In this document: positions 1 to 64,000 of the stretch, in pieces
Position numbering within the stretch: the stretch's first letter is position 1
Layout of the letters: each line of letters opens with the position of its first letter
Assembly: GCF_900070365.1 (NCBI RefSeq)
Contig: NZ_LN850107.1
Coordinates: 558,001-622,000 of the forward strand
Reading direction: 5' to 3'
Length of the DNA: 64,000 bases
DNA from: Alloactinosynnema sp. L-07
Lineage (GTDB): Bacteria > Actinomycetota > Actinomycetes > Mycobacteriales > Pseudonocardiaceae
Notes under the pieces: generated by a model
Told to the model about the DNA's origin: nothing
The model's input: the letters and a program-made list of their open reading frames with translations, nothing else
The model's database searches: none
Program-made: the position numbers and the translations under genes

Positions 1-2
1 GC

Positions 3-386
3 AATGTCCCCACCACGCTGCCTGACGGCACCGCGGGCGACACCCTGGACCCGGTCAAAGGCCGCGTCCTGGAGGCCACCATCCGCCCGGTCGGCGGCCT
101 GGACATGATCCAGATCCAGGCCCGCCGCCTCACCCCGAACACCGTCTACCAGGCGTACTCCGTGGACGCCCACGGCCGCAGGACCCCGGTGTTCTCCTTC
201 CCCACCAACGACAAGGGCGCGACCCCGATGGCGCTGTCCTTCGGCGTCTTCAACGGCAAGAGCGTCGCCATCGAGGCCCAGGGCGCGGTGACACCCGTTC
301 GCAAGGCCGCCTTCGCCGCGCGGATCGATGGCGGCCACGGCCACTCGGTGACGACCGCCGACCTCACCTACTGCGACTGCTGCTGA
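3..386 (+). CDS. C-terminal part of an unknown, probably exported protein
   Basis: The reading frame is open from the window edge to the stop at 386, so this is the 3' end of a gene that starts outside. The visible 127 residues have no transmembrane segment and no motif I recognise. They are rich in Thr, Pro and Gly and end in a Cys-Asp-Cys-Cys tail. An ATG at 105 lies inside the frame, but the frame continues upstream of it. The next gene (29 bp downstream, same strand) is a YcnI-like protein, so an operon with a copper or envelope role is possible. That link is only positional. Confidence 0.6.
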   Translation, partial: NVPTTLPDGTAGDTLDPVKGRVLEATIRPVGGLDMIQIQARRLTPNTVYQAYSVDAHGRRTPVFSFPTNDKGATPMALSFGVFNGKSVAIEAQGAVTPVRKAAFAARIDGGHGHSVTTADLTYCDCC

Positions 387-415
387 CCCCGACCCCGAAC
401 TGAGAGGACTTTCCC

Positions 416-1150
416 ATGCCCAGCCGCACTCGACGGCACGTCACCCGCCTGACCGCCATCGCCGCGAGTGCGGCTGGAGCGTTCGTGCTCCTGGCCGGGC
501 CGGCCGCGGCGCACGTCCGGGTCATCGCCGACGTGATCCCCGGACAGCCCGCCACCCTCCAGTTCCGTGTCCCCAGCGAACTGGCCGACGCGACAACGGT
601 GCGGATCGCCGTCGTCGTGCCGCCAGAGGTCGAGGTCACCGAAGTGCCGCTGAAGGAAGGATGGACGGCGGAGACCATCCCCGGGCCTGCCGACCAGGGC
701 GCCCGGTTGGTGTGGACGGCCGAGCCGGGACACGAGATCCAGCCCGCTGAGAGCGCGACCTTCCCGGTGCTGGTCGGGCCCGTTCCCGACCAGCGCTCCC
801 TCACCTTCAACACCGAGCAGACCTACTCCAACGGCACCGTCGCCGCGTGGAACCAGCCGCAAACCGGCGGCGAGGAGCCACCTTTCCCCGCGCCAGTGCT
901 CATCATCAACCCCGAGGCCGCCCCGCCCACCGGGAACGCGGGGCACCCTCCAGCCACCGGCACCGCCCACCCGGGCGCCGGGTCCACCGCGCCGTCCATA
1001 GCCAACGTGGCGGGAGACTCGACAGGTGCCGGACAGACGGGACTGTCCGCTGGGCTCTTGGGTGGTATCGGTCTCGGCGTGGTGCTCGTTGGTGTGGTCA
1101 CCGCCATCCTGCTCCGACGGCGTAGGAGCAGGATGGCGGCGCGCTCGTAG
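416..1150 (+). CDS. YcnI-family (DUF1775) cell-surface copper-associated protein
   Basis: The 244-residue protein has an N-terminal signal peptide ending near Ala-Ala-Ala-His, a YcnI/DUF1775 beta-sandwich domain (about residues 35-165), a Pro/Gly/Thr-rich stretch, and a C-terminal membrane helix followed by an Arg-rich tail (about 215-244). In the YcnI family the mature protein begins with a His that takes part in copper binding, and here cleavage would leave His-Val at the new N-terminus. The start at 416 has a GAGAGGA ribosome site. It is probably anchored outside the membrane as a copper-handling protein. The copper role is known for the family and is not shown by this sequence alone. Confidence 0.85.
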   Translation: MPSRTRRHVTRLTAIAASAAGAFVLLAGPAAAHVRVIADVIPGQPATLQFRVPSELADATTVRIAVVVPPEVEVTEVPLKEGWTAETIPGPADQGARLVWTAEPGHEIQPAESATFPVLVGPVPDQRSLTFNTEQTYSNGTVAAWNQPQTGGEEPPFPAPVLIINPEAAPPTGNAGHPPATGTAHPGAGSTAPSIANVAGDSTGAGQTGLSAGLLGGIGLGVVLVGVVTAILLRRRRSRMAARS

Positions 1151-1337
1151 TGCCCCGCTCGGGTCGGACGGCGCTCGCTGATCCCGCCCGTTGCCTGCCC
1201 AGTACGCGGGCCGCCCGCCACGCGCGGTGATCGTCGAGTGGTCGAACGAGCGCCCACAGTGACTCCCCGATCGGGTACCGGGAAGGTCGCGGACTACCCT
1301 GGCGGCCTGCGACCTTGAGTTCCCGCATGGAGGGTCA

Positions 1338-2744
1338 GTGCCAGCCGACCGGATCGACACCGTCGTCAGCCTCTGCAAGCGCAGAGGCTTCGTCTACCCG
1401 TGCGGCGAGATCTACGGCGGCACCAGGTCGGCCTGGGACTACGGACCCCTTGGCGTCGAACTCAAGGACAACATCAAGCGCGCGTGGTGGAAGACCATGG
1501 TGCAGGGCCGCGACGACGTCGTGGGTCTCGACTCGTCGGTGATCCTGCCGCGCCAGGTATGGGTCGCATCCGGACACGTCACCGCCTTCCATGATCCGTT
1601 GGTCGAGTGCACCTCCTGTCACAAGCGTTTCCGGGCCGATCAGCTGGCCGAGGAGTACGCCGCCCGGACCGGCAAGGACCTGCCGGGCGCCGCCTCGGCG
1701 AACCCGGTGTACGACCTGTCCGACGTGCCGTGCCCGAACTGCGGCACCCGCGGTCAGTACACCGAGCCGCGCGAGTTCAACATGATGCTCAAGACCCACC
1801 TCGGCCCGGTGGAGACCGACGAGGGAGTGCACTACCTGCGCCCCGAGACCGCGCAGGGCATCTTCGTCAACTTCCTGAACGTGCAGACCACCTCCCGTCG
1901 CAAGCCGCCGTTCGGCATCGGTCAGATCGGCAAGTCGTTCCGCAACGAGATCACCCCCGGCAACTTCATCTTCCGCACCCGCGAGTTCGAACAGATGGAG
2001 ATGGAGTTCTTCGTCGAACCCGGCACGGACGACGAGTGGCACCAGTACTGGATCGATGAGCGGATGCGCTGGTACACCGATCTTGGTATCGCCAAGGACA
2101 ACCTCCGTGTCTATGAGCACCCGCAAGAGAAGCTGTCGCACTACTCCAAGCGGACCGTGGACATCGAGTACCGCTTCCAGTTCGGCGGCCAGGAGTGGGG
2201 TGAGCTGGAGGGCATCGCCAACCGCGCCGACTTCGACCTGACCACCCACTCCAACCACTCCGGCGTGGACCTGTCCTACTTCGACCAGGCCACGAACTCC
2301 CGTTACCGGCCGTTCGTCATCGAGCCCGCCGCGGGTGTCGGCCGCCCGATGATGGCGTTCCTGCTCGACGCCTACGTCGAGGACGAGGCGCCCAACGCCA
2401 AGGGCGGGATCGACAAGCGGATCGTGCTCCGGCTCGACCGCAGGCTCGCCCCGGTCAAGGTCGCCGTGCTCCCGCTGTCCCGCAACGCGGACCTCTCGCC
2501 GAAGGCCCGCGACGTCGCCGCGGCACTGCGAAAGCACTGGAACGTCGACTTCGACGACGCCGGTGCCATCGGTCGCCGGTACCGCAGGCAGGACGAGATC
2601 GGTACCCCGTTCTGCGTCACCGTCGACTTCGACACCCTCAACGACCATGCCGTGACGATCCGCGAACGCGACACCATGTCGCAGGACCGTGTCTCACTCG
2701 ACCAGTTGGAGTCCTACCTGGCCGGGCAGCTCATCGGCTGCTGA
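1338..2744 (+). CDS. glyS: Glycyl-tRNA synthetase, class II, homodimeric type
   Basis: This cytoplasmic enzyme charges tRNA-Gly with glycine. The 468-residue length fits the alpha2 bacterial form. Visible marks are the N-terminal start of the class II core ([18 protein letters not shown]), a zinc ribbon with Cys pairs at 91/94 and 132/135, the motif [11 protein letters not shown] near residue 170, and a C-terminal anticodon-binding domain from about residue 370. The GTG start at 1338 follows a GGAGGG site with very short spacing. Downstream, the stop lies only six bases from the stop of a convergent gene. Confidence 0.97.
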
Positions 2745-2750
2745 GTTCGC

Positions 2751-3695
2751 TCAGGAGGCCACCACCTCCGGCCGTGGTCGGGCGGAGGCCGACCGATAGG
2801 CATTCCGCAGATCCTCCACGACTGCCGCGGCGTCCTTCTGGGCGCGCTGAGCTGTCGTGTGCACGGCCACCACACCGTGCGCGGTCATCCGGTCCGCCCG
2901 GTCGGACACCGACTGTGCCGTGCGCGCCGCCCACGGCCGGTGAGCGTCGAAGTCCCACGCCATTCCGACGTCGTCCCACCAGGCGTCGACGATGCCCAGA
3001 TGGACTTTGTCGGGCGTGCTCAGCCGGATGCCCCATTCCGGCGGCGGCAGGCCTGCCCGCGCGACGAGTTCTCGCGCGATGTGACCGCCCGCCAAGCGAA
3101 ATCCGCGGTCGACATCGGCGAGGACTTGCCGCAGCAGCGTTGTTCCTTGCTTGCGGCCGCGGTCGAGTTCGTGCCGCAACGACTCCACCGGCACGGCGCC
3201 CACGTGTATGGCGTCGAGCACGAGCACGCGAACCTCGGTATGGGACGCGGTCGCCCGGCACGCGTCGACCGTCGCCCGCGCCAGCGGCGCGACGGGAAAC
3301 CCGTTTCGCCACAACGGGTTCGGCGGGCGGATGGTCGGCTCGATCCGCACTGAGCCATCGGACCGGCGCGGCCCGTGGCTCGACACGAGCAGATGGATCG
3401 CGCCTTGCGACGGCGTCGACAAGTCGTGCAGCCACATCGCCTCGCGGCCGGTGACCACGCCGTTCGCACCGGCGAGGTGCAGTGCGGCTTGGAGACGTTG
3501 GGCTCGGGTGGGCGGGCTGTCGCTCAGCAGGGCAACATCGGGCTGAAGCTGTTGCCAGGGGCCGTTCTCGCCGCAGAGCTCGCGAATGTCGCCCCGCGTC
3601 AGCCCGAGCGCGTTGAGTTGGGCCGCGCGGGCGACACCGTGGGGGAACACGGACGGAAGGCTTTCCAGGTCGAGTACCGCTTGGTTGGTTTCCAT
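2751..3695 (-). CDS. Conserved actinobacterial protein, AbiEi-like helix-turn-helix plus nuclease-fold (DUF559-type) C-terminus
   Basis: The 314-residue protein begins with an AbiEi-like winged-helix region (about residues 10-75: a basic N-terminus, an 'LTRGDIRELCG' helix, and a position where bound DNA or regulation is expected). It ends in a domain resembling the Vsr/DUF559 endonuclease fold (about residues 205-300, with 'VDAWWDDVGMAWDFDAHRPW'). Such single genes are frequent in Actinobacteria and have no proven function. ATG at 3695 is preferred over a TTG at 3707. No partner toxin gene is adjacent, so I do not call it a toxin-antitoxin module. Confidence 0.7.
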   Translation of the reverse strand: METNQAVLDLESLPSVFPHGVARAAQLNALGLTRGDIRELCGENGPWQQLQPDVALLSDSPPTRAQRLQAALHLAGANGVVTGREAMWLHDLSTPSQGAIHLLVSSHGPRRSDGSVRIEPTIRPPNPLWRNGFPVAPLARATVDACRATASHTEVRVLVLDAIHVGAVPVESLRHELDRGRKQGTTLLRQVLADVDRGFRLAGGHIARELVARAGLPPPEWGIRLSTPDKVHLGIVDAWWDDVGMAWDFDAHRPWAARTAQSVSDRADRMTAHGVVAVHTTAQRAQKDAAAVVEDLRNAYRSASARPRPEVVAS

Positions 3696-3862
3696 GGCTT
3701 CGAGCAAACCGGGACGCGGCGGCGATCGCCAGGGGTCACCCGCCGCCTGTGGATGAATTGGGCCATTGTGGACAACTCGGCCGCCGGACCATCGGATCGT
3801 CGGCGGGTCGAGGTACAGTGGCCCGGGCCGACCCGGGTGCCTCGTCTGAAAGGATGCGGAAC

Positions 3863-4510
3863 GTGCCCGCTCAGCCCCGCCCCATCCTGCGTGCCGTGCG
3901 ACGGCTGTTCGTCGGCATCGTGCTGATGTGCCTGCTCGTCGTCGGCGGCACGGCGTTCCGGGTCTGGCAGGTCGCGCGCATCGATGACCGTGACCACGCC
4001 GACGTCGTCGTGGTCCTCGGCGCGGCCCAGTACGCGGGCAAGCCGTCCAAGGTACTGGAAGCCAGGCTTCGCAAGGCGAAGGCCCTGTACGAAGCGGGCA
4101 TCGCCAACTACGTGGTCACCGGCGGCGGCAGGCGGGAAGGCGACCGGTTCACCGAGGCCGAGGCAGGCCGGGCGTGGCTGGTCAAGCAGGGTGTGCCCCG
4201 CGATCGGGTGATCGATGTCGGCGAGGGCAACGACACCTTGGGAACCATGCGCGCGGTGGCGGCCGAGGTGAAGCGGCGCGGCTGGGAGTCCGCGGTGATC
4301 GTCAGCGATCCATGGCACTCGCTGCGCGCGCGCACGATGGCCCACGACGCGGGCTTGGACGCCTGGACCTCGCCCACGCACACCGGTCCGATCGTCCAGA
4401 CCCGCGAGACGCAGGCCCGCTACATCTTTCGCGAGACCGCGGCGCTGCTTTACTACCGCGCGACGAACGCCTCCGCGGACGGGATCGCGCTCGACGGCGA
4501 GGTCGGTTGA
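3863..4510 (+). CDS. YdcF/SanA-family (DUF218) membrane-anchored protein
   Basis: The protein has an N-terminal transmembrane helix (about residues 12-32) followed by a DUF218 domain. Family marks include 'DVVVVLGAAQ', 'YVVTGGG', an acidic 'EGNDTLGTMR' turn, and 'VIVSDPWHS'. DUF218 proteins such as SanA and YdcF are linked to envelope integrity or to handling of carrier-linked envelope precursors, but their reaction is not settled. GTG at 3863 is favoured because AAAGGA lies 8 nt upstream. An in-frame ATG at 3854 would overlap that site. A TACAGT box at 3816-3821 may be its promoter. The dGTPase gene follows within 25 bases. Confidence 0.85.
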   Translation: MPAQPRPILRAVRRLFVGIVLMCLLVVGGTAFRVWQVARIDDRDHADVVVVLGAAQYAGKPSKVLEARLRKAKALYEAGIANYVVTGGGRREGDRFTEAEAGRAWLVKQGVPRDRVIDVGEGNDTLGTMRAVAAEVKRRGWESAVIVSDPWHSLRARTMAHDAGLDAWTSPTHTGPIVQTRETQARYIFRETAALLYYRATNASADGIALDGEVG

Positions 4511-4532
4511 CCGGCCCGTAGTCTCTGTGACC

Positions 4533-5795
4533 GTGAGCCCCGGTTACTCAGAGCACGACATCGATCGCCTTTTCGTGGAGGCGCCCAAAGGAGCGACCCT
4601 GGTGGGCGCGCTGCCCGCCGTGCGGTCACCATTCAGCCGAGACCGCGCGCGCGTCCTGCACTCGGCGGCGCTGCGCAGACTCGCGGGAAAGACGCAGGTC
4701 GTGGGTCCGAACGAGGGCTCGGATGTGCATGGCATCCCGCGCACCCGGCTCACCCACTCCCTTGAGGTAGCCCAGATCGGCCGGGGCATCGCCGAGGAAC
4801 TCGGGTGCGACCCGGACATCGTCGAGACCGCCGGGCTCGCCCACGACATCGGCCATCCGCCATTCGGGCACAACGGTGAACGGGCGCTCGACGAGGCAGC
4901 CAAGGACTGCGGCGGGTTCGAGGGCAACGCCCAGACCCTGCGGATCCTGGTCCGGCTCGAACCGAAGATCCTCGGCCACGGCCTGAACCTCACCAGGGCC
5001 TCGCTCGACGCCGCGACCAAGTATCCGTGGCCTCGGCGCGACGGCGTCCGGAAGTTCGGTGTCTACGACGACGACATCGAGGTCTTCGACTGGATTCGGG
5101 ACGGTGCGCCGCCGGACCGGCAGTGCATCGAGGCCCAGTTGATGGACTGGTCGGACGACGTGGCGTACTCCGTGCACGATGTCGAGGACGGCGTCCGCGC
5201 GGGCCGGATCACGTTGGGCTCGCTCGCCGACCCGGCTGAGCGTGCCGCGATAGCGCAGATGGCCTCGAAGCACTTCTCCTCGGAACCGGTCTCGGCGCTG
5301 GAGAACGCGGCGACCGAGCTGCTCACCCTCCCGGTCGTCGCGGAGGCCCGCGCGTACGACGGGTCGTTGGACGCACAGGTCGCGCTCAAGCGGCTGACCA
5401 GCGAGTTGGTCGGCCGGTACGCCTCGGCGGTGGTGACAGGAACCCGCAAAGCCCACGGCAACGGACCGCTGACCAGGTATTCCGCCGACCTGGTCATCCC
5501 ACACCAGGTCGCAGCCGAGGTCGCGCTGCTCAAGGCCATGGCGGTTCGGTACGTGATGAGTGACCCGGTCCGGCTGGCCATGCAGGCCAGGCAGCGCGGG
5601 CTGATCACGAATCTGGTCGCGACGCTCATCAGACGGGGTGCCGAGGTCCTCGAACCCGCTTTCCGACCCGCCTGGGCGGCGGCGACCGACCACGGCGCGC
5701 GGCTGCGGGTGGTCGTCGACCAAGTCGCCTCCCTGACCGACGCGCAGGCCGTCACCTGGCACGCCGAGCTTGTGGACAACTTCCGAGCCTGCTAG
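4533..5795 (+). CDS. dgt: Deoxyguanosinetriphosphate triphosphohydrolase-like protein (HD domain)
   Basis: The enzyme hydrolyses dNTPs, classically dGTP to deoxyguanosine and triphosphate, in the cytoplasm. The HD-domain metal ligands are visible: His75 in 'TRLTHSLEVA', then the His-Asp pair at 104-105 in 'GLAHDIGHPPFGH'. A third metal residue would be the Asp in 'DWSDDVAYSVHD'. Length (420 residues) fits the bacterial dGTPase-like family. Two GTG starts are possible, 4527 and 4533. A TAGTCT box at 4519-4524 lies 8 nt before 4533, as in other leaderless-looking genes here, so I prefer 4533. In mycobacteria dgt and dnaG lie close together, and dnaG is also downstream here. Confidence 0.93.
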   Translation: MSPGYSEHDIDRLFVEAPKGATLVGALPAVRSPFSRDRARVLHSAALRRLAGKTQVVGPNEGSDVHGIPRTRLTHSLEVAQIGRGIAEELGCDPDIVETAGLAHDIGHPPFGHNGERALDEAAKDCGGFEGNAQTLRILVRLEPKILGHGLNLTRASLDAATKYPWPRRDGVRKFGVYDDDIEVFDWIRDGAPPDRQCIEAQLMDWSDDVAYSVHDVEDGVRAGRITLGSLADPAERAAIAQMASKHFSSEPVSALENAATELLTLPVVAEARAYDGSLDAQVALKRLTSELVGRYASAVVTGTRKAHGNGPLTRYSADLVIPHQVAAEVALLKAMAVRYVMSDPVRLAMQARQRGLITNLVATLIRRGAEVLEPAFRPAWAAATDHGARLRVVVDQVASLTDAQAVTWHAELVDNFRAC

Positions 5796-5849
5796 CCCAA
5801 AGCCGGCACACTCGTGAGACGGACACCACAAGTCGTCGGGGAGTCAGCC

Positions 5850-6935
5850 GTGTCGCATCTGGAATTCACCCTCGCTCTGCACCGCGCGATCGCGGGGAAT
5901 CCCACGGAACAGGTGTGCTGGTCGCCGTACTCGGTGGCCAGCGCGCTCGGCTTGCTGGCGCTGGGTGCCCGAGGTGGGAGCCGCCGGGAACTCGTCGAGC
6001 TGTTCGGCGACCTCGACGACCTCACAACCCTGATCGCGGGCGCGGCCACGTTGGACAAGGCGGGGACCGACGAGGACGAACCCGTGATCGCGGTGACGAA
6101 CACGCTGTGGGCCGACGCGTCGGTCAGGGTGGAGAGCTCGTTCGCCGACGAGCTTTCCCGGTGGTCGGACGGATCGGTGCGCAATGCTCCATTTAGGACG
6201 GAACCGGTCAAGGCGCGCGATGAGATCAACGCCGACGTCGCGGAGACCACCAGAGGGCTGATCCCGGAACTGCTGCCCGAGGGGTCGATCAACTCCGACA
6301 CGGTCTCCGCCTTGGTCAACGCGTTGTACTTGAAGTGCGCGTGGCGCAACAAGTTCAGCGAGTTCCTGACCGAGCCCAAGCCGTTCCACACCGCGGCCGG
6401 GGTGGTCGAGGTGCCGACGATGGCGCTGAACGAGTCGGTGCCCTATGCCGCGACCAGCGGGTGGCAGGTCGTCGGGCTGCCTGCCATCGGCGGTGTCGAG
6501 GCGGTGATCCTGCTCCCGGACGGCGATCTCGCCGACGCCGAGCCGGAGCTGACAGCCGAGTCCTTGGGCGCGCTGCTCAACGCGCCTGAACATCGTCAAG
6601 TCGCGTTGTCGCTCCCGAAGTTGAAGGTCAGCACCCAAGCCGAGTTGTCACCCGCGCTGCGATCGGTCGGTGTTCGTGAGGTGTTCGGCGACCAAGCGGA
6701 CCTGAGCGGGATCAGTCCGGATCCGCTGGCAGTGGAGGCGATCCTGCACGAGTCCGTGCTCAAGATCGATGAGCAGGGATTCGAGGGCGCGGCCGCGACC
6801 GCGGTGATGATGCGGATGCTGTCGATGCCCGCCGAACCCCTGCCGGTGGTTGTCGACAAGCCGTTCCTGTTGCTCGTCCGGCACGCGGGCACGGGCGCGG
6901 TGTACTTCATGGCGCGGGTCACAGACCCATCCTGA
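5850..6935 (+). CDS. Serpin-family serine protease inhibitor
   Basis: The 361-residue protein is a full-length serpin: an N-terminal 'SPYSVASALGLLALGARGG' helix region, the internal 'NALYLKCAW' strand, and the C-terminal 'PFLLLVRHAGTGAVYFMARV' end. The reactive-loop hinge is present. Counting from the hinge glycine as P15 gives P14 Phe, P13 Glu, P12-P9 Gly-Ala-Ala-Ala, P8 Thr, and P1-P1' Leu-Ser. That suggests inhibition of chymotrypsin- or elastase-like proteases. P14 Phe is unusual, because small residues are normal there in inhibitory serpins. No signal peptide is seen with the GTG at 5850 (GGGGAG 6 nt upstream). An earlier in-frame GTG at 5814 adds nothing signal-like. Confidence 0.9.
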   Translation: MSHLEFTLALHRAIAGNPTEQVCWSPYSVASALGLLALGARGGSRRELVELFGDLDDLTTLIAGAATLDKAGTDEDEPVIAVTNTLWADASVRVESSFADELSRWSDGSVRNAPFRTEPVKARDEINADVAETTRGLIPELLPEGSINSDTVSALVNALYLKCAWRNKFSEFLTEPKPFHTAAGVVEVPTMALNESVPYAATSGWQVVGLPAIGGVEAVILLPDGDLADAEPELTAESLGALLNAPEHRQVALSLPKLKVSTQAELSPALRSVGVREVFGDQADLSGISPDPLAVEAILHESVLKIDEQGFEGAAATAVMMRMLSMPAEPLPVVVDKPFLLLVRHAGTGAVYFMARVTDPS

Positions 6936-6943
6936 GAGGAGGT

Positions 6944-6970
6944 TGTCACGTCTAGTCCTGGTGTCTCGTC
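6944..6970 (+). promoter_or_regulatory. Candidate ECF41-type promoter (TGTCACG-N16-CGTC)
   Basis: TGTCACG (6944-6950) is followed after exactly 16 nt by CGTC (6967-6970), 46 nt before the start of the AhpD-like gene. From memory this is the promoter consensus reported for ECF41 sigma factors. The neighbouring convergent gene encodes an ECF41 sigma factor, and AhpD-like genes are typical ECF41 partners. Confidence 0.65.
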
Positions 6971-7016
6971 CACCTGGTGAACGGCCCAGATCGGGGGCCG
7001 ACACAGGGAGGTTGAG

Positions 7017-7583
7017 ATGCCGCGCATCAAAGCTGTCACGACGGGAGAAGCCGGTCCGCTGTTGCGCACCATCTACTGGTTCGCCCGACGCCGGTTCGGT
7101 GCGGTGCCGGAGCCGGTGGCGGTGTCGGCACACCACCGCGGGCTGATGATGGCCAGTGCCCGGCATGAGTTGGCCGTGCAGAAGGCGTCGAAGGTGCTGC
7201 CCGCCAGCGTTCGTGAGCTGGCGGTCTACCGGGTGGCCCAGTCACTCGGCTGCTCATGGTGCGTCGACTTCGGCACCATGCTGCAGCGGCTCGACGGACT
7301 GGACATCGACCGGCTCAAAGAGATCGACAACTACGCCGAATCGGACGCCTACAGCGCCCACGAGCGGCTTGCCATCGCCTACGCCGACGCGATGACCAGC
7401 AATCCCGTCAGCGTGACCGACGAACAGGTCGCCGAACTCAAGGATGTCTTCGGGGAGAAAGGGGTGATCGAACTCAGCTACCAGATCGGGCTGGAGAACA
7501 TGCGCGCCAGGGTCAACAGCGCGCTCGGCATCGTCGACCAGGGCTTCACCTCGGGCGACGCCTGCCGGATCCCGACACCCTGA
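7017..7583 (+). CDS. Carboxymuconolactone decarboxylase (AhpD-like) family protein
   Basis: The 188-residue, mostly helical protein carries the AhpD-type CxxC pair, Cys79 and Cys82, in 'AQSLGCSWCVDFGTML'. A conserved helical stretch 'SAHERLAIAYADAMT' follows. In AhpD the pair is a peroxidase or disulfide reductase site, and other family members act on different substrates. The ATG at 7017 follows a GGGAGG site. An ECF41-like promoter lies at 6944-6970 and the ECF41 sigma factor gene converges on this gene. Carboxymuconolactone decarboxylases, oxidoreductases and epimerases are the known ECF41 neighbour class, so this is the likely target of that sigma factor. Confidence 0.88.
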   Translation: MPRIKAVTTGEAGPLLRTIYWFARRRFGAVPEPVAVSAHHRGLMMASARHELAVQKASKVLPASVRELAVYRVAQSLGCSWCVDFGTMLQRLDGLDIDRLKEIDNYAESDAYSAHERLAIAYADAMTSNPVSVTDEQVAELKDVFGEKGVIELSYQIGLENMRARVNSALGIVDQGFTSGDACRIPTP

Positions 7584-7596
7584 CCAGGCGCCTCGG

Positions 7597-7615
7597 CCGC
7601 CCGCGCGGTGGGCGG
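7597..7615. terminator. GC hairpin shared by two convergent genes
   Basis: CCGCCC (7597-7602) pairs with GGGCGG (7610-7615) over a 7-nt loop, midway between the AhpD-like gene and the sigma factor gene that converge here. There is no T-tract, so this is terminator-like rather than a classical Rho-independent site. Confidence 0.4.
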
Positions 7616-7627
7616 GTCGCAGCGTGG

Positions 7628-8563
7628 TCAGCGGGTGTAGCCGGTCAGCTTGTCCGGGTTCACGATGTCGTAGATCGCGGCGACCTGTCCGTCGCGCAAG
7701 GCGAAGGCGGTGACCCGGCGGTTGACCTCGCGGTGCACGCCGTCGCTCGGGATGTCGGGTATGGCCATCGCGAGATCGCCGTTGACCAGGACGAGTTCGC
7801 TCTTGCCGAGGTTCTCCAAGCCGTACATCTTGACGAGGCCGAGCATGAAGCGGGCGATGTTGTCCGGGCCGACGACGAAGTTGCGCGCCGTGCGGGCCTT
7901 GCCGTCGCTGTCGCCGACGAGCACGGCGTCGGGGTGCAGCAGGCTGACGACCTTGGCGAGGTCGCCCGCGCTGAGTGCGGCGAGGAGGGCCTGAACCACG
8001 GCGCCTTGGTCGGCCAATGCCGCGCGAGGTGGCGGGTCGGCGTCGGCGGCGGCGCGGCGACCGCGGGAGGCGTGCTGGCGGGCGGTCGCCTCGGAACAGC
8101 CTAGGGTGGCGGCGATCTCGGTGAAGGGCACGCCGAACGCGTCGTGCAGGACAAAGGCGACACGCTGTTCCGGGGTGAGCTTGTCCAGGACGACCAGGGC
8201 CGCCATGCGCACACCGTCGTCGCGGACGATCGCGTCCAGCGGATCCTCGCTGGTCGGGGTGCCGAACGGGGTGACCACCGGCTCGGGCAGCCAGGGTCCG
8301 ACGTAGCGTTCGCGGCGGACCGCGGCCGAGCGCAGCCGGTCCAGGCACAGGCGTCCGACGACGGTGGTCAGCCATCCGCGCAGGTCACGGATGTCGGCGC
8401 GGGCCCGGTCGTCCAAAGCGGACAGTCGCAGCCAGGCTTCCTGGATGGCGTCCTCGGCGTCGGACAGCGTGCTGGTCAGGCGGTAGGCGACACCGAGCAG
8501 GTGGGTGCGGTGCTCGGTGAAGCGCATTGCCAGATCAGAGTCGCTGACGGTCACGGGACTCAT
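7628..8563 (-). CDS. ECF41-group RNA polymerase sigma factor with fused SnoaL-like regulatory domain
   Basis: The 311-residue protein has sigma region 2 (about residues 12-80), region 4 (about 115-185, with 'PFTEIAATLGCSEATARQH'), and a C-terminal SnoaL-like domain (about 195-305). Hallmarks of the ECF41 group are WLPEP at residues 91-95 in the linker and NPDKL close to the C-terminus. In this group the C-terminal extension replaces an anti-sigma factor and both aids and restrains activity. The frame stays open upstream, but ATG at 8563 is the first start that gives a normal sigma N-terminus. The divergent dnaG start lies 49 bp away. The probable target is the convergent AhpD-like gene. Confidence 0.93.
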   Translation of the reverse strand: MSPVTVSDSDLAMRFTEHRTHLLGVAYRLTSTLSDAEDAIQEAWLRLSALDDRARADIRDLRGWLTTVVGRLCLDRLRSAAVRRERYVGPWLPEPVVTPFGTPTSEDPLDAIVRDDGVRMAALVVLDKLTPEQRVAFVLHDAFGVPFTEIAATLGCSEATARQHASRGRRAAADADPPPRAALADQGAVVQALLAALSAGDLAKVVSLLHPDAVLVGDSDGKARTARNFVVGPDNIARFMLGLVKMYGLENLGKSELVLVNGDLAMAIPDIPSDGVHREVNRRVTAFALRDGQVAAIYDIVNPDKLTGYTR

Positions 8564-8612
8564 CCTAGGGCGGGACACCTCGCCCTTGGGCGCGCGCATA
8601 GACTCGACTGTT

Positions 8613-10523
8613 GTGGCGGGGCGAATCCGGGAAAGTGACATAGCGCAGGTTCGCGAGCGCAGCCGGATCGACGACGTCGTCGGCGAGTACGTGGCGCTCC
8701 GCCGCGCGGGTGGCGGCGCGCTCAAGGGGCTGTGCCCGTTCCACGACGAGAAGACGCCGTCGTTCAACGTTCGGCCGACGCATGGGACCTTCCACTGCTT
8801 CGGCTGCGGCGAGGGCGGCGACGTGATCGCCTTCGTAATGAAGATCGATCACCTGTCGTTCGTGGAGTCGGTCGAGCGGCTGGCCGAGCGGGTCGGACTC
8901 CAGCTGACCTACGAGGGCGGCGGCACCAGCGTGCAGCGCGACCGCGGCACCCGGTCGCGGCTGGTCGACGCGCACAAGGCGGCGGCCGAGTTCTACGCCG
9001 AGCAGCTGCGGGGGCCCGACGCGATGATCGCGCGCGAGTTCCTGGCCGAGCGCGGCTTCGACCAGGCCGCGGCGGCGGCGTTCGGCTGTGGGTACGCGCC
9101 CGCGGGCTGGGACAAGCTGACCAAGCACCTGCTGGGTCGGGGTTTCGAGCTGGCCGAGCTGATCAAGGGCGGGTTGTCCCGCGAGGGACGGCAGGGCCCG
9201 ATCGACAAGTTCCACCGCAGGCTGCTGTGGCCGATCAAGGACATCGGCGGCGACGTGGTGGGCTTCGGCGCGCGCAGGCTGCACGACGACGACCAGATCC
9301 AGGCGAAGTACCTCAACACCAGCGAGAGCCCGATCTACAAGAAGTCGCAGGTCCTGTTCGGCCTCGACCTGGCCAAGCGCGAGATCGCCAAGCGGCACCA
9401 GGTCGTGGTCGTGGAGGGCTACACCGACGTCATGGCGATGCACGCCTCGGGCGTGCTCACCGCGGTCGCGTCCTGCGGCACGGCGTTCGGCAGCGAGCAC
9501 ATCCAGGTGCTGCGCAGGCTGCTCATGGACGACGACGCCTTCCGCGGCGAGGTGATCTTCACCTTCGACGGGGACGAGGCGGGACAGAAGGCCGCCCTCA
9601 AGGCGTTCGACGACGACCAGCAGTTCTCCGCCCAGACCTTCGTCGCCATCGCGCCGGACGGGATGGACCCGTGTGAGCTGCGGCAGGCCAAGGGCGAGGT
9701 CGCCGTGCGCGACCTGGTCGCCCGCAGGCAGCCGCTGTTCGCCTTCGCCATCCGCGCCGAGCTGTCCTCGCACGACCTCGACACCGCCGAGGGGCGGGTC
9801 GACGCACTCCGCCGCACGGTGCCGATGGTGGCCCGGATCAAGGACCACTCACTGCGGGACGAGTACGCGCGCCAACTCACCGGCTGGGTCGGCTGGGACG
9901 ATGTCGCCACGGTCGTGCGCCGGGTGCGCGAGAGCGCGGGCGCGCCGGTCGCCGCGAATACCCGCCGTTCGCGCGCGGTCGACCCGAACCAGGGCGCCCT
10001 GGCCGTCGAAGTCGACACTGGTCCGCCGCGGCCGGACCCGCGTGATCCCCGGCTCAACGCCCAGCGCGAGGTGCTCAAGCTGGCGCTGCAGGAGCCCGCG
10101 CTCGCCGGGCCGATGTATGACTCGCTGCCGCTGGAGGTATTCACCCATCCCGCGTACGAGGCCGTGCACCGAGCCGTGATCGATGCGGGCGGGACAGCCT
10201 CCGGGCTGGCGGGGGCGGAACTGCTCGACTCGGTGGCGAAGAACTGTTCGACACAGACGCTCAAGACCCTGGTCAGCGAGCTCGCCGTCGAGCCGATGCC
10301 GCTGCCGAACAAGAACTCCGCCGCCGAGCGCTACTCGTCGGCGATCCTCGCCGCGCTGCAGCGCGAGCTCGTGGCCAAACAGATCGCGGAGATCAAGTCC
10401 CGGCTCCAGCGGGTGTCGCCGGTCGACAACCCGGAGGAGGCCCGCGCGCTCTGGGGCGACCTGGTGGCCATGGAGGAGTGGTACAAGGCGCTGGGCAAGC
10501 AGGCGGCCGGGGGAATGGCATGA
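8613..10523 (+). CDS. dnaG: DNA primase
   Basis: DnaG makes the RNA primers for lagging-strand synthesis at the replication fork. The N-terminal CHC2 zinc finger has Cys41, His44, Cys62 and Cys65 ('LKGLCPFHDEKTPSF' and 'FHCFGCGEGGD'). The Toprim core follows, with 'VVVVEGYTDVMAMH' and 'FTFDGDEAGQKAA', and then the C-terminal helicase-binding region. The 636-residue length is normal. The GTG at 8613 is favoured because it gives the standard N-terminus and has TAGACT at 8599-8604, 8 nt upstream. The stop overlaps the next start (ATGA). Confidence 0.97.
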   Translation: MAGRIRESDIAQVRERSRIDDVVGEYVALRRAGGGALKGLCPFHDEKTPSFNVRPTHGTFHCFGCGEGGDVIAFVMKIDHLSFVESVERLAERVGLQLTYEGGGTSVQRDRGTRSRLVDAHKAAAEFYAEQLRGPDAMIAREFLAERGFDQAAAAAFGCGYAPAGWDKLTKHLLGRGFELAELIKGGLSREGRQGPIDKFHRRLLWPIKDIGGDVVGFGARRLHDDDQIQAKYLNTSESPIYKKSQVLFGLDLAKREIAKRHQVVVVEGYTDVMAMHASGVLTAVASCGTAFGSEHIQVLRRLLMDDDAFRGEVIFTFDGDEAGQKAALKAFDDDQQFSAQTFVAIAPDGMDPCELRQAKGEVAVRDLVARRQPLFAFAIRAELSSHDLDTAEGRVDALRRTVPMVARIKDHSLRDEYARQLTGWVGWDDVATVVRRVRESAGAPVAANTRRSRAVDPNQGALAVEVDTGPPRPDPRDPRLNAQREVLKLALQEPALAGPMYDSLPLEVFTHPAYEAVHRAVIDAGGTASGLAGAELLDSVAKNCSTQTLKTLVSELAVEPMPLPNKNSAAERYSSAILAALQRELVAKQIAEIKSRLQRVSPVDNPEEARALWGDLVAMEEWYKALGKQAAGGMA

Positions 10524-11056
10524 GCTTTCTGGACCGACTGCTCGGCAGCGGCGTCCCCAAGGGGTTCGCCGGCGAGCTGGACGCCGACGAGGCGGTCGTG
10601 GGCTCGGCGCCCGTGCGCGGCGGGGGGCACGTCGTGGCGACGTCGCTGGGCCTGTGGGTTCCCGACGGCGACGGCGCCCGGCGCATCGGCTGGCACCTGG
10701 TCACCAAGGCCACCTGGGGGAGTGGCGTGTTCGTGATCACCGAGGCCGAGGAGACCGAACACGCGGGCAACGCGGTGATCTTGGCGGATCTGCCGCCGGT
10801 CAAGGTGGTCGTGGAGTCGCCGGGAAAGCTGCCGCAGGCGGTCCACCGTCGGGTGACCGGGTCGATCCGGTCGCGGCACCACCGTGAGCTGCCCGGCGGT
10901 GGGGCGTGGTTCGTGCAGCGGAAAGTCCCAGGTCAGGACGGCACGGTTCTGCAGGTCCGCCCCGACCCGGGAACCGACCTGGACGCCGTGCGGGCCATCG
11001 CGACCGAGGTCGCGGCGAAAATCGCCGACGCCAGGGGACACGAGACGCTAGAGTAA
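10520..11056 (+). CDS. Conserved actinobacterial protein of unknown function, coupled to dnaG
   Basis: The 178-residue soluble protein starts 'MSFLDRLLG' and is translationally coupled to dnaG by a 4-bp ATGA overlap. It contains repeated beta-strand-like stretches ('GGGHVVATSLGLWVPDGDG', 'RRIGWHLVTKATWG', 'VVESPGKLPQAVHRRV') and no metal-binding or catalytic motif that I recognise. Genes of this kind are commonly found right after dnaG in this order, but I cannot assign a role. The stop codon lies inside a 22-bp palindrome. Confidence 0.8.
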   Translation: MSFLDRLLGSGVPKGFAGELDADEAVVGSAPVRGGGHVVATSLGLWVPDGDGARRIGWHLVTKATWGSGVFVITEAEETEHAGNAVILADLPPVKVVVESPGKLPQAVHRRVTGSIRSRHHRELPGGGAWFVQRKVPGQDGTVLQVRPDPGTDLDAVRAIATEVAAKIADARGHETLE

Positions 11057-11076
11057 ACAGTACGTACGTACGGTTT
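11055..11076. promoter_or_regulatory. 22-bp near-perfect palindrome, candidate operator
   Basis: Ten of eleven base pairs are symmetrical about a TACGTACGTA core, with AAAC and GTTT at the ends. It begins inside the stop codon of the upstream gene and ends 16 nt before the start of the methyltransferase gene. Size and symmetry suit a TetR-type dimer site. No TetR gene is next to it. Confidence 0.6.
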
Positions 11077-11092
11077 GCTTGGGAGGCGACTC

Positions 11093-11860
11093 ATGTGGGA
11101 CCCGGACAAGTACCTGACTTTCGGCGATCACCGCGGCAGGCCCTTTCATGACCTCGTCGCCCGCATCGGCGCCGAGTCCCCGCGGTCGGTCGTCGATCTG
11201 GGCTGTGGCCCCGGAAACCTCACCGAGACGCTGACCCGGCGCTGGCCTGACGCGAAGCTGGTCGGCTACGACTCGTCCCCCGAGATGGTCGAGGCGGCGG
11301 GGGAGCGCGCGGTGACTGTGCGGCTCGGCTCGATCGAGAGCTGGCGCCCCGATGCCGACACCGACGTCGTCATCAGCAACGCCGCCCTGCAGTGGGTGCC
11401 GGGCCACGTCGACCTGCTCCGTCGGTGGGTCCAGGCGCTGTCACCCGGCGCCTGGATCGCCGTCCAGGTGCCCGGCAACTTCGCCGCCCCATCCCACGAA
11501 CTCGTCCGCGAACTGGCCCGCGAACCCCGCTGGCGCGACAGTCTCGCCCAGGTCGTCCTCCGTGAGGACGACGCGGTCCTCGACCCCACCGGCTACGCCG
11601 ACGCCATGGCCGACGCGGGCTGTGACGTCGATGCCTGGGAGACCACCTACCAACAGCGGCTGACGGGCGAGAACCCCGTGTTCGACTGGATCACCGGCAC
11701 CGCCCTGCGCCCCATCCGAGCCGCCGTGCCCGACGCCGAATGGGCCGAGTTCCGCGCCGCCCTGACCCCGCGCCTCCACAAGGCTTACCCCCATCGCGCT
11801 GACGGCACGACGTGGTTCCCGTTCCGCCGCGTCTTCTTCGTCGCGAGGACCCCGAGCTAG
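11093..11860 (+). CDS. tam: Trans-aconitate 2-methyltransferase
   Basis: This SAM-dependent methyltransferase is expected to methylate trans-aconitate, a toxic by-product of the citric acid cycle. The N-terminus '[18 protein letters not shown]' is characteristic of the Tam family. SAM motif I follows in '[16 protein letters not shown]', and '[14 protein letters not shown]' is the usual post-motif stretch. It has 255 residues. The start at 11093 has a GGGAGG site 6 nt upstream. A palindromic candidate operator lies upstream at 11055-11076. The stop codon overlaps that of the convergent small gene within one CTAG. Confidence 0.92.
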
Positions 11861-12030
11861 CCGCGCTTGAACCTCTCGCCGACCTTCGCCCGCGCGATCC
11901 CGGCCGCCCCTTGAACAGCGGGATGGTCGGCGATCCGCCGGTAGGTCCGCATGATCTGGTCGTAGCGCCCACGACCCGCCTTGGAGCCGAGGACATAACC
12001 GACACCGGCCCCCAACAGGAACCCCATCAC
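11857..12030 (-). CDS. Small YtxH-like protein
   Basis: The 57-residue protein starts '[20 protein letters not shown]', a glycine-rich hydrophobic segment like that of YtxH-domain proteins, and is then basic and helical ('[15 protein letters not shown]'). It is probably membrane-associated, and its function is unknown. The frame is open farther upstream, but a GGAGG site sits 8 nt before the GTG at 12030. ATG at 12027 is the alternative. Its stop shares a CTAG with the convergent tam gene. Confidence 0.65.
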
Positions 12031-12083
12031 GATGTTCGCCTCCAGAACCCGCTTGACTCTGCCCCTTACATCCTCCCTCACCT

Positions 12084-12118
12084 GGGGTCCCGGCGCTGCG
12101 GGCCGGTGGAGGGACCCC
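12084..12118. other. 8-bp perfect GC stem-loop in the leader of the small gene
   Basis: GGGGTCCC (12084-12091) pairs exactly with GGGACCCC (12111-12118) over a 19-nt loop. On the minus strand this sits in the 5' leader of the YtxH-like gene, and on the plus strand about 65 nt before tRNA-Asn. I know of no matching RNA family. Confidence 0.35.
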
Positions 12119-12184
12119 GCGAAAACCACGTTGTCGCTGTGCGCTAGAGTTGTGCCAACGTTGGGCCACGGTCCAACGGAGTAA

Positions 12185-12257
12185 TCCTCCATAGCTCAAT
12201 TGGCAGAGCATGCGACTGTTAATCGCAGGGTTGTTGGTTCGAGTCCAACTGGAGGAG
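12185..12257 (+). tRNA. tRNA-Asn (GTT anticodon)
   Basis: A complete cloverleaf can be drawn: acceptor TCCTCCA paired with TGGAGGA, D stem GCTC/GAGC, anticodon stem TGCGA/TCGCA with loop CTGTTAA (anticodon GTT), and T stem GTTGG/CCAAC with loop TTCGAGT. The discriminator is G and the CCA end is not encoded. A Rho-independent terminator follows at once. Confidence 0.97.
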
Positions 12258-12258
12258 C

Positions 12259-12288
12259 AAACCCCCAGGTCACAGGCCTGGGGGTTTT
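12259..12288 (+). terminator. Rho-independent terminator after tRNA-Asn
   Basis: An 11-bp perfect stem (AAACCCCCAGG at 12259-12269 with its complement at 12277-12287) encloses a 7-nt loop and runs into a short T-tract. It directly follows the tRNA. Confidence 0.9.
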
Positions 12289-12383
12289 GTCGTTCGGCTG
12301 CTGCGCAACACTTTGGGCACACAGTGAAGGTCGATCCAGCAAGATCCCCTTCGGTGCCGATTGGGTAGGATCGGCCGGAGTTG

Positions 12384-12460
12384 GGGGCGGTAGCTCAGTT
12401 GGTCAGAGCAGGGGACTCATAATCCCTTGGCCGTCGGTTCGAGCCCGACCCGCCCCACCA
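12384..12460 (+). tRNA. tRNA-Met (CAT anticodon)
   Basis: The cloverleaf is complete: acceptor GGGGCGG with CCGCCCC, D stem GCTC/GAGC, anticodon stem GGGGA/TCCCT with loop CTCATAA (anticodon CAT), T stem GTCGG/CCGAC, discriminator A, and an encoded CCA end. The fully paired 1-72 base pair argues against an initiator tRNA. Elongator tRNA-Met is the likely identity, but a lysidine-modified tRNA-Ile2 with the same anticodon cannot be fully excluded by eye. A small CAGCG-GAAA-CGCTG hairpin (12467-12480) follows. Confidence 0.93.
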
Positions 12461-12704
12461 CTTGACCAGCGGAAACGCTGATAGCTTGGCCCCAATGCCT
12501 CGGAATGCCCGCGAACAGACGGCAAACGGTCCGCGCAGGCAGCCGCACGCGGCGGGCCCACGGCAGCGGTATGTCGGCCAGTCCAGGATCGTGGCCGCGA
12601 TCGCGACCCTGCGGGCCTCGTTGCCGCGTGGTTGACCTTGTGACGTGCGCGTAACCGTCAGTAGGCTGGCGATCCCTGCATCCCAGTGATGGGAGTTGAT
12701 TCGC

Positions 12705-13388
12705 TTGTCCCGCAAGGTATTCACAGTCATAGCCGCCCTGATCGCGCTGCTGGTCACGGGTTCGCCCGCGCTCGCGCAGAGCGATCCGGTGGTGGCCGAC
12801 CCCGGTGACCGCACCGGGGTGATGGGCATGGCCGTCAGCCTGCAGCTGACCGCCACCGGCGGCACCACCCCCTACACCTGGTCAGCGGCCAATCTCCCGC
12901 CCGGACTGACGGTGGCGGCGGCGACCGGGCTGGTGTCCGGGACTCCGCAGCAATGGGGCCTCTACGAGGTCACCGCGACCGCCAAGGACTCGGTGGGGAG
13001 GTTGGGGTCGGTGACGTTCAACTGGAACATCGTCACGCCCCCGGTTCCTTGCGGCAACGGCAACTCCACCGACTACCCGATCCGTGACAAGTCCACAGTG
13101 GACAGCCCGATCACGGTGACCAACTGCCCGACCCACGGGCTGCCGAACTCCCGCGTCGAAGTGCACATCAAGCACACCTACATCGGCGACCTCGTGGTCA
13201 GCCTGGTCTCGCCGGACGGCACGGTCTTCGTCCTGCACAACCGGACCGGCGGCGGCACCGACGACATCAACCAGTCCTACCCGGTCAACCTCTCCGGCGA
13301 GTGGGTCGAGGGCACCTGGAAGCTGCGGGTCCGCGACACCGCGTACCGCGACACCGGGTTCATCGACTCCTGGAGCATCGCGCTGTAG
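12705..13388 (+). CDS. Secreted protein with Ig-like (putative Ig, He_PIG) and proprotein convertase P-domain
   Basis: A signal peptide (ending near 'GSPALAQ') is followed by a putative Ig domain (about residues 30-110, with 'LPPGLTVAAATGLVSGTP') and a P-domain (about 120-227, with 'IKHTYIGDLVVSLVSPDGT' and the end 'GFIDSWSIAL'). P-domains normally follow a subtilase or metalloprotease catalytic domain, but here there is no protease domain. It may bind partners or a protease in trans. TTG at 12705 is chosen because GGGAG lies 9 nt upstream; TTG at 12696 is too close to that site. Confidence 0.85.
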   Translation: MSRKVFTVIAALIALLVTGSPALAQSDPVVADPGDRTGVMGMAVSLQLTATGGTTPYTWSAANLPPGLTVAAATGLVSGTPQQWGLYEVTATAKDSVGRLGSVTFNWNIVTPPVPCGNGNSTDYPIRDKSTVDSPITVTNCPTHGLPNSRVEVHIKHTYIGDLVVSLVSPDGTVFVLHNRTGGGTDDINQSYPVNLSGEWVEGTWKLRVRDTAYRDTGFIDSWSIAL

Positions 13389-13398
13389 CTGAGCTTGC

Positions 13399-13432
13399 GA
13401 ACGCCCGTCCGGCAGCAGCCGGGCGGGCGTTC
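13399..13432 (+). terminator. Long GC hairpin downstream of the P-domain gene
   Basis: GAACGCCCG (13399-13407) pairs with CGGGCGTTC (13424-13432), with further CCGGC/GCCGG pairing inside the loop. It starts 10 nt after the stop codon. It lacks a T-tract but is a credible terminator for this GC-rich genome. Confidence 0.6.
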
Positions 13433-13461
13433 AGTCGTTCCAGGCTACCCATCAGTAACCC

Positions 13462-13513
13462 TTGACCCCACCGAAACAAAGACGTACAAAGATGAAACAA
13501 CAAGAAACGAAGG
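13462..13513 (+). promoter_or_regulatory. Promoter and four helically phased direct repeats before the DeoR regulator
   Basis: TTGACC (13462-13467) and TACAAA (13485-13490), 17 nt apart, form a sigma-70-like promoter. Overlapping it are four A-rich direct repeats beginning at 13473, 13484, 13494 and 13504 (GAAACAAAGA, GTACAAAGAT, GAAACAACAA, GAAACGAAGG), spaced about one helical turn. DeoR-family regulators often bind direct repeats, so this is probably the autoregulatory operator. Confidence 0.6.
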
Positions 13514-13520
13514 GGAAGTC

Positions 13521-14279
13521 ATGTACGCCGCCGAACGTCAGCAGGTCATCGCCGAGCGGGCCCGCGCGGCGGGACGGGTCGAGGTGGCCGCGTTGGCCGA
13601 GGACCTGGGGGTCACCACGGAGACCGTCCGACGTGACCTCGACGCGCTGGAGAAGCGTGGGGTGCTGCGGCGGGTCCACGGGGGAGCGATTCCGGTCGAG
13701 CGGTTGCGGTTCGAGCCGGAACTGGCCGCCCGCGATGCCGAGGCGACCGCGGAGAAGCAGCGCATCGCCAAGGCCGCGCTCGCCGAACTGCCCGCGGAAG
13801 GCGTGGTCCTGCTCGACGCGGGAAGCACGACCGCCCGGTTGGCCGAACTGCTGCCCGCAGACCGCGACCTGACTGTCGTGACCAACGGCCTGCCGATCGC
13901 GTTGGCCCTGGCCAACCGGGGGCTCAACGTGCTCAGCCTCGGCGGCCGGGTGCGGACGAAGACCCTGGCGGGAGTTGACGCGTGGGCGCTCAACGCGCTG
14001 CGCGACCTCTACGTCGACGTCGCTTTCCTTGGCACCAACGGACTCACCGCCGGGCGCGGCCTGAGCACGCCGGACCAGGCCGAGGCCGCGGTCAAACAGG
14101 CCATGGTCACCGCCGCGCGGCGGGTCGTGGTGCTGGCCGACTCGTCCAAGGTCGGCACCGACTGCTTCGCCCGCTTCGCCACCCTGGACCAGGTCGACGT
14201 GATCATCACCGACGACGGCCTCGATGCGCTGGAAGCCGCCGAGTTCGAGGCGGCAGGCCCGACGGTGGTGCGCGCGTGA
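13521..14279 (+). CDS. DeoR-family transcriptional regulator of the fructose PTS locus
   Basis: The 252-residue protein has an N-terminal DeoR winged helix-turn-helix (about residues 1-57, 'VAALAEDLGVTTETVRRDLDAL') and a C-terminal sugar-phosphate sensing domain with 'VLLDAGSTTARLAEL' and 'TVVTNGLPIALALA'. In fructose loci such proteins (FruR type) respond to fructose 1-phosphate or a related sugar phosphate. The start at 13521 has an AGGGGAAG site. The stop overlaps the fruK start (GTGATC region), so the two are coupled. The helically phased repeats upstream suggest it represses its own operon. Confidence 0.9.
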   Translation: MYAAERQQVIAERARAAGRVEVAALAEDLGVTTETVRRDLDALEKRGVLRRVHGGAIPVERLRFEPELAARDAEATAEKQRIAKAALAELPAEGVVLLDAGSTTARLAELLPADRDLTVVTNGLPIALALANRGLNVLSLGGRVRTKTLAGVDAWALNALRDLYVDVAFLGTNGLTAGRGLSTPDQAEAAVKQAMVTAARRVVVLADSSKVGTDCFARFATLDQVDVIITDDGLDALEAAEFEAAGPTVVRA

Positions 14280-14734
14280 TCGTCACTGTCACCGCCAACC
14301 CGAGTGTCGACCGGACCATCGAGATCGACGTGTTCCAGCGCGGCGCCGTCACCCGGACCCGGTCGGCCCTGCTCGACGCGGGCGGCAAGGGCGTCAACGT
14401 CGCTCGCGCGCTCGCCGCGAACGGGCACCGCGCCACCGCGGTGCTGCCCACCGGCGGTGCCGAAGGCGTGCAGCTCACGGCGCTGCTGGCCGCCGCGGGC
14501 ATCGCGGTGGTGGAGGTGCCGGTCGCCGGGGCCGTGCGGTCCAACATCACCATCGCCGAGGCGGACGGGACGACCACCAAGCTCAACGAACCCGGTCCCC
14601 ACCTCAGCGTGGGAGAACGTGACCGGCTGGTCGCCTCGACACTCGAAGCCGCCAAGGGCGCCGAGTGGGTCGCCCTCTGCGGCAGCCTCCCGCCGGGCGT
14701 GCCGACCGACTTCTACGCCGGACCGGCGGGCTGA
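14276..14734 (+). pseudogene. fruK: 1-phosphofructokinase, truncated after about 148 residues
   Basis: The N-terminal half of a PfkB-family 1-phosphofructokinase is intact, starting 'MIVTVTANPSVDRTIEIDVF' with the first PfkB signature in 'DAGGKGVNVARALAANG' and 'LCGSLPPGVPTDFY'. After Tyr-Ala the family sequence stops, four foreign codons follow, and the frame ends at 14734. A full enzyme is about 310 residues. The missing half holds the ATP site and the catalytic Asp of the GAGD motif, so no activity is expected. The sequence right after the break belongs to the C-terminus of the fructose permease FruA, so the break is the left side of an internal deletion. Confidence 0.88.
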
Positions 14735-14919
14735 CGATGGCCGTCGGCGCGACCTCGCTGGCCCCGCACGGCGGCATCTGGGTCGTCGGGCTCATCGGCA
14801 AGCCGCTGCTGGTGCTGCTCGCCATCGCGGTCGGCACCGCGATCACCGCGGTGAGTGTGGTGGCCGCGAAATCGTTGGGCCGCACCGAATCCACCGTTCC
14901 CGTTCCCGCGACTGTCTGA
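14722..14919 (+). pseudogene. fruA: C-terminal remnant of the fructose PTS permease EIIC (FruA)
   Basis: In the frame ending at 14919, about 65 residues match the end of the fructose EIIC domain: 'LTMAVGATSLAPHGGIWVV' followed by a hydrophobic helix and 'VVAAKSLGRTES'. The rest of the permease (IIA, IIB and nearly all IIC, about 600 residues) is absent. The frame differs from that of the fruK fragment, so no fusion protein results. An ATG at 14736 could start a short 61-residue peptide, but no clear ribosome site precedes it. Confidence 0.8.
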
Positions 14920-14928
14920 GGAGCACCT

Positions 14929-15192
14929 ATGTCCGAGCGTCGAGTGACCATCGCCTCCACCGTGGGCCTGCACGCACGTCCCGCGAAACTGTTCGTCGAG
15001 GCCGCCGCCGGCCAGTCCGTCCGCGTGACGATCGCCAAGGGCGACCGGGCGGTCGACGCCGGCAGCATCCTGTCGGTCCTGGGGCTGGACGCTCGCGGCG
15101 GCGACGAGGTCGTGCTCGCCGCGGACGGCGACGGCGCCGACGAGGCACTGGCCGCCCTCGTGGCCGTTCTGGAAGTCGACCACGACTCATGA
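14929..15192 (+). CDS. ptsH: Phosphocarrier protein HPr
   Basis: HPr passes phosphate from enzyme I to EIIA domains of sugar permeases. The 87-residue protein has the active His15 in 'TVGLHARPAKLF' and a Ser near position 45 ('DAGSILSVLGL') where the regulatory serine of other HPr proteins lies. GAGGAG lies upstream of the ATG at 14929. Its stop overlaps the ptsI start (ATGA). It is intact although the permease gene before it is destroyed. Confidence 0.95.
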   Translation: MSERRVTIASTVGLHARPAKLFVEAAAGQSVRVTIAKGDRAVDAGSILSVLGLDARGGDEVVLAADGDGADEALAALVAVLEVDHDS

Positions 15193-16796
15193 CCATCGGT
15201 GTCAGCCCCGGCGTGGCGGCGGGCCCCGTCGCCCGCTTGGGCCTTCCGCCCCAACTGCCCTATGTCGTCCCAGCGGCGGCGGCGGACGACGCCGCGAGGG
15301 CGGCCACCGCGCTGGAGGAGACGGCGGTCGAGTTGGAGCGGCGGGCCAAGCTCGCCGGGTCGGAAGCGGCCGAGGTGCTGGCCGCCGCGGCGCTGATGGC
15401 ACGGGACCCGGCGCTGGCCGCCAACGTCCAGGACCTGGTCGCGCAGGGCGTGCCCGCCGCGTGGGCGGTGGACCGCGCGATCGGCGGCTACCGCCAACTG
15501 CTGGCTGCGGCGGGCCCATACATGGCCGAGCGGGTGGCCGATCTCGACGACATCCGCGACCGCGCGGTCGCCCGGCTGCTCGGCCTGCCGATGCCGGGAC
15601 TTCCCGCGCCAGGGCACCCGTATGTGCTGGTGGCGCGGGATCTCGCGCCCGCCGACACGGCCCTGCTCGATCCGACCGTGGTCCTCGCGCTGGTCACCGA
15701 ACGCGGCGGTCCGACCAGCCACACGGCGATCCTGGCCAAGTCGCTGGGCATCCCAGCCGTCGTCGCGTGCGCCGCCGCGGAGTCCTTTGTGGATGGACAG
15801 GTCGTTGTTGTCGACGGCGACTCCGGCGAGGTCACGCCCGAGCCCACCGCGGCGCGGCTCGCCGAGGTGGCCGAACGGCGGGCTGCCCGGGCGAAGCGGG
15901 CGACGGCGACCGGCCCCGGCCGGACCAAGGACGGACACCCGGTCGCCCTGCTGGCCAACATCGGCGGTCCCACCGACCTCTCGGCCGATCTTGAGGGCGT
16001 GGGCTTGTTCCGTACCGAGTTCCTGTTCCTCGACCGCGCGGAGGAGCCGTCGGTCGCCGAACAGCGCGAGGTGTACCGGCAGGTCCTGGCGCCGCTGGCC
16101 GGGCGCAAGGTCGTGGTCCGCACGCTCGACGCTGGTGCGGACAAGCCGGTGCCCTACGCGTGCCCGGACCCGGAGGACAACCCGGCACTCGGCGTCCGCG
16201 GGCTGCGGACGTCCTGGCGGCGGCCCGACCTGCTGCACGACCAGCTCGAAGCGCTCGCGCTCGCGGCACGGGACACCGGCGCCCAGCCCTGGGTGATGGC
16301 GCCCATGGTCGCCACGGCCGCGGAGGCGGCCACGTTCGCCGCCGCCGCGCGTGCGCACGGGATCGACAAGGTCGGCGTGATGATCGAGATCCCGGCCGCG
16401 GCGCTGCGCGCCGACACGGTCCTGGCCGAGGTCGACTTCGTCAGCATCGGCACCAACGACCTCGCCCAGTACACCTTCGCCGCAGACCGGCAACTCGGCG
16501 CGCTCGCCGAGTTGCTCGACCCGTGGCAGCCCGCACTGCTCGACCTGATCGCCGCGACCGCGCGGGCCGGGGCGCGCGCGGGCAAACCGGTCGGGGTGTG
16601 CGGCGAGGCGGCAGGCGATCCGCGGCTGGCACCCGTGCTGGTCGGGCTGGGCATCGACTCGCTGTCGATGGCTCCGGTCAGCGTCGCCGATGTCCGGGCG
16701 TCCCTGGCCGAGTACACCTTCGACCAGTGCCGGGAACTCGCCGCCGCGGTGCTCGCGGCGGACAGCCCCGAGCAGGCGCGGGCGGCACTAGGGTAG
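15189..16796 (+). CDS. ptsI: Phosphoenolpyruvate-protein phosphotransferase (PTS enzyme I)
   Basis: Enzyme I takes phosphate from phosphoenolpyruvate and passes it to HPr. The phosphorylated His178 lies in 'ERGGPTSHTAILAKSLGIPA', the PEP-binding domain carries 'FRTEFLFLDR', and the catalytic Cys is in 'GVCGEAAGDP'. The 535-residue length is slightly short for the family but complete. It is coupled to ptsH by ATGA. With no sugar permease next to it, it would need EII proteins elsewhere. Confidence 0.96.
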   Translation: MTIGVSPGVAAGPVARLGLPPQLPYVVPAAAADDAARAATALEETAVELERRAKLAGSEAAEVLAAAALMARDPALAANVQDLVAQGVPAAWAVDRAIGGYRQLLAAAGPYMAERVADLDDIRDRAVARLLGLPMPGLPAPGHPYVLVARDLAPADTALLDPTVVLALVTERGGPTSHTAILAKSLGIPAVVACAAAESFVDGQVVVVDGDSGEVTPEPTAARLAEVAERRAARAKRATATGPGRTKDGHPVALLANIGGPTDLSADLEGVGLFRTEFLFLDRAEEPSVAEQREVYRQVLAPLAGRKVVVRTLDAGADKPVPYACPDPEDNPALGVRGLRTSWRRPDLLHDQLEALALAARDTGAQPWVMAPMVATAAEAATFAAAARAHGIDKVGVMIEIPAAALRADTVLAEVDFVSIGTNDLAQYTFAADRQLGALAELLDPWQPALLDLIAATARAGARAGKPVGVCGEAAGDPRLAPVLVGLGIDSLSMAPVSVADVRASLAEYTFDQCRELAAAVLAADSPEQARAALG

Positions 16797-16801
16797 GTCG
16801 G

Positions 16802-17662
16802 GTGCGGCTGGCCACGTGGAACGTCAACTCGGTCAAACAGCGGGAACCCAGGCTGCTGGCCTGGCTCGACCAGCGGCAGCCGGACGTCGTCTGTCTGCAG
16901 GAGACCAAGCTGACCGACGACGCGTTCACCACGCTCCTGGGCGCCAAGCTGGCCGAACGCGGCTACGCGGTGGCACTCAGCGGCGAGGTCCAGTGGAACG
17001 GCGTGGCCATCCTCAGCCGGGTCGGACTCGACGACGTCGAGGTGGGCTTCGCGGGCGCCCCCGGCTTCCCGGACCTGGAGGCCCGCGCGGTGTCGGCGAC
17101 CTGCGGCGGGATCCGGGTCCACTCGCTGTACGTGCCGAACGGGCGCGTGCCGGACTCCGACCACTACCACTACAAGCTGGCGTGGCTGGCCGCGCTGCGC
17201 GAGGTCGTCGCCGCCGGGCCGCCCGAGGTGATGGTGTGCGGGGACATGAACATCGCGCCCACCGACGCCGACGTGTTCGACCCGGAGGCCTACATCGGCG
17301 AGACCCACGTGACCGCGCCCGAACGCGCCGCGCTGGCCGAGTTGCAGGCGGTCGGGCTGCACGACGTGGTGCGCGACCGGTGGCCGGACGAGACGGTCTT
17401 CACCTATTGGGACTACCGGGCGGGCATGTTCCATCAGAATCTGGGCATGCGGATCGATCTGGTCCTGGCCGGGGCGCCGGTCGCGGAGCGGGTGCGGGCG
17501 GCGTGGGTCGACCGGCACGCGCGCAAGGGGACTGGGCCGAGCGACCACGCGCCGGTCATGGTCGACATCGACGTGGCTCCGGATGGGGACATCGGGCCGG
17601 TCGTGCCGCCGCCGTCCGCCGGGCGTCCCCGCCGATCGGTGAAGCTGCCTCAAGCGAAGTAA
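16802..17662 (+). CDS. xth: Exodeoxyribonuclease III (AP endonuclease, EEP family)
   Basis: This Mg-dependent enzyme cuts DNA at abasic sites and trims 3' ends in base excision repair. Family marks are the start 'VRLATWNVNSVKQR', the metal ligand in 'CLQETKL', 'VCGDMNIAPTDADVF', 'MRIDLVLAG' and the end 'GPSDHAPVMVDI'. It has 286 residues. The GTG at 16802 is preceded by TAGGGT at 16789-16794, 7 nt away, so it may be leaderless and transcribed apart from ptsI. Confidence 0.94.
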   Translation: MRLATWNVNSVKQREPRLLAWLDQRQPDVVCLQETKLTDDAFTTLLGAKLAERGYAVALSGEVQWNGVAILSRVGLDDVEVGFAGAPGFPDLEARAVSATCGGIRVHSLYVPNGRVPDSDHYHYKLAWLAALREVVAAGPPEVMVCGDMNIAPTDADVFDPEAYIGETHVTAPERAALAELQAVGLHDVVRDRWPDETVFTYWDYRAGMFHQNLGMRIDLVLAGAPVAERVRAAWVDRHARKGTGPSDHAPVMVDIDVAPDGDIGPVVPPPSAGRPRRSVKLPQAK

Positions 17663-17668
17663 TCGTCC

Positions 17669-17706
17669 AACAATCCTAATGTTGAACAATCCTAATGTTG
17701 AACAAT
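17669..17706. repeat. 16-bp tandem repeat, 2.4 copies
   Basis: AACAATCCTAATGTTG occurs twice in tandem (17669-17684 and 17685-17700) and a third partial copy AACAAT follows. It is AT-rich in a GC-rich genome and lies between the ends of the xth gene and a convergent gene. Each unit contains the imperfect dyad CAACA-N7-TGTTG. Confidence 0.85.
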
Positions 17707-17743
17707 GGGCTGCCGCGGTCGAGGAACCGCGGCCGCCCGGCCG

Positions 17744-18541
17744 TCAGAAGATGTGGAACGTGCGCACCGACGCCCAGGTCCCGCCGTCGCCGGGGGAGGG
17801 GCCGGTGAAGGTGCCGCCGAGGACCTTCGCGCCCATGACGACGCCGGGGACGCCGACGACGGCGCCGTAGCCGACCATGTGCATCAGCACGAGGTGGCCG
17901 TCGGTGTCGCCGATGACGGTGTGCAGGCCGCCGGTGGAGATGAAGTTGCCGCCGACGTAGGTGCCGATCTGGTTGATGTGGAAGTCGCCGATGGGAAGCA
18001 GGCCGCGGTGCGGGCCGGTGAGCACGGCGGCGATGAACGGGTATTCGGCGGCGGTGGTCTGCGCGGGCTCGGCCATCTTCGCGTCGGTCAGCGCGGCGAT
18101 CGGGCCGCTGTGGCCGTCGGTGGTGGTGAAGGTGCCCGAGAAGCCCTTGGGGCCGGCGAGCCAGGACTTGCCGGTGAGCCAGCCGTCGAAGGCGGTGTAG
18201 CGGACCTCTGGCGCGATGAACGGCTTCTGGACCACCGTCAGCTGGACCTCACCGGTGCGCTCGGTCTGCGGCATGTTCACTCGCGCGGCGCGGGCCTGGC
18301 CGGTGAGTACCGTGGTCGTGGTCTTGAAGAAGATGCCCGTGGTGGTCTGGGAGACGACCTTCGTCGGGGTCAGTTCGCCGCGCCAGAACGGGTTGGTGTC
18401 GTGGGCGTCGTCGCCGAAGACGAACCCGATCGTGAGGTGTTCGGCGAACGGCGCCGACACGGCCGCGGCGGACGCGCTGGGCACGGTGACGCCGAAGACC
18501 GCGACGAGGGCGATGACCGTCGCGCGGAGAAAGGCCCGCAT
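17744..18541 (-). CDS. Secreted protein of unknown function
   Basis: A 265-residue protein with a clear signal peptide ('MRAFLRATVIALVAVFGV', cleavage near 'SASAAAVS'). The mature part appears to be all beta, rich in Thr, Val and Gly, with 'EHLTIGFVFGDDAHDTNPFW' near the start and 'GGNFISTGGLHTVIGDTDGH' later. It has a single obvious domain and no catalytic or repeat motif that I recognise. I would search it against allene-oxide-cyclase-like or lipocalin-like barrels, but do not assert that. Confidence 0.8.
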   Translation of the reverse strand: MRAFLRATVIALVAVFGVTVPSASAAAVSAPFAEHLTIGFVFGDDAHDTNPFWRGELTPTKVVSQTTTGIFFKTTTTVLTGQARAARVNMPQTERTGEVQLTVVQKPFIAPEVRYTAFDGWLTGKSWLAGPKGFSGTFTTTDGHSGPIAALTDAKMAEPAQTTAAEYPFIAAVLTGPHRGLLPIGDFHINQIGTYVGGNFISTGGLHTVIGDTDGHLVLMHMVGYGAVVGVPGVVMGAKVLGGTFTGPSPGDGGTWASVRTFHIF

Positions 18542-18715
18542 GTTGTCTCCTTGGGGGACGGGGCTCGGGAAGCTAGCCATACCGCCCCGACCCGCCGCGC
18601 GGATAGAGCAGGGTTCGGCGGTGTTTCCGCAGGCCTGGGCATATGCGCGAGCCCACAACCAACGTTGTCGCCGAGGACAAGGAACCAATCTGCCCGCCGC
18701 GGAGTTCTTCGGGGT

Positions 18716-19033
18716 GTGAACGTCGGCCTGCTGTGGGCGCTGTCCCTGCCCGGGCTGGTGGTCGGCCTGATCGCGCTGGCCGCCGTCGAACGCCTCGGCG
18801 CGTGGGCGGGCGCGCGACGGCTGCTGCCCTGGCGACGCAAAGGCACGCTCGTCTCGGCGTCGGGCTTCGAGGAACTGGACGCCTTGTTCTCCACCGGCAA
18901 GCGCCTGGAGTTGGAGGAGCGCAAGTCCCACACCCTGATGCGCGACGAGGAAGAGGCAGGCGCCCCACCCCGCACCAAGATCGACCTCGACAACGGCACC
19001 GCACGACTGGTACTGCCGCCCGACCCCACCTAA
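18716..19033 (+). CDS. Small membrane-anchored protein (DUF6191-like)
   Basis: A 105-residue protein with one N-terminal membrane helix (about residues 3-24) and a cytoplasmic tail containing a basic patch, 'SGFEELDALFSTGKRLELE' and an acidic stretch. This arrangement matches the DUF6191 group of small actinobacterial proteins, from memory. GTG at 18716 is used, with GGAG about 11 nt upstream. The function is unknown. Confidence 0.65.
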   Translation: MNVGLLWALSLPGLVVGLIALAAVERLGAWAGARRLLPWRRKGTLVSASGFEELDALFSTGKRLELEERKSHTLMRDEEEAGAPPRTKIDLDNGTARLVLPPDPT

Positions 19034-19123
19034 GGGGACCGTGACGGCAGCCGACCACGGTTGCCGCCCAAACCCGCACTTCTCATCTCCAGGCGACCAA
19101 CCCCTGAATTCCGGGGAGGCGGG

Positions 19124-19807
19124 CTAGGGCACGTCGAACCGCCATCTCAGGTTGAGCGAGCCACCCCATTCCACCGACCCGGAGCCGTCCTCCGGCCGCC
19201 ATTTCAGGTCGAGGTCGCCGCGCAGGAACAGGTCGACGTTGCGCAGCGGGCGCACACCGAACTCGGCCTCGTTGTCCAGCCCGAACTCGAACCCGTGCTC
19301 ACGGGTCCAGTCCAGGGTCAGGCGGGTGGTCTCGGTCAGGAACCAGTCGCGCCACAGCGGCAGCTCGCGGTTGAACAGCTGCACACTGCCGTTGCCCGCC
19401 AGCGGTCCCGCGCCCGCCCCCAGGGTGAGCCGGGCGCCGGGATGGGTGGCTAGGTCGAAGGAGTCGAAGTCCTGCAGCATCCGCTCCAGGGTCGTGTCGT
19501 CCCAGTGCAGGTGCAGCTGGGCCGGGATGCGCAGATCCACCGGGTTCGTGCCCGATGGCGTCGCGGCGGCGGTGCCTTCCAACGCCTGCCAGGTCGCGTC
19601 ATCGACGACCCCCGTCTCCGGAAGGCCTTCGCGCTGCTGGAAGAACCGGACCGAGCCCTCGGTGAGCGGACCGAACAGCCCGTCGACCGGGCTCAGCCGG
19701 ATCTGATCGGCGGCCGCCTCGGCGGCGAGCTGGTTGGCCAGCAGGCCCTGCAGGTACTCGACCCACGCGGTCTCGTCGCTGTCGCGGCGCAGCTCAGGGT
19801 TGCCCAT
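19124..19807 (-). CDS. Peptidoglycan-binding-like (PGBD) domain protein with unknown C-terminal beta domain
   Basis: The 227-residue protein has no signal peptide. Residues about 10-75 form a PG_binding_1-like repeat ('DGLFGPLTEGSVRFFQQREG' and 'GVVDDATWQALEG'). The rest is beta-rich with alternating polar and hydrophobic residues, Trp and Asp ('LHLHWDDTTLERML', 'GDLDLKWRPEDGSG', 'GGSLNLRWRFDVP'). It resembles outer beta-barrel strands or a contractile-tail-like accessory protein, but I cannot assign it. ATG at 19807 follows a GAGGAG site. A short acidic ORF ends 10 nt upstream, and the two look co-transcribed. Confidence 0.75.
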   Translation of the reverse strand: MGNPELRRDSDETAWVEYLQGLLANQLAAEAAADQIRLSPVDGLFGPLTEGSVRFFQQREGLPETGVVDDATWQALEGTAAATPSGTNPVDLRIPAQLHLHWDDTTLERMLQDFDSFDLATHPGARLTLGAGAGPLAGNGSVQLFNRELPLWRDWFLTETTRLTLDWTREHGFEFGLDNEAEFGVRPLRNVDLFLRGDLDLKWRPEDGSGSVEWGGSLNLRWRFDVP

Positions 19808-19817
19808 CGCGCGCTCC

Positions 19818-19988
19818 TCAGGCGATCGCGGAGCCCGAGGCCCCGTGGGTGATGGTGGGATCGACGCCTTCGACGCAGTCGGGCACGGGTTCGCCCTCCA
19901 GCCAGGCGACCCAGTCGGCGTCGAGGTCGACCGAGCTGCCCGGCGCGATCTCCTGCTCGAACTCGACGCCGGTGATTTCGCTGTCCAT
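19818..19988 (-). CDS. Small acidic protein (56 residues) upstream of the PGBD gene
   Basis: The frame encodes a 56-residue, strongly acidic peptide (start 'MDSEITGVEFEQEIAPGSS', middle 'DLDADWVAWLEGEPVP', one Cys). It lies between the CobW gene and the PGBD gene on the same strand, and its stop is 10 nt before the PGBD start. Third positions are rich in G and C, as in real genes here, but the ribosome site is weak. The function is unknown. It could be a small partner of the PGBD protein. Confidence 0.5.
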   Translation of the reverse strand: MDSEITGVEFEQEIAPGSSVDLDADWVAWLEGEPVPDCVEGVDPTITHGASGSAIA

Positions 19989-20050
19989 CGGGCCATCGTC
20001 CGGCCGGGAACCGGACCCGACCAGGTCCGAGGGGGCGGTCGGAAGGGCAG

Positions 20051-21019
20051 TCAGTCGCGGACGTAGCGGGTGACCGACAGCAGATCGAGCGGGTCGACCG
20101 AGGCCGGGTCGGATTCGACGGCGTCGGCGAGCGTCTTGGTGATCAGCTCCAGGTCGAGCCCGGCGCCGATCATCACCAGTCGCGTGTCATGCGACTCGGA
20201 TTCGGGGCGCACGCTGATGTAGGTGCCGACGGTCTGCACTGAATACCGTTCGGTATCGCCGAAGTGCACGTACCCCTTCATCCGGTACAGGCCGTCGGGG
20301 CGCTCGGTGAGGAATCGGGCGAATCGCGTGGGGTTCAGTGGCTGCCCACTGGTGAACGTGGTCGTCTCGTAGGCGGCGTGGATGTGTGGCTCGTGGTCGG
20401 CCAGATCGTCGAAGGACAGCTGCCGCCAGGCGGGATCGGGCCGGTCGACGGGCTCGAACAGCAGCGCGGGATCGACGCGGCCGTGTTCGATCGGCATCAC
20501 CGGCACGCCTTCGGCCAGTTCGCGGACCAGGGCCAGGACACCCGGCTGGGCACGGTCCATTTTGTTCAGCAGCACCAGATCCGCGTACCGCAGGTGCTTG
20601 TCGAGCTGTGGGTGGCGCAGGCGCGTCGCGGTGAACTCCGCGGCGTCGACGACCTCCACCAGACCACCGTAGGTGACCCGCGGATTGGTGCTGCCCATTA
20701 CCAGCCGCACCATCGCGGGCGGCTCGGCGAGGCCGCTGGCCTCGATCACGATGACGTCGACCGGGGCGTCCGGGGTGGCCAGTCGGTCGAGCATGGCGTC
20801 GAGGTCGCTGACGTCGACCACGCAGCACAGGCAGCCGTTGCCCAGGGTCACCATCGAGTCGACCTGGGCGGCCACCGTCATCGCGTCGATGTTGACTCGG
20901 CCGAAGTCGTTGACGATGACGCCGATGCGCGTGCCGGTGCGCGAGGTCAGCAAATGGTTGAGCATCGTGGTCTTGCCCGACCCCAGGAATCCCGCGACCA
21001 CGACCACAGGGATGGTCAC
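20051..21019 (-). CDS. CobW/COG0523-family GTPase, probable metallochaperone
   Basis: This 322-residue G3E GTPase has Walker A at residues 10-17 ('GFLGSGKTT'), the family's CxCC motif at 63-66 ('GNGCLCCVVD'), 'EASGLAEPP' (switch region), 'LLNKMDR' (guanine specificity), and a C-terminal CobW_C domain. Members insert or supply Zn or other metals, and expression often responds to zinc starvation. The GTG at 21019 has a TATCCT box 6 nt upstream (21026-21031), so the mRNA may be leaderless. No Zur-like box is evident by eye. Confidence 0.92.
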   Translation of the reverse strand: MTIPVVVVAGFLGSGKTTMLNHLLTSRTGTRIGVIVNDFGRVNIDAMTVAAQVDSMVTLGNGCLCCVVDVSDLDAMLDRLATPDAPVDVIVIEASGLAEPPAMVRLVMGSTNPRVTYGGLVEVVDAAEFTATRLRHPQLDKHLRYADLVLLNKMDRAQPGVLALVRELAEGVPVMPIEHGRVDPALLFEPVDRPDPAWRQLSFDDLADHEPHIHAAYETTTFTSGQPLNPTRFARFLTERPDGLYRMKGYVHFGDTERYSVQTVGTYISVRPESESHDTRLVMIGAGLDLELITKTLADAVESDPASVDPLDLLSVTRYVRD

Positions 21020-21350
21020 GGGCCCAGGATAGCGGCGTCGCGGCGTTGTCCGGCCCACCGCGGCCCGTGTCGGTCGCTCTACTTTGATCGTCTTCGACCC
21101 CCGATCCGGCAACGGAACGTGATCGTCCGGTTGCCCGCTGGTAGCGGAAAAACGGCTTCTATCAACGGATTCCGCGCTCAGGCGTTGGGACACTCGGAGT
21201 AGTGCCGGGTACCTTTTACAGATATAGCTGGGTTTTCACCACCTCGCGGGAGATGTGTGAACACGCGAGTTCGGCAATTACACCGTTGACACGACGGCGA
21301 TCCACAGTCCACAGTCGTGCCCGTCCCCCCTGCTGACAAGAGAGGTACCC
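21020..21350. other. Intergenic region between the CobW gene and the small secreted peptide gene
   Basis: About 330 bp without a credible gene. It holds a TATCCT box for the leftward CobW gene, a compound hairpin (CTCGCG at 21243-21248 with CGCGAG at 21264-21269, and GTGT-GA-ACAC at 21255-21264), and TTGACA at 21286-21291 as a possible -35 element for the peptide gene at 21351. The matching -10 is weak. Confidence 0.45.
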
Positions 21351-21482
21351 ATGAGACGCCGTACCCTGCTGCTGATCGCCTCGATCGTGGCCGCCGCCGG
21401 CCTGGCCATCGCCGCGCCGTCCGCTTTCGCGGGCTCGGCCGACACATTCGAGACCAACTCGAAGTGCTGCGCGACGCCTTGA
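21351..21482 (+). CDS. Small secreted peptide with a terminal Cys-Cys pair (43 residues)
   Basis: The ATG at 21351 follows an AGAGG site. The peptide starts 'MRRRTLLLIASIVAAAGLAI', a classical signal peptide with twin Arg residues and an Ala-rich core ending near 'SAFA'. Cleavage would release about 16 residues, GSADTFETNSKCCATP. The role is unknown. Possibilities are a signalling or metal-binding peptide, or the stub of a longer exported protein cut short by a frameshift. Confidence 0.6.
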   Translation: MRRRTLLLIASIVAAAGLAIAAPSAFAGSADTFETNSKCCATP

Positions 21483-21610
21483 AGAGAATCGCCATCGCCT
21501 TGACCGCGGTGCGATAGCGAATGATTTTCTCGTACCACCCCACTAGATAGTCGGTTCCGACCAAAGCGTCTCCCCAGCCCGATACGATCCCGGCGGGCCA
21601 GGGAGGGTCA

Positions 21611-23842
21611 ATGACCGTGGGATCACGTACGGCGGAAACCATCCGCCGTTTCACAAGCAAGCGCGGACGCGGCCGTGAGTCGGCCAGCTTCGGCGCCGCC
21701 GCCCTCGGCGTACTGCTGCTGGCCGGGGCGGCACTGGGGAACGGGATCTCCCGGACCGCGGTCGAGGTCTCCGACGGGCTGACCTGGCTCGCCGACGAGC
21801 AGCGCGGCGAGGTAGTCCAGGTCAACCCGGCCTCCGGCAGGCCGGAGACCCGGCTGCAGGTGTCCGGCAGCGACTCCCAGCTCGACATCACGCAGAAGGA
21901 CGGCGTGCTGGTCGTGCTCGACCGGCGCACCGGCCAGATCACCGTGATCGACCTGGCCACACTGCTCGCCAGCGGCAGGCGACAGGCTCCCCCCGGCGGG
22001 TCGAGCAAGGTCCTGCTGGTCGCGGGCAGGCTCTACATCGTCGACCGGGCGAGCGGCTCGGTCGTCAACGCCGACCCGATCACGCTGGCCGACATCGGCG
22101 AACCGTGGCTGGCGGGGCTTCCGCTGGCCGACGCGGTCACCGACGAGTCCGGCGTGCTGTGGGTGGTCGACCACGGCGGCACGCTGCGGGCCCTGGAGTG
22201 GTCCGACGAGGAGAACAAGTTCGTCGAGAGGTCCGAGCGCCCGGTGTCCGGCGCCGGTCCGCGCACCGCCCTGGTCCCGCACGAGCGCGGTGTGACGCTG
22301 TTGGGTCTGGAGGGCGGCGTCGTCCTGCGCGACGGCACCGACGAGGACCTCACCGCCACGACCGCGCGGCAGGGCGGCGATGTGCTCGCCGCGCAGACCA
22401 GCCCGCCCGGTCTCGCCCCGGCCTCGATCCCGGATACGGGCACGGTCGTACTGGTCAGCGGGTCCGAGGTGCTGCGCGTCGACGTCGCGACCCTGGGCTG
22501 CGCGCGGCCAGGACGGCCCGTGGTCTACCGCGACAAGATCTACATCCCGTGCCGGGGCACCGGCCGCGTGATCGTGCTCGACCGCTCGGGCAAGCGCGGC
22601 GGCGACGACGTGCGCACCACCGGCACCGGTGACCCGCAGCTGGTCTTCGACGACGGCAAGCTGTTCATCAACGCCCCGGGCGCCGAGACCGGCGTCATCG
22701 TCGACCCGGACGGCACGACGCGCTCGGTGGTCATCCGCAGCCCCGAACTGCAGGTCACCAACCCCGATCGCTCCCCGCCGCCCTCGCCGCCGAGCCCGCC
22801 CCGCCCGAACCCGACCGAACCGACGCGCACCCGGCCGAACCAGCCCACGTCGACTAACGCTCCGACCACCGTGGTCGCTCCTGGCACCACCGACCCCAGC
22901 GGCTCGCCTGTGCCTACCACCGCGACCTCGGGACCGCGGACGGGCAACGCGCCCGGTGTTCCGCCGGGTGTCGCGGCGTCGCTGAACGGCCGCACGGCCA
23001 ACGACATCACCGTCGACATCCGCTGGGGCGCGGCCACCGACAACGGCTCGCCGATCTCCGGATACGTGGTGACCGCGCGCGGCGGGTTCTCGGGTTCGAC
23101 CAACACCGCGCAGGTCGCGGGCACGTCCACGACGATGACGCTGAGCTGCGCGGGAACCCAGTTCTGCCAGAACGGGCGGCTCGACCTGTCCGTCGTGGCG
23201 GTCAACCAGGTCGGCCAGGGTGCCGCGGGCACCGCGGTGTGGTCGGTTCCGCAGTCCACGACCACCCAGCCGCGGCCGACCACGACGACCCCGCCCGCGC
23301 CGACCACGCAGCCGCCTCCGCCGCCCACGACGACGCAGCCGCCCCCTCCGCCGCCGACGACCACCCAGCCGCCGCCCCCGCCGCCCGCCCCGGTGCCGAC
23401 CGCGGGCGCGGTGGTGATCACCGCGCACACCGCGACCGGCTACAGCAGGCGGCTGACCATGGCCCCGCCCGCGGACTGGGCCAACCACGACGGCGCGTGC
23501 GTGGTCGTGAACAAGACCTATGACTACAGCGAGCCGATCGCGTGCGACGCCACCACCGCGAACATCGCGGTCGAGGAAGGCTCCAACATGGTCGTGGTGC
23601 GGGCGACCGCGCGCGACGGCAGCCGCTCGGTCGAGTCGGCGACGCGGCGGATCAGCTTCCCGATCCAGAACGAGTGCAGGCCTGGCCGGATCTGTCCGAT
23701 CCCGAACGCCGCCAGCGATCCGGTGAGCAACGAGGTCTCGTCCGGCCCGATGGTAGGTGCGGGCATCGGTCTGCTCGCCACCGCGGCCCTGCTGCGGTTC
23801 GGCGTCCGGCGCCGTGAAGAAGAGGAAGACGACAAGCAGTGA
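21611..23842 (+). CDS. Membrane-anchored protein with beta-propeller-like region and fibronectin type III domain
   Basis: A 743-residue envelope protein. Order: Arg-rich cytoplasmic N-terminus and membrane helix (about residues 28-48), a beta-propeller-like region of YVTN-type repeats (about 50-390), a Pro/Thr linker, a fibronectin type III domain (about 450-550), a long Pro/Thr linker (PPPPPTTTQ repeats), a small Cys-containing domain, and a second membrane helix near the C-terminus with a charged tail. It is the first gene of an operon with MoxR, DUF58 and transglutaminase-like genes (GTGA overlap), so it probably works with them in the envelope. Confidence 0.85.
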   Translation: MTVGSRTAETIRRFTSKRGRGRESASFGAAALGVLLLAGAALGNGISRTAVEVSDGLTWLADEQRGEVVQVNPASGRPETRLQVSGSDSQLDITQKDGVLVVLDRRTGQITVIDLATLLASGRRQAPPGGSSKVLLVAGRLYIVDRASGSVVNADPITLADIGEPWLAGLPLADAVTDESGVLWVVDHGGTLRALEWSDEENKFVERSERPVSGAGPRTALVPHERGVTLLGLEGGVVLRDGTDEDLTATTARQGGDVLAAQTSPPGLAPASIPDTGTVVLVSGSEVLRVDVATLGCARPGRPVVYRDKIYIPCRGTGRVIVLDRSGKRGGDDVRTTGTGDPQLVFDDGKLFINAPGAETGVIVDPDGTTRSVVIRSPELQVTNPDRSPPPSPPSPPRPNPTEPTRTRPNQPTSTNAPTTVVAPGTTDPSGSPVPTTATSGPRTGNAPGVPPGVAASLNGRTANDITVDIRWGAATDNGSPISGYVVTARGGFSGSTNTAQVAGTSTTMTLSCAGTQFCQNGRLDLSVVAVNQVGQGAAGTAVWSVPQSTTTQPRPTTTTPPAPTTQPPPPPTTTQPPPPPPTTTQPPPPPPAPVPTAGAVVITAHTATGYSRRLTMAPPADWANHDGACVVVNKTYDYSEPIACDATTANIAVEEGSNMVVVRATARDGSRSVESATRRISFPIQNECRPGRICPIPNAASDPVSNEVSSGPMVGAGIGLLATAALLRFGVRRREEEEDDKQ

Positions 23843-24822
23843 CAACGGTGACAGGCCCGGCGATCGGTGAGCAGGAGATCGCCTCGTTCCGCGCGCTGCA
23901 CACGCGGGTGGGCGACGCGGTGGAGACCGCGCTGCGCGGCAAGCGCGAGGTGATCGACCTGGTGCTGGTGGCGATGTTCGCGGGCGGACACGTGCTGTTG
24001 GAAGACGTGCCCGGCACCGGGAAGACGACGCTGGCCCGCGCGGTAGCCGGGGCGCTGGGCGGGCTGTCGCGGCGGGTGCAGTTCACCCCGGACCTGCTCC
24101 CGTCCGACGTCACCGGCACGTCGGTCTACGAGCCGCAGACCGGTCAGGTCCGGTTTCGGCCGGGGCCGGTGTTCGCCAACGTCGTGCTCGCCGACGAGAT
24201 CAACCGCGCGGCGGCCAAGACTCAGTCGGCGCTGCTGGAGGTCATGGAGGAGCACACGGTGACCGTCGACGGAGTCGGGCACTCGGTGCCCGAGCCGTTC
24301 CTGGTGGTCGCCACCCAGAACCCGATCGACCTCGACGGCACCTACCGGCTGCCCGAGGCCCAACTCGACCGGTTCATGCTGCGCACCTCGATCGGCTACC
24401 CGGAGCCGCAGCACGAACTCGACGTGCTGCGGCCGGGCAGCGGCGCCGGGCTGATCGCGCGGGTGCCGACGGTGACCAGCCCGCAGCAGGTCGCCGAGGC
24501 GGGCCGCAGGCTCGCCACCCTGCACGTGGCCGACCCGATCCTGCGCTACATCACCGATCTCGGTGTCGCGACCCGCGCCGACGAGCGGCTGCGGCTGGGC
24601 GCGTCCACCCGTGGGCTGCGGGCGCTGGTCCGCTGCGTGCAGGTCTACGCCGCGGCCAACGGACGGCACTTCGCGGTGCCCAGCGACGTGCAGCGGCTCA
24701 GCGCCCCTGTGCTGGCCCACCGGCTGGTGCTGACCCGCGAGGCGCAGCTCTCCGGGGCCACGACGGCCGAGGTGCTGGCCGACGTGGTGTCCCGGGTCGA
24801 GGTGCCGCGGCCGACCCCATGA
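23839..24822 (+). CDS. MoxR-family AAA ATPase
   Basis: The 327-residue AAA+ protein has Walker A in 'EDVPGTGKTTLARAVAG', Walker B in 'VVLADEINRAAAKTQ', and sensor 1 in 'FLVVATQNPIDLDG', followed by the alpha-helical lid. MoxR ATPases act as chaperones that mature or remodel partner proteins, usually with DUF58 or VWA proteins. It overlaps the genes before and after by four bases, which supports an operon with the DUF58 protein. Confidence 0.95.
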   Translation: MTTVTGPAIGEQEIASFRALHTRVGDAVETALRGKREVIDLVLVAMFAGGHVLLEDVPGTGKTTLARAVAGALGGLSRRVQFTPDLLPSDVTGTSVYEPQTGQVRFRPGPVFANVVLADEINRAAAKTQSALLEVMEEHTVTVDGVGHSVPEPFLVVATQNPIDLDGTYRLPEAQLDRFMLRTSIGYPEPQHELDVLRPGSGAGLIARVPTVTSPQQVAEAGRRLATLHVADPILRYITDLGVATRADERLRLGASTRGLRALVRCVQVYAAANGRHFAVPSDVQRLSAPVLAHRLVLTREAQLSGATTAEVLADVVSRVEVPRPTP

Positions 24823-25958
24823 CCGTGCGCTTGACCGCCCGCGGCGTCGGCGCGCTGGTACTCGGGGCACTGCTGACCGGGTGCGGACTCTGGTGGCGGT
24901 ACCCGGGCCTGGCGGCGTTGGGGATCTCGCTGACGCTGATCTTCCTGGTCGGTGTCGCGTCGGTGCTGTTCGCCGCTCCGGTCACGCCGGTCCGCACCGT
25001 TCGGCCCCGCACCGTGCAGCGGTTGGGCGCGTGCACGGGCACGCTGGAGCTGACGAGCCGGGCCAAGCGGCTGCGGGTGCTGCTGGACGGCACCGACGAG
25101 ATCGCGGGCGAGCCGGTGCCGGTCGACATCCCGGTGCTGGCGCCCGGCGAGCGGACCAAGCTCGACTACCGCATCCCGACCGACCGCCGCGGCGTGTGGC
25201 AGGTCGGTCCGCTGACCCTGCGCAGGCGCGGCCTGGCGGCGCTGGCCGAGGCCCGCACGACGGTGGGTTCGGTGATCGAGGTCCGGGTTGTGCCGCGCGT
25301 GCTGCCGGTGCGCGGGCTGCCTTCCGGCGCCCGACGCGGACAGGTCGGCGCCGACGAACGGGTCGAGCGCGGCGGCACGGACCTGGTGGGGCTGCGCGAA
25401 TACGTGCCCGGCGACGACCTGCGCCGCCTGCACTGGGCGACCAGTGCGCGGACCGGCACGCTGATGATCCGCGAGGACGCCGACCCGGCCCGGCCCCACC
25501 TGGCCGTCGTTCTGGACGACCGCGCCGCGGGCTACCCGGACCCGCGGCAGTTCGAGGACGCCGTCGAGGTCGCGGCCTCGCTGCTGACCGCGGCCATCGG
25601 CGACGGGCACCCGGTGCGCCTGCTGACCGTGTCCGGTTCAGTCGACGTCGAGGTCGCCGCCAGCACTGTCGACGGTGACGCGGCCGCTGTGCTCGCGGCG
25701 CTGGCGGAACTGGGCATGGCCGACGGGGTGGCGGCGGCGTCGGTGCCCGTGCGGGACCTTGATGTCGTAGCCGTGATCTGCGGTGCGGAGTCGGAGCTGT
25801 CCGCGCTGCTGCTCGAAGCAGGCCGCGCGGCGTTCGGCGTGGTGCTGTCTGTCGACCCGAGCGCGTCGGGATTGTCGGCCCTGGGTGGTGTACTCGTGGT
25901 GCGGGCGGCGGATGCGGAAGGCCTGCTGCGGGCGTGGGACACGGGGATAGCGCGGTGA
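24819..25958 (+). CDS. DUF58 domain-containing membrane protein
   Basis: The protein (379 residues) has two N-terminal membrane helices (about 8-28 and 30-50), a beta-rich part, and the DUF58 core 'GGTDLVGLREYVPGDDLRRL' with 'IREDADPARPHLAVVLDD', a VWA-like fold. DUF58 proteins are the usual partners of MoxR ATPases and may insert substrates or sense cell-wall state. ATG at 24819 overlaps the moxR stop. Confidence 0.92.
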   Translation: MTVRLTARGVGALVLGALLTGCGLWWRYPGLAALGISLTLIFLVGVASVLFAAPVTPVRTVRPRTVQRLGACTGTLELTSRAKRLRVLLDGTDEIAGEPVPVDIPVLAPGERTKLDYRIPTDRRGVWQVGPLTLRRRGLAALAEARTTVGSVIEVRVVPRVLPVRGLPSGARRGQVGADERVERGGTDLVGLREYVPGDDLRRLHWATSARTGTLMIREDADPARPHLAVVLDDRAAGYPDPRQFEDAVEVAASLLTAAIGDGHPVRLLTVSGSVDVEVAASTVDGDAAAVLAALAELGMADGVAAASVPVRDLDVVAVICGAESELSALLLEAGRAAFGVVLSVDPSASGLSALGGVLVVRAADAEGLLRAWDTGIAR

Positions 25959-27994
25959 TCACTGGGTTCCGGGCCGGGTGGGCGGCCGTGCTGTTGGTGT
26001 TGGCGGCGTTCCCGTTGGCGGCGGGCTGGTCGGGGTCGGTGGCGTGGCCGGTGTTCGCGGGTGCGGTCGTCGTCGCCTTCGCGGCCGTGCTCGTGGCGAA
26101 CGCGGTGAAGCTGACGGGTGGGCTGACGCTGTCCGTGCTGCTCCTCGGCGGTTTGGCCGCGGGCTACTTCGTGGCCAGGGGCGCGATCGCGGGCGGTCCG
26201 GTGGAGGTGCTGCGCGACAGCGTTCCCCGGCTGCTGACTTCGGCGCGCCCCGCGCCGCCCACGCTCGATCTGCTGATGCCTGGCGCCTTGCTGGTCTTCC
26301 TGGTGGCCGTGGTCGTCGCGGTGTCACTGGCGGGCAGGTCGCTGATCGGTCCGCCCGCCGGGGCCGTGGTGATCTACACCGCCGGTGCGCTGCTGACGGC
26401 AGGTCGGGCGGACGAGCGCGGGCTCATCGCCTGCGTGATCGTCGTGCTGTCCGCGCTCGGCTGGGTGCTGATCGACCGCGCCGAGTCGGCTCGGAAAGCG
26501 CCGGTGGTACCTCCGACCGCGGTGTTGACCGTGCTGGCCGCGGTGGCCTTGGCCGCCGGGGTGCTGCCCGGTCGCGGTGCGTTCGAGCCGCGCGAGCTGG
26601 TGCGGCCCCCGGTGACCGATGTCGACGTCGCCAATCCCTTGCCCAAACTGGCGTCCTGGGCGGCGATGGCCGACACCGAGCTGCTGCGGGTGCGCGGTCC
26701 GGAGCTGCCGGTCCGTCTCGTCGCGCTGGCCGACTACACCGGCGCGGCCTGGCAGGCGTCGTCGCTCTACGGTCCGATCGGGGCGGTGTCGCCGCCGGAT
26801 CTGCCGCCGGGAGAGCGGGTCGAGGAGACCGACGTGGAACTGGTCGTCGGCGCCCTCGACGGGACGTGGCTGCCGACCATGGGCAGGCCGACGTCGACCA
26901 GCCTCGGTGACGTGATGGTCGACCCCGACTCCGGTTCGCTGGTGTTGGCCAGGGGCCTGGCCCCCGGGCTGCGCTACGAGATGCACGGCGTGGTGGACAA
27001 GCCCCTCGACGAGGACCTGGCGACCGCCAAGGTGCCCGATCTGCGCCGCTACCTCGACCTGCCCGGACTGCCCGCGACCCTGGCCGACTACGCGCGCCAG
27101 GCCGTGGTCAACACCGCGACCCCGTACGAGCGGGCCGTCGCGCTCGAACAGGTCGTGCGGCTCGACCGCCACCCCGACGCCGAGGCCCCGGTCGGCTCGT
27201 CCTACGCGCGGATCGAGCAGTTCCTATTCGGCCCCGCGGGCGACGCGGGCGCGGGCAAGGGCACCGCGGAGCAGTTCGCCACCGCGTTCGCCGTGCTGGC
27301 GCGCGCCGTCGGCCTGCCGACCCGGATCGCGGTCGGCTTCCAGCCGGTCCCGGAAGGGCCGGACGGCTACCGGGTCATCCGCGGCATCGACGCGACGGCG
27401 TGGCCGGAGGTGTACTTCTCCGGCTGGGGCTGGGTGCCGTTCGACCCGGTCGCGGGCACCGACAGCGGCACCAGCGCGGCCGCCAAGCGCGAGGTCCTCA
27501 ACCGCCTCGCGTCCACCACGGCCAAGCCGACGGTCCCGGCGACCGACCTGCCGGACCTGGTCATCCCCACCACCCAGCCCGCGACCGACGCCGCCCCGCC
27601 GCACACGAGGTCGCGCCAGTGGATCCTGTTGGCGGGAATCGGCGCGCTTCCCCTGCTGGTGCTGATCCTCCTGGCGACCCTGCGCGCGGGCCGCCGCTCC
27701 CGCCTGCGCCGCGCGGGTCCACTCGGCGCGTGGGCGTACGTGCTCGACCACCTCATGCTCGCGGGACGGCGCCCCGCGCGTCACCTCGCCGCACCGGACA
27801 TCGCCGCGACCACCCCCGGTCCGGCCCAGGCGCTCGCCGACCTCGCCGACCGGGCCGCGTTCGCCCCCGAGGAAACCGCGTCGGGCGACGCCTGGAAACT
27901 CGCGCGGGCGGTGCGGGCGGGTGTGCGCAAGTCCGTGCCGTGGCACCGAAGGATCTTCTGGGGCGTGGACCCTAGGCCGCTGCGCCGACGCTAG
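25955..27994 (+). CDS. DUF3488/transglutaminase-like membrane protein lacking the catalytic Cys and His
   Basis: Residues about 1-215 form multiple membrane helices (DUF3488-type), followed by a transglutaminase-like core and another helix (about 550-575) before a cytoplasmic tail. In active family members the core reads G-x-C-E-x-F-A and later has a His-Ala-Trp turn. Here the first is GTAEQFATAFAVLARAVGLP (Ala438 in the Cys position) and the second is DATAWPEVYF (Thr481 in the His position). Enzyme activity is therefore unlikely and a structural or binding role is possible. GTG at 25955 overlaps the DUF58 stop. The gene ends 6 bp from the convergent kinase gene. Confidence 0.88.
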   Translation: MITGFRAGWAAVLLVLAAFPLAAGWSGSVAWPVFAGAVVVAFAAVLVANAVKLTGGLTLSVLLLGGLAAGYFVARGAIAGGPVEVLRDSVPRLLTSARPAPPTLDLLMPGALLVFLVAVVVAVSLAGRSLIGPPAGAVVIYTAGALLTAGRADERGLIACVIVVLSALGWVLIDRAESARKAPVVPPTAVLTVLAAVALAAGVLPGRGAFEPRELVRPPVTDVDVANPLPKLASWAAMADTELLRVRGPELPVRLVALADYTGAAWQASSLYGPIGAVSPPDLPPGERVEETDVELVVGALDGTWLPTMGRPTSTSLGDVMVDPDSGSLVLARGLAPGLRYEMHGVVDKPLDEDLATAKVPDLRRYLDLPGLPATLADYARQAVVNTATPYERAVALEQVVRLDRHPDAEAPVGSSYARIEQFLFGPAGDAGAGKGTAEQFATAFAVLARAVGLPTRIAVGFQPVPEGPDGYRVIRGIDATAWPEVYFSGWGWVPFDPVAGTDSGTSAAAKREVLNRLASTTAKPTVPATDLPDLVIPTTQPATDAAPPHTRSRQWILLAGIGALPLLVLILLATLRAGRRSRLRRAGPLGAWAYVLDHLMLAGRRPARHLAAPDIAATTPGPAQALADLADRAAFAPEETASGDAWKLARAVRAGVRKSVPWHRRIFWGVDPRPLRRR

Positions 27995-28000
27995 TGGGTA

Positions 28001-30208
28001 CTAGTTTCGCACCGCGCAGACCCGCGTCGATGAGCCTTTGTTCGTGGCGGGGTCGACCAGGCCGATCGCGACCAGCTGAAAGCAGTACTGCTTGGCCTTC
28101 GGATCGAGATCGGGGACGAGGAAGGTCGTCTTCCCCGGGTCCACACCGGACACATACTTGGGCTTGGCCGACTGCGCGGTGACGTCGTAGAGGACGAAGT
28201 GGGCCTGGCCCTTGGTGGGGTCGGTCCAGAACACCTCGATCGTGGACCCGTTGTCCTTCAACCGGTTCAGCACAGGTGCGGTGTTCGGGTTGCCGCCCTC
28301 CGCGATACCGCCGGACGTGGACGGCGGTCCGGTGGTCGGCGGCACGGTCGTGGACACCGACGCCTCGGTGGTCTTCGGCGGTGGCTTGGCGGTGCTCCCG
28401 TCGTCGGCGGCGAGGATCCCGATCCCGACCCCGACGATGCTCACCACCACCGCGGCGAGCCCCCACGCCCAGGCTCGCGACCGGCGGACAGGGGCGGACT
28501 CGTCTGGTGTGCGATCGGTGGCGTCGAAGTCGAGCAGATCCCAGTCCCGGGGCTGGTCGTCGACCGGCCTGGCGTGCGGCCACTGGCTGCCGGGATCGAC
28601 CGGGGCAGCGGTGACGGGGGAGGTGCGCACGGTCCGCTCACCCGCCGGGAACACCGGAACGGGCGGCAAGCCACTCGAAGGTGTTGGCGGCGAAGTCATC
28701 GGGGGCGCGTACGCCGCACCTGTCGGGAGAGCGGTGGCCGAGTTCGTCAGGCTGGCGGGTGCCGCACCGGTCGGGAGAGTGGCGGGTGAGTTTGTCGGAT
28801 TGGCGGGTGCCGCACCCGTCGGGAGAGCGGCGGGCGAGTCCATCCGGGTGGTGGGTGCCGCACCCGTCGGTGGTGCGGCAGGCGATTCCAACGGCGTGGC
28901 AGGCGCACCCATCGGTGGTGCGGCGGGTGAGTTCATCGGCGTCGCGGCTGTGAGCGGTGTGGGTGGTGAGTCCACCGTCCGTGCGCGCGCCGGATCCGTC
29001 CGCCGCGGTTGTGCCTGCGGCGACGAGCCCGCCTCCAGCGGTGCGCCCGCCGATGGGCCGAAGTCCACCACCACCGGCACTTCCAGCTGCCGAACCGTCA
29101 GGTCCGCCAGCTTGCCCGTCATCGTCCCCCGCGACTCGTCCACCACCGGCGCGCGCACTGGTTCCGGCATCGGTTCCGCTTCGGGCGGTGTCGGTGTCGG
29201 GCCGAAATCGGTGAACGACCCCGCCACCAGGTGACTGGTGCGCTCGACCGGCGCCATCGCCGTCGCGTCGGCGTCCACAGTGGACACTTTCGCCGGGTTC
29301 GCGGGGGCCGGGCCCCATCGTCGGACCTCGGCGCCCACCTCGGCCAGGGCGTCGCGCAGTGCCGCCGCGTCCGGGAAGCGGTCGGCGCGGTCCTTGCGCA
29401 AGCAGCGGGTGATCACGGCGGTGAGCTCAGGTGGCACATCCGGCCTGGTCAGCGGGCGCGGCTCGGCCGACCGGATCCGGCCGAGGTACGGCAGCACCGT
29501 GTCCTCGTCCGGGTTGTCCGACGCGAACGGCGGCACGCCCTCCAGCAGCGAGAACAGGGTCGACCCGAGCGACCAGACGTCATCGGCGGCGGCGGGTGCG
29601 GCACCGTCGATCATCTGGGGCGCGGCGTGCCGGTAGCTGACCATCTGCAGTGACGCCGAGTGGCCCGCGTCGGCGCCGCGGGCGATGCCGAAGTCGGCCA
29701 GGACGTAGGACGTGGGGAGCACGAGGATGTTCTGCGGCTTGACGTCGCGGTGCAGGAAACCCTGGGCGTGGGCGAACGCCAGCGCGTCGGCCACCGCCGT
29801 GCCCGCCGCGACCACCTCGACCACCGGCAGCGGGCCACGCTCGCGCAGCCGGTCTTGCAGCGAGCCGAGGTCGTAGAACTCCATGACGATGCACGGGCGC
29901 CCACCGGGAACCGTCCCCGTGTCGAGCACGGTCACGATGTGCGGGTGCTGCCGCCCGAGCCGGACGGTGATCTCCAGCTCCCGCTGGAAGCGCGCCAGCG
30001 TCGCCGGGTCGTCGACCTGCAGCACCTTGACCGCCACATCGCGGCCGAGGCCGTCCTGCCGCGCCCGGTAGACCGTGCCCTCGCCGCCTTGGGCGACCAG
30101 CCGGAAGTCGCTGTAGCCGGGCAGGCTGATCGAGCCCGCCGCGGGTTCAGCCTGCCTGGGCGCCCAGGCGAGCAGTTCGTCGTCCACCGCCGCATCGTAT
30201 CCAGGCAC
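28001..30208 (-). CDS. Membrane-spanning serine/threonine protein kinase
   Basis: The 735-residue protein has an N-terminal Hanks-type kinase domain (about residues 35-295): Gly loop 'AQGGEGTVYRA', Lys61 in 'VAVKVLQV', HRDVKPQN at 153-160, and DFG at 172-174. A long Pro/Ala/Thr linker follows, including about five 16-residue repeats (see 28681-28940), then one membrane helix (about 578-600) and an extracellular fibronectin-like C-terminal domain with two Cys. It could sense envelope state and phosphorylate cytoplasmic targets. Its stop faces the end of the DUF58 and transglutaminase-like operon. Confidence 0.9.
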   Translation of the reverse strand: MPGYDAAVDDELLAWAPRQAEPAAGSISLPGYSDFRLVAQGGEGTVYRARQDGLGRDVAVKVLQVDDPATLARFQRELEITVRLGRQHPHIVTVLDTGTVPGGRPCIVMEFYDLGSLQDRLRERGPLPVVEVVAAGTAVADALAFAHAQGFLHRDVKPQNILVLPTSYVLADFGIARGADAGHSASLQMVSYRHAAPQMIDGAAPAAADDVWSLGSTLFSLLEGVPPFASDNPDEDTVLPYLGRIRSAEPRPLTRPDVPPELTAVITRCLRKDRADRFPDAAALRDALAEVGAEVRRWGPAPANPAKVSTVDADATAMAPVERTSHLVAGSFTDFGPTPTPPEAEPMPEPVRAPVVDESRGTMTGKLADLTVRQLEVPVVVDFGPSAGAPLEAGSSPQAQPRRTDPARARTVDSPPTPLTAATPMNSPAAPPMGAPATPLESPAAPPTGAAPTTRMDSPAALPTGAAPANPTNSPATLPTGAAPASLTNSATALPTGAAYAPPMTSPPTPSSGLPPVPVFPAGERTVRTSPVTAAPVDPGSQWPHARPVDDQPRDWDLLDFDATDRTPDESAPVRRSRAWAWGLAAVVVSIVGVGIGILAADDGSTAKPPPKTTEASVSTTVPPTTGPPSTSGGIAEGGNPNTAPVLNRLKDNGSTIEVFWTDPTKGQAHFVLYDVTAQSAKPKYVSGVDPGKTTFLVPDLDPKAKQYCFQLVAIGLVDPATNKGSSTRVCAVRN
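28681..28940 (-). repeat. 48-bp tandem coding repeat in the kinase linker
   Basis: The motif GCCGCACC recurs at 28713, 28761, 28809 and 28857, exactly 48 bp apart, and a fifth, shorter unit follows at 28902. The period is 16 codons, so it stays in frame and encodes Pro/Ala/Thr repeats such as PTGAAPANPTNS. Copy number could vary between strains. Confidence 0.85.
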
Positions 30209-30263
30209 GGTCCGGCGCGGACGGTGGTTGGCCGGGGCGGATGGCCCCGGCCAACCGGCCGAA

Positions 30264-31769
30264 TCAGCTGACAGCCTTCAGTGCGTCGACCTCACCGGCG
30301 CCGTAGAAGCTGTTGTGGCCCCTGCCGCCCTGGCAGGTCTGCGGGGCCCCGCTGTTCTGCGGGAACGGCGCGTAGATCGACGTGTCCGGGCACGCCAGCG
30401 GGTTGGTCGCCTGCTGGAGCCGAGCCGCCACCGCGCCGGGGCTGCCGCCGCGGACCGACAGCAGCAGGGCCGCGACGCCGACCGCGTGCGGACCGGCCAT
30501 CGAGGTGCCCTGGGCGTAGCAGTACTTCGCGCCCGTGCCGGGGTCGAACACGGTCCGCGCGGGCAGACACGCCGCCGTCGCGGGCCAGGTCGAGAGCACC
30601 CGGCCGTTCACCGTCGACCCCACCTGCAGGCGCGAGTCGCCACCGGGGGCGGCGACGTCGGCGGTGGACACGCCATAGGACGAGTAGAACGACTTGAGCC
30701 GCAGGCTGCCCGTCGCGGTCACGCCGACCACGCCGGGAACCTCGACCGGCACGACCGAGCAGGTGTTGGTGATCTCGCGCTCCTGCTCGCTGCCCGGCGG
30801 GAAGTCCGGGCTGATGACGTCCACCCTCGGGTGCGACAGGTCGGTGCTGTCATTGCCCTGCGAGGCGACCACCAGCACGCCGTTGGACTGCGCGTAGCGG
30901 ATGGCGCGTCGCTCGGCGTTCCAGATCGCGCGCTGCTCCGGATCGTTCTTGCAGTTGAACAGCCACGGGTCGGCGAAGTAGCTGTTGTTCGTCACGTGGA
31001 TGCCGTGCGTGGCCGCCCACATGAACGAGCAGATCACCATCTCCGGGAAGAAGAACCCGTCGTCGTTGCTGGACTTGATGCCCGCGATCTTCACGTTCGG
31101 CGCGACACCGACGATGCCGGAGCCGTTGGCCGCCGCTGCGATGGTGCCCGCGGTGTGTGTGCCGTGCCCGTTGGCGTCGTTGCCAGGCAGCAGCGGGGCG
31201 GGCGCACCGCTGGAGCAGTCCGTGCTGCGCGAGGCGTCATAGTTGGGTGCGATGTCCGGGTGGGTGAAGTCGAGACCGGTGTCGAGGTCGCCGACGATCA
31301 CCGAGCTGCTGCCGCCGGTGATCGCGTGCGCCTGCGGCACGTTGATCTGGGTCATGTCCCACTGCCTGCCGGACAGGGTGTCACCCCAGGCGGCCAGCAC
31401 GTCGGCGGGTGCCGCGGCGTCGTCGGCCGCGGCGGCCGGGAGCCGGACGCCGAAGCCGCCGGTCGAGCTGACGCCCTCCACGCCCGCGGCCCGCTTGACT
31501 GTCGCGGCGAACCCGCCGCTGCCCGAGCGGGCGACGACGACCCCGATCTGGGAGTAGTTCGCCACGACCGAGCCGCCCGCGGCCTGGACGGCACTGGCCG
31601 AGCTTGCGGCCGATGCCCCCTGGCGGAACACGACGACATAGGTGGATTGCGCCGAATCGGTGGTTCCGACGGCGTTGGTGGCACCGATGGGTGCGACGAG
31701 CAGCGCGGCTGTCAGCCCGAGTAAGGCGGGCAGCGCGCGTCTGCGCGACTGAACGGTTGCGTGCTTCAT
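30264..31769 (-). CDS. Secreted subtilisin-like serine peptidase (S8 family)
   Basis: The 501-residue protein has a signal peptide (end near 'ATNAVGTT'), an I9-like propeptide with 'TYVVVFRQGAS' (about residues 42-110), and an S8 catalytic domain. The catalytic Asp is in 'VGDLDTGLDFTHPD', His in 'GNDANGHGTHTAG', the oxyanion Asn in 'THGIHVTNNSYF', and Ser in 'AQGTSMAGPHAVG'. Several Cys pairs suggest an exported, disulfide-bonded enzyme. Confidence 0.93.
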   Translation of the reverse strand: MKHATVQSRRRALPALLGLTAALLVAPIGATNAVGTTDSAQSTYVVVFRQGASAASSASAVQAAGGSVVANYSQIGVVVARSGSGGFAATVKRAAGVEGVSSTGGFGVRLPAAAADDAAAPADVLAAWGDTLSGRQWDMTQINVPQAHAITGGSSSVIVGDLDTGLDFTHPDIAPNYDASRSTDCSSGAPAPLLPGNDANGHGTHTAGTIAAAANGSGIVGVAPNVKIAGIKSSNDDGFFFPEMVICSFMWAATHGIHVTNNSYFADPWLFNCKNDPEQRAIWNAERRAIRYAQSNGVLVVASQGNDSTDLSHPRVDVISPDFPPGSEQEREITNTCSVVPVEVPGVVGVTATGSLRLKSFYSSYGVSTADVAAPGGDSRLQVGSTVNGRVLSTWPATAACLPARTVFDPGTGAKYCYAQGTSMAGPHAVGVAALLLSVRGGSPGAVAARLQQATNPLACPDTSIYAPFPQNSGAPQTCQGGRGHNSFYGAGEVDALKAVS

Positions 31770-31881
31770 GTGCAGGCCTCCGGGTTACTGCTGGTGGCCC
31801 CCTGAATGGCGTAGTCGTACTGCCCCTGTGGTGGATCCCCACCACTGCATCGCCAGGACAGTCGATTTCGTACCGTTCGAA

Positions 31882-32280
31882 CTAGCGGAATCTCAAGTCC
31901 GCCGATGCCGACTGTTTCAGCGTGCGAGTCACAGTACAAAGCGCCGCGACCGCCCGCTGGACGACTGACCGCAACTCGTCCTGGGCTGCGGCGTCGAGGG
32001 CGGACAGGTCGAGGTCGAGCAGCAGGTCGACGCCGTCGAGCTGATGGGCGCCGGGCGGCCGAACGTCCGCGGCGGTCACCCGCAGCGGTACCTCGCCCGC
32101 GCGCCGGACGATCAGTTCCTCGCCGGTCACCGCGACACAGCCCGCCGCGGCGGCCAGGAGGAGTTCGACCGGACTGAACGATCCCTCCTGGCCGACGCGG
32201 CCGATGCTGACCTCGGCGCCCCGGTCGTTGCGGGCGACGAACTCATGGGTGCCCGTGCGCACGACGTCGATCGAGCTCAC
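31882..32280 (-). CDS. OsmC-family protein (peroxide or hydroperoxide reductase-like)
   Basis: A 132-residue OsmC fold: 'FSPVELLLAAAAGCVAVTGEE' contains the first conserved Cys, and 'AALCTVTRTLKQ' near the C-terminus has the second. These Cys reduce organic hydroperoxides in the family. Its GTG start overlaps the stop of the upstream VOC gene (GTGA), so the two are coupled. Confidence 0.9.
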   Translation of the reverse strand: MSSIDVVRTGTHEFVARNDRGAEVSIGRVGQEGSFSPVELLLAAAAGCVAVTGEELIVRRAGEVPLRVTAADVRPPGAHQLDGVDLLLDLDLSALDAAAQDELRSVVQRAVAALCTVTRTLKQSASADLRFR

Positions 32281-32657
32281 TGGGCGGCCGTGCTCTCGGC
32301 TTCGCCCCGCTCGACGCAGAACTCGTTGCCCTCGGGGTCGGCGAGCACGACCCAGCCGCGGCTGTCAGGCCTGCGCTGATCGTCCACCAGCGTCGCACCG
32401 TGGCCGATCAGGCGCTCGACCTCCGCGTCGCGGGTGTCGACCGGGCACAGGTCCAGGTGCACCCGGTTCTTGGCCACCTTCGGCTCGGGGACCTTGATGA
32501 AGAGCAGCCGCGGGCCCGCGGGCAGCTCGATCAGCACCTCGTCGTCGCCAGGTTCGTCATCCGGGTGGACCGGCTGACCGACCACCCCACTCCACCAGGT
32601 CGCCAGCTTGTACGCGTCGGCACAGTCGATGGTGATGCTGTGGATGATGGAGCGCAA
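32277..32657 (-). CDS. VOC-family (glyoxalase-like) protein
   Basis: A 126-residue single-copy VOC (beta-alpha-beta-beta-beta) protein. It has 'SITIDCADAYKLATWWSGV' at the start, 'VHLDLCPVDTRDAEVERLIG' in the middle, and the ending 'VVLADPEGNEFCVER' typical of the glyoxalase and bleomycin-resistance fold. The substrate is unknown. TTG at 32657 has an AAGGG site about 8 nt upstream. It is coupled to the OsmC gene downstream. Confidence 0.88.
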   Translation of the reverse strand: MRSIIHSITIDCADAYKLATWWSGVVGQPVHPDDEPGDDEVLIELPAGPRLLFIKVPEPKVAKNRVHLDLCPVDTRDAEVERLIGHGATLVDDQRRPDSRGWVVLADPEGNEFCVERGEAESTAAQ

Positions 32658-32668
32658 CGTCGGTCCCT

Positions 32669-33733
32669 TCAGCTGGTTAGCCGCAGGAGTCCCACGCGGC
32701 CGGTGGCGCCCGACGCCCAGCAGGCGCCGTCGCGCGCGCAGTCAACCGTGTCGAATGTACCGGCGTCGAACTGTTTCCAGGTCCGGCCGCTGTCGAGGGT
32801 GTAGTCGCTGCCGGTCGGCCCGACGGCGATCGCGGCGGTCTGGACGAACGGGTGCCAGGCCACGCCCGAGCGGTAGCCCTGCGGCGCGTTCGACGGCTTC
32901 TGCCAGGTCGCGCCCGCGTCCCGGCTGGTGCCCAGCGCGTCGGTGCCGTTGGTGGGCGCGGCGAAGTCGCCGCCGACGGCGATCCCGCGCTTGGTGTCGC
33001 GCCACGCCGTGGCGAACACGCCCGCGCTCGGCCCGCTGGCGAGAACGGTGTCGGCGACGGTCCAGGTGCGGCCGCGGTCGCGGCTGTGCAGCACCCGCGC
33101 CTTGGCGCCGCCGCCGGTGGCGATCCACGCGTCCCGACCGCCCGCGACGCTGACGCACTGGCCGCTCGCGGCGAAGGCGAACTCGCCGTCAAGGGCGGCG
33201 GGCATGCCGTCGGAGGGCAGGACGGACCAGGTCTTGCCGCCGTTGTCGGTCGACAGGACGCGGAACTTGCCGTCGACCGGGTCGCTCAACGCGATCCCGT
33301 GCCTGCGGTCCCAGAACGCCAGGCAGTCGTAGAACGCGGTGGGCTCGGTGTTGCGGAAGGTCTCGGTCCACGTCGAGCCGCCGTCGGTGGTCCGGTAGAT
33401 GCGGGAGTCCTCGCCGGGGCCGATGCTCATGGCCACTGCGTTGTCCGCGTCGAACGCCTGGATGTCGCGCAGCTGCAGCGCGGCGGCGTCCGGGGGCGTC
33501 GTGAGCTGCCAGGTGGCGCCGCCGTCGACGGTCCGCAGGACCGTGCCCCCGCTGCCGCTGGCCCACGCCACGCGGTGGCTCACCGCGGACAGGCCGCGCA
33601 GGCGGGCGGTGGATCCGGTGGGGGAGAGCTGCCAGGTCGGAGTGAGCCCGGGCGCCGGGGTTGCCGTCGCCGGGGCCTGCAGCAAACCGACAGCCACCGC
33701 GGCGAGCGCGGCGATGATCAAGGGTCGCTTCAT
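32669..33733 (-). CDS. Secreted BNR/sialidase-like beta-propeller protein
   Basis: The 354-residue protein has a signal peptide (ending near 'APATATPA') and a propeller built of BNR-type repeats with Asp-box turns: 'TVDGGATWQL', 'TTDGGSTWTE', 'STDNGGKTWSV', 'SRDRGRTWTV', 'SRDAGATWQK' and 'TLDSGRTWKQ'. It resembles Ycf48-like or sialidase-fold proteins, but catalytic residues of sialidases were not identified. It could be a cell-surface or extracellular carbohydrate-binding protein. Confidence 0.85.
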   Translation of the reverse strand: MKRPLIIAALAAVAVGLLQAPATATPAPGLTPTWQLSPTGSTARLRGLSAVSHRVAWASGSGGTVLRTVDGGATWQLTTPPDAAALQLRDIQAFDADNAVAMSIGPGEDSRIYRTTDGGSTWTETFRNTEPTAFYDCLAFWDRRHGIALSDPVDGKFRVLSTDNGGKTWSVLPSDGMPAALDGEFAFAASGQCVSVAGGRDAWIATGGGAKARVLHSRDRGRTWTVADTVLASGPSAGVFATAWRDTKRGIAVGGDFAAPTNGTDALGTSRDAGATWQKPSNAPQGYRSGVAWHPFVQTAAIAVGPTGSDYTLDSGRTWKQFDAGTFDTVDCARDGACWASGATGRVGLLRLTS

Positions 33734-33789
33734 GTGGCCGGAACCTATCCGACCTCGCCCGCTGAGACCAGGCTCTAAGCTGGCGGCCT

Positions 33790-34551
33790 GTGAGTACCTA
33801 TCGCAGCTTCGTCGCCCTGGGCGACTCGTTCACCGAGGGCATGTCCGACGACCTGCCCGACGGCACCTGCCGGGGCTGGGCCGACCTCGTCGCCGACCGC
33901 CTCGCCGCCGAGCGATCCGGGTTCCGGTACGCCAACCTGGCGATCCGCGGCAAGCTGGTCCGCCAGATCGTCGACGAGCAGGTCGACGCCGCCGTGGCGA
34001 TGAAGCCCGACCTGGTCAGCTTCGCGGGCGGGATGAACGACGTCCTGCGCCCAGGCTGCGACGTCGACGCGGTGACCCGAAAGATCACTGAGGCGGCCGG
34101 TGCGCTGGCCGGGGCAGGCGGCAGGCTCATGCTGTTCCGGGTGATCGACCCGACCGGCCGGATGCGGGGCAGCGCCCGGCTGATGCCGCGCATCACCCGG
34201 CTGCTCTCGGTGGTCGACGCGCTGGCCGCCAAGCACGACGCGATCGTGGTGGACCTGTTCTCGGAGAAGGTGTTCGACTCGCCCGCACTGTGGGCCGAGG
34301 ACCGGATCCACCTCAACGCCGAGGGCCACCGCCGCGTCGCGGAGGCGACCGTGCGGGCGCTGGGCCTGCCCGGATCGTTCGACTGGACGGCCCCGGTGCC
34401 CACCGCGGCACCGCTCTCGCTGGCCTCCCGGGTGCGGGCCGACGTCCGGTGGGCCCGGGTGCACCTGAGCCCATGGATCGGCAGGCGCCTGACCGGCCGC
34501 TCGTCCGGCGACGGCCGGGTGGCCAAACTCCCGGTCCTGACCCCGCGCTGA
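33790..34551 (+). CDS. SGNH/GDSL-family hydrolase
   Basis: The 253-residue protein starts with block I 'FVALGDSFTEGMSDD' (catalytic Ser), has block III 'FAGGMNDVL' (Asn), and block V 'DRIHLNAEGH' (Asp and His). It is an esterase or lipase of unknown substrate. No signal peptide is seen. GTG at 33790 has TAAGCT 8 nt upstream (33776-33781), so it is probably leaderless. Confidence 0.93.
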   Translation: MSTYRSFVALGDSFTEGMSDDLPDGTCRGWADLVADRLAAERSGFRYANLAIRGKLVRQIVDEQVDAAVAMKPDLVSFAGGMNDVLRPGCDVDAVTRKITEAAGALAGAGGRLMLFRVIDPTGRMRGSARLMPRITRLLSVVDALAAKHDAIVVDLFSEKVFDSPALWAEDRIHLNAEGHRRVAEATVRALGLPGSFDWTAPVPTAAPLSLASRVRADVRWARVHLSPWIGRRLTGRSSGDGRVAKLPVLTPR

Positions 34552-34762
34552 CCGCGCTCCACCAGATGACAGGCGACGTGGCGGCGGCAACGCGGAACAC
34601 CGCCGTAGACGGACAGGTCGCCCAAGGGAAGCACCGGTGGGCGGTCGCGGAGCCGGTTCCACCTCGCGATCGGTCGTAAGCGGGTGGCGGCCCGGACCAG
34701 GGAACAGGTCGAGCGGATCCGGGTGGGATCGCGTCGGTCAGCCTGCTTGCGGCCGCCGAGGG

Positions 34763-35812
34763 TCAGGCCGCGGTGCGGGCGGGCAGCAGCTTGCGCAGGT
34801 CGTTCACCGCGGCGCGACCCGCGCGGTTGGCAGCGATAGTGCTGGCCGAAGGGCCATAGCCGACCAGGTGTACGCGGGGATCGGCGACGACGCGCGTGCC
34901 GTCCATGGTGATCCCGCCGCCCGGTCCCCGCAGCCGCAGCGGGGCAAGGTGGTCCAGCGCGGCCCGGAAACCGGTCGCCCAGAGGATCATGTCCGCCTCG
35001 GCGAAGCGGCCGTCCGCCCAGCTCACACTGGTCGGCGTGATCCGGTCGAACATCGGCAGCCGGTCGAGCACCCCACTGCGTCGCCCCTCGATCACCTCGG
35101 GGGTCAGTCCCAGCCCGGTGACGCTGACGACGCTTGCGGGGGACCGTCCCGCCCGCACCGCCTCATCGACGCGCGCCACCGCCGCCCGGCCGTCCTCCTG
35201 GGTGAACGGGCCCGTGCGGAAGATCGGCGGACGCCGGGTGACCCAGGTGGTCCCGGCGGCGAGCGGCGCGATCTCCAGTAGCGCCTGGACCGCCGAAGTT
35301 CCGCCGCCGACCACCACGACCCGCTTGCCGGTGAAGTCCTCCGGTCCTCGGTAGTTCGCGGTGTGGAGCTGCGTGCCGAGGAAGTCCGACTGACCGGGGT
35401 AGTGCGGCCAGAACGGCTTGTCCCAGGTCCCGGTCGCGTTGATCAGGGCCTGTGCGGACCAGACGCCGTGGTCGGTGTCGATCCGCAGCCCGCTCTCGTC
35501 GGTCACCGAGCGCACCTCGACCGGGCGCAGCACCGGCAGGTCGAACGCCCGCTCGTACGCGCCGAAGTAGTCGGCCACCACCTCCGCCGCGGGCCTGCCC
35601 TGGTCGCGCTCGCCGAGAGGGAAGTCGGGCAGGTCGTGGATCCCGTGCACCCGGCCCAGCCGCAGCGTCGGCCAGCGGTGCCGCCACGCGCCGCCAGGGC
35701 CGGCGTTGGCGTCGATGACGACGAAGTCCAGGCCGACCCGGCGCAGGTGATAGGCGCTGGAGAGCCCTGCTTGGCCCGCTCCGATGACGGCGACGTCCAC
35801 CTCGGTGGTCAT
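34763..35812 (-). CDS. Flavin-containing monooxygenase-like (class B) NAD(P)/FAD oxidoreductase
   Basis: The protein has 349 residues. The N-terminal FAD site is in 'VAVIGAGQAGLSSAYHLRR', the fingerprint F-x-G-x-x-x-H-x-x-x-Y is seen as FLGTQLHTANY, and the NADPH site as 'VVVVGGGTSAVQALLEI'. 'LWATGFRAALDHLAP' is the usual C-terminal ATG motif. This is a small class B monooxygenase of YUCCA/ArsO/FMO type. The substrate cannot be read from the sequence. Confidence 0.9.
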   Translation of the reverse strand: MTTEVDVAVIGAGQAGLSSAYHLRRVGLDFVVIDANAGPGGAWRHRWPTLRLGRVHGIHDLPDFPLGERDQGRPAAEVVADYFGAYERAFDLPVLRPVEVRSVTDESGLRIDTDHGVWSAQALINATGTWDKPFWPHYPGQSDFLGTQLHTANYRGPEDFTGKRVVVVGGGTSAVQALLEIAPLAAGTTWVTRRPPIFRTGPFTQEDGRAAVARVDEAVRAGRSPASVVSVTGLGLTPEVIEGRRSGVLDRLPMFDRITPTSVSWADGRFAEADMILWATGFRAALDHLAPLRLRGPGGGITMDGTRVVADPRVHLVGYGPSASTIAANRAGRAAVNDLRKLLPARTAA

Positions 35813-35880
35813 ATCCGCTACAACAACCGCCGCCGTCCAGCCTTCCCCGCGACCGCGTCTGATCGGTCACACTGGCGGGC

Positions 35881-36312
35881 ATGACCGACCACCGCGAGCT
35901 GGCCCGAACCCTGTTCAACAGCGTGTGGGACCTGCTCGACCGGACCGACCGCGGCCCGGCCGACGACGACCGCATGATCCACATGGCGCACGCGTCGCGG
36001 TACCACTGGGGCGAGGTCGGCACCGCGCAGAACCTCATCCGCGGTGAGTGGCAGTGCGCCCGGGTCTACGCGGTCCTCGGCCGGTCCGAGCCCGCGCTGT
36101 GGCACGGGCAGCGCGCGCTGGCGCTGTGCAAGGAGCACGGCGTTCTCGTGGGCCTGATCGGTGCGGCCCGCGATGGCGTGCGCTCTGGCGATGGCCTCGT
36201 AGGCGAAGCCAAGGTCGAAGTCGGCCACGTCGACAAGGCCAACGAGGTCTCCATCGCCGACCCGGAGGACCGTGACCACCTCAAGAAGGACCTCGCGTCC
36301 GTGCTCAGGTGA
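35881..36312 (+). CDS. Conserved hypothetical (TPR-like) protein with an inverted internal segment
   Basis: The 143-residue frame starts like a widespread actinobacterial protein ('MTDHRELARTLFNSVWDLLD', 'AHASRYHWGEVGTAQNL', 'RGEWQCARVYAVLGRSEP', 'ALWHGQRALALCKEHG') and ends like it ('SIADPEDRDHLKKDLASV'). Between them, residues 87-117 read 'VLVGLIGAARDGVRSGDG' and so on, which does not fit. The opposite strand over the same bases encodes the missing core 'VADFDLGFAYEAIARAHAIA'. The segment is thus inverted in place. A CACACT box 7 nt before the ATG suggests a leaderless transcript. The inverted form is probably non-functional. Confidence 0.85.
   Translation: MTDHRELARTLFNSVWDLLDRTDRGPADDDRMIHMAHASRYHWGEVGTAQNLIRGEWQCARVYAVLGRSEPALWHGQRALALCKEHGVLVGLIGAARDGVRSGDGLVGEAKVEVGHVDKANEVSIADPEDRDHLKKDLASVLR
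36141..36232. other. In-place inversion of about 80-92 bp within the preceding gene
   Basis: Read on the minus strand, 36141-36232 gives the expected 'VADFDLGFAYEAIARAHAIA' core of the family. Both sides of it are on the plus strand and in the right order. Short inverted repeats CGTGG (36147-36151) and CCACG (36225-36229) lie at the approximate ends. Exact breakpoints cannot be fixed by eye. Confidence 0.8.
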
Positions 36313-36721
36313 ACCGCGGCGCACGTTCGAGATAGGTGCCGTCCGGCTCGGTGAAGCCGAACGGGCGGTACAGGTCGTGCGCGTCCTCGGTGTGCAGCAT
36401 CCACCGGAACCGCGCCCCCGGGCCGTCGTCGATCATCGCGCGGACCATCGCCTTTGCGATCCCCTGGCCGCGCGCGCTCCGCACCACGTGAAGGTCGGAC
36501 AGGAACGCGAACGCGACGCCGTCGGAGGTCGCCCTGGCGAAGCCGACCTGGGCGCCGGTCGCCCGGTCATAGGCGCCGATGAGCCGCCACGCGCTCGCGA
36601 CCTGGGTCGCGAAGTCCTCGCGGGTCCGCCAGCGGGCCCAGTAGGCCTCGGTCGACAGGAACGCCCACGCCGCGTCGACGTCGATCCGATCGCGATCGCT
36701 GTCCACTTCAAACTCACTCAT
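36305..36721 (-). CDS. GNAT-family N-acetyltransferase
   Basis: A 138-residue GNAT-fold enzyme that moves an acetyl group from acetyl-CoA to an amine. The CoA-binding motif A is visible: 'LHVVRSARGQGIAKAMVRAM'. The end 'DLYRPFGFTEPDGTYLERAP' resembles the GNAT C-terminal strand. The substrate is unknown. It converges on, and overlaps by eight bases, the gene with the inverted segment. Confidence 0.9.
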   Translation of the reverse strand: MSEFEVDSDRDRIDVDAAWAFLSTEAYWARWRTREDFATQVASAWRLIGAYDRATGAQVGFARATSDGVAFAFLSDLHVVRSARGQGIAKAMVRAMIDDGPGARFRWMLHTEDAHDLYRPFGFTEPDGTYLERAPRFT

Positions 36722-36791
36722 GCGGCCACCTCACAAGATCGGTGGCTCCACGCGCGAAGGCACTGTTTCGATGATTCACCCGCGAGCTCGC

Positions 36792-37604
36792 TCATGGCCG
36801 CAATGTAGCCGCGTACCGCGCCGGGGTAATCCCAATATTCGCCCGGAAGTCGCGGGTGAAGTGGGCCTGGTCGCTGTAGCCCAGCTCCACCGCGAGACTC
36901 GCCCAGTCGACGTCGCCGCCCACTTCGGCCCGCGCGGCGGCCTCGTGCATGCGTAAGCGCCGGATGACCCACTTCGGCCCGACGCCCACGTACTCGTTGA
37001 ACAGCCGCTGCACCGAGCGCACCGCCAGCCCCGACTCGCGCGCGAGATCGTCCACTCTGGACACGCCGTGCTCGATGGCGGCGACCATCGCGCGCACGTC
37101 CCGCACCACCGGGTCGACCTCGGGCCTGCGTGCCAGCAGCACAGCCTCGGCGGCGGCCACCATCGCCGCGTCGTCGCCCGCCGACAGCACCGTCTCCGGC
37201 GCCACGTCGAGGAAGTCGGGGACCACCTTGTCCGTCAGCGTCGACACGGGCCTGCCCAGCCACGGCCGGAACCCGCCGGGATGGAACCGGACGCCGAGGA
37301 CGTGTCCCTCGCCGATGAGCCTGCGAACGAACCGCCCGCGCATCACGCCGTAGAGCAGGGTGCCTTCGGGCTCGAACACCAGGTGGACATTCGGGTGTGG
37401 GACCACCTGCTGCTCGTGTGGAGTCGTGCGCCGCCACGACACCAGCCAGTAGTACTCGACGAAGTCGGCCAGTTCCGCCGAGGGTGCCCGCGTGCTCAAG
37501 TCGAACTTGGTGCGCGCCGCCTGCGCACCAAGCACGCCTTTGCGTGGGACCGGCACAGCGAGAACCGTATCCCTGCCCACCGACAGTTTGTCGCGTTTGT
37601 TCAA
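36792..37604 (-). CDS. AraC-family transcriptional regulator
   Basis: The protein of about 270 residues has an N-terminal DUF6597-like effector region and a C-terminal AraC helix-turn-helix (about residues 165-265): 'SRVDDLARESGLAVRSVQRL' and 'ASLAVELGYSDQAHFTRDFR'. It ends 'GITPARYAATLRP', as expected. The start is uncertain: TTG at 37604 gives the listed frame, with in-frame GTG codons 8 and 16 codons later. It lies divergent from a DinB-like gene, a possible target. Confidence 0.87.
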   Translation of the reverse strand: MNKRDKLSVGRDTVLAVPVPRKGVLGAQAARTKFDLSTRAPSAELADFVEYYWLVSWRRTTPHEQQVVPHPNVHLVFEPEGTLLYGVMRGRFVRRLIGEGHVLGVRFHPGGFRPWLGRPVSTLTDKVVPDFLDVAPETVLSAGDDAAMVAAAEAVLLARRPEVDPVVRDVRAMVAAIEHGVSRVDDLARESGLAVRSVQRLFNEYVGVGPKWVIRRLRMHEAAARAEVGGDVDWASLAVELGYSDQAHFTRDFRANIGITPARYAATLRP

Positions 37605-37639
37605 GACCGCAGGTCAGAGCCGCTTCTAGCGTGGCGGGC

Positions 37640-38224
37640 ATGGACAAGCAGACATTGATGGAGCGGGCCGCAGCTGGAGCCCACGCGGTCGTTCGCAACG
37701 TCAAGCCCGACATGTACGACCGCCCGACCCCGTGTGCCGACTGGGATGTCCGCACGCTGGCGAACCACCTGACGCACTGGTCCGCCGTCGTCTCCGAGCG
37801 CACGGCGCGCAAGCTGCCGGTGCCCGCCGACGGCTCGGAAGCCGAGGGCACCGACTACGCCGCCGAGGCCGACTGGCCGGAGTTCTTCGCCGAGCGCCTT
37901 GACCGCGCCGTGGGCGCCTGGGGCGCACCCGGCGCCTGGGAGGGCGAGTCGGTCATGGCGTCGGACCCCCGCCCCGCCGACTTCATCGGCAAGATGCTCT
38001 ACGGCGAACTGGTGCTGCACGGCTGGGACCTCGCGAAAGCCACCGGCCAGGACTTCGACATCGACCCCGACCTCGCCAAGGCCGCGCTGGCCGACGCCGA
38101 GGAGATCGCGGTGATGGCTCGCGAGTGGGCGGCCTTCGGCGCCGAGGTGCGGGTTCCCGACGACGCGTCGACAGTGGACCGACTGCTCGCCGTCACCGGC
38201 CGCGATCCGAACTGGCGGCCGTAG
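37640..38224 (+). CDS. TIGR03086-family (DinB/mycothiol-dependent enzyme fold) protein
   Basis: The protein has 194 residues. It begins with a helix, then 'MYDRPTPCADWDVRTLANHL' with 'HWSAVV', the fold of the metal-binding N-terminal domain of mycothiol-dependent maleylpyruvate isomerases. A metal-site His lies in the later 'YGELVLHGWDLAKATGQ'. The family is common in mycothiol-producing actinobacteria, and specific reactions are mostly unknown. TAGCGT 7 nt upstream (37627-37632) suggests a leaderless mRNA. The AraC gene is divergent. Confidence 0.88.
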   Translation: MDKQTLMERAAAGAHAVVRNVKPDMYDRPTPCADWDVRTLANHLTHWSAVVSERTARKLPVPADGSEAEGTDYAAEADWPEFFAERLDRAVGAWGAPGAWEGESVMASDPRPADFIGKMLYGELVLHGWDLAKATGQDFDIDPDLAKAALADAEEIAVMAREWAAFGAEVRVPDDASTVDRLLAVTGRDPNWRP

Positions 38225-38277
38225 CGGCGGACGACATTTCCATCGGTTCGACCTGGCGTGGTCGTAGTCTCGCGAGC

Positions 38278-39339
38278 ATGACAGGTGACGTGGTGGTGAT
38301 CGGCGGCGGAATCGCCGGGGTGTCGGTCGCGGCCGAGCTGGCGGCTACGCGGGATGTCGTTCTCGTGGAGGCCGAGCCGATGCTCGCCCGGCACACCACC
38401 GGCCGTTCCGCCGCCATCTTTCTGCCCAGTTACGGCGGCCCGGTCGTCCGCGCGCTCGCCGCGGCCAGCCTGCCGCGCTTCGACCCGGACCTGCTGTCCC
38501 CGCGCCACATGGTCTGGGTGGCCACCGACGAGGAGGGCAAGGACACGATCGACGGCTATCTCGCCGACGGCACCGCCGAACCCATCACCACCGCGCAGGT
38601 CCAGGCCATGTTCCCCGCGTTGCGCCCCGAGGCCGTCCTCGCCACCGCGCTGGAGCCCGGCACCCGGGACCTCGACGTGATGGGCCTGCACCAGCACTAC
38701 GTCCGCCTGCTCAGGTCCCGTGGCGGCGAGATCCGCATGGATGCCCCCGTCACGGCTCTGACCAGCGACGACAACGGTTGGCGGGTCACCGTGGGTGCCG
38801 AGGAGCTGCGGGCGCGGACGGTCGTCAACGCGGCGGGCGCCTGGGCCGACCGGCTCGCCGCGATGGCGGGCGTCCCCCAACTTGGCCTGACCCCGCTCCG
38901 TCGGACCGTCGCCATCGCCGTCGGCGCCACCCCGGTCGACCCGGCCTGGCCGCTGGTCTGCGACGCCGCCAACCACTTCTACCTGCGCCCCGAAGGCCAA
39001 GGCGTGCTCATTTCGCCCGCCGACGAGACCCCCAGCGAGCCGTGCGACGCCAAACCGGACGAACTCGACATCGCCATGGTCATGGAGCTGGTCAACGACG
39101 TCACGACCTTGGCACTGCGGTCGGTGCGCACCGCCTGGGCGGGCTTGCGGACGTTCACCCCGAGCCGGGTCCCGACAGTGGGCGAAGCGGCGCCGGGCTT
39201 CCACTTCTTCGCGGGTCAGGGCGGCTACGGCATCCAGATCGCCCCGGCGCTGGCCGCCGCGGGCGCCGCGATCATCCTCGGCGAGCCGGTCCCCGCCGAC
39301 ATACCCGTGACACCCGAAGACCTCTGGGCGCCGAGCTGA
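38278..39339 (+). CDS. FAD-dependent oxidoreductase of DAO family (D-amino acid dehydrogenase or glycine oxidase-like)
   Basis: The 353-residue protein has the N-terminal Rossmann FAD site 'VVVIGGGIAGVSVAAELA', then 'GRSAAIFLPSYGG', the DAO-family 'VVNAAGAWADRLAAMAG' and the C-terminal 'HFFAGQGGYGIQIAPALAAA'. Members oxidise D-amino acids, glycine or sarcosine to keto or oxo products. TAGTCT 7 nt before ATG (38265-38270) suggests a leaderless transcript. It is followed by a glycolate oxidase-like and a ThDP-dependent gene on the same strand. Confidence 0.87.
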   Translation: MTGDVVVIGGGIAGVSVAAELAATRDVVLVEAEPMLARHTTGRSAAIFLPSYGGPVVRALAAASLPRFDPDLLSPRHMVWVATDEEGKDTIDGYLADGTAEPITTAQVQAMFPALRPEAVLATALEPGTRDLDVMGLHQHYVRLLRSRGGEIRMDAPVTALTSDDNGWRVTVGAEELRARTVVNAAGAWADRLAAMAGVPQLGLTPLRRTVAIAVGATPVDPAWPLVCDAANHFYLRPEGQGVLISPADETPSEPCDAKPDELDIAMVMELVNDVTTLALRSVRTAWAGLRTFTPSRVPTVGEAAPGFHFFAGQGGYGIQIAPALAAAGAAIILGEPVPADIPVTPEDLWAPS

Positions 39340-39360
39340 TCCGGCCACTATGTTGATGTG

Positions 39361-40731
39361 ATGGACATCGGGGCCAAACTCGCCGACATCGTCGGCGCGG
39401 ATCATGTGATCGCCGGATCCGACGCGTCGGAGGACTACTCGCACGACGAAACGCTGTCGTCGGCGCCGGTCCGCCCCGCCTTCGTGGTCCGGCCGTCGTC
39501 GGCCGAGCAGGTCGCCGACATCCTGCGCCTGGCCACCGAGACCGGCACCCCGGTCACCGCGCGTGGGTCCGGCAGCGGCCTGTCCGGCGCCGCCGTGCCC
39601 CGCGCCGACGGTCTGCTGGTGTCCTTCGAACGGATGAACCAGATCGTCGAGATCGACACCGACAACCACGTCGCCGTCGTCCAGCCCGGCGTCACGCTCC
39701 AGGAACTCGAAGAGCGCACCGCCGCAGAAGGGCTCGTGTACCCGGTCTACCCCGGCGAGCTGAGCGCGAGCCTGGGTGGAAACGTCGCCACCAACGCGGG
39801 TGGGATGCGCGCGGTGAAGTACGGGGTCACCCGCCACCACGTCCTGGGCCTGCAGGCGGTCCTGCCGACCGGCGAGATCCTGCGCACGGGCGGCAAATTC
39901 GTCAAGGCGAGCACCGGCTACGACCTCACCCAGCTCATCGTCGGCTCGGAGGGAACCCTCGCGCTGGTCACCGAGGCCGTGTTGAAGCTGCAGCCGCGCG
40001 TGCGCCACCAGGCCACCGTGCTTGCCCCGTTCGGTGACCTCGGCTCGGTGGTGCGGGCGGTGCCGAAGATCGTCGGCAGCGGCATCGGGCCGCTGATCCT
40101 GGAGTACATCGACGCGATGACCATGGGCGCGATCACCTACACCGCCGACCTCAAACTCGGCATCCCCGACGAGGTCCGCGACACCGCACAGGCCTATCTC
40201 GTCGTCATGCTGGAGAACCGGCTGGCGGGCAGGCTCGCCGCCGACGTCGAGGAGGCCGCCAAACTGCTCGGCGAGCTGGGCGCGGTCGACGCGTACGTGC
40301 TGGACGGAACCGCCGCCCGCAAGCTCATCGAGGCTCGGGAGAAGGCGTTCTTCACCGCGAAGGGAGCCGGTGCCGACGAGGTGATCGACACGGTGCTGCC
40401 CCGCGCGACGTTGCCGCGGTTCATGGCCAAGGTCACCGAGATCGCCCAGGCCAACGAGACCTTCGTGGTCGGCTGCGGGCACGCGGGCGACGGCAACGTC
40501 CACCTCGCGGTGTTCCAAAAGGACGAGGCGAAGCGGTCGGCGGTGCTGCACGGCCTGTTCGAGGCGGGCATGGCCCTGGGCGGGGCGATCTCCGGCGAGC
40601 ACGGCATCGGCCACGCCAAGAAGCAGTACTTCCTTGAGCTGGAGGACCCGGCCAAGGTCGACCTCATGCGGCGCGTCAAGCAGGCGTTCGACCCGGCCGG
40701 GATCCTCAACCCCGGCGTCCTGTTCGACTGA
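39361..40731 (+). CDS. FAD-linked oxidase, glycolate/D-lactate dehydrogenase (GlcD-like) family
   Basis: The 456-residue flavoprotein has a PCMH FAD-binding domain (about residues 35-215: 'PVTARGSGSGLSGAAVPRA', 'GELSASLGGNVATNAGGMR') and a C-terminal FAD-oxidase domain ending 'ISGEHGIGHAKKQYF' and 'DPAGILNPGVLFD'. The group oxidises 2-hydroxy acids such as glycolate or D-lactate to 2-oxo acids. A TATGTT box lies 6 nt before ATG 39361. No GlcE or GlcF subunits are adjacent, as in single-subunit forms. Confidence 0.92.
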   Translation: MDIGAKLADIVGADHVIAGSDASEDYSHDETLSSAPVRPAFVVRPSSAEQVADILRLATETGTPVTARGSGSGLSGAAVPRADGLLVSFERMNQIVEIDTDNHVAVVQPGVTLQELEERTAAEGLVYPVYPGELSASLGGNVATNAGGMRAVKYGVTRHHVLGLQAVLPTGEILRTGGKFVKASTGYDLTQLIVGSEGTLALVTEAVLKLQPRVRHQATVLAPFGDLGSVVRAVPKIVGSGIGPLILEYIDAMTMGAITYTADLKLGIPDEVRDTAQAYLVVMLENRLAGRLAADVEEAAKLLGELGAVDAYVLDGTAARKLIEAREKAFFTAKGAGADEVIDTVLPRATLPRFMAKVTEIAQANETFVVGCGHAGDGNVHLAVFQKDEAKRSAVLHGLFEAGMALGGAISGEHGIGHAKKQYFLELEDPAKVDLMRRVKQAFDPAGILNPGVLFD

Positions 40732-40759
40732 TACCCGTACCCGGCAAGAGAAGGACCAC

Positions 40760-42310
40760 ATGAACGGCGCACAGTCCCTGATCCGCACGCTGGTCGACTC
40801 CGGTGTCGACGTGTGCTTCGCCAACCCGGGTACCTCGGAGATGCACTTCGTCGCCGCGCTCGACGACGTCCCCAAGATGCGTGGGGTGCTCGCGCTGTTC
40901 GAGGGCGTGGTGACCGGCGCCGCGGACGGGTACGGGCGGATGGCCGACAAGCCCGCCGCGACCCTGCTGCACCTGGGCCCGGGCATGGTCAACGGCATGG
41001 CGAACCTGCACAACGCCCGCCGCGCGCACACCCCGATCGTCAACGTCATCGGCGACCACGCCCTGCACCACAAGGGTTTCGACGCGCCGCTCGAATCCGA
41101 CATCGACGCGCTCGCCGAGTGGACGCACGGCTGGAACCGGACCTCGCGGGACAGCGCCGAGGTCGGCCGGGACGCCGCCGAGGCCGTCGCCGCCGCGATG
41201 GCCGCGCCAGGCCGGTTGGCCAACCTGACTCTCCCCGCCGACGTCTCCTGGGGCGACGGGGGCGTGGCCGCCACCCCGGTCGACGTGCCCGCCGCGTCCA
41301 CTGTGGACGACTCGGTGATCGCGGGTGTCGCGGAAGTGCTGCGCTCCGGTGAGTCGGCGGTATTGTTGCTGGGCAAGGGAGTCACACGCGAGCGGGGTTT
41401 GCGCGCGGCGAGCCGGATCTCGGTCGCGACCGGCGCCAAGGTCTTCGTCGAGACCTTCCCCGCCCGCTTCGAGCGCGGCGAGGGCCTGCCCGCCGTCGAC
41501 CGCCTCGGCTACCTCGCCGAGCAGGTCCAGTGGCAGCTCACCGACGTCAAGCACCTGATCCTGGTCGGCGCCAAGGCGCCCATCTCGTTCTTCGCCTACC
41601 CGGGCAAGGCCAGCGAGCTGACCCCGGACGGCTGCGAGGTGCACACCCTGGCCGACCTCGGCAGCGACACAGCCCACGCGCTCGACCGCCTCGCCGACGA
41701 CGTCGCCGCCGACGCCGAACCCGTGCTGCAGCAGGCTTCCCGGCCCGCGCTGCCCTCGGGCGTGCTCACCCCGCAGAACTGGGCCGTGGTGATCGGCGCT
41801 CTCCTGCCCGACCGCGCGATCGTCTCCGACGAGGCCAACACGTCCGGCCTGATGATCCCGATGGTGACCGTGGGCGCGCCCCGGCACGACGTGCTCACCC
41901 TGACCGGCGGGGCGATCGGCCAAGGCCTGCCGGTCGCGGTCGGCGCCGCCGTCGCGTGTCCGGACCGCCCGGTGATCAGCCTTCAGTCCGACGGCAGCGC
42001 GATGTACACGATCTCGTCGCTGTGGACCATGGCGCGGGAGAACCTGAACGTCACCGTCGTGATCCTGAACAACCGCGCCTACGCGATTCTGCGGATGGAG
42101 CTGACCAGGGTCGGCGCGCAGGGCGGGCCCGCGGCGAACTCGCTGCTGGATCTGTCCACACCGGACATGGATTTCGTGCGGATCGCCGAGGGCATGGGTG
42201 TTCCGGCGACCAGGGCGAACACGGCGGAGGAACTGGCCGAGCAGTTCAGCCGCGCGCTGGCCGAGCCAGGCCCGCACCTCATCGACGCGATGGTGCCGTC
42301 GCTGATCTGA
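40760..42310 (+). CDS. Thiamine diphosphate-dependent enzyme (acetolactate synthase large subunit-like)
   Basis: The 516-residue protein has the full ThDP fold: N-terminal Pyr domain with 'CFANPGTSEMHFVAALD' and the catalytic Glu in 'LFEGVVTGAADGYGRM', a central domain, and a C-terminal PP domain with a cofactor motif 'SDGSAMYTISSLWT' ending at 'VVILNNRAYAILR'. Related enzymes of this type include benzoylformate and 2-oxo-acid decarboxylases. With the two upstream flavin oxidases it could decarboxylate a 2-oxo acid they produce. ATG at 40760 follows AAGGA. Confidence 0.9.
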   Translation: MNGAQSLIRTLVDSGVDVCFANPGTSEMHFVAALDDVPKMRGVLALFEGVVTGAADGYGRMADKPAATLLHLGPGMVNGMANLHNARRAHTPIVNVIGDHALHHKGFDAPLESDIDALAEWTHGWNRTSRDSAEVGRDAAEAVAAAMAAPGRLANLTLPADVSWGDGGVAATPVDVPAASTVDDSVIAGVAEVLRSGESAVLLLGKGVTRERGLRAASRISVATGAKVFVETFPARFERGEGLPAVDRLGYLAEQVQWQLTDVKHLILVGAKAPISFFAYPGKASELTPDGCEVHTLADLGSDTAHALDRLADDVAADAEPVLQQASRPALPSGVLTPQNWAVVIGALLPDRAIVSDEANTSGLMIPMVTVGAPRHDVLTLTGGAIGQGLPVAVGAAVACPDRPVISLQSDGSAMYTISSLWTMARENLNVTVVILNNRAYAILRMELTRVGAQGGPAANSLLDLSTPDMDFVRIAEGMGVPATRANTAEELAEQFSRALAEPGPHLIDAMVPSLI

Positions 42311-42334
42311 CGAAGGTGCGGGCAGGCGCTCGGA

Positions 42335-42553
42335 CTACCCGAGGGGGTGGTCACACCACCAGTCGTGGTCCCAGTGGTGGTGGTGGCCGAGGTCCAGGTC
42401 GAGCGAGACGTCCAGGTCGATGACCAGGAACAGCCCGCAGCAGTCGTCGTGGGTGGCGGTCGCGGTCTCGGCGGAGGCCGACGGGGTCGCCAGGGCGAAA
42501 CTCAGCGCGGTCGCGCCGAGCAGGATGCCGAGTCGTCTTGCCGTGGTGCGCAT
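42335..42553 (-). CDS. Small secreted His/Asp/Cys-rich protein
   Basis: The 72-residue protein has a signal peptide ('MRTTARRLGILLGATALSFA', cleavage near 'SASAETAT'). The mature part of about 45 residues contains 'THDDCCGLFLVIDLDVSLD' and then a tail with four consecutive His, more His and Asp, and Trp-Trp-Cys ('GHHHHWDHDWWCDHPLG'). That composition fits metal binding (Cu, Zn or Ni) outside the cell, or a disulfide-linked surface peptide. ATG at 42553 is supported by a GGAG-like site. I recognise no family. Confidence 0.75.
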   Translation of the reverse strand: MRTTARRLGILLGATALSFALATPSASAETATATHDDCCGLFLVIDLDVSLDLDLGHHHHWDHDWWCDHPLG

Positions 42554-42679
42554 GTGTCACTCCTAGCTGGACAGTACGGACCAGAAAAGACTGACAGACA
42601 ACAAAGGCGGCCACGAGACCTCGGACGAGTGGACCTTGGTCGCACCAAGATCCCACTATCGTGTGACAACAAACAGACG

Positions 42680-42722
42680 AGAGCCCACGTTTGAGGAGTA
42701 TGCATCCTCAAACGTGGGCTCT
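42680..42722 (-). terminator. 18-bp perfect inverted repeat with 7-nt loop
   Basis: The 18-nt arms at 42680-42697 and 42705-42722 are exactly complementary around GTATGCA. It follows the end of the leftward desaturase operon at 42741 and precedes the next leftward gene, so it is best read as a strong terminator. On the minus strand a weak T-rich tract follows. Confidence 0.75.
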
Positions 42723-42740
42723 TGGACTACTGCTGGTGAC

Positions 42741-42956
42741 CTACCTGGTCTCATCGATGATGCGGACGGGCCGGTCGGCCTTGGCCTTGTCCGACGCCTC
42801 CCGCATCTCGATGATGTCGGTGGCCAGGTCGCCGATCTCCCTGGCGATGTCGCGCACCGCCCCGGTGATGATCAGCGCGATCCGCCCCACGTGGTTGGCG
42901 GCGGACTCGGTGACCTCCTGCACGGTGTCCTTCGCCGCCTCGAAGTCGCTGACCAT
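42741..42956 (-). CDS. Small helical protein downstream of the desaturase
   Basis: The 71-residue protein, starting 'MVSDFEAAKDTVQEVTESAA', is amphipathic and helical with a moderately hydrophobic middle ('VGRIALIITGAVRDIAREIG'), likely membrane-associated. The ATG at 42956 is favoured because GGGAG lies 5 nt upstream. An ATG at 42983 overlaps the desaturase stop (ATGA) and would add nine residues. It is the last gene of the desaturase operon. The function is unknown. Confidence 0.65.
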   Translation of the reverse strand: MVSDFEAAKDTVQEVTESAANHVGRIALIITGAVRDIAREIGDLATDIIEMREASDKAKADRPVRIIDETR

Positions 42957-42979
42957 GGTCGCTCCCGTTCCGGTGTCCG

Positions 42980-44092
42980 TCATGCCGCGCGCACCGCGCG
43001 GCCACCGCCGACGGTACCGGCAGGCGGGTTGTCCGGCCTGTCCCAGAGCCGGTCCGGAAGGGCAAGACGCACGATCTTCACAAACACCGACGTGAGCTGC
43101 TTGGCGAAACCGCCCGTGTTGTACTGCAGGCCGTACTTGGCGCAGATCGCGCGGACCTCGGGGGCCATCTCCGGGTAGCGCCGCGCCGGGATGTCGGGGA
43201 AGAGGTGGTGCTCGATCTGGTGGGAGAGGTTGCCGGACATGATGTGGAACAGGGGGCCGCCGGTGATGTTGGCCGAGCCGAGCATCTGCCGGTAGTACCA
43301 CTGGCCGCGGCTCTCGTTCTCCGTCTCCTCTTCGGTGAAGCTCTGCACCCCGGCCGGGAAGTGGCCGCAGAAGATGATGGAGAACGCCCACACGTTGCGC
43401 ACGAAGTTGGCCGTGAGGTTGCCCGCGAGGGTGGTGACGAACATGGGGCCGGTGAGCGCCGGGAACAGGACGTAGTCCTTGATGGTCTGCTTGAGTCCCT
43501 TGTGCCACATGCGTTTGCGGGCGGCGGCGCCCTCGGACCACTTCTTCTCGCCGGACAGGATCCGGTCCGCCTCAAGATCGTGCAGCATCACGCCCCACTG
43601 GAAGAACGCCATCAGCGCGAGCGCGTACGCCGGATTGCCCAGGTAGTACGGGTTCCACTTCTGCGCCGGGTCCATCCGCAGGACGCCGTAGCCGATGTCG
43701 CGGTCCTTGCCGAGGATGTTGGTGTAGGTGTGGTGCACGTAGTTGTGCGAGTGCTTCCAATTCTCCGCGGGCGCCACGGTGTCCCACTCGAACATCTTGG
43801 AGTTCAGTGCCGGGTCACGCATCCAGTCGTACTGGCCGTGCATGACGTTGTGGCCGATCTCCATGTTGTCGAGGATCTTCGACACCGACAGTGCGGTCAC
43901 GCCCAGCACCCAGGCGGGCGGGAAGAAGCCCGCGAACAGCAGCCCGCGGCCCGCCACCTCCAGCGCCCGCTGCACCTTGATGATGTTGTAGATGTACTCG
44001 CGGTCCTCGTCGCCGAGCTTGGCGATGGTCCGCTCGCGCAGCTCGTCGAGGTCGCGGCCGAGCGCGTCGAACTGGTCCTTGGTGAGTGTCAT
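42980..44092 (-). CDS. Membrane fatty acid (acyl-lipid or acyl-CoA) desaturase
   Basis: The 370-residue integral-membrane di-iron enzyme introduces a double bond in a fatty acyl chain. All three His boxes are present: 'GHNVMHG' (81-86), 'HSHNYVHH' (114-121) and 'QIEHHLFP' near residue 297. Hydrophobic segments lie between. Electrons come from the adjacent ferredoxin reductase. It resembles the mycobacterial DesA3 pair. The ATG at 44092 has AGGAG 9 nt upstream, and that site directly abuts the inserted element at 44103-44269. Confidence 0.95.
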   Translation of the reverse strand: MTLTKDQFDALGRDLDELRERTIAKLGDEDREYIYNIIKVQRALEVAGRGLLFAGFFPPAWVLGVTALSVSKILDNMEIGHNVMHGQYDWMRDPALNSKMFEWDTVAPAENWKHSHNYVHHTYTNILGKDRDIGYGVLRMDPAQKWNPYYLGNPAYALALMAFFQWGVMLHDLEADRILSGEKKWSEGAAARKRMWHKGLKQTIKDYVLFPALTGPMFVTTLAGNLTANFVRNVWAFSIIFCGHFPAGVQSFTEEETENESRGQWYYRQMLGSANITGGPLFHIMSGNLSHQIEHHLFPDIPARRYPEMAPEVRAICAKYGLQYNTGGFAKQLTSVFVKIVRLALPDRLWDRPDNPPAGTVGGGRAVRAA

Positions 44093-44102
44093 GCCGATGC
44101 TC

Positions 44103-44269
44103 CTAGTGGTGTGTCCGTGAGCGTTGTCGGGCTATCGGCGGATCCAGGTTTCCGCTGGGCGTGGCGCCGGAATGCGGCTCGTACTGGGTGTACTTGGGCG
44201 TTTCGGCGGTGCGGCCTGCGGGAAGCTGGGCCGTCGAGAGCCTGGCAACGCTCATGGACACACCACTAG
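44103..44269. mobile_element. MITE-like insertion: CTAG-flanked 159-bp element with 20-bp terminal inverted repeats
   Basis: The first 24 bases (44103-44126) and the reverse complement of the last 24 (44246-44269) match except for one base. Each end is CTAG, then TGGTGTGTCC(G/A)TGAGCGTTG read inward. The element lies exactly between the ferredoxin reductase stop codon, which is inside the right CTAG, and the desaturase ribosome site, which starts with the left CTAG. Removing the element with one CTAG copy leaves CTCTAGGAGCATCGGC before ATG, a normal tight junction. It encodes no transposase. Because of the repeats each strand holds a 50-codon frame starting at the A/G base of the repeat, which I do not regard as a gene. 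Confidence 0.8.
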
Positions 44270-45315
44270 AGGTCGATGGCGACGTCGCCGACCGGGACGG
44301 AGACACACAGCTGGATCTCCTCGTCGGGGTCGGTGGACAGCGCGCCGTTTCGCACGTCGCGCACGCGGCCCGCGGTCTTCACGCGGGTGCAGGAGAAGCA
44401 GATGCCCATGCGGCAGCCGTGCTCGGGCTTGAGCCCGGCGGCCTCGGCCTGGTCGAGCAACGTGGCCCCGGAGTTGGCGGCGGTCTTGTCGCTGCGGGCG
44501 AACGTGACATGGCCCGTCGCTTCCGAGGCGTCGGTCGTGATCGGCGCCGGGGCGAAGTCCTCGGTGTGCAGGCGGTCGGCGACGCCGAGGTCGGCGAAGG
44601 TCTCGCGGACGCTCCGCATGAGTCCGGGCGGGCCGCAGAGGTAGGTCTGCGCCTCGGCGTACCAGGGGGCGACCTTGCGCAGGTGGGTCTCGTCGAAGAA
44701 CCCGGTCAGGTCGCCATCGTCGGCGTCGGTGTAGGCCAGTACGGCGTCGCGCGCCCGCAGCTCGTTTATCGCCGGTACGTCGGACTCGCGGTAGGCGTAG
44801 TGAAGGAACGCGACCTGGCCTTGGTAGCCCTCGTCGGCGAGGGTCCGCAGCATGCTCAGCACCGGTGTGATGCCGCTGCCGCCGCTGATCAGCAGGATCT
44901 TGTCCGGCCGGGTCAGCGGCAGGGTGAACGTGCCTTCCGGCTGGGACAGGTGCAGGACCAGGCCGGGCTTGGCGTGCTCCCGCAGCCACCGCGACACCAT
45001 GCCCTCATGGTGGACCTTGACGATCAACTCGAACCTGCCGTCGCGGTGCTGCGAGGTGGCGGGGGAGTAGCACCGGGTCCGGCGCACGCCGTCGATGTCG
45101 ACCGAGACGCGGACGTACTGGCCCGCGGTGAACCCGCGCCAGCGGCGGGTCGGCCGAATGGTCAGCGTGACCGTGTCCGGGGTGCTTCGGTGAACAGCTG
45201 TCACCTCACCGCGCAGGTCCCGGATGACCAGCATAGGGTTGATCAGTTCGAGATAGCGGTCGACGCCATGGGGTGTGGCCAGGGCCTCCAGCAATCGCAA
45301 CCCGGGAGTGCGCAC
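44266..45315 (-). CDS. Ferredoxin reductase with FAD/NAD and C-terminal 2Fe-2S domain, partner of the desaturase
   Basis: The 349-residue protein passes electrons from NAD(P)H to the desaturase. It has an FAD-binding domain ('RCYSPATSQHRDGRFELIVK'), an NAD domain ('LLISGGSGITPVLSMLRTL', 'TYLCGPPGLM') and a plant-type 2Fe-2S ferredoxin domain ('GCRMGICFSCTRVK' and a later Cys in 'IQLCVSVP'). GTG at 45315 follows GGAGGAGG. The stop codon sits inside the right CTAG of the mobile element. The mycobacterial counterpart Rv3230c pairs with DesA3 (from memory). Confidence 0.93.
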   Translation of the reverse strand: MRTPGLRLLEALATPHGVDRYLELINPMLVIRDLRGEVTAVHRSTPDTVTLTIRPTRRWRGFTAGQYVRVSVDIDGVRRTRCYSPATSQHRDGRFELIVKVHHEGMVSRWLREHAKPGLVLHLSQPEGTFTLPLTRPDKILLISGGSGITPVLSMLRTLADEGYQGQVAFLHYAYRESDVPAINELRARDAVLAYTDADDGDLTGFFDETHLRKVAPWYAEAQTYLCGPPGLMRSVRETFADLGVADRLHTEDFAPAPITTDASEATGHVTFARSDKTAANSGATLLDQAEAAGLKPEHGCRMGICFSCTRVKTAGRVRDVRNGALSTDPDEEIQLCVSVPVGDVAIDL

Positions 45316-45331
45316 CGTGACCTCCTCCGTC

Positions 45332-45349
45332 GGTGAACATGCGTACACT
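45332..45349. promoter_or_regulatory. Candidate DesT-like operator between the TetR gene and the desaturase operon
   Basis: On the minus strand the 18 bases read AGTGTACGCATGTTCACC. From memory, the Pseudomonas DesT operator is AGTGAACGCTTGTTGACT, matching at about 14 of 18 positions. A second partial dyad, TACACT-GAAA-AGTGCA, lies next to it at 45344-45359. It sits between the divergent TetR gene and the reductase-desaturase operon. Confidence 0.5.
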
Positions 45350-45400
45350 GAAAAGTGCATCGCGATGGAGCGTGAGTGTCAACTTGAGGGAGGTGTGACA

Positions 45401-46054
45401 GTGCACACGCGTACTCTCAACGTCGTGGCAGTGGAACCGGTCGGGTCGCGGCAGGAACGCAAGCAGCGCACCCGTCAGGCGCTGCTGGACGCGGCGCTGC
45501 GGGCCGAGGAGAGCCTGGCGAGCCTGAGCCTGCGCGAGGTCACCCGCGAGGTCGGCATCGTGCCCACGGCGTTCTACCGGCACTTCGCCTCCATGGACGA
45601 GCTGGGCGTGGTGCTCGTCGAGGAATCCATGCGCACGCTGCGCGCCATGCTCCGCGAGGCCCGTCGCAACCCGGCCGGAGACGCGATCCGCGGATCGGTG
45701 TCGATCCTGGTCAACCAGGTCGACGGCTACGGCCCGCACTTCCGCTTCCTGCTGCGCGAACGGCACGGCGGCGTCGAGCCGGTCCGCCGCGCGATCCACG
45801 CGGAGCTGCGCCTGCTGGGCAGCGAACTGGCCACGGACCTCGGCCGGTTCCCTGGCATGTCGGGCTGGTCGGCCGACGACCTGCGCATGGCCGCGGACCT
45901 GATGGTCGGCGGGATGCTGTCCATCGTGACCGCACTGCTCGACGTCGGCGACCACCCTGGGGACCGTGCCGAGGTCGTGTCCGTCGCCGAACGCCAGCTG
46001 CGGCTGATCGTGCTCGGCATGAGCCGCTGGACGAGCCACGGGCACCGGGGTTAG
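45401..46054 (+). CDS. TetR-family regulator, probable controller of the divergent desaturase operon
   Basis: The protein (217 residues) has an N-terminal TetR helix-turn-helix: 'GSRQERKQRTRQALLDAALR', then 'REVTREVGIVPTAFYRHFAS'. The C-terminal ligand domain is alpha-helical. Position and neighbours resemble DesT-DesC-DesB of Pseudomonas, where the regulator senses acyl-CoA composition. GTG at 45401 follows GAGGGAGG by 7 nt. Earlier in-frame starts would run across the operator region. Confidence 0.85.
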   Translation: MHTRTLNVVAVEPVGSRQERKQRTRQALLDAALRAEESLASLSLREVTREVGIVPTAFYRHFASMDELGVVLVEESMRTLRAMLREARRNPAGDAIRGSVSILVNQVDGYGPHFRFLLRERHGGVEPVRRAIHAELRLLGSELATDLGRFPGMSGWSADDLRMAADLMVGGMLSIVTALLDVGDHPGDRAEVVSVAERQLRLIVLGMSRWTSHGHRG

Positions 46055-46104
46055 CCTGGTCACGGCGCTGTACCGCGCCTGACCTCTGATTCGGTGCTCG
46101 CGCC

Positions 46105-46152
46105 ACCGACGCGATAGGGGTAAAGGGGACTTCGGGTCCTCGGTGCGTCGGT
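46105..46152 (+). other. Nested stem-loop downstream of the TetR gene
   Basis: ACCGACGC (46105-46112) pairs with GCGTCGGT (46145-46152), and GGAC (46127-46130) pairs with GTCC (46135-46138) inside. It could be a terminator for the TetR gene or a small structured RNA. There is no T-tract. Confidence 0.35.
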
Positions 46153-46215
46153 CCGACATGCCCTGATCGGTGGGGCAGCGCAAGCGCGAGTTCGCTGTCA
46201 TCGCCCGGGAGCATG

Positions 46216-46854
46216 ATGACCAAGCACAAGACGTTCAAGACCAAGGTCCGCACTCGCATGGCCAAGACCGGCGAGAGCTACGCCGCGGCGCGCAGGCAGC
46301 TGATCACCCCGCTCGACGAGATGGTCACCCCTGAGGCCACGCGCAATGGCACCGGCCGCGAGCGGGAGGAATGGTTCGCCCTGCTCGACAAGTGGGGCGC
46401 GACCACCCGCACGCACACACAGATCGCGCGCTGGCTGTTCGAGACGCACGGCGTCACCGGCTGGTGGGCGCAGAGCATCACCGTGGCCTACGAGCAGGCC
46501 CGCGGAATGCGGGAACCGGGCCAGCGCTGCGACGGCAAGTTCGCCGCGAGCGTGAGCAAGACGATGACGGTCGCACCCGAGTTGGCCACCGCCGCGTTCA
46601 CCGACGAGGTCCTGCGCGAGCAGTGGCTCCCGGACGTGGACCTGACGCTGCGGACGGTCCGTCCCGGCAAGACGGTGCGCGCCCTGTGGCCCGACGGCCG
46701 CACCCAGATCAACATGAGCGTCGACGTCAAGGGGCCGGACAAGGTCCAGGTCGCCGTCGCCATCGAGAAACTGGAGGACGCCGCGTCCGCCGCCGAGATG
46801 CGCGAGTTCTGGCGCGAGCGGATCGCCGACCTGAAGAAGGTCATCGAGGGCTGA
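46216..46854 (+). CDS. DUF4287 domain protein with SRPBCC-like C-terminus
   Basis: The 212-residue protein has an N-terminal DUF4287-type region (residues about 1-100, basic, 'TFKTKVRTRMAKTGESYAAA' and 'LFETHGVTGWWAQSITVAYE') and a C-terminal SRPBCC/AHSA1-like part ('VDLTLRTVRPGKTVRALWPD', 'KVQVAVAIEKLEDA'). The fold suggests ligand binding, but no function is known. There are two adjacent ATG codons at 46213 and 46216. The second has GGGAG four bases upstream and is preferred. Confidence 0.78.
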   Translation: MTKHKTFKTKVRTRMAKTGESYAAARRQLITPLDEMVTPEATRNGTGREREEWFALLDKWGATTRTHTQIARWLFETHGVTGWWAQSITVAYEQARGMREPGQRCDGKFAASVSKTMTVAPELATAAFTDEVLREQWLPDVDLTLRTVRPGKTVRALWPDGRTQINMSVDVKGPDKVQVAVAIEKLEDAASAAEMREFWRERIADLKKVIEG

Positions 46855-46904
46855 GTGTGGACGGGCGCACGCGATTGGCGTGCGCCCGTCGACCCGCGGT
46901 GGGG

Positions 46905-48089
46905 TCAGGACTCCTTGGTGCCTCTGGCTTGTGGCGGCTCGGCGGCCATGGTGAGGGCCACGCCGAACTCCTGGCGGATGGCGTGGGCCGCGGCGCCGAC
47001 GACCGCGCTGTCCTCGCCGAAGGCGGAGTACCGCAGCCGCACGGGCGTGAAGCCCGACATCACGCGCGCGGCGAGCACCGCGTTGACCGCCGCGAGCAGG
47101 CGCGGCCCGATCCGGTGGTCGGCCACGGGTCCGCCGACGACGAACTCGTCCACGTCGAGGGCCGCGGTCAGCATCGACACCGCCCGCGCGAGGCCGTGGG
47201 CCGCACGGTCGACCCGCTTGCCCAGCGCGTGGGTGGTGCTGTCGTCTGCCCAGGACGCATAGCGCGCGACGACCTCGGGCGAGGCGTCGCCGAGGATCGT
47301 GGGGAGCGCGGCGACTGTCTCCAGACAGCCGCCCAGGCCACAGTGGCACCGCAGGGCGACTCCGATGTCGACGTGGCCGATCTCGCCGCTGCGGAAGCCG
47401 CGGCCCTCGTGCAGCCTGCCGTCGAGCACGATGCCCGCGCCGATGCCGGTGCCGAGCCACAACAGGACCAGGTCCGGGCCGGGGTCGGTGCTGCGAGCCA
47501 CCTCGGCCAGCGCGATCGCGTTCGCGTCGTTCACTACGTGCACCGGCACGCCGCCGCACCGCCGCGAGAGTTCGCTGCCCAGGGGGTACCAGTTCCACCC
47601 AAAGCTGATGGCCGAGCGGACCACGCTGTCCCGGTCGACGATGCCGGGGACCGACAGGCCGATCGCGGTGACGTTGTCGGTGCTCACTCTGCGGATCAGG
47701 CGGGCCACCGCGGCCGGATCGAACTGCGCGGGCAGCGCGGTGGACGCGCGACGCTCCACCCGGCCGGTCAGCGTGAGCAGCTGCGCGGTCGCGCGGTCGG
47801 TGCCGACGTGTACCCCGATGAAGCGATGGTGGTCCTCGTCGAGTTCCAGGAGCGTGCGCGGTTTGCCGCCGCGGGAGACGGCGTGGCCCGCCTCGCGGAC
47901 CAGCCTGCGCTCGACCAGCGCCGAGACGATCGTGGACACGGTGGCGGCGGGCAAGCCGGTCTCGCGCACGACATCGGTGCGCGCCCGGCCACCCTGGGCG
48001 ACCGACTGCAGCACCAAGGCGTCATTGCGCTCGCGCAGCGACTCCTTCGTCGCCTTGCCGGTGTATCGCAGCTGCGTCATGTCCGCCAC
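46905..48089 (-). CDS. ROK-family transcriptional regulator
   Basis: The 394-residue protein has an N-terminal winged helix ('LVLQSVAQGGRARTDVVRET', 'TVSTIVSALVERRLV') and a ROK sugar-kinase-like domain: ATP site 'GVHVGTDRATAQLL', 'EIGHVDIGVALRCHCGLGGC' with the zinc-binding Cys and His, and 'GTGIGAGIVLDG'. ROK regulators respond to sugars or sugar phosphates. It lies divergent from the transhydrogenase operon, and the short palindrome at 48224-48235 may be one of its sites. Confidence 0.93.
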   Translation of the reverse strand: MADMTQLRYTGKATKESLRERNDALVLQSVAQGGRARTDVVRETGLPAATVSTIVSALVERRLVREAGHAVSRGGKPRTLLELDEDHHRFIGVHVGTDRATAQLLTLTGRVERRASTALPAQFDPAAVARLIRRVSTDNVTAIGLSVPGIVDRDSVVRSAISFGWNWYPLGSELSRRCGGVPVHVVNDANAIALAEVARSTDPGPDLVLLWLGTGIGAGIVLDGRLHEGRGFRSGEIGHVDIGVALRCHCGLGGCLETVAALPTILGDASPEVVARYASWADDSTTHALGKRVDRAAHGLARAVSMLTAALDVDEFVVGGPVADHRIGPRLLAAVNAVLAARVMSGFTPVRLRYSAFGEDSAVVGAAAHAIRQEFGVALTMAAEPPQARGTKES

Positions 48090-48223
48090 TTACTTCGTCA
48101 GTCGATGGAAGTGATCGAACTGTACGCAATGGTTCAGACCACTTGCAATAGGCGGAGACTTCGCGCCCGTGATTTGGCAATGTGATCAGCCGGGTGGCGC
48201 GATGGTTATCGGGCCCACAAATG

Positions 48224-48235
48224 GTACAACTGTAC
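48224..48235. promoter_or_regulatory. Palindromic GTACA-AC-TGTAC next to the pntA start
   Basis: GTACA and TGTAC are complementary around AC. The palindrome ends one base before the GTG of pntA, and TACAAC (48225-48230) could also be a -10 box 6 nt upstream, giving a leaderless message. No Shine-Dalgarno sequence precedes the GTG. Confidence 0.5.
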
Positions 48236-48236
48236 T

Positions 48237-49325
48237 GTGACCGCCAACACAGTCGTAGGCGTCCCGCGCGAGTCCGCCGCGGGTGAACGCCGGGTGGCGC
48301 TCGTGCCCAAAGTGGTCGAGCGGCTGCGGGCCCGTGGCCTGGACGTCGTGGTCGAGCAAGGGGCAGGCGCGGCCGCTCTCATCCCGGACGACGCCTACGT
48401 CAGAGCGGGCGCGACCTTGGGCGACCCGTGGTCGGCCGATGTCGTGGTCAAGGTCGCTCCGCCCAGCCGCGACGAGATCGCGCGGCTGAGGTCCGGGGCC
48501 GCCCTCATCGGCTTCCTCGCCCCGCTGACCGACCCCGACGGGGTGGCCGCCCTGGCCGACGCCGGAGTCACCGCCTTCGCCATGGAATCCGTGCCGCGCA
48601 TCTCCCGTGCGCAGACGATGGACGCACTGTCGTCGCAGGCCAACGTCGCCGGGTACCGCGCCGCGATACTCGCCGCCGAGCGGCTCACCAGGTTCTTCCC
48701 GATGCTGACCACCGCGGCGGGCACGGTCCCGCCCGCCAAGGTGCTGGTCCTCGGCGTCGGCGTCGCCGGTTTGCAAGCGCTTGCCACCGCGCGCAGGCTC
48801 GGCGCGCACACCACCGGCTATGACGTGCGGCCCGAGGTCGCCGAGCAGGTGCGCTCGGTCGGCTCCCAGTGGCTCGACCTGGGCATCGAGGCCATCGGCG
48901 AAGGCGGCTACGCGCGCGCGCTGACCGACGCCGAACGCGCCGAGCAGCAGCGGCAGTTGGCGCACGCGATCGGCGGGTTCGACGCGGTGATCACCACGGC
49001 GCTCGTCCCCGGCCGCACCGCGCCGACCCTGGTCACCGCCGAGGCCGTCAAAGGCATGCGGCCCGGCAGTGTGGTGGTCGACCTCGCGGGGGAGGCGGGC
49101 GGCAACTGCGAGCTCAGCGAGCCGGGGCAGACGGTCGTGGTCCACGACGTCACCATCGCCGCCCCGCTCAACCTGCCCGCCGCCATGCCCGAACACGCCA
49201 GCGAGCTCTACGCGCGCAACGTGCAGGCGCTGCTGGACCTGCTGGTCGACGCCGACGGCGCGCTGGCCATCGATTTCGGCGACGAGGTCGTCGCAGGCGC
49301 GTGTGTGACCAGGAAGGGGCCCTGA
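48237..49325 (+). CDS. pntAA: NAD(P) transhydrogenase subunit alpha, soluble domain I (PntAA)
   Basis: The soluble NAD(H)-binding part of the proton-translocating transhydrogenase, which reduces NADP using NADH and the proton gradient. It has 362 residues, the AlaDh-PNT fold 'VGVPRESAAGERRVALVPKV', and 'VLVLGVGVAGLQALATARRL' as the NAD site. The C-terminus ends before the membrane part, as in three-subunit transhydrogenases. GTG at 48237 has no ribosome site and may be leaderless. Confidence 0.94.
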   Translation: MTANTVVGVPRESAAGERRVALVPKVVERLRARGLDVVVEQGAGAAALIPDDAYVRAGATLGDPWSADVVVKVAPPSRDEIARLRSGAALIGFLAPLTDPDGVAALADAGVTAFAMESVPRISRAQTMDALSSQANVAGYRAAILAAERLTRFFPMLTTAAGTVPPAKVLVLGVGVAGLQALATARRLGAHTTGYDVRPEVAEQVRSVGSQWLDLGIEAIGEGGYARALTDAERAEQQRQLAHAIGGFDAVITTALVPGRTAPTLVTAEAVKGMRPGSVVVDLAGEAGGNCELSEPGQTVVVHDVTIAAPLNLPAAMPEHASELYARNVQALLDLLVDADGALAIDFGDEVVAGACVTRKGP

Positions 49326-49618
49326 TGCTGGTGCAGAACCTGGCGGTGCTCGTGCTCGCGGGCTTCGTCGGCTTCGCGGTGATCTCGAAGGTGCCCAACA
49401 CCTTGCACACGCCGCTGATGTCGGGCACCAACGCCATCCACGGGATCGTCCTGCTCGGCGGGCTGATCGTGCTCGGACTCGGCGCGGAGAGCGTGCTCGA
49501 CAAGATCCTGCTGGTCGTCGCGATCGCCTTCGGCACGATCAACGTCGTCGGCGGGTTCCTGGTGACCGACCGGATGCTGGCCATGTTCAAAGACCGTTCC
49601 AAGAGGACGGACAAATGA
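49325..49618 (+). CDS. pntAB: NAD(P) transhydrogenase subunit alpha, membrane part (PntAB)
   Basis: A 97-residue protein with three membrane helices ('LAVLVLAGFVGFAVISKVP', 'GTNAIHGIVLLGGLIVLGLG', 'VVAIAFGTINVVGGFLVTDR'), the small membrane subunit of three-subunit transhydrogenases. It overlaps the previous gene (TGATG) and the next (ATGA), so the three are coupled. Confidence 0.93.
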   Translation: MLVQNLAVLVLAGFVGFAVISKVPNTLHTPLMSGTNAIHGIVLLGGLIVLGLGAESVLDKILLVVAIAFGTINVVGGFLVTDRMLAMFKDRSKRTDK

Positions 49619-51003
49619 GCCGCGACATCCTGATCCAGTGTCTCTACATCGTCGCGTTCGCCTTGTTCATCTACGGCCTGATGGGGCTGACCGGCCCGCG
49701 CACGGCCGTGCGCGGCAACCTGATCGCCGCTGTCGGCATGGGCATCGCGGTGGTGGCCACGCTGCTGACCCCAGGCATGGGCAACTGGCTGCTGATCGTG
49801 CTGGGCATCGTGCTCGGCACCGTCGTCGGCGTGCCCGCGGCCAAGCGGGTCAAGATGACCGCCATCCCGCAGATGGTGGCGCTGTTCAACGGCGTGGGCG
49901 GCGGCGCGGTCGCGTTGATCGCCTGGGTCGAGTTCCGGCAGAGTGACGGGTTCGCGCACGCGCCCGCGTATGTCGCGATCGCCAGCCTCTTCTCGGCGAT
50001 CGTGGGGTCGGTGTCGTTCTGGGGCTCCAATATCGCCTTCGGTAAGCTGCAGGAGCTGATCTCGGGGCGGCCGATCGGCATCGGACGGCTGCAGCAGCCG
50101 CTCAACCTCCTTCTGCTGCTGGGCGCGGTGGTCTGCGCGACAGTCATAGCGACAGGCACCGACAACGAGTGGCTGATGATCGGCCTGCTCGTCGCCTCGG
50201 CGGTGCTGGGGGTGATGGTCGTGCTGCCCATCGGCGGCGCGGACATGCCCGTCGTCATCTCGCTGCTCAACGCGCTGACCGGGCTCAGCGCCGCGGCGAT
50301 GGGCTTGGCGCTCGACAACACCGCGCTCATCGTGGCGGGCATGATCGTCGGCGCGTCCGGCTCGATCCTGACCAACCTGATGGCCAAGGCGATGAACCGG
50401 TCGATTCCGGCGATCGTCGCGGGCGGCTTCGGTGGCGGAGGCGGTACTGGCACCGCGATCGAGGGCGACCAGACGGTCCGCCGCACCAGCGCGTCGGACG
50501 CGGCGATCCAGATGGCCTTCGCCAACCAGGTGATCATCGTCCCCGGCTACGGGATGGCGGTGGCGCAGGCGCAGCACGCCGTGCGGGAGATGGCGGATCT
50601 GTTGGAGGCCAAGGGAGTCTCGGTCTACTACGCCATCCACCCGGTCGCCGGTCGCATGCCGGGACACATGAATGTCCTGCTGGCCGAGGCCGACGTGCCG
50701 TACGACCGGCTCAAGGAGATGGACGAGATCAACCGCGAGTTCAGCCGCACCGACGTGGCCATGGTGATCGGCGCCAACGACGTCACCAACCCCGCCGCGC
50801 GGACCGACCAGGACTCGCCGATCTACGGGATGCCGATCCTCAACGTCGACGAGAGCCGGTCGGTGATCGTCCTCAAGCGAGGGATGGCGCCGGGGTTCGC
50901 GGGCGTGGACAACGCGCTGTACTTCGACCCCAAGACATCAATGCTGTTCGGCGACGCGAAGTCCTCTGTGAACGAAGTCACCGAGGAACTGAAGGCGCTC
51001 TAA
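49615..51003 (+). CDS. pntB: NAD(P) transhydrogenase subunit beta (PntB)
   Basis: The 462-residue protein has about eight N-terminal membrane helices forming the proton channel and a C-terminal NADP-binding domain ('VIIVPGYGMAVAQAQHAV', 'YYAIHPVAGRMPGHMNVLLA', 'VAMVIGANDVTNPAARTDQ', then 'PIYGMPILNV'). It supplies NADPH using the proton gradient. It ends with a direct-repeat region at 51000-51053. Confidence 0.96.
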   Translation: MSRDILIQCLYIVAFALFIYGLMGLTGPRTAVRGNLIAAVGMGIAVVATLLTPGMGNWLLIVLGIVLGTVVGVPAAKRVKMTAIPQMVALFNGVGGGAVALIAWVEFRQSDGFAHAPAYVAIASLFSAIVGSVSFWGSNIAFGKLQELISGRPIGIGRLQQPLNLLLLLGAVVCATVIATGTDNEWLMIGLLVASAVLGVMVVLPIGGADMPVVISLLNALTGLSAAAMGLALDNTALIVAGMIVGASGSILTNLMAKAMNRSIPAIVAGGFGGGGGTGTAIEGDQTVRRTSASDAAIQMAFANQVIIVPGYGMAVAQAQHAVREMADLLEAKGVSVYYAIHPVAGRMPGHMNVLLAEADVPYDRLKEMDEINREFSRTDVAMVIGANDVTNPAARTDQDSPIYGMPILNVDESRSVIVLKRGMAPGFAGVDNALYFDPKTSMLFGDAKSSVNEVTEELKAL

Positions 51004-51053
51004 CTCTTTGAGGGAGAAAGGTCCTAGGACCTGCTAACTCCTTTGAGGGAGAA
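51000..51053. repeat. Direct repeat pair around a perfect 14-bp palindrome
   Basis: CTAACTCTTTGAGGGAGAA (51000-51018) recurs almost exactly at 51034-51053 as CTAACTCCTTTGAGGGAGAA. Between them lies AGGTCCTAGGACCT (51019-51032), a perfect 14-bp palindrome. The first copy starts at the last base before the pntB stop codon and includes the stop. It is a likely small duplication. Confidence 0.8.
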
Positions 51054-51107
51054 CGATCCCTCGCGAGGTTGATGCACGGCGCCGCCGAACTGCCTAACGT
51101 CGAAGAC

Positions 51108-51333
51108 ATGAGAAATCGACTGTTCGACTGGATCGCGGTGCCGCTGGTCCGGAGCCTCACGATGCTGCTACTCGCCTTGGTGACGGTCCTCTTGGCACAG
51201 GCGACTCGTCGTCGCCGAGCAGACGGTGAAGGCACACGTCCGGAGCCTCGTGGCGAAACGCGGGTCGCGGGACCGGACTCAGGCTGTGGTTTACGCCGAC
51301 GAGAGCGGCCTGGTTCGACCGGGTCGGCCATGA
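51108..51333 (+). pseudogene. Remnant: short membrane N-terminus joined to the LuxR C-terminus
   Basis: In the frame ending with TGA at 51331-51333, the last 46 codons encode 'RLVVAEQTVKAHVRSLVAKR' and 'GSRDRTQAVVYADESGLVRP', the final helix-turn-helix of a LuxR/NarL-type response regulator. There is no receiver domain upstream. Another frame starting at ATG 51108 encodes about 30 hydrophobic residues like a sensor-protein N-terminus. A two-component pair fused by internal deletion would explain both. The LuxR part is clear, but the N-terminal part is only a guess. Confidence 0.65.
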
Positions 51334-51340
51334 TGGGGGC

Positions 51341-51697
51341 ATGTTCACTGTCGTCGAGGCGAAGATCGAGGTCGGCCGTCTGCTCCCGGTGTTCGACGAG
51401 ATCGTGGCGTTGCGGGCGGACGCGGCGGAGTTGGGCGCGGCGCTGAATTCCGGGGTCGAGACCGGGTTGGGCGGGATGCCGGAGTTCAAGGCGGCGCAGG
51501 CGCGGCTGGACGAGCTGATGACGCTGGTGCAGCACACCGGCGCCGAGCTCAAGGGGTTCGCTCCGCTGTTGGTCGACTTTCCCGGTGAGCTCGACGGGGT
51601 GCCTGTGTTGTGGTGCTGGCTGGAGGGTGATCGGGAACTGGGCTGGTACCACCGGTCCGACCTGGGCTTCGCGGGCCGCAGGCGGCTACCGGTGTGA
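51341..51697 (+). CDS. DUF2203 family protein
   Basis: The 118-residue protein has a helical N-terminus ('MFTVVEAKIEVGRLLPVFDE', 'LDELMTLVQHTGAELKGFA'), then a beta-rich DUF2203-type end with 'DFPGELDGVPVLWCWLEGDR' and 'WYHRSDLGFAGRRRL'. Its role is unknown. CATGAT lies 6 nt before the ATG (51329-51334). The gene overlaps the convergent next gene by 12 bases. Confidence 0.85.
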   Translation: MFTVVEAKIEVGRLLPVFDEIVALRADAAELGAALNSGVETGLGGMPEFKAAQARLDELMTLVQHTGAELKGFAPLLVDFPGELDGVPVLWCWLEGDRELGWYHRSDLGFAGRRRLPV

Positions 51698-52291
51698 GGC
51701 GAACCAGGGGTGGTGCAGGTCGAGGTAGCTGATGTCGGTGAGGACCGACATGTCCTCCTGCATCGCCGCGCTGACCTCAGGGGGCAGTTCCTTGGACTCG
51801 CCCACCCGGGCCTCGTCCTCGGAGGTGAAGAACACCGTCTCGGTGAAGAAGCCGTCGGCGTCGATGGCCATGGTGGCGCCCATGACGTCGGGGCGGTACT
51901 TGGTCATCATCTCGGCGGCGCGCTCGTTAAGGGCGTGGGCCTTGTCGCGGTCGGTGACCCGGCCCTGGATGATCTGGACGAAACCGGCGTCGTCGGAGCC
52001 GCCGTTGAGCAGCAGCGTCACGTCTTCGCAGTCGTGGAACATGGCTTCGCCCTCGAAGCACTGTTCCATCTCGCTCCACCAGGCGCCTTGCTCGGGGCGT
52101 TCGCTGTTGCGGCGGGCCGCTTCAGCGGACTCGAAGCGGATGCAGCAGACCAGCATGCGGTCGTCGGTGATGCCGTAGGTGCCGCCGAGCCAGCCGTCGG
52201 CGCCCGGTTCCAGGTCGGCCAGCCACCGGTCCATAGCGGCCCGCGCGGCCTGCTCGTCGCGCACGCGGCCCTGGATGATCTGCATGAACAT
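51686..52291 (-). CDS. Tandem ABM/dimeric alpha-beta barrel-like protein
   Basis: The 201-residue protein consists of two similar halves, each starting with 'QIIQGRV' ('MFMQIIQGRVRDEQAARAAM' and 'VQIIQGRVTDRDKAHALN'), resembling the antibiotic-biosynthesis monooxygenase/DabB fold as a fused dimer. ATG at 52291 follows GGAG six bases upstream. The substrate is unknown. Confidence 0.78.
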   Translation of the reverse strand: MFMQIIQGRVRDEQAARAAMDRWLADLEPGADGWLGGTYGITDDRMLVCCIRFESAEAARRNSERPEQGAWWSEMEQCFEGEAMFHDCEDVTLLLNGGSDDAGFVQIIQGRVTDRDKAHALNERAAEMMTKYRPDVMGATMAIDADGFFTETVFFTSEDEARVGESKELPPEVSAAMQEDMSVLTDISYLDLHHPWFASHR

Positions 52292-52426
52292 GGTGCGCTC
52301 CAATCGGGTCGTCCTCCCGATGGCGTCCCTCGTCCCGGGCTGGCGACCAAGTGAGGAAACACCCACCCTACGACCGCGCGGCCCATCGCACGACAGGGGC
52401 GAAAGCCTCAGGCCGAGCCGTCACGC

Positions 52427-53335
52427 TCAGGTGTCGTCGCGGCCCTGTTCGGCCAGGAACTGCTCGAACTGGGTGGCCAACTCGTCCCCGGTGGGGATGG
52501 GCGCGCCCGGCTCGGCGAGCATGTTGCGGCCCGCGGCCTCGGCGAAGCTGTCGTACTGGCGTTCCAGCGCGCGCACCCCGTCGGCGATGTCGTCGGACTC
52601 GGCGACCTGGCGCTCGATCTCCAGGTCGGCCTGGCGCTTGGCCTCGCGCAGGCTCTCGGCGGGCAGCCGCAGGCCGGTGGCCCGTTCGACGGAGTCCAAC
52701 AGCGACAGCGCCGCGGCCGGGTAGGAGGCGTGCGAGAGGTAGTGCGGCACGTGCGCGGCGAAGCCCATCGCGTCGTGGCCGGACTCGCCGAGGCGGAATT
52801 CCAGCAGCGCGGAGATGCCTGCGGGGACCTGCAGGCGGTTGAACACCTGGCGGTAGTCGCGGACCAGTTCCGGCCGGGTGCCGTGCGCGGTGACCTCCAG
52901 CGGCCGGGTGTGTGGGACGCCCATCGGGATGCCGTGGAACCCGACCGCCATCCGCACGCCCCACCGCTCGACCAGCGAGCCGACGGCGGCGCTGAACCGC
53001 TCCCACTCGCGGTCCGGTTCGGGGCCGGTGAGCAACAGGAACGGCATGCCGTCGGTGTCGTGCAGCAGGTGCACGGCGATCTCGGGCGCGGTGTATGACT
53101 CCCAGTGGTCGGTGAGGTAGGTCATCGTCGGCCTGCGCGCTCGGTAGTCCACGAGCCGGTCGGCGTCGAATCGAGCGACGACCCGGTGCTCCAGGGTCTC
53201 CAGCAGGTGCTCGGCGACCAGACGGCCCGCCGATCCCGCGTCCATGAACCCCTCGAAGTTGTGCAGCAGCACCGTGCCCGTCAGATCGGGGACATCCGAG
53301 TCCACGCCGTACAGGTCCTCCGGACCGTCCACCAC
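52427..53335 (-). CDS. PAC2-family protein (proteasome assembly chaperone-like)
   Basis: The 302-residue PAC2 protein begins with the conserved 'GTVLLHNFEGFMDAGSAGRL' region, has 'RRPTMTYLTDHWESY' and 'FHGIPMGVPHTRPLEVTAHG', and a C-terminal acidic helical tail. In actinobacteria such proteins are common near proteasome-related genes or on their own. A direct assembly role is not established. GTG (Val) start at 53335. Confidence 0.9.
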   Translation of the reverse strand: MVDGPEDLYGVDSDVPDLTGTVLLHNFEGFMDAGSAGRLVAEHLLETLEHRVVARFDADRLVDYRARRPTMTYLTDHWESYTAPEIAVHLLHDTDGMPFLLLTGPEPDREWERFSAAVGSLVERWGVRMAVGFHGIPMGVPHTRPLEVTAHGTRPELVRDYRQVFNRLQVPAGISALLEFRLGESGHDAMGFAAHVPHYLSHASYPAAALSLLDSVERATGLRLPAESLREAKRQADLEIERQVAESDDIADGVRALERQYDSFAEAAGRNMLAEPGAPIPTGDELATQFEQFLAEQGRDDT

Positions 53336-53423
53336 AACTGCCTCCCAGTCTCCGACCTAGCCACCCCAGTAAACGCCACCGCGACCCAGTCCATTCCTGG
53401 TTCCCGGATGACAAACTCATCTC

Positions 53424-54317
53424 ATGAGCAGGCCCGCGGTGATCGACGCCGCCGATCTAGGCCTTTTCGGGCCGGACTCGGTGACGTGGCAGGTGCACGC
53501 CGACCCGTCGATGTGGTTCGGCGGGATCCGCAGCCTGTACTTCCAGGCGCTGCATCCGCGTGCCGTGGCGGGCGTGGTGCAGAACTCCGACTTCCAGGGC
53601 GACCCGCTCGGCAGGCTGGTCCGCACCGCGGACTTCGTCGGGATCACCACCTACGGCACCGTTGACCAGGCCGAACAGGCGGGTGCGCGGGTGCGCCGGG
53701 TGCACCGGTCACTGCGGGCCAAGGACGACCGGGGCAGATCGTTTCGGATCGATGACCCGGAACTGCTGCTCTGGGTGCATTGTGCTGAGACTTCGTCATT
53801 TCTCGCGGTCGCGCGCCGCGCGGGCTTCCCGCTGACCAAGGAACACGCCGATCTCTACTTCCGCGAACAACGCTCGTCGGCCGCGCTCGTGGGCCTCGAC
53901 CCGGACGAAGTGCCGGGCAGCGTCAGCGAAATGTCGACCTACCTGAAACGTGTTTACCCTTTGTTAAGAAGAAGCGACGACTCTGATCTGATCTACGACT
54001 TCTTGCACCGGCCGCCGGTGCAAGGGCTTCTGGCGATGGGCGCGCGGGTCTACGAACCGACAATCGGTCATTTGTCGTATTCGCTGTTGCCGGGGTGGGC
54101 GCGGCGGCTTTACGGCCGCCGCGCTTACCCTGCCTCGGTGACCACCTTGGCCGTACGCGCGTTCCGTAAGGCCGCGCTGGCCGTACCCGGTGGATTCCGG
54201 CTGTCTCGCAAGATCGAGCCCGCACCGGTCGCCGCTATTCGGCGACTCGGTGAATGGGCCGCGCCGTCACCGGCGCGGCTGCCGGACCTCAGCCGCCGTG
54301 GGCTTCCTGGAACTTGA
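53424..54317 (+). CDS. Oxygenase MpaB family (DUF2236) protein
   Basis: A 297-residue protein of the MpaB/DUF2236 group, to which the latex clearing protein Lcp is also related. It has 'DPSMWFGGIRSLYFQALHPR', 'DFQGDPLGRLVRTADFVGIT', and the His-containing 'LLWVHCAETSSFLAVARRAG', which fits heme ligation in the family. The substrate is unknown. CAAACT lies 6 nt before the ATG (53412-53417). Confidence 0.9.
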   Translation: MSRPAVIDAADLGLFGPDSVTWQVHADPSMWFGGIRSLYFQALHPRAVAGVVQNSDFQGDPLGRLVRTADFVGITTYGTVDQAEQAGARVRRVHRSLRAKDDRGRSFRIDDPELLLWVHCAETSSFLAVARRAGFPLTKEHADLYFREQRSSAALVGLDPDEVPGSVSEMSTYLKRVYPLLRRSDDSDLIYDFLHRPPVQGLLAMGARVYEPTIGHLSYSLLPGWARRLYGRRAYPASVTTLAVRAFRKAALAVPGGFRLSRKIEPAPVAAIRRLGEWAAPSPARLPDLSRRGLPGT

Positions 54318-54636
54318 TCACCAGCGCCTGCGGGATCCGGCCGCGCTCGGCGATGCTCTCGCCCTGGCTGCGCGCCCACTCGCGAATCGCCTGGTTGTCG
54401 GCCTTGTCGGCGGCCGAGGGGGACTTGCGCGCGGTGACGGCGTTCACCTTGGCCTTGCGGCCGCCGGTGCGGCGGGCGTGGCCGACGAACTCCGCGAGTG
54501 ACTCGCGCAGGCGGGTGGCGTTCTCGGTCGACAAGTCGATCAGGAAGTCCACGCCGTCGAGAGCGAAAGTGACGGTCTCGTCGGCTGTGCCACCGTCGAG
54601 ATCATCGACCAGCTCGACAACGGTCTTCTGCGCCAC
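54289..54636 (-). CDS. lsr2: Lsr2 histone-like DNA-bridging protein
   Basis: The 115-residue nucleoid protein has an N-terminal dimerisation domain ('KTVVELVDDLDGGTADETV') and a C-terminal DNA-binding domain with the AT-hook-like core 'RGRIPQALVIKFQEAHGG'. It binds AT-rich DNA and silences foreign genes. GTG start at 54636. It overlaps the 3' end of the convergent MpaB-like gene by 29 bases. Confidence 0.95.
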   Translation of the reverse strand: MAQKTVVELVDDLDGGTADETVTFALDGVDFLIDLSTENATRLRESLAEFVGHARRTGGRKAKVNAVTARKSPSAADKADNQAIREWARSQGESIAERGRIPQALVIKFQEAHGG

Positions 54637-54790
54637 GGTTTCCTCCGCGTGATGAGAGTCGTATTGGCCGAATTGGCCGCGGTCGTCCGGTATTCCTCCG
54701 ACCGCCTGTGGGAATCATAGGGGTATCTCGTCGTGGAACCCACAAGCCGGTCCGGTGTGGCGCTCGTGGATAATCACGCGGGGAGGTGTG

Positions 54791-55186
54791 ATGGCGGCCG
54801 ACATTGCGGCGAAGGGCACGCTCGCCGCGGTCGCCCTCGGCGGGGCGGTGGGATCACTCGCGCGATATTGGCTGGTCAGCGTGGTCCCGGCCAAAACTGG
54901 CGGATTTCCGCTGGGCACTTTGCTTGTCAATTCCGTCGGTTGCCTGCTCATCGGGGCGCTGATGGTCGCCGTGGTGGAGCTGAGAAAAGTTCATACCCTT
55001 GTCAGGCCATTTCTCGGTGTCGGTGTACTAGGTGGGTTCACCACGTTCTCTGCCTACACCGAGGAAGTCCGCGCCCTGCTCGCCCCGGACACTATGCTCG
55101 TGGCGCTGGCCTACCTGATCACCACAGTCCTGTGCGCCCTCGCAGCGGTGGCGGTCGGGATGCGCCTGGCCAGGTGGGCGGTGTGA
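54791..55186 (+). CDS. crcB: Fluoride efflux channel CrcB/Fluc, first subunit gene
   Basis: A 131-residue four-helix membrane protein that exports fluoride as part of a dimer. Family motifs are 'GGAVGSLARYWLVS', the channel Asn in 'LGTLLVNSVGCLLIGAL', and 'GVLGGFTTFSAYTEE'. ATG at 54791 has GGGAGG. Its stop overlaps the second crcB start. I found no fluoride riboswitch upstream. Confidence 0.94.
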   Translation: MAADIAAKGTLAAVALGGAVGSLARYWLVSVVPAKTGGFPLGTLLVNSVGCLLIGALMVAVVELRKVHTLVRPFLGVGVLGGFTTFSAYTEEVRALLAPDTMLVALAYLITTVLCALAAVAVGMRLARWAV

Positions 55187-55533
55187 CCGTACTCCTGGTC
55201 GCCCTCGGCGCCGCCGTCGGCGCGCCCGCGCGGTACCTGGTCGACCGTGCGCTGCGCGGACGCTTCGGCCACGGCTTTCCGTGGGGCACGCTGGTGGTCA
55301 ACATCGTTGGCTCGGGAGTGCTCGGCGCGCTCGCGGGCGTGTCGACGGCGACAAACGCACTGCTCGGCGTCGGTTTCTGCGGCGCGCTGACCACCTACAG
55401 CACCTTCGGCTATGAGACGGTCCGACTCCTGGAGGACAGCGCCTACCGCAAGGCGTTCGCCAACGTCGCGGTCAGCGTGGTCGCGGGCATCGGCGCGGCC
55501 GCCGTTGGCCACGCGCTCAGCGTGCCAGGCTGA
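55183..55533 (+). CDS. crcB: Fluoride efflux channel CrcB/Fluc, second subunit gene
   Basis: A 116-residue CrcB homologue in tandem with the first, starting with GTG at 55183 that overlaps the previous stop. It has 'GAAVGAPARYLVDRALRG', 'GTLVVNIVGSGVLGAL' and 'GFCGALTTYSTFGYETVRLL'. In species with two crcB genes the products form a heterodimer with antiparallel subunits (family knowledge). Its 3' end overlaps the convergent next gene. Confidence 0.94.
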   Translation: MTVLLVALGAAVGAPARYLVDRALRGRFGHGFPWGTLVVNIVGSGVLGALAGVSTATNALLGVGFCGALTTYSTFGYETVRLLEDSAYRKAFANVAVSVVAGIGAAAVGHALSVPG

Positions 55534-56779
55534 GCTGCAGCGCCTTGGTGACGATCTCCTTGAGCGCCGGGTCGTCCGGCGCCGATGGCTGGTCCAGCCA
55601 GACCGCCTGCACGAGCTTGAGACTGTTTCCCTCACGCCCGCTGGCGTAGGCGGCCGACTCGAAGGTCGGCTTGCGGTCCCCCGGCCAGGCCACGCCTTCC
55701 GCGGCCTGGTCGGCGACACCGCCGCCGCCGGACCGGTCGGCCACGGTGCGCAGTTCGGTCGCCGAACTGCTGGAGCTGAACCGCAGTACCGACACGAGGA
55801 CCGCCGCGTGCTTGCCGTCCGAGGTGGCCTCGAAGCGCGCGCGGATGAGGCGCGCGCACCCGTTGGCCTCCAGCCAGCCGCGCACGTCGCCGAAGGCGTG
55901 GGCGGCGCAGTCGGTGTGCTCGGCCGACCCGCGCGCGGTGAAGCCGACGCCGTCGACCGGGACCGGGCCGGGTCGGTTGCCGTCGGGGTCGCGCTGGTGG
56001 CCGGAGTCGCTGGCCGAGCTGATCGCCACGGCGATCCCGGTGATCAGCAGGATCGCCACCAAGATCGCGGCGATGATCGGCAGCCACCGCAGGCCGCCTT
56101 GCTTCGGCGCGGCGACCGGCTTGGGTGCGGCCGGGCCGTCGACGACCCGGGGGATCAGCGTGGTGGTCGCCGCGGCGGCCGCATGGGGGAAGCCTTCCGC
56201 CGCGAGGTCGCCGAGGTCGGGTCCCGTGGGGTGCAGCGCGGCGAGGATCCGCCCGGCCTCCGCCACCGTGCACGGCCGCGGGTGGGTGGCCAGTTCGCGG
56301 GCGGCGGTGAGCAGGTTCATCGGCTCGGGGTGCAGGATCCGGACCCCACGCACCAGGTCGGCGGTGGGCTGAGAGACCTGTGAGACGTAGGGGCCGATCG
56401 CGACGACCGTGCTGACCGGCACCGGCTCGACCCGGCCCGCCTGCAGCAGTCCGGTGACCGCCGCGGTCGCGGCCAGCGCCTCGGCCGCCGGGTTGGTCGC
56501 CCCGTCCGGCCGGACAAGCGGCCAGCCGTCGGTCTTCCACTGCCCGCCCAGTGGCGCGTCCAGGCGCACGGCCGGGTCGGGCAGGTCCACCCCGACGATC
56601 ACCAGGACCCCGCGCGGCAGCACGACCACGGCGTCGATGGGTTGATCACTGCCGGGCGGCTGGACGCCGAGCAGCGCGATCCCGCCGACGACCTCGTCAC
56701 CGCGTCCCCAGGACACCAGCGCGGCGCGCAGGTCCTTGCCCACGGCGGAGGTCGCGTCCCCGATCCGGACCAGCCGCAC
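55517..56779 (-). CDS. Membrane protein with NERD-like cytoplasmic domain, function unknown
   Basis: The 420-residue protein starts 'VRLVRIGDATSAVGKDLRAA' and has an N-terminal part with 'VVVLPRGVLVIVGVDLPDP' reminiscent of NERD-type nuclease-related domains (about residues 20-115), a membrane helix (about 250-273), and a C-terminal extracellular domain with Cys residues. Similar proteins occur in actinobacteria without known function. GTG at 56779 follows GGGGAGG. It is divergent from the subtilase gene. Confidence 0.75.
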   Translation of the reverse strand: MRLVRIGDATSAVGKDLRAALVSWGRGDEVVGGIALLGVQPPGSDQPIDAVVVLPRGVLVIVGVDLPDPAVRLDAPLGGQWKTDGWPLVRPDGATNPAAEALAATAAVTGLLQAGRVEPVPVSTVVAIGPYVSQVSQPTADLVRGVRILHPEPMNLLTAARELATHPRPCTVAEAGRILAALHPTGPDLGDLAAEGFPHAAAAATTTLIPRVVDGPAAPKPVAAPKQGGLRWLPIIAAILVAILLITGIAVAISSASDSGHQRDPDGNRPGPVPVDGVGFTARGSAEHTDCAAHAFGDVRGWLEANGCARLIRARFEATSDGKHAAVLVSVLRFSSSSSATELRTVADRSGGGGVADQAAEGVAWPGDRKPTFESAAYASGREGNSLKLVQAVWLDQPSAPDDPALKEIVTKALQLSLAR

Positions 56780-56963
56780 CCGCCACCTCCCCGACCAGTG
56801 GCGGTTCGGTCTCGAACGTCGCCGTGTCGACACGGTAGCGGTGTGTTCCAGGGCTGATCGCGGCGCCCTGGCCGGCGAACGGGTGCGACCGTCGTCACCC
56901 AAACGGGCGACCGTCGTTACGGTGAACGTCACCTTCCAAGTCGGTTTTTGTCCTGGAGGTTCC

Positions 56964-58439
56964 ATGTTTGGTCGTTCCCTGCGCGGCAAGCGAGTACTCA
57001 TCGGTCTGACGGCCGCGGCTGTCGCCATTCCGCTGACGGTCACCTCGCCCGCCTCAGCGGGTCCACTCGCCCCGCTGTCCGCCTCGCTCACCGCGTTGCT
57101 CGGCTCCGCCACCCAGTCACTCACCGTCCTGGTCCACGGCACATCGGCCGCCGCGGCCGACACCGCCGCCCGACAGGCCGGTCTCGCCCCGATCGGCAAG
57201 TTCAACAAGGTCGGCGTGGTCGTCGCCCGGGGGTCGGCCCAGCAGGTCCAAGCCGTGCGCGCCAACTCCGGCGTCACCTATGTCGAGGGCAATGACCCGG
57301 TTCGCTACCTCGCCAGTAGCCCGGGGACGACCGCGACCACGAGCCTGCAGGCCCAGCAGACGCTGACCGGCGCGAACGGGCGCAAGCTCGACGGCAGCGG
57401 CGTCTCGGTGGCGATCATCGACTCCGGGATCGACCCGACCCACCCCGCGTTCAAGGGCGACGACGGCAAGACCCGCGTCGTGCGCAACCTCAAGAGCCTG
57501 TGCCTGGACGAGGCCAGCGTCGGCACCGGCTGCATCACCGACGTCCCGACGTCGGTCGACACCGACGCGCTCGCCGTGGGCGGTCACGGCACCCACGTGT
57601 CGGGCATCGCCGCGGGCAAGCGGCTGACGCTCAGCGACGGCACCCAGGTCGGCGGTTCGGCCCCCGGCGCCAAGATCGTGTCGATCTCGACTGGTGCGGT
57701 GATCCTCATCGTCGGCGCCGACGCGGCGCTGAACTGGGTGCTGGAGAACCACCGCGCGCCCTGCGGCGCGGGTGTCCCGGCGAGCACCTGCCCGCCGATC
57801 AAGGCGATCAACAACTCCTACGGGCCCTCCGGGGGTGGCGCGTTCGACCCGAACTCCGCCACCGCCAAGATCCAGCGCCAACTCGCCGCCGAAGGCGTGG
57901 TCACGGTGTGGGCCAACGGCAACGACGGTGGCGACGGCTCGGCGAACGTGTCGAACCCGCCCGGCCAGGACCCGACCCCCGGCGTGCTGTCGGTCGCTTC
58001 CTACAACGACCAGGCCACCGGCACCCGCAACGGCACCGTGTCCGGCTTCTCCTCCCGTGGCCTGGCCACTAACCCGGCGACCTGGCCGGACATCTCCGCG
58101 CCGGGGGAGAACATCATCTCGGCGTGCAGGCTGTACCTGCCGATCTGTGCCACCGGCCTGGCCCCCAAGAACGGCCCGGGGCTGCTCGACATCGGCAGCT
58201 ACAACGTGATCAGCGGGACATCGATGGCTGCGCCACAGATCACCGGCATTGTCGCCCAGCTGTTCCAGGCGAAGCCGACCGCGACCCCCGCCGAGATCGA
58301 GGCCATCCTCAAGACCAAGGCGCACAAGTTCACGAATGGGGCGGCCTACACCGCCGTCGGGCCGTACACGAGCAGCTTCGACAAGGGAACCGGCCTGGTC
58401 GACGTGGTCGCCGCCGCGACCGCTCTAGGCGCACACTGA
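56964..58439 (+). CDS. Secreted subtilisin-like serine peptidase (S8 family)
   Basis: The 491-residue exported protease has a signal peptide (end near 'TSPASAGP'), a propeptide region, and a full S8 catalytic triad: Asp in 'VAIIDSGIDPTHP', His in 'AVGGHGTHVSGIA', and Ser in 'ISGTSMAAPQITG'. The ATG at 56964 has GGAGG. It is followed by a Rho-independent terminator. It is not closely related to the first S8 gene in the window by eye, beyond the triad. Confidence 0.93.
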   Translation: MFGRSLRGKRVLIGLTAAAVAIPLTVTSPASAGPLAPLSASLTALLGSATQSLTVLVHGTSAAAADTAARQAGLAPIGKFNKVGVVVARGSAQQVQAVRANSGVTYVEGNDPVRYLASSPGTTATTSLQAQQTLTGANGRKLDGSGVSVAIIDSGIDPTHPAFKGDDGKTRVVRNLKSLCLDEASVGTGCITDVPTSVDTDALAVGGHGTHVSGIAAGKRLTLSDGTQVGGSAPGAKIVSISTGAVILIVGADAALNWVLENHRAPCGAGVPASTCPPIKAINNSYGPSGGGAFDPNSATAKIQRQLAAEGVVTVWANGNDGGDGSANVSNPPGQDPTPGVLSVASYNDQATGTRNGTVSGFSSRGLATNPATWPDISAPGENIISACRLYLPICATGLAPKNGPGLLDIGSYNVISGTSMAAPQITGIVAQLFQAKPTATPAEIEAILKTKAHKFTNGAAYTAVGPYTSSFDKGTGLVDVVAAATALGAH

Positions 58440-58455
58440 TTCACTGACTCGGGGT

Positions 58456-58496
58456 ATGCGGGGAGTCTGGCGACAGGCTCCCCGCATTCTTGTTTT
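58456..58496 (+). terminator. Rho-independent terminator after the subtilase
   Basis: ATGCGGGGAG (58456-58465) pairs with CTCCCCGCAT (58478-58487) over a 12-nt loop and is followed by a T-rich tract (TCTTGTTTT). Confidence 0.9.
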
Positions 58497-58654
58497 ACCT
58501 AAGAATTTGCTGATGCGCCTGATGCTTTCCGTGGTTCGTGTGGCCAAAGTGTCCGGATGCAGGGCACAATGTGGCGGGTATTCCACCCGTGCGGCAACCG
58601 CCGGTCGACAGGACGTAGGGGAAGACGATCCTCGTCGAGCAGCGGAGGTCAGCA

Positions 58655-59158
58655 GTGAGCACCCGTGGAAACACCCAAGGCGTGGTGTACGTCCACTCGT
58701 CGCCGTCTGCGGTATGTCCGCACGTCGAGTGGGCTATTTCGGGCACCCTCGGGGTGCGCGCCGAATTGAAGTGGACCGCGCAGGCCGCCGCGCCCGGCCA
58801 ACTGCGTGCCGAGTGCGCGTGGACCGCCGACGCGGGCACCGGCGGCAAGCTCGCGGGCGCCCTGCGCGCGTGGCCGATGATCCGCTTCGAGGTCACCGAG
58901 GAACCCAGCGCCGGTGTCGACGGTGAACGTTTCTGCTACGCCCCGACCCTGGGCCTGTGGCACGCGCGCACCAGCGCCAACGGCGACATCGTCGTCGGCG
59001 AGGACCAGCTGCGGACCTTGGCGGCGTCGGCCAGGGCGGGGGAGTCCTTCGCCTACGGCGTCGACGAGCTGCTCGGCGCGTCGTGGGACGAGGCGCTGGA
59101 GCCGTTTCGCCGCGCGGGCGACGGCGCCCCGGTGACCTGGCTGCACCGGGTCGGATAG
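58655..59158 (+). CDS. DUF3145 family protein
   Basis: The 167-residue protein matches the DUF3145 family of Actinobacteria: 'GVVYVHSSPSAVCPHVEWAI' near the start and 'YAPTLGLWHARTSANGDIVV' later. No function is known. GTG at 58655 has a GGAGG site 6 nt upstream. Confidence 0.9.
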   Translation: MSTRGNTQGVVYVHSSPSAVCPHVEWAISGTLGVRAELKWTAQAAAPGQLRAECAWTADAGTGGKLAGALRAWPMIRFEVTEEPSAGVDGERFCYAPTLGLWHARTSANGDIVVGEDQLRTLAASARAGESFAYGVDELLGASWDEALEPFRRAGDGAPVTWLHRVG

Positions 59159-59179
59159 TGGTTGTGGCACGCTTGACCT

Positions 59180-59764
59180 GTGGTTGAGGGGTCGATGCGG
59201 CAGCAGTGGGTGTGGCCCGCGGTGCTGGTCGCCGTGGTGCTGACGGCCGCGGCGAGCCTGCTGGCCCGCGAGCTGTACGCCGATGATCGCGCCGCGCCGC
59301 CGCCCGCGGCCGTCCTGCCGAGCGAGGGCCCGCTGCCCGCCGCCGAACAGCCGGGCCACCGAGATGTGCGCGGCACGCAGGACGCCACCCAGCACCCGAT
59401 GTACGAGACGGTCCGGCAGTTGCTGCAGACCTATTTCGACGCGATCAACGGCAAGAACTACGCCCGCTGGCAGACCACGGTCACGGCGGACCGGATCAAG
59501 AACATGCCCGAGACCAACTGGCGGGCCAGCTACCGGTCGACGCTGGACGGCAGCATCGTTGTCTACCGGATCGACACGGGCCCAGAGGACACCGCGCGGG
59601 TGATGCTGCGGTTCATCAGCAAGCAGGACGTCTCCGACGCGCCGCTTGAGCTGCCGGTGGCGTGCATCCGGTGGAGCGTCGTCTTCCCGATGGCGATCGA
59701 GGACGACGTGTGGAAGCTCGCCGGGGGGCCGACCGGCGCCTCACCGCAGCACGAAGCCTGCTGA
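59180..59764 (+). CDS. Membrane-anchored hypothetical protein
   Basis: The 194-residue protein has an N-terminal membrane helix (about residues 10-30) followed by a Pro/Ala-rich stretch and a soluble NTF2-like region ('TYFDAINGKNYARWQTTVTA', 'YRIDTGPEDTARVMLRFISK'), a fold common in exported actinobacterial proteins with Cys pairs. GTG at 59180 has a weak CACGCT box 7 nt upstream. ATG at 59195 is the alternative. Confidence 0.75.
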   Translation: MVEGSMRQQWVWPAVLVAVVLTAAASLLARELYADDRAAPPPAAVLPSEGPLPAAEQPGHRDVRGTQDATQHPMYETVRQLLQTYFDAINGKNYARWQTTVTADRIKNMPETNWRASYRSTLDGSIVVYRIDTGPEDTARVMLRFISKQDVSDAPLELPVACIRWSVVFPMAIEDDVWKLAGGPTGASPQHEAC

Positions 59765-59787
59765 GACGCCGGTCGGAGGCGGCTCAT

Positions 59788-61221
59788 CTAGAGCGGGATG
59801 TTGCCGTGGGCGCCGCGTCCGGCGGGCGCCGCCGCCAACGCCTCGGCCAGCTTCCGCCGGGTCTGACGCGGGTCGATGACCTCGTCGACCACGCCGATGG
59901 CCATCGCCCGGTCGACACCGCCCGCGATGCGCTCGTGCTCGGCGGTCAGCTGGGCGTGCAGCGCTTCGCGCTCGTCCTCGGTCGCCGCGGCGAGCTTCTT
60001 GCGGTGCAGGATGCCGACCGCCGCCTTGGCGCCCATCACGGCGACCTCGGCCTCCGGCCACGCGAACACCGCGGTGGCGCCCAGCGAACGCGAGTTCATC
60101 GCGATGTACGCGCCGCCGTAGGACTTGCGGGTCACCAGGGTCACCCGGGGAACCACCGCCTCCGCGAAGGCATGCAGCAGCTTCGCGCCGCGGCGGACGA
60201 CGCCGTCCCATTCCTGGCCGACGCCGGGCAGGTAGCCGGGCACGTCCACCACGACCAGCAGCGGCACCCCGAAGCTGTCGCACATCCGGACGAACCGGGC
60301 CGCCTTCTCCGCCGAGAGCGAGTCCAGGCAGCCGCCCTTGCGCAGCGGGTTGTTGGCGATCACGCCGACCGTGCGCCGACCGAGGCGACCAAGGCCGACC
60401 ACGATGTTCGGCGCCCACTTGGCCTGCAGCTCCTCGAACTGCGACACGCCTTCCTCATCGGTGTCGAGGATGCCGCGCAGGACCGGCTTGACGTCGTAGG
60501 CGCGGTTGAGCTGCTCGGGCAGCAGGTCGCGCAGCGGGGTCTCCTCGCGCACGGCGTGCAGGTCGAACAGGCCAGGCTTGGCGAACAGGCTGGTGATCCG
60601 ACGGGCCCGCACGTAGGCGTCGGGCTCGTCGGTGGCCAGCACGTGCACCACACCGGACTTGCGGCCGTGCGCCTCCGCGCCGCCGAGTCCCTCCTGGTCG
60701 ATCTGCTCACCGGTGACGCTGCGAACCACGTCCGGCCCGGTCACGAACACCCGGCCCGCCGGGGACATGATCACGACGTCGGTCAGCGCCGGGCCGTAGG
60801 CCGCGCCACCGGCGGCGGGACCGACCACGACACTGATCTGCGGGACCCGGCCGGAGGCGCGGATCATCGCCGCGAAGACGTTGCCGACCGCGTCGAGCGA
60901 CTCCACGCCCTCGGCCAGCCGGGCGCCGCCGCAGTGCCACACGCCGATCACCGGGCAGCGCTCGCGCACCGCGGTGTCGATGGCCTCGACGATGTGCCTG
61001 CACCCCTCCGTGCCCATCGCGCCGCCCATCTTCGTGGCGTCGGTGCAGTAGGCGATGACCTTGACCCCGTCGACGCGACCGCGCACCGCGAACACGCCAC
61101 TGGTGTCGGCGGGCCGCAGCGGGGCCATCGAGTCGGCGTCGAGCAGTTGGGCGAGCCGGACCAGCGGATCACGCGGGTCCAGGTCACCGATCTCGCTCGA
61201 TCGGGTGGCCAGGGCGGTCAT
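59788..61221 (-). CDS. accD: Acyl-CoA carboxylase beta (carboxyltransferase) subunit, AccD6-like
   Basis: The 477-residue subunit transfers CO2 from biotin to acetyl-CoA or propionyl-CoA to make malonyl-CoA for the FAS-II system. It has 'MGGAMGTEGCRHIVEAID' and the oxyanion-hole and CoA-binding stretches 'VVVGPAAGGAAYGPALTDVV' and 'VTRKSYGGAYIAMNSR'. It lies at the end of the fab operon, as AccD6 does in mycobacteria, which makes it the probable malonyl-CoA source for this operon. GAGGAG precedes the ATG. Confidence 0.94.
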   Translation of the reverse strand: MTALATRSSEIGDLDPRDPLVRLAQLLDADSMAPLRPADTSGVFAVRGRVDGVKVIAYCTDATKMGGAMGTEGCRHIVEAIDTAVRERCPVIGVWHCGGARLAEGVESLDAVGNVFAAMIRASGRVPQISVVVGPAAGGAAYGPALTDVVIMSPAGRVFVTGPDVVRSVTGEQIDQEGLGGAEAHGRKSGVVHVLATDEPDAYVRARRITSLFAKPGLFDLHAVREETPLRDLLPEQLNRAYDVKPVLRGILDTDEEGVSQFEELQAKWAPNIVVGLGRLGRRTVGVIANNPLRKGGCLDSLSAEKAARFVRMCDSFGVPLLVVVDVPGYLPGVGQEWDGVVRRGAKLLHAFAEAVVPRVTLVTRKSYGGAYIAMNSRSLGATAVFAWPEAEVAVMGAKAAVGILHRKKLAAATEDEREALHAQLTAEHERIAGGVDRAMAIGVVDEVIDPRQTRRKLAEALAAAPAGRGAHGNIPL

Positions 61222-61259
61222 GGAGTGCTCCTCAAGGACGGATGGTTCGCCGACGCCGG

Positions 61260-62507
61260 TCAGGCGGCGGTGAACGCGAGCGCGACGTTGTGGCCGCCGA
61301 AGCCGAACGAGTCGTTCACCGCGGCCGTGAGCTCGACCTTGCGCGGCTGGCCGGTGACCACGTCCAAGCCGACCCGCGGGTCGATGTTCTCCAGGTTCCG
61401 GGTGGCCGGGATGGTGCCGTAGTAGATCGACAGGATCGTCGCGATGCTCTCGACCGCGCCCGCGCCGCCGACCAGGTGGCCCAGCGACGACTTCGGGGCG
61501 GTGATCACGACGTGGTCGCCGAGCGCCTTGCGGATCGCGGCGGCCTCTCCGACGTCACCGACGACGGTGGACGTGGCGTGCGCGTTGACGTGCTGCACGT
61601 CGGCCGCACGCAGACCAGCCATCTGGATCGCGTTGGTGATGGCCCTGATCTGGCCGACGCCCTCGGGGTGGTTGCCCGTGATGTGGAAGGCGTCGGAGGT
61701 CATGCCGTAGCCGGACAGGCGGCCGTAGATGCGGGCGCCGCGAGCCCGCGCGTAGTCCTCCCGCTCCAGGATGACCACGCCCGCGCCCTCACCGAGGACG
61801 AAGCCGTCGCGGTCCTGGTCGAACGGCCGCGACGCGCGCTCCGGCTCGTCGTTGCGCGTGCTGAGTGTGCGGGACTGGGCGAACCCGGCGACGGTGATCG
61901 GGTGGATGCACGCCTCGGCGCCACCGGCGACCACGACGTCGGCACGCCCGGTCTGGATCATCTGGTAGGCCGTGGCCAGGCCCTCCGCGCCCGAGGCACA
62001 CGCCGAGGCGGGGGAGTGCACGCCCGCCCTGGCCCGCAGCTCGATGCCGACGTGGGCGGCCGGGCCGTTGGGCATCAGCATCGGCACCAGCAGCGGTGAG
62101 ACCTTGCGCAGACCCTCCCGCTCCAGGATGTCGTCCTGGTCGAGCAGGGTCACGGGTCCGCCGATGCCGGTGCCGATGCACACCCCGAGTCGTTCGGGGT
62201 CGACCGGCGCTTCCTCGTCCCTCGGCATCTCGAACCCGGCGTCCGCCCAGGCTTCCCTGGCGGCGATGATCGCGATCTGCTCACACCGGTCGAGCCTGCG
62301 GGCCTGGACCCGGGGCAGCACGTCGGCGGGGTCGACCGCGAGCGGCGCGTGCAGCCGGGCGGGCAGCTCGAAGCGCTCCGCCCACTCATGCTCGTTGCGG
62401 CGCACGCCGTTCTTGCCCGCGAGCAGCGCTTCCCAGGTGGACGGGACATCCCCGCCGAGCGGCGTGGTGGCGCCCAGCCCGGTGATGACGACGTCGACGT
62501 TGCTCAT
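61260..62507 (-). CDS. fabF: Beta-ketoacyl-ACP synthase II (KasA/FabF)
   Basis: The 415-residue condensing enzyme elongates acyl-ACP in type II fatty acid (mycolic-like) synthesis. The catalytic Cys lies in 'SPASACASGAEGLATAY', the His residues are in 'VNAHATSTVVGDVGE' and 'SSLGHLVGGAGAVES', and the N-terminus is 'VDVVITGLGATTPLGGDV'. It lies between acpM and accD in the operon. Confidence 0.95.
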   Translation of the reverse strand: MSNVDVVITGLGATTPLGGDVPSTWEALLAGKNGVRRNEHEWAERFELPARLHAPLAVDPADVLPRVQARRLDRCEQIAIIAAREAWADAGFEMPRDEEAPVDPERLGVCIGTGIGGPVTLLDQDDILEREGLRKVSPLLVPMLMPNGPAAHVGIELRARAGVHSPASACASGAEGLATAYQMIQTGRADVVVAGGAEACIHPITVAGFAQSRTLSTRNDEPERASRPFDQDRDGFVLGEGAGVVILEREDYARARGARIYGRLSGYGMTSDAFHITGNHPEGVGQIRAITNAIQMAGLRAADVQHVNAHATSTVVGDVGEAAAIRKALGDHVVITAPKSSLGHLVGGAGAVESIATILSIYYGTIPATRNLENIDPRVGLDVVTGQPRKVELTAAVNDSFGFGGHNVALAFTAA

Positions 62508-62560
62508 GGGGTTTCCTTCGCAGCGGTTGGGTGCTGAGTGCTGAGGTACAAGGAGGTGGG

Positions 62561-62809
62561 TCAGGACTTGCTGATGTAGGCGACGGCGTCGCCGACGGTC
62601 TTGAGGTTGGCCAGCTCGTCGTCCGGGATCTTGACGCCGAACCTGTCCTCGGCCTGCACGGCGATCTCGACCATCGACAGCGAGTCGATGTCGAGGTCGT
62701 CGACGAAGGACTTCTCCGGGGTGACGTCGTCCGGCGCCACACCGGCGACCTCTTCGACGATCTCCGCCAGGCCTTCGAGGATCTCGGCTTCGCTGGGCTT
62801 CTCCGACAT
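62561..62809 (-). CDS. acpM: Acyl carrier protein
   Basis: The 82-residue carrier protein holds growing acyl chains on a phosphopantetheine arm. The attachment Ser43 lies in 'DDLDIDSLSMVEIAVQ'. The end 'LKTVGDAVAYISKS' is helical. It is the carrier for the flanking FabH and FabF enzymes. Confidence 0.96.
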   Translation of the reverse strand: MSEKPSEAEILEGLAEIVEEVAGVAPDDVTPEKSFVDDLDIDSLSMVEIAVQAEDRFGVKIPDDELANLKTVGDAVAYISKS

Positions 62810-62898
62810 GCCAGTCGTCCTTTCTCAGTTGGTCAACCGGCCGGTGTGCACCTGCCGGAGCTTTATTGGTGTGTCCCTTGCGTTAAGACAACACAGTG

Positions 62899-62959
62899 GG
62901 ACAGATCGCTACCTGTCCACGCTGGGACGGGAGATTCATGGACAGATCACCACTTGTCC
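62899..62959. repeat. Two similar 20-bp dyads at the end of fabH
   Basis: GGACAGATCGCTACCTGTCC (62899-62918) and GGACAGATCACCACTTGTCC (62940-62959) share most bases and are both inverted repeats. The second lies in the fabH 3' end, encoding Gly-Gln-Val-Val-Ile-Cys-Pro, and the first lies beyond its stop and still reads Gly-Gln-Val-Ala-Ile-Cys-Pro on the minus strand. It looks like a partial duplication of the gene end. Confidence 0.7.
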
Positions 62960-63910
62960 CGCGTAGGACAGTCCCGCGCCGAAGCCGATCAGCAGGGCGA
63001 CGTCGCCCGGCTTGATCCGGCCCGCGGCACGCAGGTGGTCCATGGCCATCGGGATGGAGGCCGACGAGGTGTTGCCCGAGAGCACGATGTCGTCGGCGAC
63101 GACCATGTCCTCGCGGGCGCCCTTGGCGCGCAGCCGCTTGGCGATCGCCTCGATGATGCGCAGGTTCGCCTGGTGCGGGATCAGCACGTCGATGTCCTCT
63201 GGCCGCAGGCCGGAGGCCTCCAGCGCGCGCAGCGCGATCGGCGCGATCATGGTGGTCGCCCAGCGGAAGACCGACTGGCCCTCCTGGTAGATGAACCGGC
63301 GGTCGGTCATGCCGATGGTGTCGACCAGGTCGCCAGCGCTGCCCCACACGACGGGGCCGATGCCGGGCTCCTCGGCCGGTCCGACCACCGCGGCGCCCGC
63401 GCCGTCGGCGAAGATGATCGCGTTGGACCGGTCGACCGGGTCCACCCAGTCGGTGAGCTTCTCGGCGCCGATCACCAGCACGCGCCGGGCCGAGCCGGAG
63501 CGCACCAGGTCGGACGCGGTGCCCAAGGCGTAGCAGAACCCGGCGCACGCGGCGTTGAGGTCGAACGCGCCTGCCGCCTTGACCCCGATCCGGTCGGCCA
63601 CCTGGGCCGCGCCGTTGGGAATGGGCGTCGGCATGGTGCAGTTCGCCAGGATCACAGTGTCCACTTCGGACGGCGCCAGGCCACAGTCGGCCAACGCCTT
63701 CGACCCGGCGATGACAGCCATGTCGACCAGACGCTCGTCCGGCGCGGCGAACCGGCGCTCGGCGATGCCCACGCGCTCGCGGATCCACTGGTCGGTGGTG
63801 TCCATCTTCTGCGAGAGCTCGTCGTTGGTGACGATGCGCTCCGGCTGGAAGCTGCCGACCCCGAGGATTCGGCTGGCTGGTGCGCCAGTGGCGAGTCGCA
63901 GTGTGGTCAT
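62936..63910 (-). CDS. fabH: Beta-ketoacyl-ACP synthase III
   Basis: The 324-residue KAS III starts fatty acid chains from acyl-CoA and malonyl-ACP. The catalytic Cys122 is in 'FDLNAACAGFCYALGTA', His in 'VLIPHQANLRI', Asn in 'DIVLSGNTSSAS'. The end is 'GAGLSYAGQVVICP', slightly longer than the usual family end. It overlaps the fabD gene (ATGA). Confidence 0.95.
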   Translation of the reverse strand: MTTLRLATGAPASRILGVGSFQPERIVTNDELSQKMDTTDQWIRERVGIAERRFAAPDERLVDMAVIAGSKALADCGLAPSEVDTVILANCTMPTPIPNGAAQVADRIGVKAAGAFDLNAACAGFCYALGTASDLVRSGSARRVLVIGAEKLTDWVDPVDRSNAIIFADGAGAAVVGPAEEPGIGPVVWGSAGDLVDTIGMTDRRFIYQEGQSVFRWATTMIAPIALRALEASGLRPEDIDVLIPHQANLRIIEAIAKRLRAKGAREDMVVADDIVLSGNTSSASIPMAMDHLRAAGRIKPGDVALLIGFGAGLSYAGQVVICP

Positions 63911-64000
63911 GCGGTACTTCCGATCAGTTCGGCCACCGTGTCGAGATTCGCGGGGGTCCTCAGGGCCACGGTGGGGGTGCCGCTGAGTTCGCGCTTGGCC
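63907..64000 (-). CDS. fabD: C-terminal end of malonyl-CoA:ACP transacylase (partial)
   Basis: The final 30 codons are visible, ending 'ELSGTPTVALRTPANLDTVA' and then 'ELIGSTA'. This matches the FabD C-terminus and the expected operon order fabD-fabH-acpM-fabF-accD. The stop overlaps the fabH start (ATGA). The catalytic part lies outside the window. Confidence 0.85.
   Translation of the reverse strand, partial: AKRELSGTPTVALRTPANLDTVAELIGSTA

Follow-up and report, generated by a model that had tools for sequence, protein, structure and literature searches.

An apparent in-place micro-inversion of 81-89 bp inside the coding sequence of a small TPR-like gene in an Actinokineospora genome

The locus and its protein family

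The window, a stretch of 64,000 nucleotides that corresponds to positions 558001-622000 of a single contig of 7,405,112 bp, supplies the coordinates used throughout unless another source is named. The host, a soil actinomycete, is placed in Actinokineospora by the names of its closest protein matches. The subject of this report is a plus-strand open reading frame of 143 codons that sits between two genes on the minus strand, one for an FAD-dependent oxidoreductase and one for a GNAT acetyltransferase (Table 1). Its 3' end and that of the acetyltransferase gene, on opposite strands, overlap by 8 bp (36305-36312). A search of the whole genome finds the gene in a single copy.

Table 1. Features of the locus and of the dispersed repeat found elsewhere in the genome; repeat copies are placed on contig C1 of this genome (G000), all other features within the window
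Feature	Position	Strand	Basis or remark
FAD-dependent oxidoreductase, conserved left neighbour	34763..35812	-	Pyr_redox_3, 1.9e-26
ORF with inverted middle, 143 codons (143 aa)	35881..36312	+	ORF list, homologue search
Left 3-bp end CGT, possible microhomology	36141..36143	+	Alone no better than chance
Inverted segment, outer limit (89 bp)	36141..36229		Gain 109.7 bits
Missing family core, 29 codons, VADFDLGFAYEAIARAHAIAGRTDQAHEN	36142..36228	-	Now readable only on the minus strand; homologue and profile searches
Inverted segment, inner best fit (81 bp)	36145-36225		Gain 112.4 bits
Right 3-bp end ACG, inverse of the left end	36227..36229	+	Within imperfect palindrome 36220-36243, 80%
GNAT acetyltransferase, conserved right neighbour	36305..36721	-	Acetyltransf_1, 3.5e-9
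MITE-like repeat copy (L172)	near 820867
MITE-like repeat copy (L178)	near 951619
MITE-like repeat copy (L182)	near 1022651
MITE-like repeat copy (L189)	near 1162941
MITE-like repeat copy (L191)	near 1211940
MITE-like repeat copy (L201)	near 1407053

The encoded protein belongs to an unnamed, widespread family of all-helical (TPR-like) proteins. A search at E<=1e-3 finds 1477 homologues; 119 of them (P0002-P0120, the query itself excluded) were listed and serve for the family comparisons below, and among the best 80 of 112 confirmed stretches the records of its relatives are labelled Actinomycetota, Chloroflexi, Bacillota and others. Similarity to the family runs along the length of the protein provided that the core is contributed by the opposite strand; as translated, the protein is without that core. 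A Pfam search of the 143 residues returned no family at E<=10, and hence no TPR domain, while some of the listed homologues carry PF13424, which we take to be a TPR family. The closest relative among the homologues listed, P0002, is predicted to fold into seven helices with a mean pLDDT of 96; when this model was compared with the PDB, a single match, to a designed protein, reached E<=0.001, and the numerous weaker matches frequently involve TPR proteins, e.g. Arabidopsis FLU (TM 0.70 and 0.83). Judged by this predicted fold, a protein of the P0002 type is probably a small protein-interaction module.

A family core on the wrong strand

When the pieces of the protein were searched apart against the 119 listed homologues at a threshold of E<=1e-3, the N part (residues 1-88) matched all 119, with a best identity of 95% to P0002, and the C part (residues 118-143) matched 54, rising to 116 at E<1, whereas the plus-frame middle (residues 89-117) matched none. 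Conversely, one minus-strand frame of 36141-36232 matched 118 of the 119 (best 83%, again to P0002), and the remaining two minus-strand frames matched none. Counted by residue, the identity to P0002 is 83/87 in the N part, 24/29 in the middle when it is read on the minus strand versus 3/29 when it is read on the plus strand, and 19/27 in the C part. An independent search of the whole genome with P0002 gave the same picture, returning a plus-strand match and a separate minus-strand match (residues 88-117) at the same place, with an E value of 1e-8. At the protein level, then, the middle matches the relatives on the opposite strand and in place, with both flanks in normal order.

A profile of the family middle scores 57.6 bits at this locus; of all 2,399,828 positions scored in six frames across 1.2 Mb of the genome, the runner-up reaches -1.4, so that no other position there scores above zero for the family core. 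Codon composition supports the same reading without recourse to homology: the GC content of codon positions 1, 2 and 3 is 72/48/98 in the N part and 69/31/96 in the C part, but 90/43/73 in the plus frame of the middle and 73/43/90 on its minus strand, an exchange between positions 1 and 3 that is what a flip predicts. A preliminary description of this DNA had proposed that both ends of the protein are family-like and its middle is not, that the opposite strand holds the missing core exactly where it belongs, and that the same gene should be compared in relatives; the first two propositions are borne out by the counts above, and in the relatives examined the core lies on the coding strand, with the forward (flipped) reading conserved in none of the 119. 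At the level of sequence comparison, the in-place flip inside the 143-residue frame is thus confirmed.

Breakpoints and the sequences at the ends

When intervals were scored without gaps against the family profile, a single symmetry axis emerged, at 36185, with an inverted interval of 81-89 bp. Four intervals, from 36144-36226 out to 36141-36229, have an identical product and the same gain of 109.7 bits because the ends read CGT and ACG. Shuffled codons, a small null of n=12, gave a maximum gain of 60.7 and a mean of 39.9. The arms CGTGG and CCACG named in the earlier description of an 80-92 bp segment lie off the axis. Taken as breakpoints, these arms (36147-36229) gain -3.6 bits as against 112.4 in the ungapped scan, a figure that small indels could alter, and arms of this kind arise in 21.6% of random coding 92-mers; the suggestion that they flank the segment is accordingly withdrawn.

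The longest perfect inverted run shared by the edges is 3 (p 0.19, i.e. 19% of random coding positions reach 3), and 7 of 13 positions at the edges pair (p 0.063). Microhomology of CGT with ACG is compatible with the data, and the match of the ends is no better than chance. No inverted pair joins the two edges among 25 of the 29 inverted pairs in 35900-36400. We also considered a larger inversion, given that some tblastn minus-strand alignments reach about 36070, yet the plus strand there encodes the family N part; because of this, and because residues 1-88 are 95% identical to P0002, the minus-strand tail is read as chance. The minus strand of 36070-36141 does have a family-like look past the segment (RALPVPQ...AEDR), which we take to be a chance antisense resemblance.

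Consequence for the protein

Being in place, the inversion preserves the reading frame beyond it and, having made no stop, leaves the ORF full-length. In the P0002 model the segment corresponds to the helix at 91-106 plus part of the one at 110-121, such that unrelated residues take the place of helix 5 and of roughly half of helix 6 while the sequence of the first four helices stays intact. Residues 91-120 have a mean pLDDT of 53-60 in the protein as it stands versus 97-98 in P0002 (13-row alignments in both cases); the model of the flipped protein is guided by its alignment, and helices still appear in it. Given this replacement of helices, the gene has probably been damaged or inactivated.

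Scores against the family vary along the protein: the N part is normal (29 of the 119 listed members score lower), the flipped-out core scores lower than all but 2 of the 119, and the C part lower than all but 1. The low scores of the core and of the C part may offer a faint hint, drawn from sequence, of relaxed constraint since the flip. As to the identity of the C part to P0002, 4 of the 29 homologue pairs with similar N identity lie at or below 0.77, and the drop is not significant; the C part keeps a high codon-position GC, and the gene is without visible decay.

Distribution among relatives

P0002, in which the N part, the core and the C part follow in normal order, and P0122, the nearest homologue of the FAD-dependent neighbour, both come from an Actinokineospora sp. 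MAG, each with a longest contig of 19,174 bp, and on that basis P0002 apparently lies at the same locus as the flipped gene. The FAD-dependent neighbour also has a 90% identical counterpart in Actinokineospora sp. HUAS TT18. Searches with P0002 found no orthologue in any of the 15 other genomes of the genus (Actinokineospora), the congeners giving three weak matches of 38-40% identity within ORFs of more than 900 codons; within the family as a whole, matches to P0002 at E<=1e-3, most of them weak, occur in 30 of 390 genomes, a count that includes the present one. The oxidoreductase is present in all 16 genomes of the genus. The acetyltransferase lies near it in 11 of the 15 congeners and outside the stretch examined in the other 4; in 7 of the 15 the two genes are close neighbours with no space for a gene between them, and in 4 (L115, L116, L125 and L128) they are separated by other DNA without a match to P0002. 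The junction between oxidoreductase and acetyltransferase (35812-36312) is thus a variable spot in the genus, and this variability, together with the absence of an orthologue from the congeners, indicates that the gene was probably gained there.

The flipped order was found at none of the other loci and proteins searched. In 81 other family loci (L002, L034-L113), 80 of which have a plus-strand match, not one has an inverted middle; in 10 of these 80 the match stops between residues 102 and 117, and those loci have no minus-strand match. A database search with residues 82-123 recovered only the query itself, 4 candidates having passed the word filter.

Origin of the flip and alternative explanations

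We regard it as very likely that the segment records a lineage-specific, one-off micro-inversion, produced by microhomology-mediated copying or end joining, that damaged a small TPR-like protein. A single in-place event of 81-89 bp would have occurred in this Actinokineospora lineage after its split from the lineage of the P0002 MAG. By what we infer to be the likeliest route, an error of replication or repair would have let a broken or stalled strand use a few bases of microhomology (CGT/ACG) to move onto the opposite strand, copy about 85 bases there and then switch back; alternatively, a flipped fragment may have been joined in a Ku-dependent manner, and Ku is present in the genome. A study of primate microinversions (PMC8755829) describes 8 of 59 cases with only 3-nt flanking repeats; it considers template switching difficult to reconcile with repeats of 3-4 nt and the joining of two nearby breaks through NHEJ improbable at about 20 nt, and proposes microhomology-mediated break-induced replication instead. 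In yeast, template switching at inverted repeats provides a recombinase-free route to inversion (PMC8604942). The objections raised in the primate study make any choice of molecular route tentative; we lean towards microhomology-mediated copying.

A different origin, which we hold to be distinctly unlikely, would be an intragenic switch devoid of arms and of recognisable recombinase sites that flips at low frequency, the gene then alternating between a TPR-like product and a recoded one, or else a recoded version of the gene retained by selection. Reversibility without repeats or a recombinase would amount to a new kind of bacterial switch.

The occurrence of the flipped form in one genome, with one member and one contig in the database, would also be expected of an assembly or consensus artefact confined to a single genome, for which the imperfect palindrome at the right edge (36220-36243) could be held responsible. 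The genome, however, is one contig of 7.4 Mb, the gene is present once, and nothing obvious would cause a spurious yet exact inversion of about 85 bp to arise in such a gene, all of which makes an artefact quite improbable.

Equally slim is the chance that the inversion was kept for the recoding it brought about, the new middle being under selection in a protein with a new function. The frame is indeed intact, the N part scores normally for the family and the C part retains a GC content of the coding type, but a young dead gene would look alike. Moreover, the new middle matches none of the listed homologues, no other protein was found to carry it, it is modelled with low confidence, and the C part and the flipped-out core lie at the low end of the family.

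The preliminary description had left open whether the segment is a switch or a lineage-specific lesion. Reversible in-gene inversions reportedly exist as a class, by the account of Chanin and colleagues in 2024, and a recombinase that flipped the segment back and forth would here let the cell produce the family protein in one orientation and a recoded one in the other. As had been pointed out, the gene can be read through in both orientations, the plus strand being an ORF and the minus-strand reading being free of stops; such openness, however, is to be expected, since 5842 of 8980 (65%) in-gene flips of 81-91 bp placed at random leave the frame open. The genome yields 5 hits to the resolvase family and 19 to the integrase family, and according to one survey the gene for a recombinase may lie at a distance from the site it acts on (PMC5903667); nonetheless, the nearest resolvase-family hit lies about 166 kb from the gene and the nearest integrase-family hit about 377 kb away, in keeping with the earlier remark that no recombinase is known nearby, at least as regards these two Pfam families. 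The same survey gives 10-20 nt as the typical length of the inverted repeats at bacterial invertible sites (PMC5903667), whereas the edges here share 3 bp, without the terminal inverted repeats of an inverton and without any repeat joining them among the pairs considered above. In addition, the flipped form was found once in the database, and the segment is shorter than one persistence length of DNA (about 145 bp), which disfavours looping, although the source argues this for segments below 33 bp (PMC8755829). A site-specific recombinase is therefore probably not the maker of the flip, and a reversible switch of this type is very improbable: the lesion, with the core of the relatives on the coding strand and the flipped reading unique, is the half of the earlier proposal that stands, and the switch is the half without support. 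Inverted gene conversion with another copy of the gene as its source is extremely improbable, as the gene is single-copy and the P0002 search found no second copy that could have been the donor; a plasmid collection gave no match at E<=1e-5.

Comparison with known inversions

A lineage-specific, one-off micro-inversion has partial counterparts in other systems. The microinversions that distinguish human from chimpanzee are likewise short, in-place reverse complements, some with only 3-nt repeats, but they measure 17-33 bp and the only exonic one lies outside coding sequence, whereas the present flip covers 81-89 bp of coding sequence in a bacterium and exchanges some 27-30 codons (PMC8755829). 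Spacer inversions by template switching in yeast resemble it in that they fall in coding sequence, keep the frame and change amino acids; they differ in lying between inverted repeats of more than 9 bp with spacers of a few bases, in contrast to the much longer segment studied here, which has no such repeat (PMC8604942). Bacterial invertible sites and intragenic invertons share with it the recoding or disruption of a gene by a flip, but here there is no inverted repeat of 10-20 nt and no recombinase was found nearby (PMC5903667, PMC11868660). Within the literature covered, by title or abstract opening, no recombinase-free micro-inversion inside a bacterial gene is described.

Taken together, the flip has the look of a genuine, rare mutation, and it is most likely a lesion that happened once and not a genetic switch. 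It is a clear-cut case within bacterial coding sequence for which the order before the flip is available in a relative at the protein level, and it illustrates that in-place flips which keep the frame and create no stop can pass for intact genes, and that homology on the opposite strand can reveal such lesions.

Recurrence in the genome

Recurrence was assessed by scanning 1.2 Mb of this genome (G000) against one congener (G014), from which the gene itself is absent. The best aligned pieces cover 476,707 of 1,200,000 bases of G000 (477 kb) at 82% identity, some of them not collinear. There were 29 opposite-strand hits at collinear places, and none of the 29 passed the inversion filter in these 477 kb; a spike-in control detected 181 of 194 artificial 85-bp flips at the first step, a figure that refers to that step only. 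With no second case in 477 kb and 181 of 194 spike-ins seen, these results suggest that in-place flips are rare at this divergence and that the part of the genome examined has no general tendency toward them. One hit of 48 bases (784081-784128) failed narrowly, with scores of 49 on the minus strand, 26 on the plus strand and 36 for its own hairpin, and by eye it looks like a GC-rich quasi-palindrome. The opposite-strand hits that were inspected include a dispersed repeat of about 139 bp, and many others were self-complementary or matched the plus strand too. The repeat is MITE-like and is bounded by terminal inverted repeats about 30 bp long; 1.2 Mb of G000 contains 6 copies of it, and 1.2 Mb of G014 gives 26 BLAST pieces.
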